The notes below the pieces were generated by a model that was not told where the DNA came from, did no database searches, and saw nothing but the letters and a program-made list of their open reading frames with translations. Positions 1 through 45,238 of a stretch of DNA of 45,238 nucleotides are shown in pieces (position 1 is the first letter of the stretch; each line of letters begins with the position of its first letter). The DNA comes from Chloroflexota bacterium. Lineage in GTDB: Bacteria > Chloroflexota > Anaerolineae > UBA1429. The stretch covers positions 1 to 45,238 of the forward strand of contig JAJFUJ010000062.1 of NCBI GenBank assembly GCA_021372475.1, in the 5' to 3' direction. Position numbers and translations under genes: made by a program.

Positions 1-585
1 TTGGAGAGTAACCCCGATGACCTGCGCGGCGGCGTCGATGCAGCGCTCAAGGGGGCGCACGTCTGTATTGCCTTTGCCAAGCCAGGACCCGGCACGATTA
101 AGCCGGAGTGGATTGCGCAGATGGAAAAGGATGCCATCGTCTTCCCATGTTCCAATCCTGTGCCCGAGATCTGGCCGTGGGAAGCCAAGGAAGCCGGAGC
201 GCGGATTGTCGGCACCGGACGTTCCGACTTTCCGAACCAGTTGAATAATTCGATCGGCTTCCCGGCTATTTTCCGCGGCACGCTCGATGTGCGTGCACGC
301 ACGATTAGCGATGAGATGTGCCTGGCCTGCGCCCACGAGCTGGCTGAATTCGCCGAGGAAAAGGGTATCGATGAGGAGCATATCGTCCCAACTATGAGCG
401 ATTGGGATGTCTTCCCCCGTGAAGCCGTCGCCATTGGCATGAAGGCTCAGGAACAGGGATTAGCGCGCATTACGCTCAGCCGAGACGAGTTGTTTGCCAC
501 CGCCAGCCGCAAGATGTGCGAGGCGCGCGAAATGATCGAGCTACTCATGCGCGAAGGGGCTATCGCGCCAATCCCGAACGCATAG
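1..585 (+). CDS. NAD(P)-dependent malic enzyme, C-terminal part (5' end cut by window)
   Basis: The 194 visible residues are the NAD-binding half of a malic enzyme, which decarboxylates malate to pyruvate. Diagnostic stretches are the SNPVPEI motif near residue 51, GTGRSDFPNQLNN near residue 71 and GFPAIFRGTLDVRA just after, which match the family's NAD-domain signature. The protein must begin upstream of the window, so the TTG at base 1 is an internal Leu codon and not a start; the catalytic Tyr/Lys region is not visible. The stop is followed by a hairpin, so the gene ends its transcription unit. Malate dehydrogenase at 41560-42576 works on the same metabolite, although nothing links the two genes directly. 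Confidence 0.93.
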   Translation: MESNPDDLRGGVDAALKGAHVCIAFAKPGPGTIKPEWIAQMEKDAIVFPCSNPVPEIWPWEAKEAGARIVGTGRSDFPNQLNNSIGFPAIFRGTLDVRARTISDEMCLACAHELAEFAEEKGIDEEHIVPTMSDWDVFPREAVAIGMKAQEQGLARITLSRDELFATASRKMCEAREMIELLMREGAIAPIPNA

Positions 586-595
586 GCATTCAGAC

Positions 596-632
596 AGCAG
601 GGAGCAGCGGACGAACGTTCCCTGCTTGTATT
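596..632 (+). terminator. Possible intrinsic terminator after malic enzyme
   Basis: AGCAGGGA (596-603) pairs perfectly with TCCCTGCT (619-626) across a 15-base loop and is followed by TGTATTCTT. The stem is good but the T tract is interrupted, so termination may be only partial. Confidence 0.5.
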
Positions 633-633
633 C

Positions 634-662
634 TTGACGCCGGATAAACCTGGCGCTAGACT
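634..662 (+). promoter_or_regulatory. Candidate sigma-70 promoter for the sulfur carrier-yhhQ-era operon
   Basis: TTGACG (634-639) and TAGACT (657-662) are separated by 17 bases, and the start codon of the next gene lies 28 bases downstream. The -35 matches 5 of 6 and the -10 matches 4 of 6 consensus bases. Confidence 0.5.
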
Positions 663-689
663 AGATTAGTCTTTCACCTTTGAGGCTTA

Positions 690-887
690 ATGGAAAAAGC
701 GCATATCGTTTTCCATCGGCAGGAATGGTTCGTGGCAAGCGGCCTAACCTTGCGCGAGACCCTGGAACGCCTCGGGATCGACGCTGAACAGGTGGTGCCG
801 CTGCGCAACCGCCAGGTAATTACCGCCACAACCACCATCATGCCCGGAGATGAGATTAAACTTGTGAATGTAGTTGCAGGCGGATGA
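690..887 (+). CDS. ThiS/MoaD-like ubiquitin-fold sulfur carrier protein
   Basis: This 65-residue protein has the size of the ThiS/MoaD family and ends in Gly-Gly (VVAGG). That tail is adenylated and thiocarboxylated by an E1-like enzyme in this family. The PGDEIKLVNVVAGG end matches the last beta strand and tail of ThiS/MoaD folds. A GAGG ribosome site (682-685) precedes the ATG. The stop overlaps the next start (ATGA, 884-887), so it is translationally coupled to a queuosine-precursor transporter. Its partner could be thiamine, molybdopterin or tRNA thiolation; the window holds no ThiF/MoeB-type activating enzyme to decide which. Confidence 0.8.
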   Translation: MEKAHIVFHRQEWFVASGLTLRETLERLGIDAEQVVPLRNRQVITATTTIMPGDEIKLVNVVAGG

Positions 888-1606
888 ATAATCAGCGTTC
901 TGGAAACGAAGGGCCAGCGGCTTACCGTTATTTTGACCTAGTAATGGCTGCTTTTGTAGCTGTCATCCTCATCAGTAATGTCGCATCATCCAAGTTCCTT
1001 GTGTTTGGGCCATTTACCTTCGATGGCGGTACCTTACTGTTCCCTGTCAGCTATATCTTTGGCGATATCCTGACTGAAGTATACGGATATCGCAGCGCAC
1101 GGCGGGTAATATGGGCCGGTTTTGCGGCAGCCGCACTGATGGCCGGCACTTTCGCGCTTGTTGGCGCGCTGCCGTCCGCCCCAGGTTGGACTAAGCAAGA
1201 GGCGTATAGCGCAATTCTCGGAACAACACCGCGTATTGTATTGGGCAGCCTGATTGCTTATTGGGCGGGATCATTTTCAAACGCATATATCATGGCGAAG
1301 ATTAAGGTGCTGACTAGAGGGCGTTGGTTATGGATGCGTACCATCTCGAGCACATTGGTTGGAGAAGGCGTCGATTCACTGCTGTTTATGGTGATTGCCT
1401 TCTATGGCACGCTGCCAGCCTCAACGCTATGGGCAGGTATCGTTTCTAACTATGTCTTCAAATGCGGAGTGGAAGCGATAATGACGCCGGTTACCTATTG
1501 GGTTGTGCGGGCATTGAAACGCGCCGAAAGCCTCGAAATTTACGACCGTCTCACCGATTTTAACCCCTTCAAACTGTTCGATAAACGGACGGTCAATAAT
1601 GAGTAG
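884..1606 (+). CDS. yhhQ: Queuosine precursor transporter, YhhQ/VUT family
   Basis: This 240-residue integral membrane protein has about six hydrophobic segments and matches the YhhQ (DUF165/VUT) family. That family imports preQ0/preQ1, the deazapurine precursors of queuosine in tRNA. Family features visible are the VASSKFLVFG stretch near residue 34, FPVSYIFGDILTEVYGY near residue 53, and GEGVDSLLF near residue 165. It overlaps the sulfur carrier gene by 4 bases upstream and era by 8 bases downstream, so all three are probably one transcript. No queuosine biosynthesis gene is nearby, which fits a salvage lifestyle. Confidence 0.92.
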   Translation: MNNQRSGNEGPAAYRYFDLVMAAFVAVILISNVASSKFLVFGPFTFDGGTLLFPVSYIFGDILTEVYGYRSARRVIWAGFAAAALMAGTFALVGALPSAPGWTKQEAYSAILGTTPRIVLGSLIAYWAGSFSNAYIMAKIKVLTRGRWLWMRTISSTLVGEGVDSLLFMVIAFYGTLPASTLWAGIVSNYVFKCGVEAIMTPVTYWVVRALKRAESLEIYDRLTDFNPFKLFDKRTVNNE

Positions 1607-2528
1607 TGAGATGACGCCTCTTTTTGGCGCTGTGCCGGCCGGGCATCGCAGCGGTTTTGTAGCTATCATCGGTAAACCGAATGTCGGCAAGTCGACATTG
1701 CTAAACGCCTGGGTCGGCCTCAAGATAGCTGCTGTATCGCCCAAACCGCAGACAACCCGCAACCGTCTGCTTGGTATTCTCACCCAGCCCGACGCACAGA
1801 TTATCTTTATCGATACTCCCGGCATCCACCAACCGCGCAGCAAGCTAGGCGACTTTATGGTTAATACAGCCCTCAAAGCGCTGCGTGAAGCGGATGTTGT
1901 GCTCTTTCTTGTGGACGGCTCTGAGCCTCCAAGCAAAGCTGATGCAGCAATTGCCGGATATTGCAGTGAAGTACAAGCGCCAGTTATTTTAGTGCTCAAT
2001 AAAGCCGACCTCGCTTCCAGGCCTGATAACTATCAGGCTTATATGGCGCTGGGAAGTTGGCACAGCAGCGCAGTTATCAGCGCGCTAAAAGGCATCGGTT
2101 GTGCAGAATTGCTCCAATCTGTAACTCAACTCCTACCGCTGGGCCCTCGGTTTTACCCCGAGGAACAGACAACCGACCAGCAAGAGCGCTTTATCGCAGC
2201 GGAACTTGTACGCGAGCAAGCCTTACGGCAGCTTGAACAAGAGGTGCCGCATTCGATTGCCGTTGTCGTCGATGAGTACAAAGAGCGAGAGAACGGCGAT
2301 ATCTTTATCTCGGCGACGATATTATGTGAGAAGGATTCGCACAAGGGTATTATTATTGGCAAAGGCGGGGCCAAACTTAAGCAAATCGGCAAGCAAGCCC
2401 GCTTCGAGCTTGAGAAATTGGTACAAGCCAGAGTATACTTGGAGTTATGGGTTAAAGTGCGAGCCAATTGGCGCGAGGACGAACACATCCTGCGCGACCT
2501 CGGTTATGTGATGCCTGCGGAAGAGTAA
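1599..2528 (+). CDS. era: GTPase Era, 16S rRNA maturation factor
   Basis: This 309-residue protein has the two Era domains. The N-terminal GTPase has P-loop GKPNVGKS at residues 25-32, switch II DTPG near residue 71 and NKAD near residue 134. The C-terminal KH RNA-binding domain carries IIIGKGG near residue 250. Era binds the 3' end of 16S rRNA and helps assemble the 30S subunit. Length is normal for the family. The ATG overlaps the end of yhhQ by 8 bases and has only a weak GGACGG ribosome site, so translation is probably coupled. Confidence 0.97.
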   Translation: MSSEMTPLFGAVPAGHRSGFVAIIGKPNVGKSTLLNAWVGLKIAAVSPKPQTTRNRLLGILTQPDAQIIFIDTPGIHQPRSKLGDFMVNTALKALREADVVLFLVDGSEPPSKADAAIAGYCSEVQAPVILVLNKADLASRPDNYQAYMALGSWHSSAVISALKGIGCAELLQSVTQLLPLGPRFYPEEQTTDQQERFIAAELVREQALRQLEQEVPHSIAVVVDEYKERENGDIFISATILCEKDSHKGIIIGKGGAKLKQIGKQARFELEKLVQARVYLELWVKVRANWREDEHILRDLGYVMPAEE

Positions 2529-2549
2529 ATCCCTAGAACACATGGACAC

Positions 2550-2578
2550 TCGACAACCCTTGTTGTGCCTTGTATACT
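2550..2578 (+). promoter_or_regulatory. Candidate sigma-70 promoter for the CBS-ACT gene
   Basis: TCGACA (2550-2555) and TATACT (2573-2578) are spaced by 17 bases, each matching 5 of 6 consensus positions. This gives a leader of about 38 bases before the ATG at 2623. Confidence 0.65.
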
Positions 2579-2622
2579 CAAGTTGGTTGATGCATCGCGG
2601 GTTCGGATAAGGAGGCAACTTT

Positions 2623-3267
2623 ATGCTCGTTAAAGAACGCATGTCACGCCATCCGATCACGGTCACTCCAGATACCTCGCTCTTCGATGCGTTACGCATC
2701 ATCCGTGATGAAAAGATCCGACGGCTGCCAGTTGTCGATTCTGACGGCAAGCTAGTTGGCATCGTATCGGAAAAGGACCTTTTGTATGTAGCACCATCGC
2801 CAGCTACCACTCTATCTATCTATGAGATGAATTACCTCATAGCCAAGATTAAAATTAGCGAGTTGATGACTACAAATGTCATCACCGTAGATGAAGACTG
2901 CCCGCTGGAAGAAGCTGCCAGAATCATGGCTGATAATAACATCAGCGGTCTGCCGGTGATGAAAGGCGGCAGCTTGGTTGGGATGATAACGGAAAGCGAC
3001 CTGTTCCGTATCTTTATCGAACTATTGGGAGCCCGTGAACAAGGTCTGCGCATAACGCTCAGCGTGCCGGAGGGAGTTGGCGTGCTGGCGAAGGTCACAA
3101 GCGCATTGGCGGGGATGAAAGCGGATATCATTGCCCTGGGCACCTTCTTGGGAGATAACCCGACCAACCGCATTATAACCGTTAAAGTCCAAGGAATTGG
3201 TCAGCCAGAGGCAGAGGCGTTAGCGCGTGAATTGCACGCGGAATTGCTCGACGTGCGATATATTTAG
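2623..3267 (+). CDS. CBS-domain pair plus ACT domain protein, AcuB-like
   Basis: This 214-residue protein has two CBS motifs, roughly residues 1-60 and 75-135. Each starts with a VKERMSRHPITV- or ISELMTTNVITV-type strand and ends in VGIVSEKDL or VGMITESDL. An ACT-like domain follows (about 140-214, ITLSVPEGVGVLAKVT). CBS pairs bind adenine nucleotides and ACT domains bind amino acids or other small ligands, so this is probably a stand-alone metabolic sensor like AcuB. Its target is unknown. It has its own promoter and a strong AAGGAGG ribosome site (2609-2615), and it is transcribed convergently with rdgB. Confidence 0.85.
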   Translation: MLVKERMSRHPITVTPDTSLFDALRIIRDEKIRRLPVVDSDGKLVGIVSEKDLLYVAPSPATTLSIYEMNYLIAKIKISELMTTNVITVDEDCPLEEAARIMADNNISGLPVMKGGSLVGMITESDLFRIFIELLGAREQGLRITLSVPEGVGVLAKVTSALAGMKADIIALGTFLGDNPTNRIITVKVQGIGQPEAEALARELHAELLDVRYI

Positions 3268-3280
3268 TCTACAGCCGGCG

Positions 3281-3883
3281 TTATTTACATTCCCTGGCGA
3301 TTAACGGCACCAGCACAGCTCGTGCTTTTTGGGCTGCCTTAGCCCGATGGCTGATACGGTTTTTGGCCGCAGCCGGCAGTTCGGCCATGGTCATACCGGC
3401 TTCATCGACCCAGAAAATCGGGTCATAACCAAACCCGTTTTTGCCGCGCATCTCGGTTGCGATATGTCCCTCACAGAGTCCTTCAACCCACTGCTGCCTG
3501 TTATCTGGCCAGCATAAAGCAATGACGCAGCGAAAGCGCGCTGCCCGCTTTTCATAGGGCACTCCCTGCAAGCGCTGCAGGAGCATCTCACAGCGCTGCG
3601 CATCGCTAATTGCACCACCGAATCTTGCCGAATATACGCCAGGCTCACCATGCAGGGCATCGACCTCTAGCCCAGAATCATCGGCCAGCGTGAGCAGTTG
3701 TGCGAGGTTAGCATATCCCTGAGCCTTGCCTAGCGCGTTGGCGATATAGCTTTCACTCGTCTCAGGGATGGAGGTCGTGATACCGAGTTCATCCAGCGTA
3801 TACAACTGCAGCTTCAGTCCCGCTAACAGCTCAGCAAACTCGCGCTTTTTCCCGACGTTGTGCGTTGCAATCAAAAGCTTCAT
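3281..3883 (-). CDS. rdgB: Non-canonical purine NTP pyrophosphatase, RdgB/HAM1 family
   Basis: This 200-residue enzyme hydrolyses dITP, XTP and ITP to monophosphates and keeps deaminated purines out of DNA and RNA. It starts with the family signature LLIATHNVGKKREF (substrate-binding ATxNxxKxxE-type motif), then LADDSGLEVDAL with the catalytic Asp region, FGYDPIF, and SHRAKA near the C-terminus. I chose the ATG at 3881-3883 because homologous proteins begin at MKLLIATHN and AAGGAT lies about nine bases upstream. The longer frame to 3931 lacks family support. It starts one base after the comF stop, so the two genes form an operon. Confidence 0.95.
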   Translation of the reverse strand: MKLLIATHNVGKKREFAELLAGLKLQLYTLDELGITTSIPETSESYIANALGKAQGYANLAQLLTLADDSGLEVDALHGEPGVYSARFGGAISDAQRCEMLLQRLQGVPYEKRAARFRCVIALCWPDNRQQWVEGLCEGHIATEMRGKNGFGYDPIFWVDEAGMTMAELPAAAKNRISHRAKAAQKARAVLVPLIARECK

Positions 3884-3884
3884 A

Positions 3885-4601
3885 TCATACCATCCTTCGG
3901 TTCGGTTCAGCCTGGTAACGGCACAGCGCACGTGCCAGTGTCAGGGCGTGCACGCTGCCGGCCCCAACTCGAAGCAACTCCTCTGCGCAGGCTTCCAAAG
4001 TTGCTCCTGTTGTACAAACATCATCAACCAACACGATATCCCAGGCTGGAATCACTTGTCCACAACGAAACGCGCCGCTCATGTTTTGCCGGCGCTGTTC
4101 GCGCGAAAGCCCCACCTGGGCAGGGGTATTTTTGACCCGCATGAGGGCATCGTCTATGACTGGCACATTGATGCGCTTGCCCAACGCGCCAGCCAACAAA
4201 GCGCTCTGGTTGTAGCCTCGTTCGCGCATGCGAGCGCGATGCAAAGGAACCGGCACGATAACATCGCCGGTAATCTGGTGCGCCCGCATGGCTACCTGCA
4301 GCAAGTCGGCTAACGGTTCGCATAAAACCCGCATGCCCCTATATTTATAGGCGTGAATCACCTGGCGCAGCGGCTGTCGATGCGCCGAACAGGATGTTAT
4401 CGATAGCAGGTGCGAAGCCTCCAACTGGCAGCGATGGCAGGTCCCTGGCCGCGTCAGGGGGCGCCCGCAGTGGCTGCAGCCTGGCTCTGGCAACGGAACG
4501 ACTGCGCTCTGGCATGCTGAGCAGAACCAGGCGCCGCCGGCGCCACAGACCACGCAATGCGGCGGAAAGATCAAGTCCAGCAACTCGTTGAATATGCGCA
4601 T
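3885..4601 (-). CDS. comF: ComF family phosphoribosyltransferase-like protein
   Basis: The N-terminal part has a zinc ribbon with two Cys pairs (CVVC and CSAC) and then CSHC and CHRC. The C-terminal part is a phosphoribosyltransferase fold with the PRPP-binding loop VLVDDVCTTGAT. ComF proteins take part in DNA uptake or DNA processing after uptake; the enzymatic activity is uncertain. I place the start at the ATG before RIFNELLDLIFPPHC, where family members begin. An in-frame ATG at 4683-4685 would add 28 residues of unconvincing sequence. Its stop lies one base from the rdgB start. Confidence 0.88.
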   Translation of the reverse strand: MRIFNELLDLIFPPHCVVCGAGGAWFCSACQSAVVPLPEPGCSHCGRPLTRPGTCHRCQLEASHLLSITSCSAHRQPLRQVIHAYKYRGMRVLCEPLADLLQVAMRAHQITGDVIVPVPLHRARMRERGYNQSALLAGALGKRINVPVIDDALMRVKNTPAQVGLSREQRRQNMSGAFRCGQVIPAWDIVLVDDVCTTGATLEACAEELLRVGAGSVHALTLARALCRYQAEPNRRMV

Positions 4602-4675
4602 TCCCCTGGCGCGTATGCCGCGCTGGCCCCTTTTCGTATTACCAAGGGTTAGCATTACAAGGCTTATACCCTCAC

Positions 4676-4704
4676 TTGGTATCATCTCAAGCCTATGATA
4701 TACT
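4676..4704 (+). promoter_or_regulatory. Candidate extended -10 promoter for the zinc-ribbon coiled-coil gene
   Basis: TTGGTA (4676-4681) and TATACT (4699-4704) are spaced by 17 bases, and a TGA triplet directly before the -10 gives an extended -10 element. The ATG is at 4750. Confidence 0.6.
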
Positions 4705-4749
4705 CGTCACTGCATCAGGCAAGTTTACAGCTTACCAAGGGATATTAGC

Positions 4750-5451
4750 ATGAACCGTGTGCAGTGGTTAATGAACCTGCGGGCAGTGGATTATGAATGG
4801 GATGACAAGGGACGCCGATATCAAACGGTGCGTACCCTCCTCGCTGATTCAAGTGAACATGACAAATTGAGCACTCACCACGAAAAGGTTCAGCAGAATC
4901 TATCTACAACCCGCGCCAAGCTGCATGATAGCGAACTAGAATTGGCTACTCTGCAGATTAAGTATAAGGAAGTCACAAAAAGCTTGTACAGCGGGCATGT
5001 ATTGAACCCCAGAGATTTGGATAATTTGCAGAAGGAAAGCACAAGCCTGAAAAGTCGCCTTGAGCACCTCGAGAATGATACCCTTGCCTTGATGTCTGAA
5101 ACAGAGGAGCTGGAAGAGCAACTCAAGGAATCCGAGGTCGTTCTGCGTGCATTTGAAAACACTTGGGCTGTCGAGCAGGTCAATCTGACCCAGGAATCCA
5201 ATGCTCTGCGTTCTCGCTTGCATGAGCTTCAGGAACAGCGCGACAGGCTGCGCGGGGCGTTGGGACGCGCCGACCTTGCACTTTATGACGAGCTACGGGC
5301 GAAAAAAGGGGGCAACGCTATGACTCAAATGGTGGCAAACTCTTGTCAAACCTGCCACGTTTCGGTACCCTCGCGTAAAGCCTACCTGGTGGAAGCCGGC
5401 GAAGATATCGTCCTGTGCGAAGGCTGCGGCCGCATCCTTTACGTTGCCTGA
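4750..5451 (+). CDS. Coiled-coil protein with C-terminal C4 zinc ribbon (DUF164 type)
   Basis: The first ~185 residues are strongly helical, with heptad-like Leu/Glu/Lys patterns that predict a long coiled-coil hairpin. The last ~45 residues carry CQTC and CEGCGRILY, a four-cysteine zinc ribbon. This is the widespread DUF164 (CT398-like) family, thought to be a nucleic-acid or protein scaffold; the precise role is not established. Length (233) is typical. The ribosome site AAGGGAT precedes the ATG. The ATPase/propeller gene starts 30 bases downstream, so they may be cotranscribed. Confidence 0.85.
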   Translation: MNRVQWLMNLRAVDYEWDDKGRRYQTVRTLLADSSEHDKLSTHHEKVQQNLSTTRAKLHDSELELATLQIKYKEVTKSLYSGHVLNPRDLDNLQKESTSLKSRLEHLENDTLALMSETEELEEQLKESEVVLRAFENTWAVEQVNLTQESNALRSRLHELQEQRDRLRGALGRADLALYDELRAKKGGNAMTQMVANSCQTCHVSVPSRKAYLVEAGEDIVLCEGCGRILYVA

Positions 5452-5481
5452 GCTGCGCAGCAGGCATACAGGAGTCTATTT

Positions 5482-7575
5482 TTGGCTAACCCATACATCA
5501 TCGACCGTCCGTTAACAGACCACGACTGGTTTGTTGGCCGTGAAAAATCATTCACCCAATTATTACAGTTCTTGACTGACGGCGATCGGATGCTGCTGTT
5601 ATGCGGACGACGCTACAGCGGTAAAACCTCCTTTATCAACCAGCTACCTAACGTTCTTCGTGAAGGCTATCGGCTCGCCTATATTAACTGGGATTCTATG
5701 GCGGAAAGCGAGGACCCTTTCTGGGAACTCTTGGCTGCCATCAGCGATATAACCAAGAAACCGATGCTGGATACGCAGTCCTACCGCGATAATCCTTATG
5801 TCTATGGGTTGAATTACCTCAAGCTAGTCTGCGGACAAGGCACCCGCAATGTGACCCTTTTTTGCCTCGATTCACTCAGCATAGAGAGCTTGCATGCGGA
5901 TGGTAAGTGGGAAACCGTTATCACGACCCTGCAGGATATTCTTGCCAGCCTGCCTTCAGCAGCCTTTTTGGTGGTGGCAGAGGGACATCCGCTGGGAATC
6001 ACTTCGCATGCTATTGCTGCTCTGCCGCAAATCGCCTTTCGACCGCTGGATGAGCAGGAAGTTGAGGATCTGGTCGGGGTTCCGGCCAGATCAACCCTGG
6101 TCTATGACTACGAGCTCATTCGCCAAATCGGCGGTTTAGCGGGCGGAGATCCCTATCTTGTCCAAATAATCGCCAAACTCCTCTATGATAACCGCGGAAC
6201 AGCTAGCTGGCTCGGGCCGAATGCGATCGATACGATTGGTGAACCCGCCCAAGAGCTCGCTTCTCCCGCATTCGAAGCGCTGTGGGAGGAAGCCACACCT
6301 CAGGCCCGTACGATGATAGCGGCGTTTGCTGCGATGACGGGGCACCACGGCGTAGGCTCCGTTGAGGATGTTGCGCTCTACCTGCACCGTGAACACATCC
6401 AGGCGCCTAAAACAGAGATAGAAAAGACGATTACCTACCTGGCCGACCGCGACTATCTGGTACGTCTGGGCGGCGGGGTATTGCAGTTCAAGAGTGAGTT
6501 ATTCAGGTTGTGGCTCAGGCACAATCATCCTTTGATGGATGTCATCGATGAGTACCACCTGTACAGACGAACACGCGCCCGAAAACCTGCTCCCTGGAAG
6601 CTGCACAATATCGACTGGGTGGGCATAGGTTTATGGGTCGCCGCGGTTGCCTTGGTTGCGGGTATCATCGTGCTTTGGCAATCTCGTAGTACAGGGTTAT
6701 TCCGGATGACTCACTTTAACGTGAGTAAGCAGACGGCCATCCCTACAGCCGGGACGGGCGCTGGCACACCCATCCTTACCAATATAGTTTACCAAGGTAA
6801 ACTGGATAGCAGCGCAAACTGGCATATCTACATTATGCGAAGCGATGGCTCGGATGTGCTGGAACTCACCACCGGCGAACAAAATGACACCAATCCGGTG
6901 TTATCGCCCGACGGTCAAAAGATAGCTTTTGTCAGCGACCGCGACGGTAACCGAGAGATTTACGTTATGGGGATAGATGGCAGCAATCCAGTTAACCTTA
7001 CGCGCAATGTTGCCGAAGACTGGACGCCTGCCTGGTCGCCTGACGGTCGATATATCGCGTTCGCTAGCTTCCGTGATAGTAACTGGGAACTGTACGTAAT
7101 GAACGCAGATGGCAGCCGTCCCGCGCGTCTCACCGACAATGTGTCTTCAGAATATTCGCCCGCCTGGTCGCCTGACGGTAAATCGTTGGTTTATGTCTCC
7201 GATAGGGACGGCAACCTGGAGATATACTCGCGTAAGCTCGAAGCGACTGAAGAACAACGCCTTACGGATAATCCGGCGACAGATCAATCGCCTGCCTGGT
7301 CGCCCGACGGCCGGCTACTCGCATGGGCTAGCTATCGCGACGGCAATATGGAGATTTACGTGGCTAACGCCGATGGAACCAATCCGCAGAACGTTACCGA
7401 GGACCCAATCTCCGACGACCAGGGGCCTTCCTGGGCGAGTGACAACCAGCAAATCGTTTTTTACTCCAACCGGGATCACGGTTGGGATATCTATACCCTC
7501 GAGATAACAACCGGCAAACGTCTGAACCTGACATCCAGTCAGGCGTTCGAGCAACTACCTAACTGGGGTAAATGA
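5482..7575 (+). CDS. AAA-type ATPase fused through one membrane segment to a TolB-like beta-propeller
   Basis: This 697-residue protein has three parts. Residues ~10-340 are a STAND/AAA-type NTPase (FVGRE box at 17-21, Walker A GRRYSGKT at 42-49). One transmembrane helix lies at about 378-400. Residues ~434-697 form about six TolB/WD40-like blades with repeated SPDGxxIAF, DGNxEIYV and LT motifs. The expected topology puts the ATPase inside and the propeller outside, a signalling or sensing layout, but no partner is visible. The start is TTG (5482), chosen because AGGAG sits seven bases upstream and the next Met is at residue 37. It could equally be an envelope protein of unknown role. Confidence 0.8.
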   Translation: MANPYIIDRPLTDHDWFVGREKSFTQLLQFLTDGDRMLLLCGRRYSGKTSFINQLPNVLREGYRLAYINWDSMAESEDPFWELLAAISDITKKPMLDTQSYRDNPYVYGLNYLKLVCGQGTRNVTLFCLDSLSIESLHADGKWETVITTLQDILASLPSAAFLVVAEGHPLGITSHAIAALPQIAFRPLDEQEVEDLVGVPARSTLVYDYELIRQIGGLAGGDPYLVQIIAKLLYDNRGTASWLGPNAIDTIGEPAQELASPAFEALWEEATPQARTMIAAFAAMTGHHGVGSVEDVALYLHREHIQAPKTEIEKTITYLADRDYLVRLGGGVLQFKSELFRLWLRHNHPLMDVIDEYHLYRRTRARKPAPWKLHNIDWVGIGLWVAAVALVAGIIVLWQSRSTGLFRMTHFNVSKQTAIPTAGTGAGTPILTNIVYQGKLDSSANWHIYIMRSDGSDVLELTTGEQNDTNPVLSPDGQKIAFVSDRDGNREIYVMGIDGSNPVNLTRNVAEDWTPAWSPDGRYIAFASFRDSNWELYVMNADGSRPARLTDNVSSEYSPAWSPDGKSLVYVSDRDGNLEIYSRKLEATEEQRLTDNPATDQSPAWSPDGRLLAWASYRDGNMEIYVANADGTNPQNVTEDPISDDQGPSWASDNQQIVFYSNRDHGWDIYTLEITTGKRLNLTSSQAFEQLPNWGK

Positions 7576-7614
7576 ACTCATACCAGGCGTGCTCATATAG
7601 CCACCCCAGATTAG

Positions 7615-7869
7615 TTACCCCACCAAGCGCTGCAAAAGCTGAGCTACCAGCTCGATAACCACCAGGGCGATAAACGGCGAAAGGTCCAGCATCCCGAGCG
7701 AGGGAATTAGCCGGCGGATGGGACCGAGTATCGGTTCGGTGATATCATAAACGAACTGGCCAAAACGGCCTTGCTGCAGTGAGGGTACCCATGAAAATAA
7801 CACCCGCACCAGGATAGCCATGCTAAATACCTGGGTTAGTATCGAGATAAAGATGCTCAGGAATCTCAT
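7615..7869 (-). CDS. YggT family small membrane protein
   Basis: This 84-residue protein has two hydrophobic helices separated by a short polar stretch containing the family-typical FVYDITEPILGPIRRLIP. YggT proteins are linked to osmotic stress and envelope or division gene clusters in several bacteria. Its ATG overlaps the proC stop by four bases (ATGA), so it is the last gene of the radical SAM-pgeF-yggS-proC-yggT operon. The yggS-proC-yggT order is common in bacteria and supports the call. Confidence 0.92.
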   Translation of the reverse strand: MRFLSIFISILTQVFSMAILVRVLFSWVPSLQQGRFGQFVYDITEPILGPIRRLIPSLGMLDLSPFIALVVIELVAQLLQRLVG

Positions 7870-8684
7870 TGGCGCGCCTCTTGACCAAGTTGGATTGCTT
7901 TTTCATAACACGCCCAGACTGCACTGGAGACGGCCGCACGGAAGCCGGCTTGCTCCAGTTGGTCGAGCGCCTCGGCTGTCGTGCCGCCTGGTGAGGTGAC
8001 CATATTCCGCAGCACAGCAGGATGTTGTTTTGAACCTTGGCCATAAGCCGCGGAACCGCGTACAGTCTGCCACACCAGCTTGAGTGCAATATCGCGGCTT
8101 AACCCCAGGTGCACCCCTGCATCGGCCAATGCTTCTACAAACAAAAAGACATAGGCCGGACCAGATCCGCTGATGGCAGTCGCCATATCAAGGTATTTCT
8201 CATCGGCAAGCTGTAGCTCTTCACCCAAAGATGCCAATATTGCCTTTGCCCAGGCTTGCTGCGCGGCCGACGTCTCTGGCGTGGCTACCCATACCGACAT
8301 CCCTTCGCCCGCCTGAGCAGGCGTATTCGGCATTATACGAATAATCGCCCGCGCCGGCAGAGCCTGGCTAATAACGGAAACCGGTAAGCCGGCTACAATC
8401 GAAAGCACCAGCGTGGACGGCTCGACCGCGGAGGCGATATCAGCCAATACTTCACGCGCGACTTGCGGCTTTACGGCCAGCAGAACAGCGTCCGCGCCGG
8501 CCAGCGCCATCTTGTTATCCTGAATTGCGTTGATGTGGTATCGCTCTTTCAGATAGGCGCATCGGTCAGCTAGCGGCTCACCTACAGCGATATCTGCGTA
8601 AGTAGCTATTCCCTTTGCAAGCACGCCTGCTAGGAACGCCTCTGCCATAACACCACCGCCGATTACTACCCATTTCTTAACCAT
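7866..8684 (-). CDS. proC: Pyrroline-5-carboxylate reductase
   Basis: This 272-residue enzyme performs the last step of proline synthesis, reducing pyrroline-5-carboxylate with NAD(P)H. The N-terminal Rossmann fold has WVVIGGGVMAEAF; RIMPNTPA lies near residue 117 and the active-site region SGSGPAYVFLFVEAL near 169. VTSPGGTTAEAL near 232 is the family C-terminal signature. It starts 18 bases after the yggS stop and overlaps yggT. Within this window it is the only proline synthesis gene. Confidence 0.97.
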   Translation of the reverse strand: MVKKWVVIGGGVMAEAFLAGVLAKGIATYADIAVGEPLADRCAYLKERYHINAIQDNKMALAGADAVLLAVKPQVAREVLADIASAVEPSTLVLSIVAGLPVSVISQALPARAIIRIMPNTPAQAGEGMSVWVATPETSAAQQAWAKAILASLGEELQLADEKYLDMATAISGSGPAYVFLFVEALADAGVHLGLSRDIALKLVWQTVRGSAAYGQGSKQHPAVLRNMVTSPGGTTAEALDQLEQAGFRAAVSSAVWACYEKAIQLGQEARQ

Positions 8685-8702
8685 ATTTATGTATACCAGC
8701 CT

Positions 8703-9428
8703 TTAATCGAAAATAGCTCTTCCAATACGCACCAACGTCGCGCCCTCCTCGGCCGCAATCTCAAAGTCATCCGTCATTCCCATAGATAAATCCGGGCCAA
8801 TAACACCTGGTATCTGTCGTTGCAGAAATGCTCGCAACTCGCGCAATCTGCTAAAGTAAGGCCGCGCTGCTTGAGGTTCATCCACAATGGGCGCCATAGT
8901 CATCAAGCCGCGCACCTGAAGGTGCTTGCATTCACCCAAATGCAGCAGTTCCTCTGCCAACGCCGGCCAACCCGGCTGCTCCCAGGCGTGAAAACCGTAT
9001 TTATTAGGCTCTCCTGAAACGTTGCACTCCAGCAACACAGGCAAAATCATGTCGCGCTGTGTTGCCTGAGCTTCCAGCTTGGTGGCCAGCACGAGAGAAT
9101 CAAGCGAGTGCAGCACCTGACAAAGCGACACGACATCACGCACCTTACGGCTCTGAAGATGCCCGATCATATGCCAGATTGGTGGTTCGCCTTGCCAACA
9201 TTGAGCCAGCGCCGGCACCTTGACCTGCAGCTCCTCCACTCGATTCTCGCCCAGATGCCGCACCCCGCAAGCACAAGCCGCGATAGTCTCCGGCAGGCTG
9301 CGCGTCTTACTCACGGCCACGAGCGTCACCTCGCTGCGCTGCCGACCGGCGCGCATACACGCCGCCGCAAGGCGTGCTTCCACACGCGCAAGGTTACCAG
9401 CAATTTTGCGGTTCAGCTCAGCAGCCAA
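8703..9428 (-). CDS. yggS: PLP homeostasis protein, YggS/PROSC family
   Basis: This PLP-binding TIM-barrel protein keeps free pyridoxal phosphate and amino acid pools balanced and is not known to be an enzyme. Visible motifs are LVAVSKTRS with the PLP-binding Lys near residue 40, HMIGHLQSRK, NVSGEPNKYGF, LMTMAP and the phosphate-binding LSMGMTDDFEIA near the C-terminus. Two TTG starts are possible. I prefer 9426-9428, which has AAAGGAT ten bases upstream and begins AAELNRKIAGNL as in homologues. The other (9456-9458) adds ten residues with a poor ribosome site. Confidence 0.93.
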   Translation of the reverse strand: MAAELNRKIAGNLARVEARLAAACMRAGRQRSEVTLVAVSKTRSLPETIAACACGVRHLGENRVEELQVKVPALAQCWQGEPPIWHMIGHLQSRKVRDVVSLCQVLHSLDSLVLATKLEAQATQRDMILPVLLECNVSGEPNKYGFHAWEQPGWPALAEELLHLGECKHLQVRGLMTMAPIVDEPQAARPYFSRLRELRAFLQRQIPGVIGPDLSMGMTDDFEIAAEEGATLVRIGRAIFD

Positions 9429-9475
9429 CTCACTGCCATCCTTTATTTGTACACGCAATAGAAAACAGCTCTAGT

Positions 9476-10261
9476 CTAGCGCAACCCGATAATCGCTCCA
9501 AAACGGCCGGTTCTCCCCCGGCTGCCGCGATGCGAAAAGAACTCTTGCTGATGACAGCATGTGCAGTAATCCGCCGTTTCGATCAAGCCCACCCCGCAGC
9601 GCAGCAATTGATTGTAGTTGGCCTGCCAAAGATCAAACTGTGCGTGGCCGCCAGGGTTTAAACTACTCAGCACCTGCTCTGCATCCGGCAGAGCGTCATG
9701 CACCAGCGCAACCACCTCGGGGCCAACTTCCATGCAGCAAGGGCCAATCGAAGGGCCGATTACTGCTCGCAAATCCTGAGGATACGCACCGAACTCGTCC
9801 TGCATTTTTTCGACTGCGGCTGCAGTTACCTGCCTGAGAGTGCCCTGCCAGCCAGCATGCGCCAACCCTACAGCCGCATGCAGCGGATCCCAGAGCAACA
9901 CAGGCACACAATCAGCAAAGCGCATCAACAGAAACGTACTCGGTGCATCGGTAACCAAAGCATCGCAATCGGGTATGACTGTCCCGCCATGCACACGCCC
10001 TACTCTGGCCGTGTGCCGCCCATGCACCTGGCGAGAAGTAACCACTTGGTCCGCAGAAATGCCCAGGGCGCCGAACATCAGCGCCGTATTTTGGGCCACG
10101 TTGTGCGGGTCGTCTCCGACCGTTGAGCCGATGTTCAAGCTGTCAAAAGGTATATCGGAAACTCCGCCCTGCCTTGTGAATATGGCGTCGGCGACTAATG
10201 TGCTATCCAGGGATGCAAACCGATAGTAACTGAGGCCGTTACGGCGTTCCTGATACATCAT
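9476..10261 (-). CDS. pgeF: Laccase-domain protein, peptidoglycan editing factor PgeF/YfiH family
   Basis: This 261-residue protein belongs to the multicopper-oxidase-like YfiH family, reported as a peptidoglycan editing factor and as a purine nucleoside phosphorylase/deaminase. Conserved blocks visible are SRQVHG near residue 77, ADCVPVLLWDP near 117, HAGWQGT near 135, IGPSIGPCCMEVG near 164 and CTCCHQQEFFSHRGS near 233. The last two hold the metal-binding Cys and His residues. It overlaps the radical SAM gene by four bases upstream and is followed by yggS, the usual neighbour. Confidence 0.93.
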   Translation of the reverse strand: MMYQERRNGLSYYRFASLDSTLVADAIFTRQGGVSDIPFDSLNIGSTVGDDPHNVAQNTALMFGALGISADQVVTSRQVHGRHTARVGRVHGGTVIPDCDALVTDAPSTFLLMRFADCVPVLLWDPLHAAVGLAHAGWQGTLRQVTAAAVEKMQDEFGAYPQDLRAVIGPSIGPCCMEVGPEVVALVHDALPDAEQVLSSLNPGGHAQFDLWQANYNQLLRCGVGLIETADYCTCCHQQEFFSHRGSRGRTGRFGAIIGLR

Positions 10262-11799
10262 CGCTGCGTTCCTTTGATAAACTGCCAGGGAAGCCCTTCG
10301 CCAACGCCCTTTGCACCCAGGTAAGTGGCAAGATCTAGGCCTCTTATCTGAGCAGCCTTTGCCAGAGAAGATCCGGAGGGATGATCCAGCGTCAGCATTA
10401 GCTCACCTAACGTGCGGTCACCCCTGGCCAGCAGCGCCTGAGTAACCGACTCTCTGACGGATTCGGCGCGCAAGGTGATACGTTCGGCTGCGCAGGCATT
10501 CCTTAACCAATTGTATGCAGCATTCAACTCATCCGTGGGAGCCATTGCCTGGCGCTGCCAGACGGTATGCGCTTTGGGCACAAACGGCGTGATATTTACG
10601 ATAACATTGTGTCCGGAATTCCGCCGGACCAAGCCGGTTAACCTGACCAGCTCAGCGAGATCGCCCTCGGTCTCGCCCGGGAGCCCCACCATAAAATACA
10701 GTTTGATAACCTCAAAGGGATACTGAGCAGTCATGCGAGCTGCCCGTAGAATATCATCCTGGTTTATGCCTTTATGCATACCCTGGCGCAGCCGTTCAGA
10801 GCCGGCCTCAGGGGCCAGGGTAATGGTGCGCTCACCGCTTGCGGCAAGCGCAGCCAGTAGTTTATCCGTGAGAGTATTCATGCGCAGCGATGATACCGAC
10901 AAACGCGCACCCAACGCGGACGTCCTGTCGAGCAGCTCCTCCATACGGCTGTAGTCGGATACAGCAGCCGCCACCAGGCCGATACGCTGACCGTTTTTCA
11001 CGCCGAACTCGACCTGCTGCATGATCTGGTCGAGGCTGCGCTCGCGCTGCGGCAGATACCAGCAGCCGGCCAGGCAAAATCGACAGGCATGCTCGCAGCC
11101 GCGCGATATCTCAATCAGGTGAAGATCGCCGAACTCGGCTTGAGGACAACGAACTGTTGAAGCTACCATAAATTCGTCCAGATTTGGCTGGAGCAACCGC
11201 TGGATGGATTGACCGTGATACCGACTAGGCACATAAAGGCCCGGCAGAGCGGACAATGCGTCCAGAGTCCTGGCGCGCCCTTCGGGCAGACGCTCGACGA
11301 GGATATTGGCAAGCTGGTTGAGAACCGGTTCGAGCTCGCCAACCACGACGGCGTCCGCAAGCAGAGCGAGTGGTTCAGGGTTAGCGGATACCGCTGGCCC
11401 CCCTAGAATGACCAGCGGAACGCCTTCCTCCCGTTCAGCAGCCCGCAGCGGAATCCCGGCCTGCCGCAGCATCGAGACCAGGTTAAAGTAATCCATCTCG
11501 AACGAGAGCGACACAGCCAGTACTGCTGCCTCGCGCAGTGGACGCTGTGATTCGAGCGTTACTGGGGGCGAACTCGGCTTGGGCGACTTGCTCAGCCATG
11601 CGAAGGAGCGCTCACAGGCGATGCCGGGAATACCATTAAACCAATGGTAAAGGCTGTGCATCGCCAGGCTGGACATGCCCACGGCATAGCTGTTGGCATA
11701 AGTCAAGACTAGTGGCAGTTTGCCGCCCCAATCCCGTACCAGCGCCCCTTTTTCGGTCGCTAACAGCTTTTTCGCTTGCTGGATGGCTTGCCAGCTCAT
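10258..11799 (-). CDS. Radical SAM protein with N-terminal B12-binding-like domain
   Basis: About 513 residues. The N-terminal ~200 residues look like a B12-binding Rossmann region (DYFNLVSMLRQAGIPLRA, VILGGPAVSANPEPLA). The radical SAM core follows with SRGCEHACRFC near residue 235, giving the CxxxCxxC [4Fe-4S] ligands, and later the APEAGSERLR and KLYFMVGLPGET blocks. The family resembles uncharacterised radical SAM proteins related to RNA-modifying or methylthiolating enzymes, but the substrate is unknown. I set the start at the ATG of 11797-11799, because AGGTG lies nine bases upstream; a GTG four codons earlier is possible. It is first in the pgeF-yggS-proC-yggT operon and is divergent from rnpB. 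Confidence 0.82.
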   Translation of the reverse strand: MSWQAIQQAKKLLATEKGALVRDWGGKLPLVLTYANSYAVGMSSLAMHSLYHWFNGIPGIACERSFAWLSKSPKPSSPPVTLESQRPLREAAVLAVSLSFEMDYFNLVSMLRQAGIPLRAAEREEGVPLVILGGPAVSANPEPLALLADAVVVGELEPVLNQLANILVERLPEGRARTLDALSALPGLYVPSRYHGQSIQRLLQPNLDEFMVASTVRCPQAEFGDLHLIEISRGCEHACRFCLAGCWYLPQRERSLDQIMQQVEFGVKNGQRIGLVAAAVSDYSRMEELLDRTSALGARLSVSSLRMNTLTDKLLAALAASGERTITLAPEAGSERLRQGMHKGINQDDILRAARMTAQYPFEVIKLYFMVGLPGETEGDLAELVRLTGLVRRNSGHNVIVNITPFVPKAHTVWQRQAMAPTDELNAAYNWLRNACAAERITLRAESVRESVTQALLARGDRTLGELMLTLDHPSGSSLAKAAQIRGLDLATYLGAKGVGEGLPWQFIKGTQR

Positions 11800-11931
11800 A
11801 TGGTTTTGCACCTGATAATGCTAACTAGCCTGATGATGATACTGCCCTTTCCAGGTAAGCCCAAATTGTCAGCCGTAGCTAACACAGAGCAGGTACACTA
11901 TGCACAATGGCAGGCGATGGCAGGGTTTATT

Positions 11932-11960
11932 TTGACACATTATTCTCATTCTGATATTAT
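11932..11960 (+). promoter_or_regulatory. Sigma-70 promoter of the RNase P RNA gene
   Basis: TTGACA (11932-11937) and TATTAT (11955-11960) are spaced by exactly 17 bases. The predicted first transcribed base, seven bases after the -10, falls at 11967, which is the first base of the RNA's closing stem. This is the best-supported promoter in the window. Confidence 0.85.
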
Positions 11961-11966
11961 CAAATA

Positions 11967-12343
11967 GAGTGGGCCAGGCGATCGCGAGCTCGTAAGAGCT
12001 CGAGGAAAGTCCGAACTCCGCAGAGCACGATGCTGGGCAACACCCAGGCGAGGCAACTCGACGGAAAGTGCAACAGAAAACCAGTAGCCGTGGCGGAAGC
12101 AATTTCGTCAGGGTCACAGTGAAACGGCGGTGTAAGAGACCACCAGCAGCTCAGGTGACTGAGCTGGCTCGGCAAACCCCTTCGGGAGCAAGATCAAGCA
12201 AGAGGCGGGGATGGTTCGCCACCCAAAGGGCTGCTCGCTCAAAGCCTCGGGTAGATCGCTAGAGACAGCGAGTGATTGCTGTCGTAGAGAGATGATCGCC
12301 ACCCTGCTCGGCAGGGAACAGAATTCGGCTTATCGGCCCACTC
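11967..12343 (+). ncRNA. rnpB: RNase P RNA
   Basis: RNase P RNA is the catalytic RNA that removes 5' leaders from tRNA precursors. The conserved P4-region block GAGGAAAGTCCGAACTC lies at about 12000, GTAAGAGACCACCAGC at about 12132, and the 3' conserved block ACAGAATTCGGCTTAT at about 12319-12334. The ends are set by a perfect nine-base closing pair: GAGTGGGCC (11967-11975) with GGCCCACTC (12335-12343). The length of ~377 bases fits the ancestral A-type RNA. No clear terminator with a T tract follows, so read-through toward the ferritin-like gene is possible. Confidence 0.95.
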
Positions 12344-12378
12344 GCAGACCCAGCAGAAATGGTAGGCAGATGTTTCGG

Positions 12379-12407
12379 TTGACTATTCTTAAGTATTATG
12401 ATATATT
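12379..12407 (+). promoter_or_regulatory. Sigma-70 promoter of the ferritin/encapsulin island
   Basis: TTGACT (12379-12384) and TATATT (12402-12407) are spaced by 17 bases, each matching 5 of 6. The predicted transcript starts near 12414 and has a leader of about 104 bases before the first ferritin-like gene. Confidence 0.75.
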
Positions 12408-12417
12408 AGATAAGGAT

Positions 12418-12474
12418 ATGCAGCAGCTACCCAACTCCGGTGAGGGTATTGACGATAAGAGACTGGTAGCTTAG
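12418..12474 (+). other. Possible near-leaderless 18-codon reading frame and 7-bp stem in the island's 5' leader
   Basis: An ATG at 12418-12420 begins only ~4 bases after the predicted transcript start and runs 18 codons to TAG. AGCTACC (12425-12431) can pair with GGTAGCT (12465-12471), so a stem would span most of the frame. There is no good ribosome site except AAGG immediately upstream. It may be a regulatory leader or chance. Confidence 0.25.
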
Positions 12475-12517
12475 AATATCAAGTAAGCAACCGAGCTAAC
12501 AAGGAGAAAGTGAGAGA

Positions 12518-12988
12518 ATGTCAACAGCTACTAATCCGTTACAATCCATTATTCACACCGCTATTCAGCGCGAAATCGATGCACATGCGCTGTACACCAA
12601 CGCTGCTAAAATAGCAGCTACGCCGCACGCCCGTGATTTACTGCTGGATATGGCCGCTCAGGAATTGGGGCACCGTAACCGCCTCGAAGCCATGCTCAAA
12701 GGTGACACATTCAAAATTCTTACTAGAAAACAGCAAAAGCAGGTTGTCGACCTCAAGATCACAGATTATTTGGTTGAGGAACCGCTGAGCGCAGATTCGG
12801 ACCTGCAGGCGATTCTCATCATTGCAGGCAAACGCGAAAAGAGCAGCTTTGAGCTCTATTCGGCCTTGGCGCGCGTTGCCGGTGATGCGGATACCGTCAA
12901 GCTGTTCGAGTTCCTGGCTAATGAGGAATTAACGCACAAGCGCCGCGTTGAGATGATGTACGACGAGCTTGTCTACCAGGAAAATTAA
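12518..12988 (+). CDS. Ferritin-like (rubrerythrin-type) diiron protein
   Basis: This 156-residue four-helix bundle has a full set of diiron ligands: E19 (EIDAHALY), E49xxH52, E106 and E136xxH139. Rubrerythrin-like proteins reduce peroxide or oxidise iron. This one lacks its own rubredoxin domain, but a separate rubredoxin gene starts 26 bases downstream, so electron donation by that protein is likely. AAGGAG sits 12-17 bases before the ATG. It heads a run of iron and redox genes reaching to 20563. It has no encapsulin cargo tail (ends YDELVYQEN). Confidence 0.92.
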
Positions 12989-13014
12989 TCCCCATCAGAA
13001 ACAGGGAGGCCAAA

Positions 13015-13179
13015 ATGACCAAGTATGAGTGTTTAGTGTGCGGCTACGTCTATGATCCTGCGGTAGGCGACCCCGATAACGGTGTTGCTGCCGGGACCGC
13101 TTTCGAGAATTTGCCGGAAGACTGGGTTTGCCCAGAGTGCGGCGCAGCCAAGGATATGTTCGAGAAAATGGAAGGTTAG
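13015..13179 (+). CDS. Rubredoxin
   Basis: This 54-residue protein carries the single Fe(Cys)4 site: C6 and C9 in ECLVCGY and C39 and C42 in [10 protein letters not shown]. The [12 protein letters not shown] and FENLPEDW stretches are typical of rubredoxins. It transfers single electrons in the cytoplasm and would link the flavoprotein downstream to the rubrerythrin-type proteins around it. A GGGAGG ribosome site (13004-13009) precedes the ATG. A GC-rich hairpin lies between it and the reductase gene. Confidence 0.97.
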
Positions 13180-13225
13180 CCCGATAAGCTAACACGTACG
13201 GTAGAGCTGAGCAGTTTTATAGATA

Positions 13226-13261
13226 CCTGGAATCCAGGCCGGCTTTACGGATCGCCGGCCT
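13226..13261 (+). other. Mutually exclusive hairpins between rubredoxin and reductase genes
   Basis: CCTGG (13226-13230) can pair with CCAGG (13234-13238). Alternatively AGGCCGGC (13236-13243) pairs perfectly with GCCGGCCT (13254-13261) around a 10-base loop. The two share bases 13236-13238. No T tract follows, so a simple terminator is unlikely; an RNA-processing or stability element is possible. Confidence 0.45.
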
Positions 13262-13291
13262 AGTTATCTCTCAATATGCCGAGGTGCCTGC

Positions 13292-14497
13292 ATGAAGTTG
13301 GTAATTGTTGGAAATGGAATCGCTGGTACAACTTCAGCGCGCCTTGTCACTGAAAGAGATGCCTCTGTGGATGTTGAGGTATTTACCGATGAGCCATATC
13401 TGTATTACCCCCGCCCGAAACTGATCGATTTCTTAGCCGGTAAAGTGGAAACCTCTGCAATGCCACAGTACGGCGAGGACTGGTACCAAAAACGCGGCAT
13501 TCGCGTCCATTTAGGCAAGCGCGTCACTAGCATTGCAGCGGATACGCATCAAATCACCCTCCATGACGGAACTAGCGTCAAGTATGACTGTCTGCTGCTG
13601 GCAAATGGTGCATCCAGTTATATCCCGCAGATTGCCGGCGCTGAGCTTGGTATCCTTTCGCTGCGCACGCTGCAGGACGCCCTTAGCCTCAAAAAACAAG
13701 CACAGGCTGCTGAGCATGCCGTTATCCTCGGCGGAGGATTGTTGGGCCTTGACTTGGCGATGGCTCTCAAAGAGAATGGCTCAGAAGTCACCGTTGTAGA
13801 GATGATGCAGTGGCTGCTGCCACGCCAACTCGATGAGCAGGGGGCCAGCGCGTTGACTGCCCTCCTCACCCGCAGGGGATTGCGCATCATTACCAATGAC
13901 CAATGCGTTGAGGTAAAAGGGAATGGCCATGCCGAGCAGGTTATGCTCAAAAGCGGCATCTCCTTGCCAGCCGAACTGGTCGCGGTCTCAGCAGGCGTCC
14001 GTCCGAATATCCAACTCGCGCAGGCTGCCGGCTTAACCTGTAGTCGAGGGGTCGTGGTCGACGACTATATGCGTACCAGTGCGCCCGACATTTTTGCGGT
14101 CGGCGATATTGCAGAGCACAACAAGTGTGTCTTTGGCATTATCCCGGTTGCCCTGGCCCAAGCAAGAATAGGCGCTGCTGCTTTATGCGGCGATTTAACG
14201 AGCCCTTATCAGATGGTTGCCCCAAGCACGACGCTTAAAGTCACGGGGATTGACTTGGCTTCCATCGGCGAAGTTAATCCCGAGGCGCCAGGTTATAGCG
14301 AAATACGTGAGCGGGATGATGCGGCGGGCATTTACAAGAAGCTTGTCATCCGCAACGGCATTGTAGTTGGAGCCATTTTGCTGGGCGACCGAGCCAATGT
14401 GCGCAGCATCAATACCCTTATAGAAAGAAAGATACGAATTACTGGGCAGGAAAATCGACTTTTGGAGCCAGACCTGAATATTGCAAGTCTGAGTTGA
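13292..14497 (+). CDS. FAD-dependent NAD(P)H oxidoreductase, rubredoxin-reductase-like
   Basis: This 401-residue two-dinucleotide-domain flavoprotein has an FAD Rossmann fold at the N-terminus (VGNGIAGTTSA), an NAD(P)H-binding GGGLLGLDLA near residue 147, and FAD-binding DIFAVGDIAE near residue 270. It resembles rubredoxin, nitric oxide reductase or nitrite reductase-type reductases (NorW/NirB N-part). With rubredoxin 112 bases upstream, the natural reading is NAD(P)H:rubredoxin reductase. The C-terminus ends in LNIASLS, which resembles an encapsulin cargo-loading peptide (consensus about L-x-[IV]-G-S-L). That makes the enzyme a candidate second cargo. GAGGTG precedes the ATG, and the encapsulin cargo gene follows after 26 bases. 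Confidence 0.9.
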   Translation: MKLVIVGNGIAGTTSARLVTERDASVDVEVFTDEPYLYYPRPKLIDFLAGKVETSAMPQYGEDWYQKRGIRVHLGKRVTSIAADTHQITLHDGTSVKYDCLLLANGASSYIPQIAGAELGILSLRTLQDALSLKKQAQAAEHAVILGGGLLGLDLAMALKENGSEVTVVEMMQWLLPRQLDEQGASALTALLTRRGLRIITNDQCVEVKGNGHAEQVMLKSGISLPAELVAVSAGVRPNIQLAQAAGLTCSRGVVVDDYMRTSAPDIFAVGDIAEHNKCVFGIIPVALAQARIGAAALCGDLTSPYQMVAPSTTLKVTGIDLASIGEVNPEAPGYSEIRERDDAAGIYKKLVIRNGIVVGAILLGDRANVRSINTLIERKIRITGQENRLLEPDLNIASLS

Positions 14498-14523
14498 TAT
14501 TGGCATCATAAGGGGAGGTGAAT

Positions 14524-15459
14524 ATGACGAATCCAGAGATCATCGAATTATTACAGCAGGATATTCGAGGTGAACATCAAGCCATCGTGATGTATTTGAT
14601 GCATGCTTATGAAGTCGGCGAAAGTGGTCTGGCTGCAGAAATCGAAGCGATCGCCCGCGAAGAAATGCGGCATTTGGATTGGCTCGCAGATATTATCACT
14701 GGTCTCGGCGGGGAACCTAACATGGAGCCGGTTCCACCCGACTTCACAGCGGCTCCCCTAAACGAGCAGATGCTCAAGGATGTCGCCCTGGAAGAGGGGG
14801 CAGCTGCGCAATACCGCGAGCATATTGAGGCCATCGATGTTCCGGATATTCGCTTGCTCTTATCCCGGATTTTGCACGACGAGCTCGCCCATCACGGGAT
14901 GTTCGTCAAGTTTGTCGATGAAGTCAGCGAGATGACCAGTGTTATCGAAAAGGCTAACGCCGAAGGCGCCACGCTGGAACCGCGCACTGCGGATATCCTC
15001 AAGCAGGGCGTCCGCCACGAATATACCGTCACCTTGCAGTATCTCTTCCACGGTTTTATGACGAAGGACAAAGACTTGGCCGAAGATTGGCAGAATATCG
15101 CCATCAACGAAATGCAGCACATGGGCTGGCTATCCGAAGCGCTCACAGCCCGCGGCGGCCGGCCAGATTTTACGCATACCCCTTTGGTCCTCACCCCGGA
15201 TGCAGAGACAAACCTCAAGGCAGATATCGCTGTTGAACGCGATGTAACCAAGACGTACTCCCGGCATATTCCTGAAGTCGAGGACCCCGGCCTGGCAGAA
15301 CTGCTGGAGCGCATTCGTGACCATGAGATATATCATGACAATCAGTTCAGCGGATTGCTGGACCAAGTTGAGGATGAGGAACATACTGCTGGATGCCAGC
15401 CGGATACAGCAGCTCCATCCACCACAAAAAAGATCCCGACCGTCGGTAGCCTAAAGTAA
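14524..15459 (+). CDS. Tandem ferritin-like protein with encapsulin cargo-loading peptide
   Basis: This 311-residue protein is two four-helix ferritin-like domains in one chain. Domain 1 (about 1-135) has E17, E47xxH50, E91 and E120xxH123. Domain 2 (about 155-285) has E166, E196xxH199, E238 and E268xxH271. Both diiron sites look complete. A flexible tail follows (DTAAPSTTKK) and ends IPTVGSLK (304-311), nearly the TVGSL cargo-loading peptide of Myxococcus encapsulin cargo. Classic encapsulated ferritins are ~100-residue half-bundles, so this fused form is different. It would store iron or remove peroxide inside the shell encoded 27 bases downstream. The start ATG (14524) has AGGGGAGG upstream; an earlier in-frame GTG lies inside that ribosome site. 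Confidence 0.92.
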   Translation: MTNPEIIELLQQDIRGEHQAIVMYLMHAYEVGESGLAAEIEAIAREEMRHLDWLADIITGLGGEPNMEPVPPDFTAAPLNEQMLKDVALEEGAAAQYREHIEAIDVPDIRLLLSRILHDELAHHGMFVKFVDEVSEMTSVIEKANAEGATLEPRTADILKQGVRHEYTVTLQYLFHGFMTKDKDLAEDWQNIAINEMQHMGWLSEALTARGGRPDFTHTPLVLTPDAETNLKADIAVERDVTKTYSRHIPEVEDPGLAELLERIRDHEIYHDNQFSGLLDQVEDEEHTAGCQPDTAAPSTTKKIPTVGSLK

Positions 15460-15486
15460 CTAGTTGAGTCATTGCAGGAGGATAAA

Positions 15487-16263
15487 ATGGATGCTCTTTT
15501 AATGCGCGATGCCGCACCGTTCAGCTCCAAAGTTTGGGCGCAGATAGATGAGATGGTTGTAAATGTACTCAAGTCGATGCTGGTCGGCCGGCGCTTTATC
15601 GACCTGGTCGGCCCCCTTGGCTGGGGAACCGAAAATGTGCCGCTCACCAGTTTTACAGCGGTCGACGGTGCCTCTGTAGCCAAGGATGCAGTGTATGTTC
15701 CGCTCGTTGAAGTGAGCACCGACGCGGTGATAAAAGCCAAGCAATTGGCGATCGCAGAGGATACTCCCTTCGCTCTCGATCTGGGAGCCGTTGCGCTGGC
15801 AGCCGTAAACCTGGCCAGGGAAGAGGACAAGATTATAATTCACGGCCTGCTGGATGCCGGGAAAAAGAATACGGTGCCCCTCGGGGATTGGAACGCTTTC
15901 GGCGCTGCCTTCAAAGCCGTCGCAGCAGCAGCAGCAAAGCTACAGAATAGCGGATTTGATGCCCCTTATGTGCTCGTTTTGAACCCGGCTAGATATGCAC
16001 AGTTGGCCGGTTCGATGCAACAGGGCCGTGAGGAGCTGGAGATGGTGGAGCATCTGGTCGGCGGTGGAATTTTCCAGAGCCCGGTGATGCCTGAGGATAA
16101 AGTGCTCGTGCTGAGCCCCAAAAGCTGGAATATGGATCTGGTCGTCGGGCAAGATGCCGTGACGGCCTATACCGGCAACGCGGGGATGAACCAGTGCTTG
16201 CATCTCTTCGAAACGCTAGCCCTGCGCGTCAAGCTGGCCGGCTCGATCTTGGTTCTGGCGTAA
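15487..16263 (+). CDS. Family 1 encapsulin shell protein (linocin M18/HK97 fold)
   Basis: This 258-residue protein matches family 1 encapsulins. The N-terminal helix region (MDALLMRDAAPFSSKVW) binds cargo peptides in this family. It is followed by VGRRFIDLVGPLGWGTENV, VYVPLVEVS, EDKIIIHGL, GREELEMVEHLVGGGIFQSPV and a C-terminal CLHLFETLALRVKLAGSILVL, all in family order. The length suggests a 60-mer (T=1) shell of roughly 24 nm, although assembly cannot be read from sequence. AGGAGG (15476-15481) precedes the ATG. The cargo gene is directly upstream in the same operon, the usual arrangement. The next gene starts 97 bases downstream. Confidence 0.95.
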   Translation: MDALLMRDAAPFSSKVWAQIDEMVVNVLKSMLVGRRFIDLVGPLGWGTENVPLTSFTAVDGASVAKDAVYVPLVEVSTDAVIKAKQLAIAEDTPFALDLGAVALAAVNLAREEDKIIIHGLLDAGKKNTVPLGDWNAFGAAFKAVAAAAAKLQNSGFDAPYVLVLNPARYAQLAGSMQQGREELEMVEHLVGGGIFQSPVMPEDKVLVLSPKSWNMDLVVGQDAVTAYTGNAGMNQCLHLFETLALRVKLAGSILVLA

Positions 16264-16360
16264 CCTTATAAAGGTATCGTCCCAAGGCTCCCAGACAAGG
16301 GACGCTGCTCGGATATCTTGTGCACTCGATCTACTTCGAGGCACCTGGGGAGTTGTTATT

Positions 16361-18097
16361 ATGCCGATAAACGATATGTCTTTCCGCATCGGCGGAGAAG
16401 CCGGGCAGGGAGTTGAATCAAGCGGCACCGGCTTTGCCAAAGCCCTTACCAGGGCTGGGCTTTATACAATGGCTGTGCCCGATTACTACTCCAGAATCCG
16501 CGGCGGACATAACTTTTTCACCATTCGTGTGTCCGAAAAGCCTGTCTATGCCGTACAAGATGGCATTCAAGTGCTCATCGCACTCAATGCCGAGACAGTG
16601 GCGCGCCATATAGAACATCTCGTCCCAGGGGGCGCGGTCATTATCGATAAGGGCATTGCCTTTGATATGTCGCTGCTGGCTGGCCGCGATATCCGCCTGC
16701 TGCAGGCGCCGCTGGCAGAAATTGCGCGCGCCGAAGGTGATGAAGTGATGGTGAATACCGCCGGTCTTGCAGTTATGGCAGGATTGACAGAATTCGACCT
16801 GGAATATGTCATCGGCGTGATTGCAGACGGTTTTGGTAAAAAGGGCACGGGGATTATTGAAGCCAACCATCGCGTGGCAGCCGCCGCACACGCTTGGGTA
16901 CGTGAGCATCATCCTGATTTCCCCTGGCGAATCCAGGCGCAGGCCGCCCCCAAACGCCTGACGGTCAACGCCAACCAGGCATTTGCCCTGGGCGCGCTGA
17001 TGGCCGGCTGCAAGTTCGTGGCTGGTTACCCGATGACCCCCACGACGCCGGTGCTGGAGTATATGGCTCAACATGCCGATGTCTGGGGTTTGGTAATGAA
17101 GCAAGCCGAGAGCGAGGTCGCTGCGATCAATATGGTGGTTGGCGCTGCTAACGCGGGCGTCCGCGCCATGACAGCCACTTCAGGCGGCGGCTTTGATTTG
17201 ATGACCGAGGGGTTATCGCTGGCTGCAATGATGGAAAGTCCGGTCGTCGTGTTTTTAGGGCAGAGGCCCGGCCCGGCTACCGGATTGCCCACGCGCAGCA
17301 ACCAGGCTGATCTCAATCTGGCTTTGTACGCTGGGCACGGCGAGTTCTCACGTATTGTGCTCTCCCCGCATACGATACCCGAGTTTTACTCTTGCGGTAT
17401 CAGGGCATTCAACCTTGCCGAGAAATACCAGTGCCCGGTGCTGGTGCTGAGCGACCATCTGATCTCCAGCTCATACCAGACGGTGGAAGCTGCCGATATT
17501 GATCTGGATAATCTGACCATCGACCGCGGTAAGCTGCTAAGCCCGGCACAAGTCGATGCGATGCCGAACTATAAACGCTTTGCACTGACGGATGACGGCG
17601 TTTCGCCACGGGCGATTCCTGCCAGCAGCAGGAATGCGGTCTTTCTTACGACAGGCGATGAGCACGATGAGGAAGGGCATATCACAGAGGATCCCATCAT
17701 CGCCTCCAGGATGACGGAAAAACGCCTGGCCAAGATGAAGGCAGCTCTCGTAGATATGCGCCCGCCTTTCCGCTTCGGCCCTGAACAAGCCGATCTCACC
17801 TTTATCTGCTGGGGAGCGACATACGGTCCGGTAGTGGAAGCCGCTAAGGAACTCTCAAAACAAGGTACTAGCGCAAACGTGTTGTGCTTCGTGGATATCT
17901 GGCCTTTCCCGGTTGCGCTAGCTCAGGCTGCCCTATCAGGCGCCAGGCCCCTTGTCAGTGTTGAAGCCAACGCGAGGGGTCAGTTTGCGCACCTGCTGCA
18001 GGCCGAGGCAGGGATCAAGGTACAGCAGCAGATCCTGCGCTATGACGGACGCGGATTCACGCCGGATTACATCCTGGCGCACCTGGAGGCAGTGTAA
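16361..18097 (+). CDS. 2-oxoacid:ferredoxin oxidoreductase, fused gamma-alpha subunit (KorA type)
   Basis: This 578-residue protein starts with a gamma domain (about 1-190: IGGEAGQGVESSG, DYYSRIRGGHNF). The alpha pyrimidine-binding domain follows, with GYPMTPTTPVLEYM near residue 223, EVAAINMVVGAANAGVRAMTATSGGGFDLM near 252 and GPATGLPTRSNQADL near 305. With KorB it makes an oxygen-sensitive TPP enzyme that converts 2-oxoglutarate (or a related 2-oxoacid) and CoA to acyl-CoA and reduced ferredoxin. Substrate cannot be fixed from sequence. The start ATG has GGGGAG about ten bases upstream. KorB follows after one base. Confidence 0.95.
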   Translation: MPINDMSFRIGGEAGQGVESSGTGFAKALTRAGLYTMAVPDYYSRIRGGHNFFTIRVSEKPVYAVQDGIQVLIALNAETVARHIEHLVPGGAVIIDKGIAFDMSLLAGRDIRLLQAPLAEIARAEGDEVMVNTAGLAVMAGLTEFDLEYVIGVIADGFGKKGTGIIEANHRVAAAAHAWVREHHPDFPWRIQAQAAPKRLTVNANQAFALGALMAGCKFVAGYPMTPTTPVLEYMAQHADVWGLVMKQAESEVAAINMVVGAANAGVRAMTATSGGGFDLMTEGLSLAAMMESPVVVFLGQRPGPATGLPTRSNQADLNLALYAGHGEFSRIVLSPHTIPEFYSCGIRAFNLAEKYQCPVLVLSDHLISSSYQTVEAADIDLDNLTIDRGKLLSPAQVDAMPNYKRFALTDDGVSPRAIPASSRNAVFLTTGDEHDEEGHITEDPIIASRMTEKRLAKMKAALVDMRPPFRFGPEQADLTFICWGATYGPVVEAAKELSKQGTSANVLCFVDIWPFPVALAQAALSGARPLVSVEANARGQFAHLLQAEAGIKVQQQILRYDGRGFTPDYILAHLEAV

Positions 18098-18098
18098 G

Positions 18099-18977
18099 AT
18101 GGCAACCGTCAAGGATTTCAGCAATAATGTGCGTCCGACCTGGTGCCCCGGCTGCGGTGATTATGGGATATGGAACGCGCTCAAACGCGCCCTGGTAGAT
18201 GCCGGGCTTGAACCTGAGCAGGTGATGGTGGTCACCGGAATCGGCTGCGGCAGCAAGACGCCGGATTATATGCACGTCCCGGGGCTGAACGGTCTGCATG
18301 GCCGCACCCTGGCATTAGCCACCGGCTACAAGCTGGCCAACCATACCATGCAAGTTGTGGCCATCCACGGCGATGGCGATGGATACAGCATGGGCGCCAA
18401 CCATTTTATCCAGGCTATCCGTCGTAACATTGGCATCCTGGATATCGTGCAAAACAACCATGTATACGGCCTCACCAAAGGGCAATATTCGCCCACCAGC
18501 CGCAGCGGTTTTGTGAGCAAGACGTCGCCGGATGGAGCAATTGAACGGCCGATGAATCCTCTGGCGTTGGCTATTTCGCAAGGCGCAACGTTCGTAGCGC
18601 GCGGCTTTGCGCTCGATATCGCTCAGCTATCAAAACTCATCGTTGCTGGCTTAAACCATCGTGGCTATGCCTTAATCGATGTTATGCAGGTGTGCGTGTC
18701 GTTCAATCGTTCGATGAGTTACGAGTGGTATCGCGAGCATGTGTACCAGGTTGCCGATGCCAACCACGCCCCTGCTGACCGCGATGCTGCCTTGCAAATC
18801 GCCTTTCAATATCCGGGGGCGGACGGCAAAATTCCTCTGGGCATTATTTATCAGGATGAATCTGTGCCGTCATACGAGGAAAGGGTGCCCGCCTTGCAGG
18901 CCGGCGCATTGGCTGCCCAGCCTCTGCACTCCAGGCCGGCAGCCGATTATCACCAGTTGATCGAGGAGCTGTACTAG
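18099..18977 (+). CDS. 2-oxoacid:ferredoxin oxidoreductase, beta subunit (KorB type)
   Basis: This 292-residue subunit holds the TPP site (IHGDGDGYSMGANHF, residues ~89-103, continuing to the Asn of QNNHVYG) and the [4Fe-4S] ligands C16 and C19 (WCPGCG) and C50 (GIGCGSK). A later Cys in QVCVSFN is probably the fourth ligand. It lacks the CoA and ferredoxin extensions of larger PFORs. The ATG at 18099 gives the family start MATVKDFSNNVRPTWCPGCG and directly follows the KorA stop, with GGAGG inside korA as ribosome site. A longer frame from 17952 has no family support. Confidence 0.96.
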   Translation: MATVKDFSNNVRPTWCPGCGDYGIWNALKRALVDAGLEPEQVMVVTGIGCGSKTPDYMHVPGLNGLHGRTLALATGYKLANHTMQVVAIHGDGDGYSMGANHFIQAIRRNIGILDIVQNNHVYGLTKGQYSPTSRSGFVSKTSPDGAIERPMNPLALAISQGATFVARGFALDIAQLSKLIVAGLNHRGYALIDVMQVCVSFNRSMSYEWYREHVYQVADANHAPADRDAALQIAFQYPGADGKIPLGIIYQDESVPSYEERVPALQAGALAAQPLHSRPAADYHQLIEELY

Positions 18978-18980
18978 AAT

Positions 18981-19493
18981 ATGCAGGTAGTAGTATATAC
19001 AACACCATCCTGTCCGTACTGTGTCCAGGTGAAAGATTTTCTTTCCCAACAGGGCATACAGTATAATGAACACGATGTATCGCAGGATGCCGCCGCAGCG
19101 GCAGAGATGGTGCGCCTAAGCGGTCAGCGCGGAGTACCGGTAACCGTTATTGACGGCACTGTGGTAGTAGGTTTTGATAGGCGGCACCTTGAACAGTTGA
19201 TTGGGCAGGCCCAACGTCCACATTTAGGGGCATCCGTAACGGATGCTTCAAGTATGGTGCGCCCCGGCCAAACCGAGGTCGTTGAAGGCGCTTATATCGG
19301 GCGCTTGCGCGCCGGCTCCCCTGCAGCACAAGCAGGCTTACAGGTGGGGGATATCATTATTGCTATCGGCGGGCATTCTGTACGTTCGGCGTTCGATCTA
19401 GAATCGATTGTCGCCCGCATCAAACCTGGCCAAATGGTCAGCATACGCGTCCGCCGGTTGAATATGGAACACGAAGTGAAAATGAAATTCTAG
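18981..19493 (+). CDS. Glutaredoxin-PDZ fusion protein
   Basis: This 170-residue protein is a glutaredoxin fold (about 1-80) with the redox motif C11-P-Y-C14 and the cis-Pro block RGVPVTVIDG. It is followed by a PDZ domain (about 85-170: EGAYIGRLRAGSPAAQAGLQVGDIIIAIGG, split here over its carboxylate-binding loop and central strands). There is no signal peptide or membrane helix, so it is cytoplasmic. PDZ domains bind C-terminal tails, so the glutaredoxin may be directed to specific partners. The start is three bases after the korB stop, which puts it in the same transcript; it may repair or protect the iron-sulfur enzyme. The fusion is unusual. Confidence 0.85.
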   Translation: MQVVVYTTPSCPYCVQVKDFLSQQGIQYNEHDVSQDAAAAAEMVRLSGQRGVPVTVIDGTVVVGFDRRHLEQLIGQAQRPHLGASVTDASSMVRPGQTEVVEGAYIGRLRAGSPAAQAGLQVGDIIIAIGGHSVRSAFDLESIVARIKPGQMVSIRVRRLNMEHEVKMKF

Positions 19494-19512
19494 TCCGCAT
19501 GAGGAGGTCTCC

Positions 19513-20004
19513 ATGTCAGCTATCGATTCACTCCATGTGCTTAGCCAGGCCGCCAGGCTAGAGACGGAGGGATTGGCTTTTTACCTAAAAGCAGCCGCAG
19601 AGACGGTCGATCCCAGAGGCAAGGCACTGTTTATGTCTCTTGCAGACGATGAGCGTAAACACAAGGATATGATTCTCACCCAGCTCCATGCGGTGGAAGG
19701 GGATGGCATGTATGTGCTGCTCCCTAACCTGAATGTCGAGCCGATCGATTTGGGGCAACCGTTATTCCCACCATCTGTTGCAGATGTCGAAAAGAAAATC
19801 GGTGCCGATCCCACCGAGCAGGAAGTGCTTTTCCTGGCGATGGAAAACGAAATCAAGAGTTATGACCTTTACCGTGTTGAGGTTCCAAAAACCACAGGCC
19901 CTGCCCAGCAAATGTATCGATGGTTGGCCAGCGCCGAGATGACCCACTTTAACCTATTGATGTCCAATTGGGAAGCACTAGAAGCTCGCGGCACCTGGGT
20001 ATAG
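19513..20004 (+). CDS. Ferritin-like (rubrerythrin-domain) protein
   Basis: This 163-residue four-helix protein has diiron ligands E17 (ETEGLAFY), E47xxH50 (ERKH), a Glu in the EIKSYDLY segment near residue 116, and ExxH in AEMTH near residue 142. It resembles rubrerythrin-domain proteins of the family that also includes the neighbouring 20033-20563 gene, and has a ~35-residue insertion between the two helix pairs. AGGAGG lies just upstream of the ATG. It is expected to handle peroxide or iron in the cytoplasm and has no cargo peptide (ends ALEARGTWV). Confidence 0.9.
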   Translation: MSAIDSLHVLSQAARLETEGLAFYLKAAAETVDPRGKALFMSLADDERKHKDMILTQLHAVEGDGMYVLLPNLNVEPIDLGQPLFPPSVADVEKKIGADPTEQEVLFLAMENEIKSYDLYRVEVPKTTGPAQQMYRWLASAEMTHFNLLMSNWEALEARGTWV

Positions 20005-20032
20005 CCTGTACATATAAAAGGAAGCGTCACCT

Positions 20033-20563
20033 ATGGATAATCAGAAAGCTCTCGAAGCACTAAAGCTTGGTATGAATACTGAAATCTGGGGTTTGAACTT
20101 TTACCAGCAAGCGCTCACTCGTACCACCGACAAAACCGGCAAAGAGGTATTTAAGAGCCTGATTGCCGAGGAGGAGTCTCACCTCAAGGTTTTGCGCGGC
20201 CAATACGGCGCGCTGTCGGACCGTAAATCGGGCTGGATCAGCCGTGAAGATGCGCTAAAGCTGGCCAGCTCCGTTGAACCGGCGGATATTTTCCCAGCGC
20301 CTGAAGCGGTTGGCAAGCTTATTCAAGCTGCCGCTACCGACCTGGAAGTGCTCGAGATGGCCATGGAATTCGAGCACAAAGGCTATGTTCTCTACCAGAA
20401 AGAAGCGTCAACTGCCGACGATCCTGAAGCCATGAAAATGTGGTCCTATCTCGCCAAAGCTGAGAACAAACACTATACCTTCATTCAGCAGACCCACGAA
20501 TACCTGTCAACCAACGGTGCGTGGTACTTTGACGAGAAGGAAAAACCATTCTTTGAAGGCTGA
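20033..20563 (+). CDS. Ferritin-like (rubrerythrin-domain) protein
   Basis: This 176-residue protein is a paralogue of the preceding gene. Diiron ligands are E17 (EIWGLNFY), E47xxH50 (EESH), a Glu in the FEHKGYVLY segment near residue 119, and ExxH in AENKH near 150. Both proteins have ligand pairs at the same residue numbers, supporting duplication. A 28-base gap with AAAAGGAAG ribosome site follows the first copy. The tail KEKPFFEG is charged and lacks a cargo motif. Confidence 0.9.
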   Translation: MDNQKALEALKLGMNTEIWGLNFYQQALTRTTDKTGKEVFKSLIAEEESHLKVLRGQYGALSDRKSGWISREDALKLASSVEPADIFPAPEAVGKLIQAAATDLEVLEMAMEFEHKGYVLYQKEASTADDPEAMKMWSYLAKAENKHYTFIQQTHEYLSTNGAWYFDEKEKPFFEG

Positions 20564-20626
20564 TTCCCGCTAAATCATCTTGGCTTCCCTGCTTAACTCC
20601 CGGGAGCTATATTTCTGTGAGGTATC

Positions 20627-21340
20627 TTGATCGGAACGCTCATTAATGTTGGCAGCGTCTTGGTTGGCGGAACATTAGGGACGCTTCTGGGCTCGCGTTT
20701 ACCGGAGCGCATGCGCGAAACCGTCATGAACGGCCTGGGATTAGTGACAGTGCTGCTCGGTATCTCCCTAGCGTTAAAAACGAACGAGATACTCATCGTG
20801 ATGGGCAGTATTCTGATTGGCTCTCTGCTGGGCGAATGGTGGAAGATAGATCGCGGCCTCGAACGCTTGAGCGAGTGGCTTCGCCGGCAGGTGGAGAAAC
20901 GCGCGCCAGCAGGTTCACTGGGGCATTTTACAGAGGCATTCATCACCGCCAGCCTGGTTTTTTGTATCGGGCCGATGACGTTGCTTGGTTCCATCCAAGA
21001 CGGCTTAACCGGCAATTACAGCCTGCTGGCTGTCAAGTCGCTCCTCGATGGCTTTGCCGCCCTGGTTTTCGCTTCTAGCCTGGGAGTGGGAGTGCTGTTT
21101 TCGGTATTTATAATCCTGATCTATCAAGGCAGCGTTACGCTACTAGCGGGCTTTGCACAGCAAATACTATCCAGCGCGATGATTAACGAGATGACCGCGA
21201 CTGGCGGCATCATGATCGTTGCAATCGGGCTGATGCTGCTCGATATAAAAAAGATCAGAGTGGCTAATTTGCTGCCCTCTTTAGCTATTGCCCCTTTGAT
21301 AGTGGCAATCCTTACTGCTCTGGGCGTACAAATCGGGTGA
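20627..21340 (+). CDS. DUF554 family membrane protein
   Basis: This 237-residue protein has about six to seven hydrophobic helices. It starts with the family's glycine-rich LINVGSVLVGGTLGTLLG and later shows the SLVFCIGPMTLLGSIQDGL block typical of DUF554 (YdfK/YqgA). Function is unknown; the family is widespread and sits in the inner membrane. The start is TTG (20627-20629) with GAGG five bases upstream. It is transcribed toward the poly-gamma-glutamate hydrolase gene, ending 12 bases from it. Confidence 0.88.
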   Translation: MIGTLINVGSVLVGGTLGTLLGSRLPERMRETVMNGLGLVTVLLGISLALKTNEILIVMGSILIGSLLGEWWKIDRGLERLSEWLRRQVEKRAPAGSLGHFTEAFITASLVFCIGPMTLLGSIQDGLTGNYSLLAVKSLLDGFAALVFASSLGVGVLFSVFIILIYQGSVTLLAGFAQQILSSAMINEMTATGGIMIVAIGLMLLDIKKIRVANLLPSLAIAPLIVAILTALGVQIG

Positions 21341-21352
21341 TCTTCTGTGCCG

Positions 21353-22069
21353 CTATTCTTCCTGCCTGTGATGATGCCCGGAGCGCAGTGCTCTGGGCAT
21401 CTGGTAGGTTGCTTCCTCGAAACGCTGCATGGCCTGGGACAAGTCGGATTGGATATACTCCAGATAGCTGTACAGTGCAGAGTTCACTGTTGTGGCAAAC
21501 TGGAAAAAGCTGCTCAACCACACTGCCGGCTGCTGCCAGTCTGTGCCTGTCAAGGGAACACTCACCATACTCATGCGCATGGCTTCACTCAACTCCAAGA
21601 GCACACCGCCATCTTTGGCCACATTGTAATACCTGGTCGGGTCGTGCGCCGCCCCCAATGAGTAGGAAGTTGCTACCGTAAAGCCGGATTGCGCCAACTG
21701 CTCAGCGAGTATCGCCTTTAAGCGGGTGTTTTTCCCGCCCAGGTGGATGAGCTCCTGACTGCCCGGGACACCATCCACTGCCACGCAGACGAGAGAACGG
21801 CGAACCAGAGCATTCAAGCGCATCTCACTGAAGCGCGCGGAGGGGATGCGCATGACAGTATTGGCGCCATCTATCAAGCCCTTGAGCTCATAGATATTGT
21901 GTTCCGAACCAGCAATCGCATGCACCAGTTCGCTGGTGAGTGGTTCGATCAGCCCGCCATGGACGGCAGCAAGCGTCACATCGGCGCCGCGATCCGTTAT
22001 CTGGATGCAGTAGTCCTTCTGCGCCACATATCCCAATACGAGTTCTGAAAATGAATTCAATGTCATCAT
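21353..22069 (-). CDS. Poly-gamma-glutamate hydrolase-like zinc protein
   Basis: This 238-residue protein resembles the PghP family of poly-gamma-glutamate hydrolases, first known from phage. The motif AAVHGGLIEPLTSELVHAIAG near residue 35 has the zinc His and Glu positions, then YELKGL and ARFSEMRLNAL. A second His block is HLGGKNTRLKAIL near residue 108. The region after ~150 is less conserved and may be specific to this lineage. There is no signal peptide, so the substrate may be internal or the enzyme may have another target. It starts 25 bases after the HerA-like gene ends on the same strand. Confidence 0.75.
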   Translation of the reverse strand: MMTLNSFSELVLGYVAQKDYCIQITDRGADVTLAAVHGGLIEPLTSELVHAIAGSEHNIYELKGLIDGANTVMRIPSARFSEMRLNALVRRSLVCVAVDGVPGSQELIHLGGKNTRLKAILAEQLAQSGFTVATSYSLGAAHDPTRYYNVAKDGGVLLELSEAMRMSMVSVPLTGTDWQQPAVWLSSFFQFATTVNSALYSYLEYIQSDLSQAMQRFEEATYQMPRALRSGHHHRQEE

Positions 22070-22094
22070 CCCTACCCAAAATCACCACCCATTC

Positions 22095-24635
22095 TCAAGA
22101 TTTCAGATTGGCTCCCACCACTCGCTCATATCTATCAACTCCCCGCTCATCGCCAAGCGGGATCAACCAGAACGGTACCCAGGCGATGCCCAGGGCTTCG
22201 AGGCGGATGTCATTCTTGGCAGCGCGCAGTGCGCCTGTAGTAATATCTGCCGCAGCCCGGTCCCATTTTTGCTGCGCTTCCTGCATCGCGGAATCAGCTT
22301 CCCTCTGCACCTTGGCCTGCTCTTCCTGGAGGTCCTCGAGTTGGCGTTGATTCGCTTCTAGGGCGTTTTTCGCCTTATTGGTCATGCGCCGACTTGTGCT
22401 GGCGCTGGAAAGGACGCGCGTGCGCTTGCTGCCCAACAGCAGGCTAACGATTGATTCGCCGCCGCGCAGCAGCTCTTCGGTTTTGCGCCCCTGGTATTCG
22501 TCTTTAGTTTTCTCGATATCATCCTTTTCGCGGTCGATACGCTCCTGCAGCTTGCCAAGCTGATTACTGAGAGTTGCCGAGAGTTTCTCGATCTCCGCTT
22601 CGGCACCTTTGCGTGCGGTTTGCGCGCAGCGCTGCCGGAACTGCTGCTCGCTTTCGCTGGGTGATGCTTTGAGCCCGAGTGTTTTATTGAGCAAAATAGG
22701 ATAATCCCGTTCGCGGTTAATAAACGAGATAAAGGCTGTCTTTAGCTGCGTATATGGCGGTGAGTCCGTCATCCCCACAGGAAGCGCACCGTATATTGCC
22801 TCACCTAGCGGAGCAGCTTTGAGCGACTCTGGCATTATATTTTCGACCAAACTGTTTTTCCAGTCAAGCACCGTTCGCGTATCGGGTAAAAGCATAAGGC
22901 AGCTTGTACGCTGTTCCTCGACCTGCGAACGTGTCGCATCAGCATAAACCGCCGAAGCAATTGCCACTAGATATGGCTCATAGGCTAGCCAGGCACCGAG
23001 AATACGCGCTCCGCCGGCAGGCTTGACGCTCTGCATGGCCGAGGCGGCCGTCGTCTCTAACGCTAGATAATACTGTGAGACGCGCGAGTTCACCTGCGGT
23101 TGGACGGCCGCATAACCCGGCGGGGGTTGTGGCGCCTGGTTCGCAGCAGGCGGCTGCTCTACCGCGACTGTGCTGGTCGCGACGGGCGTCGATAGTGCAG
23201 GTTGTGCGGGTCTGCTCTCTTTCAAAGGCGCCATAAGTGTCTGAATCTGATCGCGCGTAAGTGGCCCACGCAAATAAGACATTGCCCAGCGAGTCGTCAT
23301 CAAGAGAGGTTTTGGGTTATTCACATTATGTAAAACAAAAGTACGGCTGGGGAGCGCAGAGATCGTGTCATCCATATACTTGCGGTCGAGGAGAGTGCCG
23401 GCTTGGCTGGTTACCCCTTCCATACCGTCCAGCAAGCGCTGCTTGTCGTAGGATGTCTGCAACTTACCGATGAGCCAGGTGCCCGCGTTCGTGAGCCCTT
23501 TATAATCGAGGTCGATTGGGTTCTGGGTAGCCAGGACGATGCCGAGGCCAAATGCACGCGCCGTTTTCATCAGGGTGAGCAGCGGTTTTTTGCTGGGAGG
23601 CGTCTTGTCGGGCGGGAAGAAACCGAATATTTCGTCGAAATACAGAATTGCACGCAAGGAAGTTGTCCCCGATTGCCGCCGCATCCAGGCGTTCACCTGC
23701 TCCAACAGCAGCGACACAAAGAACATGCGTTCCTGGTCGGATAGGTGGGCGATATAGAAGATGGAAACCCGCGGTTTCCCTTGCGGGCTGCGCATTATCT
23801 GCTCGATATCCAGGGTAGTGCCTTGCATCCAGGTCTGAAAACTGGGCGCTGCCACCACCGCATTTAGCTGCATCGCCAGTTCAAAACGGTCTTTTTCAGG
23901 GAAAAACGTGTTTACATCAAATACGCCCAGTTTTTGCATCGGCGGCTTTTGGATATAGCCAATCAGATGAGCCAGGTCGAGGCTCTGCCCCGCACGCCAT
24001 CCATATTCGAGGATATTGGAGAGCAGGATATGCTCGCGGCTGCGGATTGGGTCAGCCTCGATGCCCAGTAATCCTAATAGCGCAGAGACTGTCGAGGCGA
24101 TTAACTCGCGTAAAGATTCCTCTTCCTCATCCCATGACAGTTTGGGCGCATCAAAGCTGTGCAATACATTGACCGGCAGCCCGGACTTACTGCCGGGGGT
24201 ATAAATCACAAATTCGGCCGCATCGCGCAAGCGCCGAATACGCGCACCATCCTCGTCCCAATCCGCCAGCCCCTTGGCCCATGTCGCGGCGGCCTTGGCT
24301 GCGAAATCAGCCTCGGAGAGTCCGGCGCGTTGCGCGTCATCAGGATTGATCCATGGTTGAAAGTCGCCTGGGAGCAGATCAGGAAAAGTGAGCAGCAGAT
24401 TGCCCATATCTCCCTTGGGATCGATGATGATCGACGGCAGTCCGTTAAGCGCCGCCTCCTCAAGCAGGTCGATGCACAGGCCAGTTTTGCCGCTGCCGGT
24501 CATCCCCACGCACACCGCGTGGGTAGTCAAATGGGCTGCCTTGTACAAAATCGGCTTATCGGCCTGCACCTGGCTTGCTACAGGGTCGTACTCGCGTCCT
24601 AGATAGAAATTGCCTGGGCTCACTTCGATTGCCAT
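22095..24635 (-). CDS. HerA-like ATPase of the DUF853/VirB4-HerA group with long coiled coil
   Basis: About 846 residues. An N-terminal barrel region is followed by Walker A GMTGSGKT (44-51), then IIDPKGDMGNLL as in HerA/FtsK ATPases, a Walker B-like LYFDEIFGFFP, and the sensor segment GIVLATQNPIDLDYK. A Pro/Gln-rich linker follows (~490-520). Residues ~690-800 form a predicted coiled coil rich in Glu, Lys and Gln. HerA-type enzymes pump DNA or proteins, but no NurA or partner is nearby. The start ATG at 24633-24635 has AGGAAGGAAAG; a frame extending seven codons more is possible. Confidence 0.82.
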   Translation of the reverse strand: MAIEVSPGNFYLGREYDPVASQVQADKPILYKAAHLTTHAVCVGMTGSGKTGLCIDLLEEAALNGLPSIIIDPKGDMGNLLLTFPDLLPGDFQPWINPDDAQRAGLSEADFAAKAAATWAKGLADWDEDGARIRRLRDAAEFVIYTPGSKSGLPVNVLHSFDAPKLSWDEEEESLRELIASTVSALLGLLGIEADPIRSREHILLSNILEYGWRAGQSLDLAHLIGYIQKPPMQKLGVFDVNTFFPEKDRFELAMQLNAVVAAPSFQTWMQGTTLDIEQIMRSPQGKPRVSIFYIAHLSDQERMFFVSLLLEQVNAWMRRQSGTTSLRAILYFDEIFGFFPPDKTPPSKKPLLTLMKTARAFGLGIVLATQNPIDLDYKGLTNAGTWLIGKLQTSYDKQRLLDGMEGVTSQAGTLLDRKYMDDTISALPSRTFVLHNVNNPKPLLMTTRWAMSYLRGPLTRDQIQTLMAPLKESRPAQPALSTPVATSTVAVEQPPAANQAPQPPPGYAAVQPQVNSRVSQYYLALETTAASAMQSVKPAGGARILGAWLAYEPYLVAIASAVYADATRSQVEEQRTSCLMLLPDTRTVLDWKNSLVENIMPESLKAAPLGEAIYGALPVGMTDSPPYTQLKTAFISFINRERDYPILLNKTLGLKASPSESEQQFRQRCAQTARKGAEAEIEKLSATLSNQLGKLQERIDREKDDIEKTKDEYQGRKTEELLRGGESIVSLLLGSKRTRVLSSASTSRRMTNKAKNALEANQRQLEDLQEEQAKVQREADSAMQEAQQKWDRAAADITTGALRAAKNDIRLEALGIAWVPFWLIPLGDERGVDRYERVVGANLKS

Positions 24636-24656
24636 GACTTTCCTTCCTATCGACAA

Positions 24657-24902
24657 CGCCTTATCATGATATACGACACACCTACTATTATAGAAAAGAG
24701 ATATAATACCGCAACGTAGCTAATCAATGGAGAAAGCAGCAGCGGTTTAGTCGCATACGGTGAGCGTTCCATGGTCACCTCTGCTGCAGCGCTTGACATC
24801 CATAAACCGTCATGTCCGTCCAGCGCCAGAGTTCATTTTCCCCACAGGTTATCGGTGGCGTTCCTTAACATTATAAGCCTTGATAATCTAGAGTGCTGGA
24901 AA
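24657..24902. other. Divergent intergenic region with opposed -10 elements and a nested hairpin
   Basis: Part of a ~320-base gap without genes. A minus-strand TATAAT (24687-24692) may serve the HerA-like gene, although its -35 (TTGCGG, 24709-24714) is poor. A plus-strand TATAAT lies at 24702-24707. Downstream, GCAGCAG (24736-24742) pairs with CTGCTGC (24781-24787), and inside it GGTGA (24759-24763) pairs with TCACC (24775-24779), so a structured RNA is possible. No reading frame looks real here. Confidence 0.4.
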
Positions 24903-24931
24903 TTGACAACGCTAATCTGATATGCTAAAAT
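24903..24931 (+). promoter_or_regulatory. Sigma-70 promoter of the thioredoxin gene
   Basis: TTGACA (24903-24908) and TAAAAT (24926-24931) are spaced by 17 bases. The -35 is perfect and the -10 matches 5 of 6. Transcription should start near 24938, inside the palindrome described next. Confidence 0.8.
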
Positions 24932-24935
24932 GTGC

Positions 24936-24956
24936 ATATACCTCTAGGGGGTATAT
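24936..24956 (+). promoter_or_regulatory. Palindromic operator resembling CsoR/CstR-family sites
   Basis: ATATACC (24936-24942) and GGTATAT (24950-24956) are perfect inverted arms around a 7-base centre that continues with C/G pairing. The core ATACCTCTAGGGGGTAT is close to the ATACCC...GGGTAT G/C-tract palindromes bound by CsoR (copper) and CstR (persulfide) repressors. It overlaps the predicted transcription start, which is where a repressor would block. No such repressor gene is in the window. Confidence 0.5.
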
Positions 24957-24978
24957 AATTTAGATGTTCAGGAGAGAG

Positions 24979-25320
24979 ATGAGCGACTTAACATACACAA
25001 GTGATGCCACCTTCGAAACCGATGTGCTCAAATCCACATTGCCTGTTATCGTTGATTTTTGGGCCCCCTGGTGCGGGCCGTGCAAGATGCTGGCTCCCAT
25101 CTTTGAAGAGCTTGCTAAAGAATACGTTGGTAAAGTGAAATTTGTCAAGTTGAATACAGACGATAATATGACTACCCCTACTAACCTGGGTATCCGCGGC
25201 ATCCCGACCTTGATCGTGTATGCGAATGGCGTCGAGGTAACCCGTATGGTAGGTTTCGCCCCCAAGCAAGCGCTCAGAGCAAAACTGGATGCCGCAGTAA
25301 GTCAATCAGAGCCTAAATAG
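24979..25320 (+). CDS. trx: Thioredoxin
   Basis: This 113-residue protein has the thioredoxin active site WCGPC near residue 32 (FWAPWCGPCKMLAP), D near residue 26 and the cis-Pro block GIRGIPTLIVYANG. It reduces protein disulfides in the cytoplasm. I chose the ATG at 24979-24981 because AGGAG lies five to nine bases before it. An ATG at 24964 would add five residues. The gene stands alone behind its own promoter and palindromic operator, so it is probably stress-controlled. No thioredoxin reductase gene is adjacent. Confidence 0.95.
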   Translation: MSDLTYTSDATFETDVLKSTLPVIVDFWAPWCGPCKMLAPIFEELAKEYVGKVKFVKLNTDDNMTTPTNLGIRGIPTLIVYANGVEVTRMVGFAPKQALRAKLDAAVSQSEPK

Positions 25321-25460
25321 ATGATACTGCCGACGTAACTGGGCGCAACGCCGGTATGGGCGCTGTGGTAATAGGAGGCAGCTAAGTCTTTTGGGTTAAG
25401 CCCTTGTGGTCTTGGTGTTCGATGATATTTTCTAGAGTCTAGCGTTAGTGAGGTGAAAGT

Positions 25461-25661
25461 ATGCCCTTATATGAATACACCTGTCAGGAATGCGGCGAGC
25501 AGTTTGAGAAACTGGTGCGCTTTTCTTCTACCGACCAGCCGATAGTTTGCCCCAATTGCCGCAGCACCAAATGTACTAAAAGCATCTCCCTTTTTGGCAC
25601 TTCGCACACATCGGGCGGCGCTAGCGCCGGGAACACTGCCGCCTGCGCACCTTCTGGTTGA
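25461..25661 (+). CDS. FmdB-family zinc ribbon protein
   Basis: This 66-residue protein has the FmdB N-terminal zinc ribbon: MPLYEYTCQECGEQFE followed by CPNCRS, with four Cys in CxxC pairs. FmdB-like proteins are proposed to be regulators of formamidase and related genes, but most copies are uncharacterised. The low-complexity Gly/Ala/Ser tail ends CAPSG. GAGGTGAAAG precedes the ATG. The 140-base gap before it contains no supported gene. Confidence 0.9.
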   Translation: MPLYEYTCQECGEQFEKLVRFSSTDQPIVCPNCRSTKCTKSISLFGTSHTSGGASAGNTAACAPSG

Positions 25662-25707
25662 GGACTTCGTCGAGGCTAGTTAGCCCCAGTTGATTAAGGA
25701 AGTAGTA

Positions 25708-25809
25708 ATGTTTGGAATAGATTGGCGTTTATTATTACTAGTCGGCGGGCTGCTACTTGGGCTAGTGCTCAATATCTGGTTATTGCCCAAGCTGGGCATC
25801 AAGACTTGA
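25708..25809 (+). CDS. 33-residue single-pass membrane peptide
   Basis: ATG at 25708 with AAGGA (25697-25701) seven bases upstream encodes a 33-residue peptide. It has a short polar start (MFGIDWR), a hydrophobic stretch rich in Leu and Gly (LLLLVGGLLLGLVLNIWLL) and a basic tail (PKLGIKT). The layout is that of a small inner-membrane protein. I know of no named family. It lies 46 bases after the FmdB gene and may be cotranscribed. It is too short to prove as a real gene from one sequence. Confidence 0.5.
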   Translation: MFGIDWRLLLLVGGLLLGLVLNIWLLPKLGIKT

Positions 25810-25824
25810 GCATCTAGCGCCTGC

Positions 25825-25870
25825 CAGGTGGGGGACCCACCTGAACACGACGAGTCGCAAGACTCCTTTT
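25825..25870 (+). terminator. Tandem hairpins, the second a weak terminator
   Basis: CAGGTGGG (25825-25832) pairs with CCCACCTG (25836-25843) around GGA. Then GAGTC-GCAA-GACTC (25852-25865) forms a stem with a GNRA-type loop and is followed by CTTTTAG. This would end the thioredoxin/FmdB/small-peptide transcript before nfo. Confidence 0.5.
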
Positions 25871-25956
25871 AGTATGGCAGTGTGTCAGCAAGTGGTGTTA
25901 AAAATGCTCACCGTGAGAAGGTTTTACGTGTACAATATCGAGGAGGTGTCGGCATT

Positions 25957-26820
25957 ATGTTAAAACCACGGCTCGGCGCGCATATGTCGATCGACGGCTC
26001 GCCTGCCCAGGCTCTGGTGCGCGGCCAGCAGGTAGGCTGCGAAACGATCCAGATATTTACCCGCAATGCCAACCGCTGGAGTTCGCGCGACCTCACCGAT
26101 AAAGAGATTGCCGATTTCCATCAAGCCTGTCTATCGATTGCTATCTCACCAGTAGTAGCGCACAGTTCCTATCTGATCAACCTCGGTTCTCCTGATGACG
26201 TCCTTTGGGAGAAGTCCATCGACGCTGCGGTAACCGAGGTGCAACGCTGCCAGGTGCTGCAGCTCAGCACGTATATTCTGCATCCCGGCGCGCATATGGG
26301 CACCGGCGAAGAAGCTGGGCTAAGGCGTATTACCGTCGGTCTGGACCGTGTTTTGGAAGCCACGGCAGATACCCAGGTTATCATCACCCTGGAAACAACC
26401 GCCGGCCAAGGCAGCAGCCTGGGCTGCACGTTCGAGCATCTGGGCTATATGATAGCCAATAGCATCATGCCCGAGAGGTTGGGAGTATGCTTTGATACTG
26501 CCCATGCGCTGGCTGCAGGTTACGAATACCGTCAGCCGGATACCTACCGCACGATGTGGGAGCATTTCAACCAGGTTATCGGCATAGACAAGCTGCGTGC
26601 CATCCACATGAACGACTCCAAGAAAGACCTGGGCAGCCGTGTTGATCGCCACGAGCAGATCGGCCAGGGATTCGTAACCCTGGAAGCTTTTCGCATGCTC
26701 CTGAACGACCCCCGACTCGTGCGTATCCCGATGATTTTGGAAACCCCCAAAGGGCCAGAGATGCTCGAGGATATCCAGAACTTGGCAGTGCTGCGCAGCT
26801 TGATCGCACCAAGCAACTGA
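25957..26820 (+). CDS. nfo: Endonuclease IV (AP endonuclease)
   Basis: This 287-residue TIM-barrel enzyme cuts DNA at abasic sites and processes oxidised bases. Visible zinc-binding positions include H9 (LGAHMSI) and the AHSSY and HPGAH motifs; ETTAGQG and GVCFDTAHALAAGY follow, then HMNDSKKDLGSRVDRHEQIGQG. These match the family's three-zinc site. The start ATG (25957) follows GAGGAGGTG. A frame extending 25 codons earlier lacks family support. The nearby thioredoxin and redox island fit a DNA-repair role under oxidation. Confidence 0.97.
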   Translation: MLKPRLGAHMSIDGSPAQALVRGQQVGCETIQIFTRNANRWSSRDLTDKEIADFHQACLSIAISPVVAHSSYLINLGSPDDVLWEKSIDAAVTEVQRCQVLQLSTYILHPGAHMGTGEEAGLRRITVGLDRVLEATADTQVIITLETTAGQGSSLGCTFEHLGYMIANSIMPERLGVCFDTAHALAAGYEYRQPDTYRTMWEHFNQVIGIDKLRAIHMNDSKKDLGSRVDRHEQIGQGFVTLEAFRMLLNDPRLVRIPMILETPKGPEMLEDIQNLAVLRSLIAPSN

Positions 26821-26857
26821 ACTCGTGCTGCGGATATAGCCAAAATAGGAGTGAACG

Positions 26858-27190
26858 ATGCAAGTATTTCCAGCCACCAGTATAGAAGCAAAACCGGCTC
26901 CCGATGCAGCAGGCGTTGCGCTGCGCTGGGTAATTGCTCAGAATGTGGGTGCCCCGAATTTTTATATGCGCGTGATTGAGGTGCAGGCGGGAGCAGCTAC
27001 CGAGAAACATTCCCATGCCTGGGAGCACGAGGTCTATGTTTTGGAGGGCTCAGGCTCGGTAAACGGTGTTCAGGGCAAGTTCGCGCTGGAGGCAGGCGAC
27101 TGTGTTTATGTAGCTCCCAATGAGCTGCATCAGTTCGCCAACACAGGTCAGGTTTTACTGCGTTTTATCTGCGTTATCCCCAGGTTGTAG
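26858..27190 (+). CDS. Small cupin-fold protein
   Basis: This 110-residue protein has the two cupin motifs: HSHAWEHEVYVLEGSG near residue 49 (metal-binding His/His/Glu) and GDCVYVAPNELHQFAN near residue 77 (with the later His). The single domain has no other motif, so the ligand and reaction are unknown; a metal-bound enzyme or sensor are both possible. AGGAGTG precedes the ATG. It lies 17 bases before the radical SAM gene's ribosome site, so the two are probably one operon. Confidence 0.85.
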   Translation: MQVFPATSIEAKPAPDAAGVALRWVIAQNVGAPNFYMRVIEVQAGAATEKHSHAWEHEVYVLEGSGSVNGVQGKFALEAGDCVYVAPNELHQFANTGQVLLRFICVIPRL

Positions 27191-27213
27191 TCAATACAAG
27201 GCGAGGTATGCCT

Positions 27214-28236
27214 ATGAACGAGGCACGTCTTTACATCAAGCTGGATGAGCAGCGGGTGCGCTGTGCGTTGTGCGCCCACCGCTGCCAGATCAAGCCGGGC
27301 GACCGAGGCATCTGCCAGGTGCGCGAGAACCGGGACGGCATTCTTTACAGCCTGGTATACGGGAAGGCAATCTCGGCCGCTGTTGACCCAATCGAGAAAA
27401 AACCACTCTTTCACTTCAAGCCGGGATCGAATGCGTTCTCTGTGGCGACCGCAGGCTGCAACTTTAAGTGCAGCTTCTGTCAAAACGCCGATATTTCGCA
27501 GATGCCCCGCGATAGAAACCGTATCGAGGGCAATGAGCTTTTCCCCGAGCTGGTAGTGCGCGGAGCGTTGGCCCAACACTGTGCCAGCATCGCCTATACC
27601 TATACGGAACCAACTGTATTCTATGAATATGCTTACGATATATCAGTTTTAGCCAGGGAAAAGGGTATCGCCAATGTGTGGGTCAGCAATGGGTATATGA
27701 CCCCCGAAGTACTGAATACCCTCACCGATTCCGCCCCCTTACTTGATGCCGCCAATATCGATCTCAAAGCATTCCAAAACAGCTTCTATCAGCAGCAGTG
27801 CGGCGCCAGGCTCCAACCCGTGTTGGATACCTTGCTACAGCTCAAGAAGCGGAATGTGTGGCTTGAAGTCACTACGCTGATTATTCCCAGGCTAAACGAT
27901 AGCGAAGAGGAACTGCAAGAGCTGGCGCACTTCATCGCACACGAGCTGGGTAAGGATACCCCCTGGCATGTGAGCCGCTTCCATCCCATGTATCGCCTGC
28001 AAGACCACGAACGTACCCCGATAGAGACTTTGCATCGCGCTTATCAGATCGGCAAGGCCGAGGGGTTGGATTTTGTATATGTGGGCAACCTGGCCGGCGA
28101 TGAGGGCGAACATACGCGCTGCCCGACTTGCCACAACATCATCATCCGACGAACCGGTTACACCATTCGGCAGTACCACCTGCAGGAAGGCCGCTGCGGA
28201 TTTTGCAATACTGTGATCCCTGGGGTTGGCCTCTAG
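27214..28236 (+). CDS. AmmeMemoRadiSam system radical SAM enzyme
   Basis: The protein has a zinc-ribbon-like N-terminus (C17, C20, C24, C34), the radical SAM core with C82-x3-C86-x2-C89 (GCNFKCSFCQN), TYTEPTVFYEYAYD near residue 130 and a C-terminal second Cys cluster (RCPTCHN, GRCGFCN). The family is the radical SAM member of the AMMECR1/MEMO three-part system, related to pyruvate-formate-lyase activases; substrate unknown. The AMMECR1 and MEMO partners are not in this window. I prefer the ATG at 27214 because GCGAGG is seven bases upstream; an ATG two codons earlier is the alternative. It ends 26 bases from the convergent argH. Confidence 0.92.
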   Translation: MNEARLYIKLDEQRVRCALCAHRCQIKPGDRGICQVRENRDGILYSLVYGKAISAAVDPIEKKPLFHFKPGSNAFSVATAGCNFKCSFCQNADISQMPRDRNRIEGNELFPELVVRGALAQHCASIAYTYTEPTVFYEYAYDISVLAREKGIANVWVSNGYMTPEVLNTLTDSAPLLDAANIDLKAFQNSFYQQQCGARLQPVLDTLLQLKKRNVWLEVTTLIIPRLNDSEEELQELAHFIAHELGKDTPWHVSRFHPMYRLQDHERTPIETLHRAYQIGKAEGLDFVYVGNLAGDEGEHTRCPTCHNIIIRRTGYTIRQYHLQEGRCGFCNTVIPGVGL

Positions 28237-28262
28237 GAGCGCTGGATAGACAAGCTGATTCT

Positions 28263-29633
28263 CTACGCCAGGGCTTGCCTGGCCCGAGACAATTGCTCTT
28301 GCACGGCTTGCAGCGCTGTCCCTCCTTGTGAAGAACGCGCCTCGACGGAAGCCTCATAGTTCAAGATGCCGTACAAGTCCTCGCCGAATGCCGGTGAAAT
28401 TGCCTGGTATGCCGCAAATGGCAGTCGGCTGAGAGGCACTCCCTGCTGTTCACTCTGCAAAACAGCCTGTCCAACGGCATGGTGCGCCTCGCGGAAGGGC
28501 AACCCGCGCCGCACAAGGTAATCTGCCAGGTCTGTGGCTAGCAAGTTTTCGCTCAAAGCCTCCAACATGCGCTTTTCGTTGAGCTGCAGGGTATCTATCA
28601 CACCCGCCAACACCGGCAGCATCTGCGACAGCGCATCCAGGGAATCAAACAGAGGCTCCTTATCCTCCTGAAGGTCCGTATCGTAGGTCAAGGGCAATCC
28701 CTTGACCACGACCAGCAGAGTAGTCAAGTTGCCGACGAGTCTGCCGGCCTTGCCGCGGATTAACTCAAGGCTATCAGGGTTGCGCTTCTGAGGCATGATG
28801 CTCGAACCGGTGGTGTATTTCTCTGCCACGCGAACAAAGGCGAATTCATTGGTTGACCACAACACCAGGTCCTCAGCCAACCGGCTAAGATGCCCGCCGA
28901 GGATGGCCGCCCAGGAGAGCACCTCGATGATGTAATCGCGGTCAGCTACCGATTCCATGCTGTTCTGGGTAATGCCATCAAAACCCAGCTCCCGCGCCAG
29001 CCATGCGCGCTCAACCCCATAGGCGTTCCCCGCCAGTGCCCCAGCGCCCAGGGGGCACATGCGAATGCGCTTGAGAGCATCGTGCAGCCGTTCGCAGTCG
29101 CGTTGCAGCATCCAGAAATATGCCAGTAGCCAGTGCGCAAAACGCACTGGCTGGGCGGGCTGCAAGTGGGTGTAGCCGGGCATCAATACTCGGAGGTGCC
29201 GTTCAGCCTTTGCCAACATGGCCTGCTGCAGGGAACGTAGCTCGCCCTCAAGTGCCGGCAACTGCTGCATCAGGTAAAGGCGCACATCGGTGGCAATCTG
29301 GTCATTGCGGCTGCGCCCGGTATGCAGCTTGCCGGCTGAGGGCCCGATGAGCTCGCGCAAGCGCCGCTCAACGGCAGTATGGATATCCTCATCCAATGGA
29401 TTCAGCTTGAATTTGGCAGAGCGGAACTCATCAGCAATTTTGGCCAAGCCCCCCAGAATCATCTGAAGCTCATCGGTTGTGAGCACGCCTGCACGACCTA
29501 ACGCTCGGGCATAGGCCATGCTTCCGCGGATATCAACCTCCGCCAGGCGAATATCAAAGCCGATAGAAGCATGAAAATCCCAGAAACGGCTGTCTGCCTC
29601 GCCTTCGAAGCGTCCTCCCCACAATTTACTCAT
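28263..29633 (-). CDS. argH: Argininosuccinate lyase
   Basis: This 456-residue enzyme splits argininosuccinate to arginine and fumarate, the last step of arginine synthesis. Family marks are KLWGGRF at the N-terminus, HTGRSRNDQIATD near residue 104, GYTHLQPAQPVRFAHW near 152 and the signature GSSIMPQKRNPD near 275 with the catalytic Ser. The ATG at 29631-29633 is one base after the argG stop; an earlier ATG overlaps argG and adds seven residues. It is the last gene of the arg operon. Confidence 0.98.
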   Translation of the reverse strand: MSKLWGGRFEGEADSRFWDFHASIGFDIRLAEVDIRGSMAYARALGRAGVLTTDELQMILGGLAKIADEFRSAKFKLNPLDEDIHTAVERRLRELIGPSAGKLHTGRSRNDQIATDVRLYLMQQLPALEGELRSLQQAMLAKAERHLRVLMPGYTHLQPAQPVRFAHWLLAYFWMLQRDCERLHDALKRIRMCPLGAGALAGNAYGVERAWLARELGFDGITQNSMESVADRDYIIEVLSWAAILGGHLSRLAEDLVLWSTNEFAFVRVAEKYTTGSSIMPQKRNPDSLELIRGKAGRLVGNLTTLLVVVKGLPLTYDTDLQEDKEPLFDSLDALSQMLPVLAGVIDTLQLNEKRMLEALSENLLATDLADYLVRRGLPFREAHHAVGQAVLQSEQQGVPLSRLPFAAYQAISPAFGEDLYGILNYEASVEARSSQGGTALQAVQEQLSRARQALA

Positions 29634-29634
29634 C

Positions 29635-30891
29635 TTAATCCCGCTTGAACTCACTAAAATCGGGCTCTTCGAGGCCGCTGGCGCCGGGTCCCTCAGCCTC
29701 GAGCAGGGCGCGCACTTTCATCGATAAACCGTAGAGGTTGATAAAGCCCTCGGCATCCTTTTGTTTGTAGACGTCATCTGCGCCAAAGGTGGCGAAATCT
29801 TCGCGATATAGGCTGTAAGGCGATTTGCGTCCCACAACAGCGCAGTGCCCTTTGAAGAGCTTGACGCGCACACGTCCGGTAACGTGCTGCTGGGTGGCGC
29901 CCACAAATGCATCCAGAGCCTCGCGCAACGGCGTAAACCAACGGCCGTTGTAGACCATTTCAGCATATTTCTGGGCGATCAGGTCCTTGTAGTGCATTGT
30001 CTCGCCATCCAGGGTCAGGCTTTCCAATCCCTGATGAGCAGCCAGTAGGATGGTGCCGCCCGGCGTCTCATACACCCCGCGCGACTTCATACCTACCAGG
30101 CGGTTTTCCACGAGATCAATCCGGCCTATGCCGTGCGCCCCTCCCAGCTTATTGAGTGCATTGACCAGTTCTACCGGCCCCATGCTGGCACCGTTAAGGC
30201 GAATTGGCACGCCATGACGGAAATCGACCTCGACATACTCGGGATTATCGGGCGCCTTTTCAGGCGAGACGGTCAGAACATACATATCCTCGTCCGGCTC
30301 CTGCCACGGATCTTCGAGGATGCCGCCTTCATGGCTGATATGCCAGATATTACGGTCGCGGCTATAGATGGAATGCTTACTTTGTTTGACAGGTATATTG
30401 TGGGCTGCGGCATACTCGAGTTCGTCCTCGCGCGAGCGGATGTTCCACTCACGCCAGGGAGCTATGATTCTGAGCTTGGGATTCAGCGCTTTGAACGTCA
30501 GTTCGAAGCGCACCTGGTCGTTGCCTTTGCCTGTGCAGCCGTGAGCTACCGCGTCGGCGCCTTCCTGCGCGGCAATCTCGACGATTCTTTTAGCGATCAA
30601 CGGGCGTGCGAACGATGTCCCCAACAGATACTGACGCTCATAAATGGCGCCGGCCGCCAGGGTAGGGAATACAAAATCGGTAAGGAATTCGCCGCGTAAA
30701 TCCTCCGTGTAGAGTTTACTGGCGCCGCTCGCCAACGCTTTGGCTTCCAGGCCGTCGAGCTCCTCTTCCTGGCCGAGGTCGGCGCATACACAGACAACTT
30801 CACAGCTATAGTTTTCCTTAAGCCAGGCCACGATAATCGAGGTATCCAGGCCTCCCGAATAAGCCAGGACACACTTTTTTACATCTGTCAT
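29635..30891 (-). CDS. argG: Argininosuccinate synthase
   Basis: This 418-residue enzyme joins citrulline and aspartate using ATP. It carries the N-type ATP-pyrophosphatase P-loop AYSGGLDTS near residue 9, [14 protein letters not shown] near 117 and the [16 protein letters not shown] block near 170. A GGAGAGGAG ribosome site precedes the ATG, and the start overlaps the GNAT gene by four bases (ATGA). Length is normal for the family. Confidence 0.98.
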
Positions 30892-31391
30892 AGGGACTCC
30901 TCTCCTTCTTGATGAGGCTCTAAGTTGATGATCATCGCAGTTTCATCGCAGTTAGGGAACTTGGGGCAATCTAGGCAATCTCCCCAGATTTTATGCGGGA
31001 GCGACTCGCGTGCAACCTGGCGGAAACCCATCGATTCAAAAAAGGCTTGCTGATATGTCAGCGCAAAGACCTGGTTTAGTCCTAGATTTTTTGCGTCTTC
31101 CAAAAGATAATCAATCATCATTTTACCGATTCCCTTACGGCGCCATTCCGGCAGCACCGCGAGGGAACGAATCTCACCGAGCTGTTCCCAGATGAGCGCC
31201 AGCGAACCGCAGCCGACGAGTTGATCGCCATTCCAGGCGCCCACAAAATCGCGCAGAAACTGGTATAGTTTATGATGCGAGCGCGGCAGCATTTGCCCAA
31301 GCGTGGCATAACCGTTGACCAAATCCGCTACCTTGGGGACATCCTGCACCGTCAATCTGCGGAGCGTGATGTCGGTTTTTTCATCTGCCAC
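30888..31391 (-). CDS. argA: GNAT N-acetyltransferase, probable N-acetylglutamate synthase
   Basis: This 167-residue protein is a single GNAT domain with the acetyl-CoA loop [15 protein letters not shown] near residue 80 and the conserved FFESMGF. Its C-terminus has a Cys cluster ([14 protein letters not shown]), as in short ArgA proteins of other bacteria. The position inside the arg operon supports N-acetylglutamate synthesis as its job. The classical two-domain ArgA kinase-like region is absent. The start is GTG with AAAGGGG upstream, and it overlaps argD by 11 bases. Confidence 0.88.
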
Positions 31392-32601
31392 AGCACTGCC
31401 CCTTTCCGTTAACCTCGGTCAGGCATTTATCCAGGATACCTGCTGCCTCGTCGATTGCTTGCTGATCCGCCACGAGCGGCGGCAACAGCCGTAGGACCTT
31501 GGCGCCAGCTTTACAGGTTAGCAGCCCATTTGCATATGCACTGGCGATAATCGGGGCTATATCATCATCGAACTCTACGCCCCATATCAAGCCGCGTCCG
31601 CGCACAGACTTGATAGACTTGAATTTAGCTTGCAGTACGTTCAATTTTTGCTCCAGATAGCGTCCTTGCGCATTCACGTGCGCCAGAAGATCTGGCTGGC
31701 TTAGTTTTGCCAGTACAACCTGAGCCGTTGCACAGATGACCGGATTGGCAGCAAAGGTTGAACCATGGTCGCCCGGTTGAATCGCTGCCGCCACCTGAGC
31801 ATTTACCAGTGTGGCGCCGATAGGCAAGCCGCCGCCCAGCGGTTTAGCCAGCGTCATCATATCCGGGCTGACCCCATAAGGCTGATGCGCCCATAGTGTG
31901 CCGGTTCTGCCCAAACCGCATTGAACTTCGTCGAATATGAGCAGAATCCCGCGCTCGCTGCACAAGCTACGTAATCCGCGCAAAAACTGCTCGTCGGCGA
32001 TATTCACGCCCCCTTCGCCCTGGAGCGGCTCTACGATACACGCACAGGTGTTTTCATCCAGGAGCTTGCTGGCCGCATCCAGATCGTTGAAAGACGCGAT
32101 TTTAGCGCCCGGCATCAACGGTCGGAAAGGATCCTGGTAATGTGCGCGGGGCGTGAGCGCCAGTGCACCCAAGGTACGTCCGTGGAAACCGTCGGTAAAG
32201 GCCAATATTTCCGTTCTATTTGCAACCCCGCTTTGGGAATAGCATTTGCGACTGAACTTGATGGCGGCCTCTACCGCTTCAGTGCCCGAGTTGCACAGGA
32301 ACACCTTATCCGCAAATCCTGAGGCCTGAACGAGCTGCTGCGCTAGCTGCGCCTGCGGGGCGCTGCAATAAAGGTTCGAGATGTGCATCAACTTACCAGC
32401 CTGGGCTTGCAACGCTTCAAGAATGTCATGGTCGCCGTAACCCAGCGCATTTACCGCGATGCCGCTGACAAAATCCAGGTAGCGCTTGCCGTCTGTATCG
32501 TATACGTACAATCCCTGTCCGCGCTCAACTACAAAAGGAGCTCGGGCGTAAGTGTGCAGCACATAGCGCTCATCGAGCGCTAAAATATCTTCCCCGTTCA
32601 T
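31381..32601 (-). CDS. argD: Acetylornithine aminotransferase
   Basis: This 406-residue class III PLP aminotransferase has FLCNSGTEAVEAAIKFSR near residue 101, FHGRTLGAL near 139, IFDEVQCGLGRTG near 222 and MTLAKPLGGGLPIGA near 249, which contains the PLP Lys. It transfers an amino group to N-acetylglutamate semialdehyde in arginine synthesis. The ATG overlaps the argB stop by four bases, with GGGGAGGG as ribosome site. Confidence 0.96.
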   Translation of the reverse strand: MNGEDILALDERYVLHTYARAPFVVERGQGLYVYDTDGKRYLDFVSGIAVNALGYGDHDILEALQAQAGKLMHISNLYCSAPQAQLAQQLVQASGFADKVFLCNSGTEAVEAAIKFSRKCYSQSGVANRTEILAFTDGFHGRTLGALALTPRAHYQDPFRPLMPGAKIASFNDLDAASKLLDENTCACIVEPLQGEGGVNIADEQFLRGLRSLCSERGILLIFDEVQCGLGRTGTLWAHQPYGVSPDMMTLAKPLGGGLPIGATLVNAQVAAAIQPGDHGSTFAANPVICATAQVVLAKLSQPDLLAHVNAQGRYLEQKLNVLQAKFKSIKSVRGRGLIWGVEFDDDIAPIIASAYANGLLTCKAGAKVLRLLPPLVADQQAIDEAAGILDKCLTEVNGKGQCCGR

Positions 32602-33371
32602 TTGCCCTCCCCAGAATCCATTTTTATCCAGGTGCCTGTACCAGAGGCCAGATTCTCTAGATTGGTGATGAGGACTCGATTTATACCCTCATCCAGGGTA
32701 TCCAATGCCGAGCGCACTTTGGGCACCATTCCGCCGGTGATTATCCCATCGCGTATCATCTCGCGCGCCGTTGCAGCGGTTAAGCTTGAAAGAAGCTCGC
32801 CCTCTCGCAGCACACCCGGCACATTCGTGATAAAGATTACCTCCGCCACCTGCATTGCCTTGGCAACAGCCAGCGCTGCATGGTCAGCATTAACGTTCAA
32901 CGTCAGATCATCTTTGCCAGTAGATACTGGCGATACCACCGGTGTGTAACCGGCATCCAGCAACAACGTGAGTAATTCCGTGTTCACCAAGTCGATTTCG
33001 CCGACCAGCCCCAGGTCGCCCGAAGGATAGTGCAGACGCCTGGCGCAGAGCAGCCCGCCATCCACACCGCTGATGCCGCAGGCCTTCACGCCGGCCGCCG
33101 CCAACCTGCCGACCAAGCGCTTGTTCACGAGGCCGGAGAGCACCGCCTCGGCGACCTCCAGGGAGGCCGCATCGGTCACACGCAAGCCATCGATCGTCTT
33201 TGGCTCTAACCCGAGCCTTTGCTGCCAATAGGCTATTTCGGGTCCGCCGCCGTGAATGATGATGAGCGGTTTACACGCAGCCATGCGCGCGAGTGCAGCC
33301 ACCAGCGCATCCAGGCTTGTTCCTGGAGCCAGCTCAGCCCCGCCCACTTTGAGCAATGTGATATTTTGCAC
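32598..33371 (-). CDS. argB: N-acetylglutamate kinase
   Basis: This 257-residue amino-acid kinase phosphorylates N-acetylglutamate, usually the arginine-inhibited step of the pathway. It has LLKVGGAEL at the start (phosphate binding), IIHGGGPEIAYW near residue 38, GLRVTD near 62, NVNADHAALAVAKAM near 158 and GGMVPKVRSALD near 215. The N-terminal helix that forms hexamers in arginine-inhibited enzymes seems absent, so it may be a dimeric, less feedback-sensitive type (inference). It starts 25 bases after argC. Confidence 0.96.
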   Translation of the reverse strand: MQNITLLKVGGAELAPGTSLDALVAALARMAACKPLIIIHGGGPEIAYWQQRLGLEPKTIDGLRVTDAASLEVAEAVLSGLVNKRLVGRLAAAGVKACGISGVDGGLLCARRLHYPSGDLGLVGEIDLVNTELLTLLLDAGYTPVVSPVSTGKDDLTLNVNADHAALAVAKAMQVAEVIFITNVPGVLREGELLSSLTAATAREMIRDGIITGGMVPKVRSALDTLDEGINRVLITNLENLASGTGTWIKMDSGEGK

Positions 33372-33396
33372 CTAGTAATCCTTCCGAGTAGTGCCT

Positions 33397-34407
33397 TTAG
33401 GCCAAGCCGGACGTTTCACCCAGACCAAACATGACGTTCATATTTTGCACAGCCTGTCCAGCCGCACCCTTGATGAGATTGTCCAGGGTAGCGACTAAAA
33501 TAAACTCGCCGGGAACGCCGGCGCTGTGAATGGATATCGCGCAGCGGTTGCTGCCGACCGTGTACGCCAGAGTAGCCCCCTGCCCCAATGGCAGCACGTC
33601 CACAAATGGCTCATGCTGGTAACACGTCTCGTATCTGGCATGCAAATCAGAGATGGTCAACTCAGGCGGCGTAGTGATATACAAGGTCGCCAAAATACCG
33701 CGGCTGACGGGCAGCAAATGCGGCGTGAAGACGATGCGCAGAGGCCGGCCGGCAAATTCGGCAAGCTCTTGTTCGATTTCCGGCACATGACGGTGCTGAT
33801 GCCCGATTTTATAAGTGGATAAATTATCGTGCACGCTGACGAAATGGGTGGTCTCGGTGGGCTTCACGCCCGCTCCCGACACACCGGACTTGGCATCGAT
33901 AATAACCGGTTCTCTGCTGATCAAACCAGCCTTTGCCGCCGGGTAAAGCGCCAGCAAGGCGCAGGTGGTATAACAGCCAGGGTTAGCGACCAGCCAAGTT
34001 TTGGCGATCTGCGCGCGGTAAACCTCAGTCAGGCCGTAGACTGCTTGCGTGAGCATCTCGGGCGCAGGATGGACGCCATACCATTCGTCGTAAACTGTCG
34101 CGTCGTGCAGCCGCAGATCAGCCGAAAAATCAACACATTTGGCGCCGGCGGCCAGGACACGCTTCGCCAGTGGAGCTGAAACGCCGTTCGGCGTGCACAG
34201 AAAAGCAATATCGACAGCGTCCAGTGGAACCTGGTCAGGCGCAACCAGTTTTATCTTTTGGTTACAGGGATATACGTCGCTGAGCGTTTTGCCCGCATGC
34301 GTTTCTGAAGCTGCGAAAACGATAACGGTCTTGGGATGGCGCTCAAGCAGCTTGATCAGCTCAAAACCGGCAAAACCCGATGCGCCAAAGACCCCGGTTC
34401 GTATCAT
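33397..34407 (-). CDS. argC: N-acetyl-gamma-glutamyl-phosphate reductase
   Basis: This 336-residue enzyme reduces acyl phosphate to N-acetylglutamate semialdehyde with NADPH. The Rossmann start GVFGASGFAGFELIKLL, the catalytic Cys in NPGCYTTC near residue 147, SGVSGAGVKPTETTHF near 173 and HRHVPEIEQEL near 203 identify it. It is the first gene of the arg operon. Its start lies ten bases beyond the terminator of the leader region, and its expression would depend on read-through of that attenuator. TTGGAGG sits just before the ATG. Confidence 0.97.
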   Translation of the reverse strand: MIRTGVFGASGFAGFELIKLLERHPKTVIVFAASETHAGKTLSDVYPCNQKIKLVAPDQVPLDAVDIAFLCTPNGVSAPLAKRVLAAGAKCVDFSADLRLHDATVYDEWYGVHPAPEMLTQAVYGLTEVYRAQIAKTWLVANPGCYTTCALLALYPAAKAGLISREPVIIDAKSGVSGAGVKPTETTHFVSVHDNLSTYKIGHQHRHVPEIEQELAEFAGRPLRIVFTPHLLPVSRGILATLYITTPPELTISDLHARYETCYQHEPFVDVLPLGQGATLAYTVGSNRCAISIHSAGVPGEFILVATLDNLIKGAAGQAVQNMNVMFGLGETSGLA

Positions 34408-34416
34408 TATGCCTCC

Positions 34417-34449
34417 AAATAAAAAACCAGCTCCCGTCTGGAGAGCTGG
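34417..34449 (-). terminator. Intrinsic terminator of the arg operon attenuator
   Basis: On the minus strand CCAGCTC (34449-34443) pairs with GAGCTGG (34433-34427), with a G-U and one more C-G pair inside, and is followed by six T's and then ATTT. It lies between the leader peptide and argC, so it would stop transcription before argC. The loop and inner stem contain TCCAGAC (34442-34436), which can pair with upstream GTCTGGA (34489-34483) instead. Confidence 0.9.
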
Positions 34450-34491
34450 CTGATCGTGACGCTAATAACCCAGGGCAGACTATCCAGACAA

Positions 34492-34536
34492 TTACTTCTG
34501 GCGCACCCTGATGATCCTAGCCACTAATTGCAACAT
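34492..34536 (-). CDS. Arginine-rich leader peptide of the arg operon (14 residues)
   Basis: The frame ATG...TAA on the minus strand encodes MLQLVARIIRVRQK. GAGG (34546-34543) sits six bases before the ATG. Three of the fourteen residues are Arg (two AGG codons and one CGC), at codons 7, 10 and 12. It lies between the operon promoter and the terminator. It most likely works as an attenuation leader: a ribosome stalling at Arg codons when charged Arg-tRNA is low would cover 34497-34510 and let transcription continue. The peptide itself need not have a function. Confidence 0.72.
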   Translation of the reverse strand: MLQLVARIIRVRQK

Positions 34537-34552
34537 CGTTTACCTCAGTGCT

Positions 34553-34581
34553 AATGTAGCGCAAACTATCTTATTTGTCAA
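34553..34581 (-). promoter_or_regulatory. Sigma-70 promoter of the arg operon
   Basis: On the minus strand TTGACA (34581-34576) and TACATT (34558-34553) are spaced by 17 bases. Predicted transcription starts near 34546-34549, directly before the leader peptide's ribosome site. Confidence 0.85.
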
Positions 34582-34619
34582 GCGATGATAGTAAGCAAAC
34601 TTCCATTTTATTTTCGCAC

Positions 34620-34648
34620 TTGGCAACACCTCATATTTATGCTAGTTT
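34620..34648 (+). promoter_or_regulatory. Candidate promoter for the MFS gene
   Basis: TTGGCA (34620-34625) and TAGTTT (34643-34648) have a 17-base spacer, and TGC just before the -10 gives an extended -10 element. The -10 is weak. It is divergent to the arg promoter. Confidence 0.4.
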
Positions 34649-34691
34649 TATTCATCTGCTCTTAAAAGTTCTGGGGGATGAAAGGAAAAGT

Positions 34692-36017
34692 ATGGCAACC
34701 ATCGCTGCTGTTGATGAGAAACTGCATCGGCGGATTATCAATGCCTGGTGTATGTACGACTGGGCAAACTCGGCGTTTGCAACCACGATTATGGCCGCGC
34801 TGTTACCACCTTACTTCTCCGGAGTAGCAGCAGCTAGCCTGCCCAAAGCGCAGGCTTCGAGCATTTGGGGATTTTCATTGGCCTTTTCCACACTGCTGAT
34901 TGCTTTTCTAGGGCCGGTTCTAGGTGCGATTGCTGACCAAACCGGCACAAAAAAACGGTTCCTACAGAGCTTTCTCTCTGTCGCCATCGTGTTTACTGCT
35001 CTGCTCTTCCTGGTACATGAAGGCGATTGGGTGATGGCGGTTATCTTTTACATGCTGGCCAGTATCGGCAACGCAGGCGCTAATGTGTTCTACGATTCAC
35101 TTTTGCCGCATGTTGCCAGACCTGATGAAATAGACCAGGTATCCACAAAAGGGTACGCGCTGGGCTATCTGGGCGGCGGAATACTGCTGGCTATTAATTT
35201 ACTCTGGTATATGAAACCAGGATGGTTCGGTTGGATGGGGATTACGGATGGGAACTCGGCTGTAAGAGCTTCGTTTCTAAGTGTTGCTGTTTGGTGGATT
35301 ATCTTTTCAATTCCATTATTCCGTTATGTCAAGGAACCAAAGGCATCCAGCGCTACCCAGATAGTAAATCCGATCCGTGCGGGCTTTAAGAGGCTAGGAG
35401 AAACATTTCACCAAATCAAACGGTATCAACAACTGGTCAAGTTCCTGATCGCCTTCTGGCTGTATGAAGACGGCATCGGTACGATCATCAAGATGGCCAC
35501 GATATACGGCGCCGAGATCGGCATTGGTGCCGGTGACCTTGCCGGTGCGCTACTGCTGACCCAGATTATCGGTGTGCCGTTCAGCTTTATCTTTGGCTGG
35601 CTGGCAAAACGCCTGGGAACCAAGAAATCGATTTATCTCTCCCTCATTGTATATACACTGATATCAATTGCCGGCTACTTTATGACCAAGGCCTGGCACT
35701 TTTGGGTTCTGGCGGGCGCTGTCGGCCTAGTGCAAGGCGGCAGCCAGGCGCTCAGCCGTTCGTTGTTCGGCTCGATGACGCCCAAAGCGCGCACGGCCGA
35801 GTTCTATGGCTTTTACGATATCTCCAGCAAGTTCGCCGGAATCCTTGGCCCCCTGCTTTTCAGCGCAACTGCCCTCATTTTTGGCACAAGCCGTTTGGGT
35901 ATTGTTTCCCTTGTTGTATTTTTCGTTGTCGGCGCAGTTCTACTCTCGCGAGTGGATGAGCAAAGCGGTATCGCCACCGCCCGCGCAGAAGACGCGCTGG
36001 AAACCGAGGCTGCATAG
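34692..36017 (+). CDS. MFS transporter, UMF1/Atg22-like family
   Basis: This 441-residue membrane protein has about twelve transmembrane helices. It starts with AWCMYDWANSAFATTI, a hallmark of the UMF1 family (bacterial relatives of the yeast vacuolar effluxer Atg22), and has the MFS loop motif LGAIADQTGTKKRF near residue 80. A duplicated loop motif FGWLAKRLGTKKS lies in the second half. UMF1 members export amino acids in some systems, so an amino-acid exporter is plausible but unproven. The ATG at 34692 has AAAGGAAAAG upstream; an open frame from 34575 lacks similarity. A bidirectional terminator follows. Confidence 0.9.
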   Translation: MATIAAVDEKLHRRIINAWCMYDWANSAFATTIMAALLPPYFSGVAAASLPKAQASSIWGFSLAFSTLLIAFLGPVLGAIADQTGTKKRFLQSFLSVAIVFTALLFLVHEGDWVMAVIFYMLASIGNAGANVFYDSLLPHVARPDEIDQVSTKGYALGYLGGGILLAINLLWYMKPGWFGWMGITDGNSAVRASFLSVAVWWIIFSIPLFRYVKEPKASSATQIVNPIRAGFKRLGETFHQIKRYQQLVKFLIAFWLYEDGIGTIIKMATIYGAEIGIGAGDLAGALLLTQIIGVPFSFIFGWLAKRLGTKKSIYLSLIVYTLISIAGYFMTKAWHFWVLAGAVGLVQGGSQALSRSLFGSMTPKARTAEFYGFYDISSKFAGILGPLLFSATALIFGTSRLGIVSLVVFFVVGAVLLSRVDEQSGIATARAEDALETEAA

Positions 36018-36036
36018 AGGCAGCATTGCGATAAAC

Positions 36037-36070
36037 AAAAACCGCGCCAATAGCTCTGGCGCGGTTTTAT
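36037..36070. terminator. Bidirectional intrinsic terminator
   Basis: ACCGCGCCA (36041-36049) pairs perfectly with TGGCGCGGT (36057-36065) around a 7-base loop. A-rich flank (36037-36041) and TTTTATT (36065-36071) give T tracts in both directions, ending the convergent MFS and ABC genes. Confidence 0.92.
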
Positions 36071-36081
36071 TATGGTATCTG

Positions 36082-37320
36082 TTACTTGGGGTGGATTCTG
36101 GCTTCGCTGGTTTTATCAAAGAGATAAACGCTCTCCTCAGGAATAACCACTGTCATCTTCCAGCCGGTGCCCACCCTAGTTTCGATAGGCGCGTCCACAC
36201 CAAACAATAAATCACCGGCCATAACGTGTACCAATTGCACATGCTTGGCGAAATTCGGCTCAGAGTTCATTACCTCTACCTGCAGATGCGTCCCCTGCGG
36301 TGGCACCTGTGCTTCATCGGCAACCAGATAAGCGTCGCTAGAGCGGAATCCGAGCACAAGCTCTTGCTGGGGTTTGACCGCCCCTGCCAAATGGCCATCG
36401 AGCTGCAGTTTGCCGAAGCTGCTGACCAGGTTGTTTTCATCGACAGCAGTCCAACCTTCCAACAGGTTCATCGGCGGCAAACCCAGGAAACCGGCCACGA
36501 ACGAGTTGACGGGGTTCTTGGTAATTTCATCGTATGTGCCCATCTGCTCAACCTTACCGCGGCGCATGACGGCGATGATATCGCCCAGCGTGATTGCCTC
36601 AATCTGGTCGTGGGTCACGTATATGGCGGTAATCGAGAAGCGCTGCAGCAGCCTCCGGATTTCAACGCGGGTTGATGAGCGCAGTTTGGCATCCAAGTTT
36701 GAGAGCGGCTCATCAAACAGAAAGAGACTTGGATCGCGGACGATACAGCGCCCGATGGCGACGCGCTGTTGCTGGCCTCCCGAGAGGTTGCCCGGCTTCC
36801 TGGAAAGGAGGGTATCAAAACCTATTCCCATTATCTCAGAGGTAATCTTGATGCGCTCCATCATCTCCTCGTCGGTACGGTTGCGCATCTTAAAGAAAAA
36901 CCCCAGGTTACCCTCCCCCTTCATATGCGGGTAGAGAGCGTAACTCTGGAAAACCATCCCAATCATGCGGTCTTTAGGGGGAATATCAGCCATATCTTTA
37001 TCATCGTAAAAGATAGCGCCATCATCAGGCCTTTGCAATCCGGCAACCACCCTGAGGAGCGTGCTCTTACCGCAGCCGGAAGGCCCGACGATAGCCAGTG
37101 TTTTGCCGTCCGGTATCGTTAGTGAGACGCCGTCGAGCGCCATCACTGTACCGGACTCGCGCGTCGCTAACTGCTCCTCTTCGGCAGCATCGACCCGCGA
37201 GACAAATTCTTTATCCTGGAAGTCGTCCATATAATTGCGGACGCCTTTGCTATTAAAGAACTTGACTTCATGTTTAGGCACATATTTCACTACAACATTC
37301 TCGAGCCGGATTTCTGCCAC
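36082..37320 (-). CDS. ABC transporter ATPase, MalK/UgpC type, with N-terminal insertion
   Basis: This 412-residue protein has Walker A GPSGCGKST near residue 79, the Q loop FQSYALYPH, the signature LSGGQQQR near 162, Walker B LFLFDEP and the switch His in YVTHDQ. A C-terminal OB/TOBE-type regulatory domain (~280-412) is typical of sugar and glycerol-phosphate importers. Unusually, ~40 residues (about 13-55, including YMDDFQDKEF) sit between the first beta strand and MALDGVS. There are no permease or binding-protein genes here, so it is an orphan that may serve several importers. The GTG start has AGGAGG upstream; a -10 TATAAT (37356-37361) suggests its own promoter, although the -35 is poor. 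Confidence 0.92.
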   Translation of the reverse strand: MAEIRLENVVVKYVPKHEVKFFNSKGVRNYMDDFQDKEFVSRVDAAEEEQLATRESGTVMALDGVSLTIPDGKTLAIVGPSGCGKSTLLRVVAGLQRPDDGAIFYDDKDMADIPPKDRMIGMVFQSYALYPHMKGEGNLGFFFKMRNRTDEEMMERIKITSEIMGIGFDTLLSRKPGNLSGGQQQRVAIGRCIVRDPSLFLFDEPLSNLDAKLRSSTRVEIRRLLQRFSITAIYVTHDQIEAITLGDIIAVMRRGKVEQMGTYDEITKNPVNSFVAGFLGLPPMNLLEGWTAVDENNLVSSFGKLQLDGHLAGAVKPQQELVLGFRSSDAYLVADEAQVPPQGTHLQVEVMNSEPNFAKHVQLVHVMAGDLLFGVDAPIETRVGTGWKMTVVIPEESVYLFDKTSEARIHPK

Positions 37321-37388
37321 CGTTGCCTCCTGTTACACACCCATCGTGCATCTTCATTATAGTCAGATAAGCAGATACGTATAGTATA

Positions 37389-38009
37389 TCAGTCGGTCCA
37401 AAGGATAGCCCGCGCAGGAGCGCCATCGGTACCGGCGATTGGCAACGGTAAACACGCTAGATTGTATTCTCCCTTCGGAATATCCTGCAGCCACAGGTTC
37501 TCGACGATAATGATATCCGCTGCCAGGAGCCGGCGGTGGATAACCAATGCATCGGCATCGAAACGGTCTACTGTCGGGCCGGTTATCCCGATGAGCTTGA
37601 TATGGTGATCGATTACCCATTGGGCAGCGTCGAGCGTCAACGGAACAGTGGATGTAAAACTTCCGTCCAGGCAATTCGGTTCCGCTAGCTTGAGCAGAAC
37701 CCTAGAGTATTCAGAACACACGCGCGCGTCGAGGGTCGCGGCCTGAATCTCCTGGTATGCGCTGCAATCTACCACCACAGCCGGGCCGACCAACACCCTC
37801 AAGTCTAGCTGATCAACCGTTTTACCGTTCGCAAAGAGGTGCGCTGGCGCATCCACATGGGTGCCCGTATGGCTGCCGAGACGGAATACGCTGGTATTTA
37901 TAGTATCGCCGGCATTAGCCTGTAGCTGCGGCTCTACCAACGGCGTAGGATCGCCCGGCCAAACGGACAACCCGTCGTGAATGGTTCGGGTAATATCCCA
38001 GATGTGCAT
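37389..38009 (-). CDS. Cyclase-family metal hydrolase (kynurenine formamidase-like)
   Basis: This 206-residue protein has the family's HTGTHVDAPAH metal-binding motif near residue 48 (GSHTGTHVDAP), WPGDPTP near 17 and LIGITGPTVDRF near 137. The family includes kynurenine formamidase and isatin hydrolase, so hydrolysis of a cyclic or formylated amide is likely; the substrate is unknown. GGGGAA lies eight bases before the ATG, inside the end of the upstream gene on the same strand (stop at 38013). Confidence 0.88.
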   Translation of the reverse strand: MHIWDITRTIHDGLSVWPGDPTPLVEPQLQANAGDTINTSVFRLGSHTGTHVDAPAHLFANGKTVDQLDLRVLVGPAVVVDCSAYQEIQAATLDARVCSEYSRVLLKLAEPNCLDGSFTSTVPLTLDAAQWVIDHHIKLIGITGPTVDRFDADALVIHRRLLAADIIIVENLWLQDIPKGEYNLACLPLPIAGTDGAPARAILWTD

Positions 38010-38012
38010 CGG

Positions 38013-40670
38013 TTATTCCCCTTCCACTGTGATAGTGCCGATAACAGCGCTTGCGGATGCGGTACTGCCTGGCCCTTGCGGCTGGAGTCGTTCGCCAGTC
38101 GCAGCCAGGTACCATCCAATCTCAACCTGATACTCGCCCGGCGCGAGCGCTGCCGTAAATGCGTGTACGTCGGCCACAGTATCGCCTGCGTTCCAATAAC
38201 TGGTAGGGTAGGTACCACTCAGGGGCTGCGCATCTGCTATCAAAGCCAGTGTCCCATCAGCATTCAAAAAATGGATAAACACCGTATAATCGGTGTTCTG
38301 CTCCTCAAGACAACGCCAGTTTAGTACAAGCTCCTCGACGCTGCCCCCTCGGATCGTCTCCGGTAGTTCAAAGCTATCCAATATGAATTTTCCAGCAAAA
38401 CTCAAATCCAGGCTTTTGCTGGGCACTTTGCCGGGTATATTAAGCGAGCCCACCTCAGTTTTCATAATAGGCTGCTTATCAGCAGATACTTGTCCTTGAT
38501 AAAGCGAGACATAGAGGCGATATTTCCCCGAATGCGGCGGATTATCAAGCGCCACTTTATAGCTATCTTGCACGAGCTGACCGGATTCCCACGTATCCGT
38601 AGCACTAAAACCGGGGTGATCTCTGGTTTGGCTGGAGAACACATTACCAGCCTCATCCTCAAAAGCCAACCTAACGGAGTAGTTGGTAGAAGGTTTTTCT
38701 ACAGCCTGCCAGTATAACGTCAGCTCCGGTTCATCATAGGAAAAGGCGAGCACCCGAATCGCGTCGCTCGTGCCGGCCTCGCCGAGCCGCATCCCCGGCA
38801 ATTCGCCCCCGCTGTAATGGACAACAGCGGGTGTATTGTAATGATCGAAATAAGTAATTTTGGTGACGAAGATGAGCGCCAACAGGCCTGGAAAGAGCCA
38901 GGCGGCCCAGGGCGAGGTATAATCACTGCCATCTGTTGCCGGTACTTGCGCTTTGTGCTTGCCGCGATTTACTAATAGCCCAATTACCAAAAGGATGAGG
39001 GTGAGAATCGAAGCGCCATCCGCCAGGAGGCGCTGCCAGGTCTCACCGAAATAGAGTTCGACGACATGGTCGCCGTCCGGCACAGTAAAAGTGACAAGCC
39101 CCAACTGATTCGCCGAAACAGGTATACGTCTGCCGTCAACTATGGCTCGCCAACCCGGATAGTAGTATGTATCGAACACCAGATCCGCGGGCTCATCCAA
39201 AACCAAGCGCAATCTCGCATTTAACGAATTACCCCCGCTTTCCTTCACCTCGCCGTTCACCAAAGAAGCCGCCTGCAGTTTGGCAGCCAGGGGGATACCC
39301 TGGTCGCTTCCGGCATAAGCTGGCGCGTCAGCTCGCCATGTGGCCGTGAGAGGAAGGTATTCCCCCCACGAGGTAAGCCCGAGCATACCATATTGTGATT
39401 GAACGCGGGTTGCATCCACTAAAGAAGGCTGGCTGGGCAGGCTGTGCCAGCGCGGTGGATATAGATACGGAAGCGCATTTGCGCACATCGCCAGGACAGC
39501 GAGTACGGGGAACAGATAGCGTTTTTTGCATAGTGCGTCTGCCAGAAGGCCGGCACAAGCAAGCGAGATGAATATAGTGCCGGCATCCAGAAAGCGCCAC
39601 GGGAACTGGAGGTTCAGCAGCAGAGGCAGCCGCTCCCATAGAAAACCAGAGAAGCGGGTGGCCATAAACGTATAGCCAAATCCAAGCACCCCACATACCA
39701 CAATTATCCACTGTGTATTGCGGTATTGCGTTTTCCCTGTTAACAGCCTGATACAACCGATAACCAACGCAAGCGCCGCCAAAACCATTTGAGCCAGCCC
39801 CGGCGATTGCGCTAATGGCGCATTAATTGCGCCGTCCAGCACCTTGCCTGGCCATTTCCACACATCGGCAAAGTAATCATAATAATGGATATTGGATGGT
39901 GAGACGGCAGTCTGGTATTGCGTCAGGGGATATTCTGTCAATGCTGGTACCCAGATAAAGGCTGCCAATCCCAGGCCAGCCAGAACCGCAACTGCTATCC
40001 TGCTTATACTTGAAAGACGCTCTTTAGGTGTCTCCGAGGCGCAGGCAGCCATAATTCCCAGCACCACAGCGGCCGGCAGGAATAACAGGCTGGCTGAAGT
40101 ATGGCTGGCAAGCATTACCATCACCGTTGCTGCCGCCCCAACTAGCCATCGGAAGCTGCCGCTACGAGCTGCTTTATATAACGTCCAGATAACCCATGGG
40201 AAGGCGGACATCGCCATAGCAGTGGAGATGCTGCCTCGCTCGTAAGTTTGATACAACAGATGCGGCGCCAACGTATAGGCGACGGCAGCGACAAGCCCAC
40301 CCCAGGTCTTGTAGAAGATCTTCCCTGCAAGATACATACCAATCAAGCCAACTATCAAAACCAATCCGAAACCGATAGTGGTTGCCAGTACTGCGTTCTG
40401 CCCGACCAGCCAGTAAAGACAAGTGATGACATATGGCGATAGCGGAGGATAGAAGTTAAAAAGTGGATATCCGTAACCGAACATCAAATCGGGCGCCCAG
40501 CGCGAGAATAGTATTCCTTGTGCAAGCAGCGAATTCAACTGAGGGATGCGGTAAAAGTGTAGCAGCGTATCATGCCCTCTGGGCAGTCCAGCAAACAGCG
40601 GTTGCACTGCAAGAGCACTCAACAGGACCAGGCTCAGGATAACGATTATGTTACGTTTCTTTACAGGCAA
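38013..40670 (-). CDS. Large membrane protein, GT-C-like, with C-terminal beta domains
   Basis: This 885-residue protein has about 11-13 hydrophobic helices in its first ~420 residues. The first helix is followed by GLPRGHDTLLHFYRIPQLN, with the Asp-containing loop typical of GT-C glycosyltransferase-like membrane proteins (the '6-pyruvoyl-tetrahydropterin synthase-related' membrane family). A soluble region follows, with DTYYYPGWRAIVDG near residue 500, then another hydrophobic pair (~550-610) and a long extracytoplasmic part (~620-885) of beta-strand-rich repeats (LTLYWQAVEKPSTNYSV and LVLNWRCLEEQNTDYTV are similar blocks). Function is unknown. The start is TTG with TAGGAT upstream. Confidence 0.7.
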   Translation of the reverse strand: MPVKKRNIIVILSLVLLSALAVQPLFAGLPRGHDTLLHFYRIPQLNSLLAQGILFSRWAPDLMFGYGYPLFNFYPPLSPYVITCLYWLVGQNAVLATTIGFGLVLIVGLIGMYLAGKIFYKTWGGLVAAVAYTLAPHLLYQTYERGSISTAMAMSAFPWVIWTLYKAARSGSFRWLVGAAATVMVMLASHTSASLLFLPAAVVLGIMAACASETPKERLSSISRIAVAVLAGLGLAAFIWVPALTEYPLTQYQTAVSPSNIHYYDYFADVWKWPGKVLDGAINAPLAQSPGLAQMVLAALALVIGCIRLLTGKTQYRNTQWIIVVCGVLGFGYTFMATRFSGFLWERLPLLLNLQFPWRFLDAGTIFISLACAGLLADALCKKRYLFPVLAVLAMCANALPYLYPPRWHSLPSQPSLVDATRVQSQYGMLGLTSWGEYLPLTATWRADAPAYAGSDQGIPLAAKLQAASLVNGEVKESGGNSLNARLRLVLDEPADLVFDTYYYPGWRAIVDGRRIPVSANQLGLVTFTVPDGDHVVELYFGETWQRLLADGASILTLILLVIGLLVNRGKHKAQVPATDGSDYTSPWAAWLFPGLLALIFVTKITYFDHYNTPAVVHYSGGELPGMRLGEAGTSDAIRVLAFSYDEPELTLYWQAVEKPSTNYSVRLAFEDEAGNVFSSQTRDHPGFSATDTWESGQLVQDSYKVALDNPPHSGKYRLYVSLYQGQVSADKQPIMKTEVGSLNIPGKVPSKSLDLSFAGKFILDSFELPETIRGGSVEELVLNWRCLEEQNTDYTVFIHFLNADGTLALIADAQPLSGTYPTSYWNAGDTVADVHAFTAALAPGEYQVEIGWYLAATGERLQPQGPGSTASASAVIGTITVEGE

Positions 40671-40787
40671 TCAGATCTATCCTACATGGGTAGGTGTACC
40701 CACGATTCCAGGACAATTCCCGTTATTCGCCCACACCCCTGGCGACTCACTGATTCGAAGGAGCAACCAACTCAACCTAGTAACGTA

Positions 40788-41411
40788 CTAGGCGGGGATG
40801 ATATTCGCTAATACTGCCTCCAGCTCGCTTAGTATCATCGCTGTCGCTCCCCAGATGATATGCTCCTGGTAGCGATAACACGGTACCTGCACCGAGCGGC
40901 CGTCCAATTCACGCACAGCAACACCTTTGGCAAAAGGATCCAATAGCGTACTTAACGGCAGCCGGATTATTTCCGCCACTTCGTCGCTTGGTATAAAGCA
41001 ACCCAAATGATCAGCCCAGCCAACATACGGATTTACGATGAAATGGCTGGAAGCAATATAATGGCTGCTGAGTTTGCCAACATACGTTACCCTTTCCCGC
41101 TGGATACCTATCTCTTCCTGCGCTTCGCGTAGAGCGGTCTCCCATAAATTGGCATCCCCTTGTTCACGCTGCCCGCCAGGCAGCGATATCTGCCCTTTAT
41201 GATTGGCCACTCGGTTTGTACGCAGCGTCAACGGCAGCCATAGCTGTTCATTTTCTACATAGATGAGAACGATGACCGCACTATCGCGAGGCTTATCACT
41301 ACGTAGGGGGGGCTCACGCCTTGTGCGCGAATCGATACCCATCTTGGATTGAGCTGCCACGCCGGGAAGATCCCTTTGGAGCGCAGCCTGAAGATCATAT
41401 AGGTTAAGCAT
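40788..41411 (-). CDS. Nudix hydrolase, CoA pyrophosphatase-like
   Basis: This 207-residue protein has the complete Nudix box GQREQGDANLWETALREAQEEIGI-type pattern near residue 79 (G-x5-E-x7-RE-x2-EE-x-G). Just before it is LTLRTNRVANHKGQISLPGG, the block seen in NudL/CoA pyrophosphatases that split CoA into 4'-phosphopantetheine and adenosine 3',5'-bisphosphate. The second half includes LSSHYIASSHF, with VNPYVG as in NudL. The substrate call is by similarity. The gene is single, transcribed opposite to mdh. Confidence 0.88.
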   Translation of the reverse strand: MLNLYDLQAALQRDLPGVAAQSKMGIDSRTRREPPLRSDKPRDSAVIVLIYVENEQLWLPLTLRTNRVANHKGQISLPGGQREQGDANLWETALREAQEEIGIQRERVTYVGKLSSHYIASSHFIVNPYVGWADHLGCFIPSDEVAEIIRLPLSTLLDPFAKGVAVRELDGRSVQVPCYRYQEHIIWGATAMILSELEAVLANIIPA

Positions 41412-41477
41412 GCATTTCCCAGAAACCTGTTTGCCCCATTGTAGCCCAAGATAACGGATTCAGGGAAACTGCTATTA

Positions 41478-41505
41478 TTGACTAAACTAGACATTCGTGT
41501 AATAT
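41478..41505 (+). promoter_or_regulatory. Candidate promoter for malate dehydrogenase
   Basis: TTGACT (41478-41483) and TAATAT (41500-41505) are spaced by 16 bases. The -10 matches only 4 of 6, so confidence is moderate. The ATG lies at 41560. Confidence 0.5.
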
Positions 41506-41559
41506 TGCACGATTAGTGGAGGTATCCGCCTTCATGCATTTTTCCGTGGAAAGGCATCT

Positions 41560-42576
41560 ATGAAGACTCCAATTCGGGTCACTGTCACCGGCGCTGCCGG
41601 GAATGTAGGTTATGCTCTCGTCTTCCGAATCGCCAATGGTGATGTATTCGGGCATGATCAGCCTGTATGTTTACAACTGCTAGAGATTCCCCAGGCTATG
41701 AAAGCTCTGGAAGGCGTGGCGATGGAGCTAAGCGATGGTGCCTATCCCCTGCTGAGCGGTATGATACTAACGGATGATGCCAATACCGCGATGCACAACA
41801 CCAGTTGGGCGCTGTTGGTAGGCGCACGTCCGCGCGGCAAGAATATGGAACGCAAAGACTTGCTCGCAGTAAACGCTTCGATTTTCCAGGTTCAGGGGCG
41901 AGCAATCAATGATCATGCCGCCAATGATGTGCGGGTAGCTGTGGTCGGGAATCCGGCCAACACGAACTGCCTGGTTACGATGATGAACGCCCCAGATGTT
42001 CCCTCCGACCGTTTCACCGCGATGACGAGGCTTGACCATAACAGGTTGGTCAACCAACTTGCAGCCAAGGCCGGTGTAACGGCCGGCGCAATTCGGCAAG
42101 CGGCCGTTTGGGGCAATCACTCCAGCACCCTGTATCCCGATGCATACCATGCCTTGATAAACGGGCGGCCTGCCCCGCAGGTCATCCAAGACGATGAATG
42201 GATTCGCTCAGAGCTAATCCCAATAATTCAAAAACGCGGAGCCACTATTATAGAGGCGCGCGGCCAAAGCAGCGCAGGAAGCGCCGCCCAGGCAATTGTC
42301 GATCACATACATTCATGGTATCACGGCACGCCTATCGGTGATTGGACGAGTATGGCGATCCCGAGCACCGGTGAATACGGTTCCCCTTTAGGGATAGTAT
42401 TCAGTTATCCGGTAACAGTCCAAAATGGGCAGTATCTAATAGTGCCCAATCTTGAGCTGACTGAATATGACCGTGCGAAAATATCCATCACCGGCGAAGA
42501 ATTGCTTGAGGAGCGCCGTATGGTGCTCGAGATTTTGGAACCCGATGCAAGCCTGATCTCCTCAGCAGCAAGTTAA
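41560..42576 (+). CDS. mdh: Malate dehydrogenase (cytosolic/type 2-like)
   Basis: This 338-residue enzyme converts malate and oxaloacetate with NAD(H) in the citric acid cycle. The Rossmann start is [18 protein letters not shown] (GxxGxxG type), followed by [16 protein letters not shown]. The substrate and catalytic regions are NPANTNC near residue 131, TRLDHNR near 151 and [11 protein letters not shown] near 182 with the catalytic His. This form resembles the eukaryotic cytosolic and some bacterial type 2 enzymes rather than the ~310-residue lactate-type. A GAAAGG ribosome site precedes the ATG. A strong terminator follows. Confidence 0.95.
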
Positions 42577-42581
42577 GGGGG

Positions 42582-42617
42582 AAAGACAGCCAGGGTTTAG
42601 CCTGGCTGTCTTTTGTT
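42582..42617. terminator. Intrinsic terminator after malate dehydrogenase, probably bidirectional
   Basis: AAAGACAGCCAGG (42582-42594) pairs perfectly over 13 bases with CCTGGCTGTCTTT (42601-42613) around GTTTAG and continues TGTTT. It sits between two convergent genes, and the minus-strand reading ends in TTTCC. It therefore probably stops both. Confidence 0.92.
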
Positions 42618-44786
42618 TCAGAAGCGATGCTGAGCTCCCTGTTGCATTGATGTCTTGATTTGGGATATCGAAGGCACAACCACCTGCTCCAGCCGGCGGG
42701 AGACCGGGTTGGGCAAGTCGAGTCCGCTCAAGCGGCCCACAGGGCAATCGAGGAAATCGAAAAAGCGCCGCTGCACCTCGTCGGCAAGCCGCCCGCCGAT
42801 TCCCAAACTATACGGCGCTTGCTCGATGATGAGCAGGCTGCCGGTTTTATGCAGTGAGTTCCCGATCGTTTCGTAATCCATGCCGATATAATCCACTGTA
42901 CGCAGGTCGATAACCTCGACGCTCAGGCCCGACTGGGCCAGCTCTTCCGCCGCTGCCAGGCATGGCCGCACTTCGTAGAGATAGGTCAGCACGGTCAAAT
43001 CCGTGCCCTCGCGCACCACATTGGCGCTGCCGTAAGGTACCTGGAAATCGAGCGAGTCGGCCGGCACCATACCCTTTTCGGCGTACAGTAATCCGTGCTC
43101 CATAATAAGCACTGGATCCTGGCAGGTCATAGCGGTGTTGAATAAGCCGATATAGTCGTAAGGGGTCGAAGGTGCTACAACGCGCCAGCCCGGGAACTGA
43201 GCAAAGAAACCGGCCGGATCCATCGAGTGCTGCCCACCGTACCCATAGCCGATCGCCACACGCGTTCTCAGAATATAGGGGAAGCTAATCTGGCCGCCGT
43301 ACATATGCCGTAGCTTGCCAATCTGGTTAAATAGCTGGTCGGAGGCCATCAACGCAAAATCGGGGAACATAATCTCGACGACGGGATGCAATCCCACCGC
43401 TGCAGCGCCCCCGCCGATGCCGACAAATCCCGTTTCCGAGATCGGAGTGTTAATCAGACGGTCAGGAAATACTTCCTTAATTCCCTTAGTAGCGCCGTAT
43501 GCCCCACCGCGCAGATTTGCCACTTCCTCGCCCAACACTACCACGCGAGGGTCGCGCTCCATCGCGCGTAAAGTGACGGAGCTGATGGCCTGGACGTAGG
43601 TTATTTCCTTTTGCTCTTCGGAAGAGGCCACTGGCGTATTCACCGGCGCCGGCATTTGGCTGCGGACATTATCGAGCACCGAATCCGCAGCCGGCCATTT
43701 GGCCTCGGGGATAATGCGTTTACTGCCCTCCATGATAGTGCAGTAATCCAGGGCGTGCGTCACGGCTTCCTGAGCGCACTTGATCAGCGCCTGGTTTTCT
43801 TCGTCAGTAAGCAAGCCGGCTGCCATCATTTTTTGCGGCAGCACGTGAACTGGATCGCGCGTCAGCCAGGCATCTTCTTCCTGCTTATCACGATAACCAA
43901 AGGCGCTACCGGCTATCCGCCCGGCGTGATGGTAAAAACGGTAAGTCTTGGCCTCGATAAAATAGGGGTGTGGCTCCTGACGAATATGCTCCGTTGCCTC
44001 TTTGAGCGCCAGATACAGCGCGACTGGATTCATGCCATCCACTATCACACTGTCGATACCATAGCTCAGGCTGCGCTGCGCTAAATCTCCCAGGCAGGAA
44101 GATATATCCGTGCTGGTGCCCACTGCATACAGGTTGTTTTCGACTAGATAGATAATAGGAATATCCCACAATGCGGCCATATTGGCCACTTCATGAAAGC
44201 AGCCCTGATTGATGGCGCCATCGCCAAAGACGGATACCACCAGTGAGTCCTTGCCCAGGAAGCGCTGGGCCCAGGCAGCACCGGTAGCCAGCGGGATACC
44301 TCCGCCCACGATGGCATTGCTGCCAAGATTGCCCGACTTGCCGTCATAGAGGTGCATCGACCCGCCGCGTCCCCCGCACCAGCCATCGCGCAAGCCCATT
44401 ATCTCCGCCAGCGTGCGGTCCACAGCGATTTGCATCGCAGGGGTAAGTGCATCCCTCAAGGGCTGGAAACCTTCAGGCGCATAGTAAGCCAGGGCCTTGG
44501 CCACAAAGTGGCCGTGGGCGCGATGCGTTGAACCTACCATGTCATCTTTGCGCAGCACTTCGGCAATCGCCGCAGCAACAGCCTCCTGGCCGACGCTGGT
44601 ATGTGCCGGGCCGTGAACGAGGTCGGCATCCTTCAAGTCAAGCACCGCCGTTTCGAAATCGCGCACCAGGTAAACCAGCCAGAGCATGCGCACCAGCGCA
44701 TCGCGCTCGATGCTGGCCAAATCGGAATCGGATACTTCCAGGCGATTGCAGGCCGCTGGAGCGGATAACGGGATTAGTCTAGCCAT
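42618..44786 (-). CDS. 2-oxoacid dehydrogenase E1, fused alpha and beta subunits
   Basis: This 722-residue protein has the alpha half at about 1-370, with HGPAHTSVGQEAVAAA near residue 59 and the TPP motif GDGAINQGCFHEVANMAALW near 188. The beta half is at about 390-722, with VVVLGEEVANLRGGAYGATKGI near 411, ISETGFVGIGGGAAAVG near 438 and the typical EVIDLRTVDYIGMD near 632. This is usually two proteins in pyruvate, acetoin or branched-chain 2-oxoacid dehydrogenases. The substrate cannot be set from sequence, and no E2 or E3 gene is in the window. GAGGG precedes the ATG, 17 bases after the upstream gene stop. Confidence 0.93.
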   Translation of the reverse strand: MARLIPLSAPAACNRLEVSDSDLASIERDALVRMLWLVYLVRDFETAVLDLKDADLVHGPAHTSVGQEAVAAAIAEVLRKDDMVGSTHRAHGHFVAKALAYYAPEGFQPLRDALTPAMQIAVDRTLAEIMGLRDGWCGGRGGSMHLYDGKSGNLGSNAIVGGGIPLATGAAWAQRFLGKDSLVVSVFGDGAINQGCFHEVANMAALWDIPIIYLVENNLYAVGTSTDISSCLGDLAQRSLSYGIDSVIVDGMNPVALYLALKEATEHIRQEPHPYFIEAKTYRFYHHAGRIAGSAFGYRDKQEEDAWLTRDPVHVLPQKMMAAGLLTDEENQALIKCAQEAVTHALDYCTIMEGSKRIIPEAKWPAADSVLDNVRSQMPAPVNTPVASSEEQKEITYVQAISSVTLRAMERDPRVVVLGEEVANLRGGAYGATKGIKEVFPDRLINTPISETGFVGIGGGAAAVGLHPVVEIMFPDFALMASDQLFNQIGKLRHMYGGQISFPYILRTRVAIGYGYGGQHSMDPAGFFAQFPGWRVVAPSTPYDYIGLFNTAMTCQDPVLIMEHGLLYAEKGMVPADSLDFQVPYGSANVVREGTDLTVLTYLYEVRPCLAAAEELAQSGLSVEVIDLRTVDYIGMDYETIGNSLHKTGSLLIIEQAPYSLGIGGRLADEVQRRFFDFLDCPVGRLSGLDLPNPVSRRLEQVVVPSISQIKTSMQQGAQHRF

Positions 44787-44803
44787 CTTGCCCTCGAATC
44801 GTT

Positions 44804-45238
44804 TTATAGATAGCCGCGTTCGCGGCCTTCAGCCTGAAGCACAGGCAAATAACTCTCTTTGAGAACTTGTTCATTGTCGGTCTCTGGCAGCGCCAGGTAA
44901 AAGCGCCCGTTAAAGCTCATCGTTTTGGTGATGATGCCTTGAACGAAATCAGGCGGGTAATAACAGTGGCAGACCAAACCGATGGCATTGCTGGTATTGT
45001 AGCCTGCCAGCACATAATGCAAATAATCCTCATCATCGAAATCGGCCGGGTGTTCGCCACGCAAGATATAGTCAGCATAAGTATCGATAAAGGGGCAATA
45101 CACCGTGCGGCTCATCAACGGCTCCCAGGTGGAGTGTATATACAGGATGCGTCCGCCCAGCATCTTGCGCGTCTTGCGCACCAGCTCGTAAGCCTGCTGG
45201 ATATCAAAGGTAACGCCGTCAAAATAGACACCATCAAA
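44804..45238 (-). CDS. Unrecognised protein, C-terminal part (5' end cut by window)
   Basis: The minus-strand frame is open to the window's right edge, so the start is outside. The visible ~144 residues begin FDGVYFDGVTFDIQQAYELV and contain MLGGRILYIHST, PLMSRTVYCPFIDTYADYIL and LVCHCYYPPDF. DGVYFDG near the start and the strand-turn pattern suggest the C-terminal half of a TIM-barrel glycosidase-like protein, but I do not recognise the family. It ends 17 bases before the E1 fusion, so both are in one operon. Confidence 0.6.
   Translation of the reverse strand, partial: FDGVYFDGVTFDIQQAYELVRKTRKMLGGRILYIHSTWEPLMSRTVYCPFIDTYADYILRGEHPADFDDEDYLHYVLAGYNTSNAIGLVCHCYYPPDFVQGIITKTMSFNGRFYLALPETDNEQVLKESYLPVLQAEGRERGYL

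What the first reader, a model, noticed from the sequence alone, without database searches (positions are those of the whole stretch)
14524..16263. Encapsulin nanocompartment with a fused double-ferritin cargo
The cargo gene directly upstream of a family 1 encapsulin encodes two complete ferritin-like domains in one chain (ligand sets E17/E47/H50/E91/E120/H123 and E166/E196/H199/E238/E268/H271) and ends in TVGSLK, a near match to the known cargo peptide TVGSL. Known encapsulated ferritins are small half-bundles that assemble into rings. A tandem full-length version would load and arrange iron centres differently, and could be a new cargo class or a peroxide-scavenging variant.
Basis: partly seen in the sequence, partly recalled or inferred. 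Interest (0 to 1): 0.88.

Follow-up and report, generated by a model that had tools for sequence, protein, structure and literature searches.

The report
Known double-ferritin encapsulin cargo, new member
A Chloroflexota bacterium carries a protein-shell compartment gene next to a two-in-one ferritin that almost certainly loads into it to handle iron; this cargo type was already described from genomes, but nobody has yet characterised it at the bench in any paper I could find.

Summary
A 311-aa protein (14524-15459) with two complete ferritin-like bundles and a C-terminal IPTVGSLK tail lies 27 nt upstream of a family 1 encapsulin (15487-16263). One residue needs correcting: the third ligand of site 1 is E90 (invariant), not E91 (variable).

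The interpretation "encapsulated double ferritin" is well supported. In 39 Chloroflexota relatives, all 20 with a TVGSL-like tail have an encapsulin on the same contig. All 19 without the tail lack a nearby encapsulin. None of 1655 other ORFs in the same loci ends in the motif.

"New cargo class" is not supported. Giessen & Silver 2017 (as cited in PMC11202242) named it Flp+Flp. Andreas & Giessen 2021 list two-bundle bacterioferritin cargos in Firmicutes, Aquificae, Chloroflexi and Cyanobacteria.

Details I did not find described: both diiron sites are complete in this clade, whereas the 2024 review calls the second bundle variable; the bacterioferritin haem-ligand methionine is invariant in both bundles (M48, M197); helix E is absent; and a conserved operon carries rubrerythrins, a rubredoxin-reductase-like flavoprotein and a 2-oxoacid oxidoreductase.

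Likely function: ferroxidase and iron store of an anaerobe. It is a new member of a known, bench-uncharacterised kind.

The parts
14524..15459 (+). Double-bundle ferritin-like (Bfr-like, 'Flp+Flp') encapsulin cargo, 311 aa plus stop
   Evidence: PF00210/PF02915 hits; full-length match to tandem PDB chain 9viw_A E=2e-39; AF2 mean pLDDT 91.9; 39 homologues
14530..14928 (+). Bundle 1 (residues 3-135): diiron ligands E17, E47, H50, E90, E120, H123; M48 at the Bfr haem-Met position
   Evidence: alignments; AF2 helices 3-31, 35-60, 79-103, 107-133
14971..15390 (+). Bundle 2 (residues 150-289): diiron ligands E166, E196, H199, E238, E268, H271; M197 at the Bfr haem-Met position; no helix E
   Evidence: VIA-align Z 21 to mini-bacterioferritin
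15433..15456 (+). C-terminal targeting peptide IPTVGSLK after a disordered linker
   Evidence: conserved in 20/20 encapsulin-linked homologues, absent in 19/19 others
15487..16263 (+). Family 1 encapsulin shell protein, 258 aa
   Evidence: PF04454, NF041155; closest solved sequence M. xanthus EncA E=5e-36; fold match to EncA; only encapsulin in the genome
12518..12988 (+). Rubrerythrin-like protein (rbr1), conserved first gene of the operon
   Evidence: PF02915; synteny
13292..14497 (+). FAD oxidoreductase of the NADH:rubredoxin-reductase type; candidate electron donor
   Evidence: PF07992 + PF18267 Rubredoxin_C; conserved upstream of the cargo; no conserved targeting tail
16361..18097 (+). 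2-oxoacid:acceptor oxidoreductase alpha subunit
   Evidence: TIGR03710 618 bits; conserved downstream
18099..18977 (+). 2-oxoacid:acceptor oxidoreductase beta subunit
   Evidence: TIGR02177 328 bits
18981..19493 (+). Glutaredoxin-PDZ fusion protein
   Evidence: PF00462 + PDZ
19513..20004 (+). Rubrerythrin-like protein (rbr2)
   Evidence: PF02915
20018..20563 (+). Second rbr2-like protein (stop-to-stop frame plus stop; start not determined)
   Evidence: phmmer to rbr2, 57 bits

Best explanation
This is a family 1 encapsulin iron compartment whose dedicated cargo is the already described two-bundle 'Bfr-like / Flp+Flp' ferritin. The cargo folds as two bacterioferritin-type four-helix bundles in one chain. 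Each bundle holds a complete diiron ferroxidase site, and a disordered linker ends in IPTVGSLK, which docks on the inner face of the shell. Fe(II) entering through the shell is oxidised at both sites by O2 or H2O2 and mineralised under the shell. Reduced iron is probably returned with electrons from the co-operonic flavoprotein or ferredoxin system, while the rubrerythrins remove peroxide. Shown here: gene anatomy, both ligand sets, the fold prediction, the tail-shell association, the conserved operon, and that this is the only PF00210 ferritin found in the genome. Inferred: loading, ferroxidase activity, iron storage, electron route.
For: Family and domain hits. Both EEHEEH ligand sets are invariant in 31 relatives (31/31 for site 1; site 2 also present, as far as covered, in a truncated 32nd) and in 37 of 39 once two divergent homologues are added. 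AF2 model of two bundles, pLDDT 91.9, matching Bfr and mini-Bfr. Tail and encapsulin coincide in 20/20 and are both absent in 19/19, with no other ORF in the loci carrying the motif. 18 of 19 tail-less genomes have no family 1 encapsulin anywhere; the exception has an encapsulin with its own small Flp cargo ending TTIGSLKE. The tail stands after a linker of 18% identity, against 48-51% in the bundles. The cargo is the only PF00210 protein in a 98%-complete genome. The class is described in PMC8346489 and PMC11202242.
Against: No experiment. The single-chain AF2 run with the tail read through into the shell did not dock the tail (tail pLDDT 30-43), which is inconclusive. Relatedness weakens the association test: the tree gives only 3-5 independent changes, and 3/3 pairs agree with p=0.25.
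Confidence: 0.85

Rival explanations
1. Peroxide or O2 scavenger: the tandem diiron cargo acts mainly as an encapsulated rubrerythrin-like peroxidase fed by the adjacent rubredoxin-reductase-type flavoprotein, and iron storage is minor.
For: Neighbours are rubrerythrins and a NADH:rubredoxin-reductase-like flavoprotein; in one relative (L012) that flavoprotein ends in a rubredoxin-like CPMCG segment.
Against: The ligand sets and best structural and family matches are bacterioferritin type, not rubrerythrin type; no rubredoxin domain in the cargo; no other PF00210 ferritin in the genome to store iron.
Confidence: 0.15
2. Cage within a shell: the cargo assembles into a closed ferritin cage (12 tandem chains as a pseudo-24-mer, or 6 as a pseudo-12-mer of the mini-bacterioferritin kind) inside the encapsulin, with iron stored inside the inner cage.
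For: PMC11202242 models a 12-chain pseudo-24-mer. Here each bundle lacks helix E and matches 12-mer mini-bacterioferritin best, which favours a pseudo-12-mer if a cage forms.
Against: Assembly could not be modelled. Mini-Bfr's signature His29 is not present in either bundle (A28 in 38 of 39; G177 variable). The chain could remain a free pseudo-dimer.
Confidence: 0.35
3. The adjacency is incidental: a cytosolic tandem ferritin beside an encapsulin that carries something else.
For: Tandem homologues without tail or shell exist (Dehalococcoidia), and a tandem PDB entry exists (9viw).
Against: Perfect tail-shell association and no other ORF with a targeting motif in the loci.
Confidence: 0.02

Closest known systems
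Two-bundle Bfr / 'Flp+Flp' encapsulin cargos (Giessen & Silver 2017, as cited in PMC11202242; Andreas & Giessen 2021, PMC8346489)
   Same: Two four-helix bundles in one chain, C-terminal targeting peptide, family 1 encapsulin operon, Chloroflexi named among hosts
   Different: The review states the second bundle generally has a variable centre; here both diiron sites are complete in the whole clade
Tandem 'Bacterioferritin' in PDB entry 9viw (306 aa)
   Same: Full-length two-bundle homologue (phmmer E=2e-39)
   Different: No paper found; several site-2 ligands differ in the printed alignment (the 'AINEMQHMG' stretch reads 'AIESMFHMG'); the aligned part ends before the tail, so encapsulation status is unknown
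Mini-bacterioferritin of Ca. Methanoperedens (PDB 9qq4; PMC13168243)
   Same: Bundle fold (Z 21, rmsd 1.5, 130 residues), canonical diiron site, haem-ligand Met position, no helix E
   Different: Single bundle; signature His29 absent here; no targeting tail
EncFtn/Flp cargos (R. rubrum, H. ochraceum, T. maritima, M. xanthus EncB/EncC)
   Same: Ferritin-like family 1 encapsulin cargo with a C-terminal targeting peptide; weak NCBIfam EncB_fam hit (56 of 90 bits needed)
   Different: They are half-bundles that form decamers with the diiron site at the subunit interface
M. xanthus EncA shell
   Same: Closest solved shell by sequence (E=5e-36) and fold
   Different: Window shell is shorter (258 vs 287 aa); triangulation number unknown

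Membership tests
Family 1 encapsulin shell | encap_f1 / Linocin_M18 profile above curated cut-off | tested here: met
   193 bits vs 100; 183 vs 24.3
Family 1 encapsulin shell | HK97 fold like solved encapsulins | tested here: met
   Foldseek E=2e-25 to M. xanthus EncA
Family 1 encapsulin shell | Self-assembly into icosahedral shells | not testable with these tools
   -
Two-bundle Bfr-like (Flp+Flp) encapsulin cargo | Two four-helix bundles in one chain | tested here: met
   AF2 pLDDT 91.9, eight long helices
Two-bundle Bfr-like (Flp+Flp) encapsulin cargo | C-terminal targeting peptide next to a family 1 shell | tested here: met
Two-bundle Bfr-like (Flp+Flp) encapsulin cargo | Conserved diiron site in the first bundle | tested here: met
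   E17/E47/H50/E90/E120/H123 in 39/39
Two-bundle Bfr-like (Flp+Flp) encapsulin cargo | Docking of the peptide in the shell groove | tested here: inconclusive
   tail not docked in single-chain AF2, pLDDT 30-43
Bacterioferritin (canonical 24-mer) | C-terminal helix E | tested here: not met
   no long fifth helix after either bundle
Bacterioferritin (canonical 24-mer) | TIGR00754 bfr cut-off | tested here: not met
   48 bits vs 125.55
Bacterioferritin (canonical 24-mer) | Haem-ligand methionine | tested here: met
   M48 and M197 in 39/39; haem itself not tested
Mini-bacterioferritin | His29, Gly34, Met52 signature and no terminal extensions | tested here: not met
   Met met in both bundles; Gly mostly in bundle 1 only; His absent; C-terminal extension present
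EncFtn/Flp half-bundle cargo | Short two-helix subunit, NF058679/TIGR04535 cut-off | tested here: not met
   56 vs 90 and 38 vs 125 bits; full bundles

The most novel reading that the evidence does not exclude
The fused pair of bundles is a built-in bacterioferritin dimer that clamps one haem between M48 and M197, so the cargo is a haem ferritin inside an encapsulin: two ferroxidase sites plus an internal electron conduit, fed by the co-transcribed flavoprotein / 2-oxoacid oxidoreductase chain to release iron from the shell, possibly as a pseudo-12-mer cage within the shell.
Probability: 0.3. Interest if true: 0.65.

Novelty: new member of a known kind. Interest (0 to 1): 0.38.

Why it matters
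The two-bundle encapsulin cargos have been predicted since 2017 but I found no published bench characterisation. This clade is a good test system: both diiron sites are intact, tail-bearing and tail-less natural homologues exist as matched controls, and the operon suggests where the electrons for iron release come from. It would settle whether such cargos form a cage inside a shell and whether an encapsulated ferritin can carry haem.

Tried and rejected
1) New cargo class: rejected, the literature already names it. 2) Docking test by reading through the in-frame cargo stop (TAA as Gly) into the shell for one AF2 chain: shell folded, tail stayed disordered; inconclusive, and the tool gave no coordinates to measure. 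3) Flavoprotein as second cargo because the window copy ends NIASLS: rejected, that end is not conserved in relatives. 4) Plasmid-borne relatives: none. 5) Paper for PDB 9viw: none found; the five text hits are chance strings. 6) Mini-bacterioferritin membership: the His29 signature fails, so not filed there. 7) Haem geometry (M48-M197 distance) could not be measured from the model. 8) Homologues in Firmicutes, Aquificae and Cyanobacteria could not be fetched, so the 'second site variable' statement of the review could only be compared with two divergent Chloroflexota homologues, L052 and L053, whose second site is indeed degraded.

Full report
What is there. The window is contig C134 of a 3.26-Mb, 98%-complete genome whose relatives are all Chloroflexota, mostly Anaerolineae. 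The cargo gene (14524-15459, +) starts with ATG after GGGGAGG and codes for 311 aa. The encapsulin gene (15487-16263) follows after 27 nt with its own AGGAGG. Pfam finds ferritin/rubrerythrin-type domains twice in the cargo and Linocin_M18 in the shell; NCBIfam calls the shell encap_f1 well above its cut-off. It is the only encapsulin in the genome, and the cargo is the only PF00210 ferritin found there.

Ligands. Aligning both bundles with each other and with E. coli bacterioferritin gives E17/E47/H50/E90/E120/H123 and E166/E196/H199/E238/E268/H271. All twelve ligands are present in 37 of 39 full-length homologues. The two exceptions are the divergent L052 (E196S) and L053 (E196H, E268N, H271Q).

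Tail. Twenty homologues (the window's included) end in a TVGSL-like peptide (TVGSL, SVGSL, SIGSL, PIGSL, TVGTL, TIGTL, SIGGL, SVGKL). In 19 of these the encapsulin is the next gene downstream; in L051 it lies 4.3 kb downstream on the same strand. Nineteen homologues stop shortly after bundle 2 or, as in L032, run on into unrelated sequence without the motif; none has an encapsulin nearby. A whole-genome search of these 19 found none in 18 (assemblies are partly incomplete). The exception, G450, has an encapsulin elsewhere with its own small half-bundle cargo ending TTIGSLKE. No other ORF of 80 aa or more in the loci (1655 tested) ends in the motif, and shuffled tails give it in 0.04% of draws. 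The linker before the tail is 18% identical between relatives while the bundles are 48-51% identical. On a maximum-likelihood tree the tail needs 5 changes, at least 3 on well-supported branches, and shell presence follows each (3/3 independent pairs, p=0.25, so relatedness limits the statistics).

Fold. AF2 with 31 homologues gives mean pLDDT 91.9: two four-helix bundles (3-133, 153-291), a disordered linker, and no helix E. The best structural matches are mini-bacterioferritin of Ca. Methanoperedens (Z 21, rmsd 1.5 over 130 residues, aligned to bundle 2) and bacterioferritins; bundle 1 was matched by sequence rather than tested alone by fold. A tandem 306-aa PDB chain named Bacterioferritin (9viw_A) matches over the full length; I found no paper on it. 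The shell model matches M. xanthus EncA best. An attempt to dock the tail in one read-through chain was inconclusive.

Haem hint. M48 and M197 occupy the position of the bacterioferritin haem ligand (Met52 in E. coli numbering; Met50 in mini-Bfr, PMC13168243). Both are invariant in 39/39, including L052 and L053 where diiron ligands of bundle 2 are lost. The residue aligned with the mini-Bfr propionate-binding Tyr28 is Y29 in bundle 1 (38/39) and F, Y or W in bundle 2. The Arg13 equivalent is hydrophobic, which that paper links with a haem other than coproheme. This is sequence evidence only; the distance between the two methionines could not be measured.

Operon. In three relatives whose contigs are long enough (L018, L020, L041) the same nine genes stand in the same order: rubrerythrin, flavoprotein, cargo, encapsulin, 2-oxoacid oxidoreductase alpha and beta, glutaredoxin-PDZ, two rubrerythrin-like genes. 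Most others of this clade keep the part their contig covers. More distant tail-bearing relatives (Thermoflexus and kin) keep only cargo, encapsulin and usually a rubrerythrin. No neighbour carries a conserved targeting tail. This is an oxidative-stress and iron island of probable anaerobes; which neighbour feeds electrons to the compartment is inference.

What is known. [quoted passage not shown] PMC11202242 (2024) calls them Bfr-like FLPs, earlier named Flp+Flp in Giessen & Silver 2017, models a 12-chain cage, and says only the first bundle generally keeps the diiron site. The window protein belongs to that kind. What I did not find described is the completeness of both sites in this clade, the invariant methionine pair, the helix-E-less mini-Bfr-like bundles, the natural tail-less sister proteins and the conserved operon.

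Verdict. Observation right apart from one residue number. Encapsulated double ferritin very likely right. New class wrong. Mechanism: ferroxidase and iron storage in the shell, confidence about 0.85 for the cargo assignment together with this role; cage-in-shell and haem remain open.

Noticed in passing
window 12518-20563: Nine-gene cluster around the encapsulin (three rubrerythrin-like genes, rubredoxin-reductase-type flavoprotein, 2-oxoacid oxidoreductase alpha/beta, glutaredoxin-PDZ fusion) conserved in order in related Anaerolineae.
   Followed up: partly
window 18981-19493: Glutaredoxin (YruB / Uxx-star type, with CPYC) fused to a PDZ domain; unusual domain pairing.
   Followed up: no
L012 3-1223: The homologous flavoprotein ends in a rubredoxin-like segment (CPMCG), suggesting a fused reductase-rubredoxin.
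   Followed up: no
L024, L026-L035, L045, L048-L050: Dehalococcoidia and related Chloroflexota carry a tail-less tandem ferritin with both diiron sites and, with one exception, no encapsulin in the genome: a free form of the same protein.
   Followed up: partly
L052, L053: Divergent homologues have lost ligands of the second diiron site but keep both haem-position methionines.
   Followed up: partly
L080 1091-2274: A Chloroflexota encapsulin with a classical half-bundle Flp cargo ending TTIGSLKE, in a genome that also has a tail-less tandem ferritin.
   Followed up: no
window 12379-12477: Two promoter-like sites (10 of 12 matches) just upstream of the first operon gene; total count is close to the chance level.
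   Followed up: no
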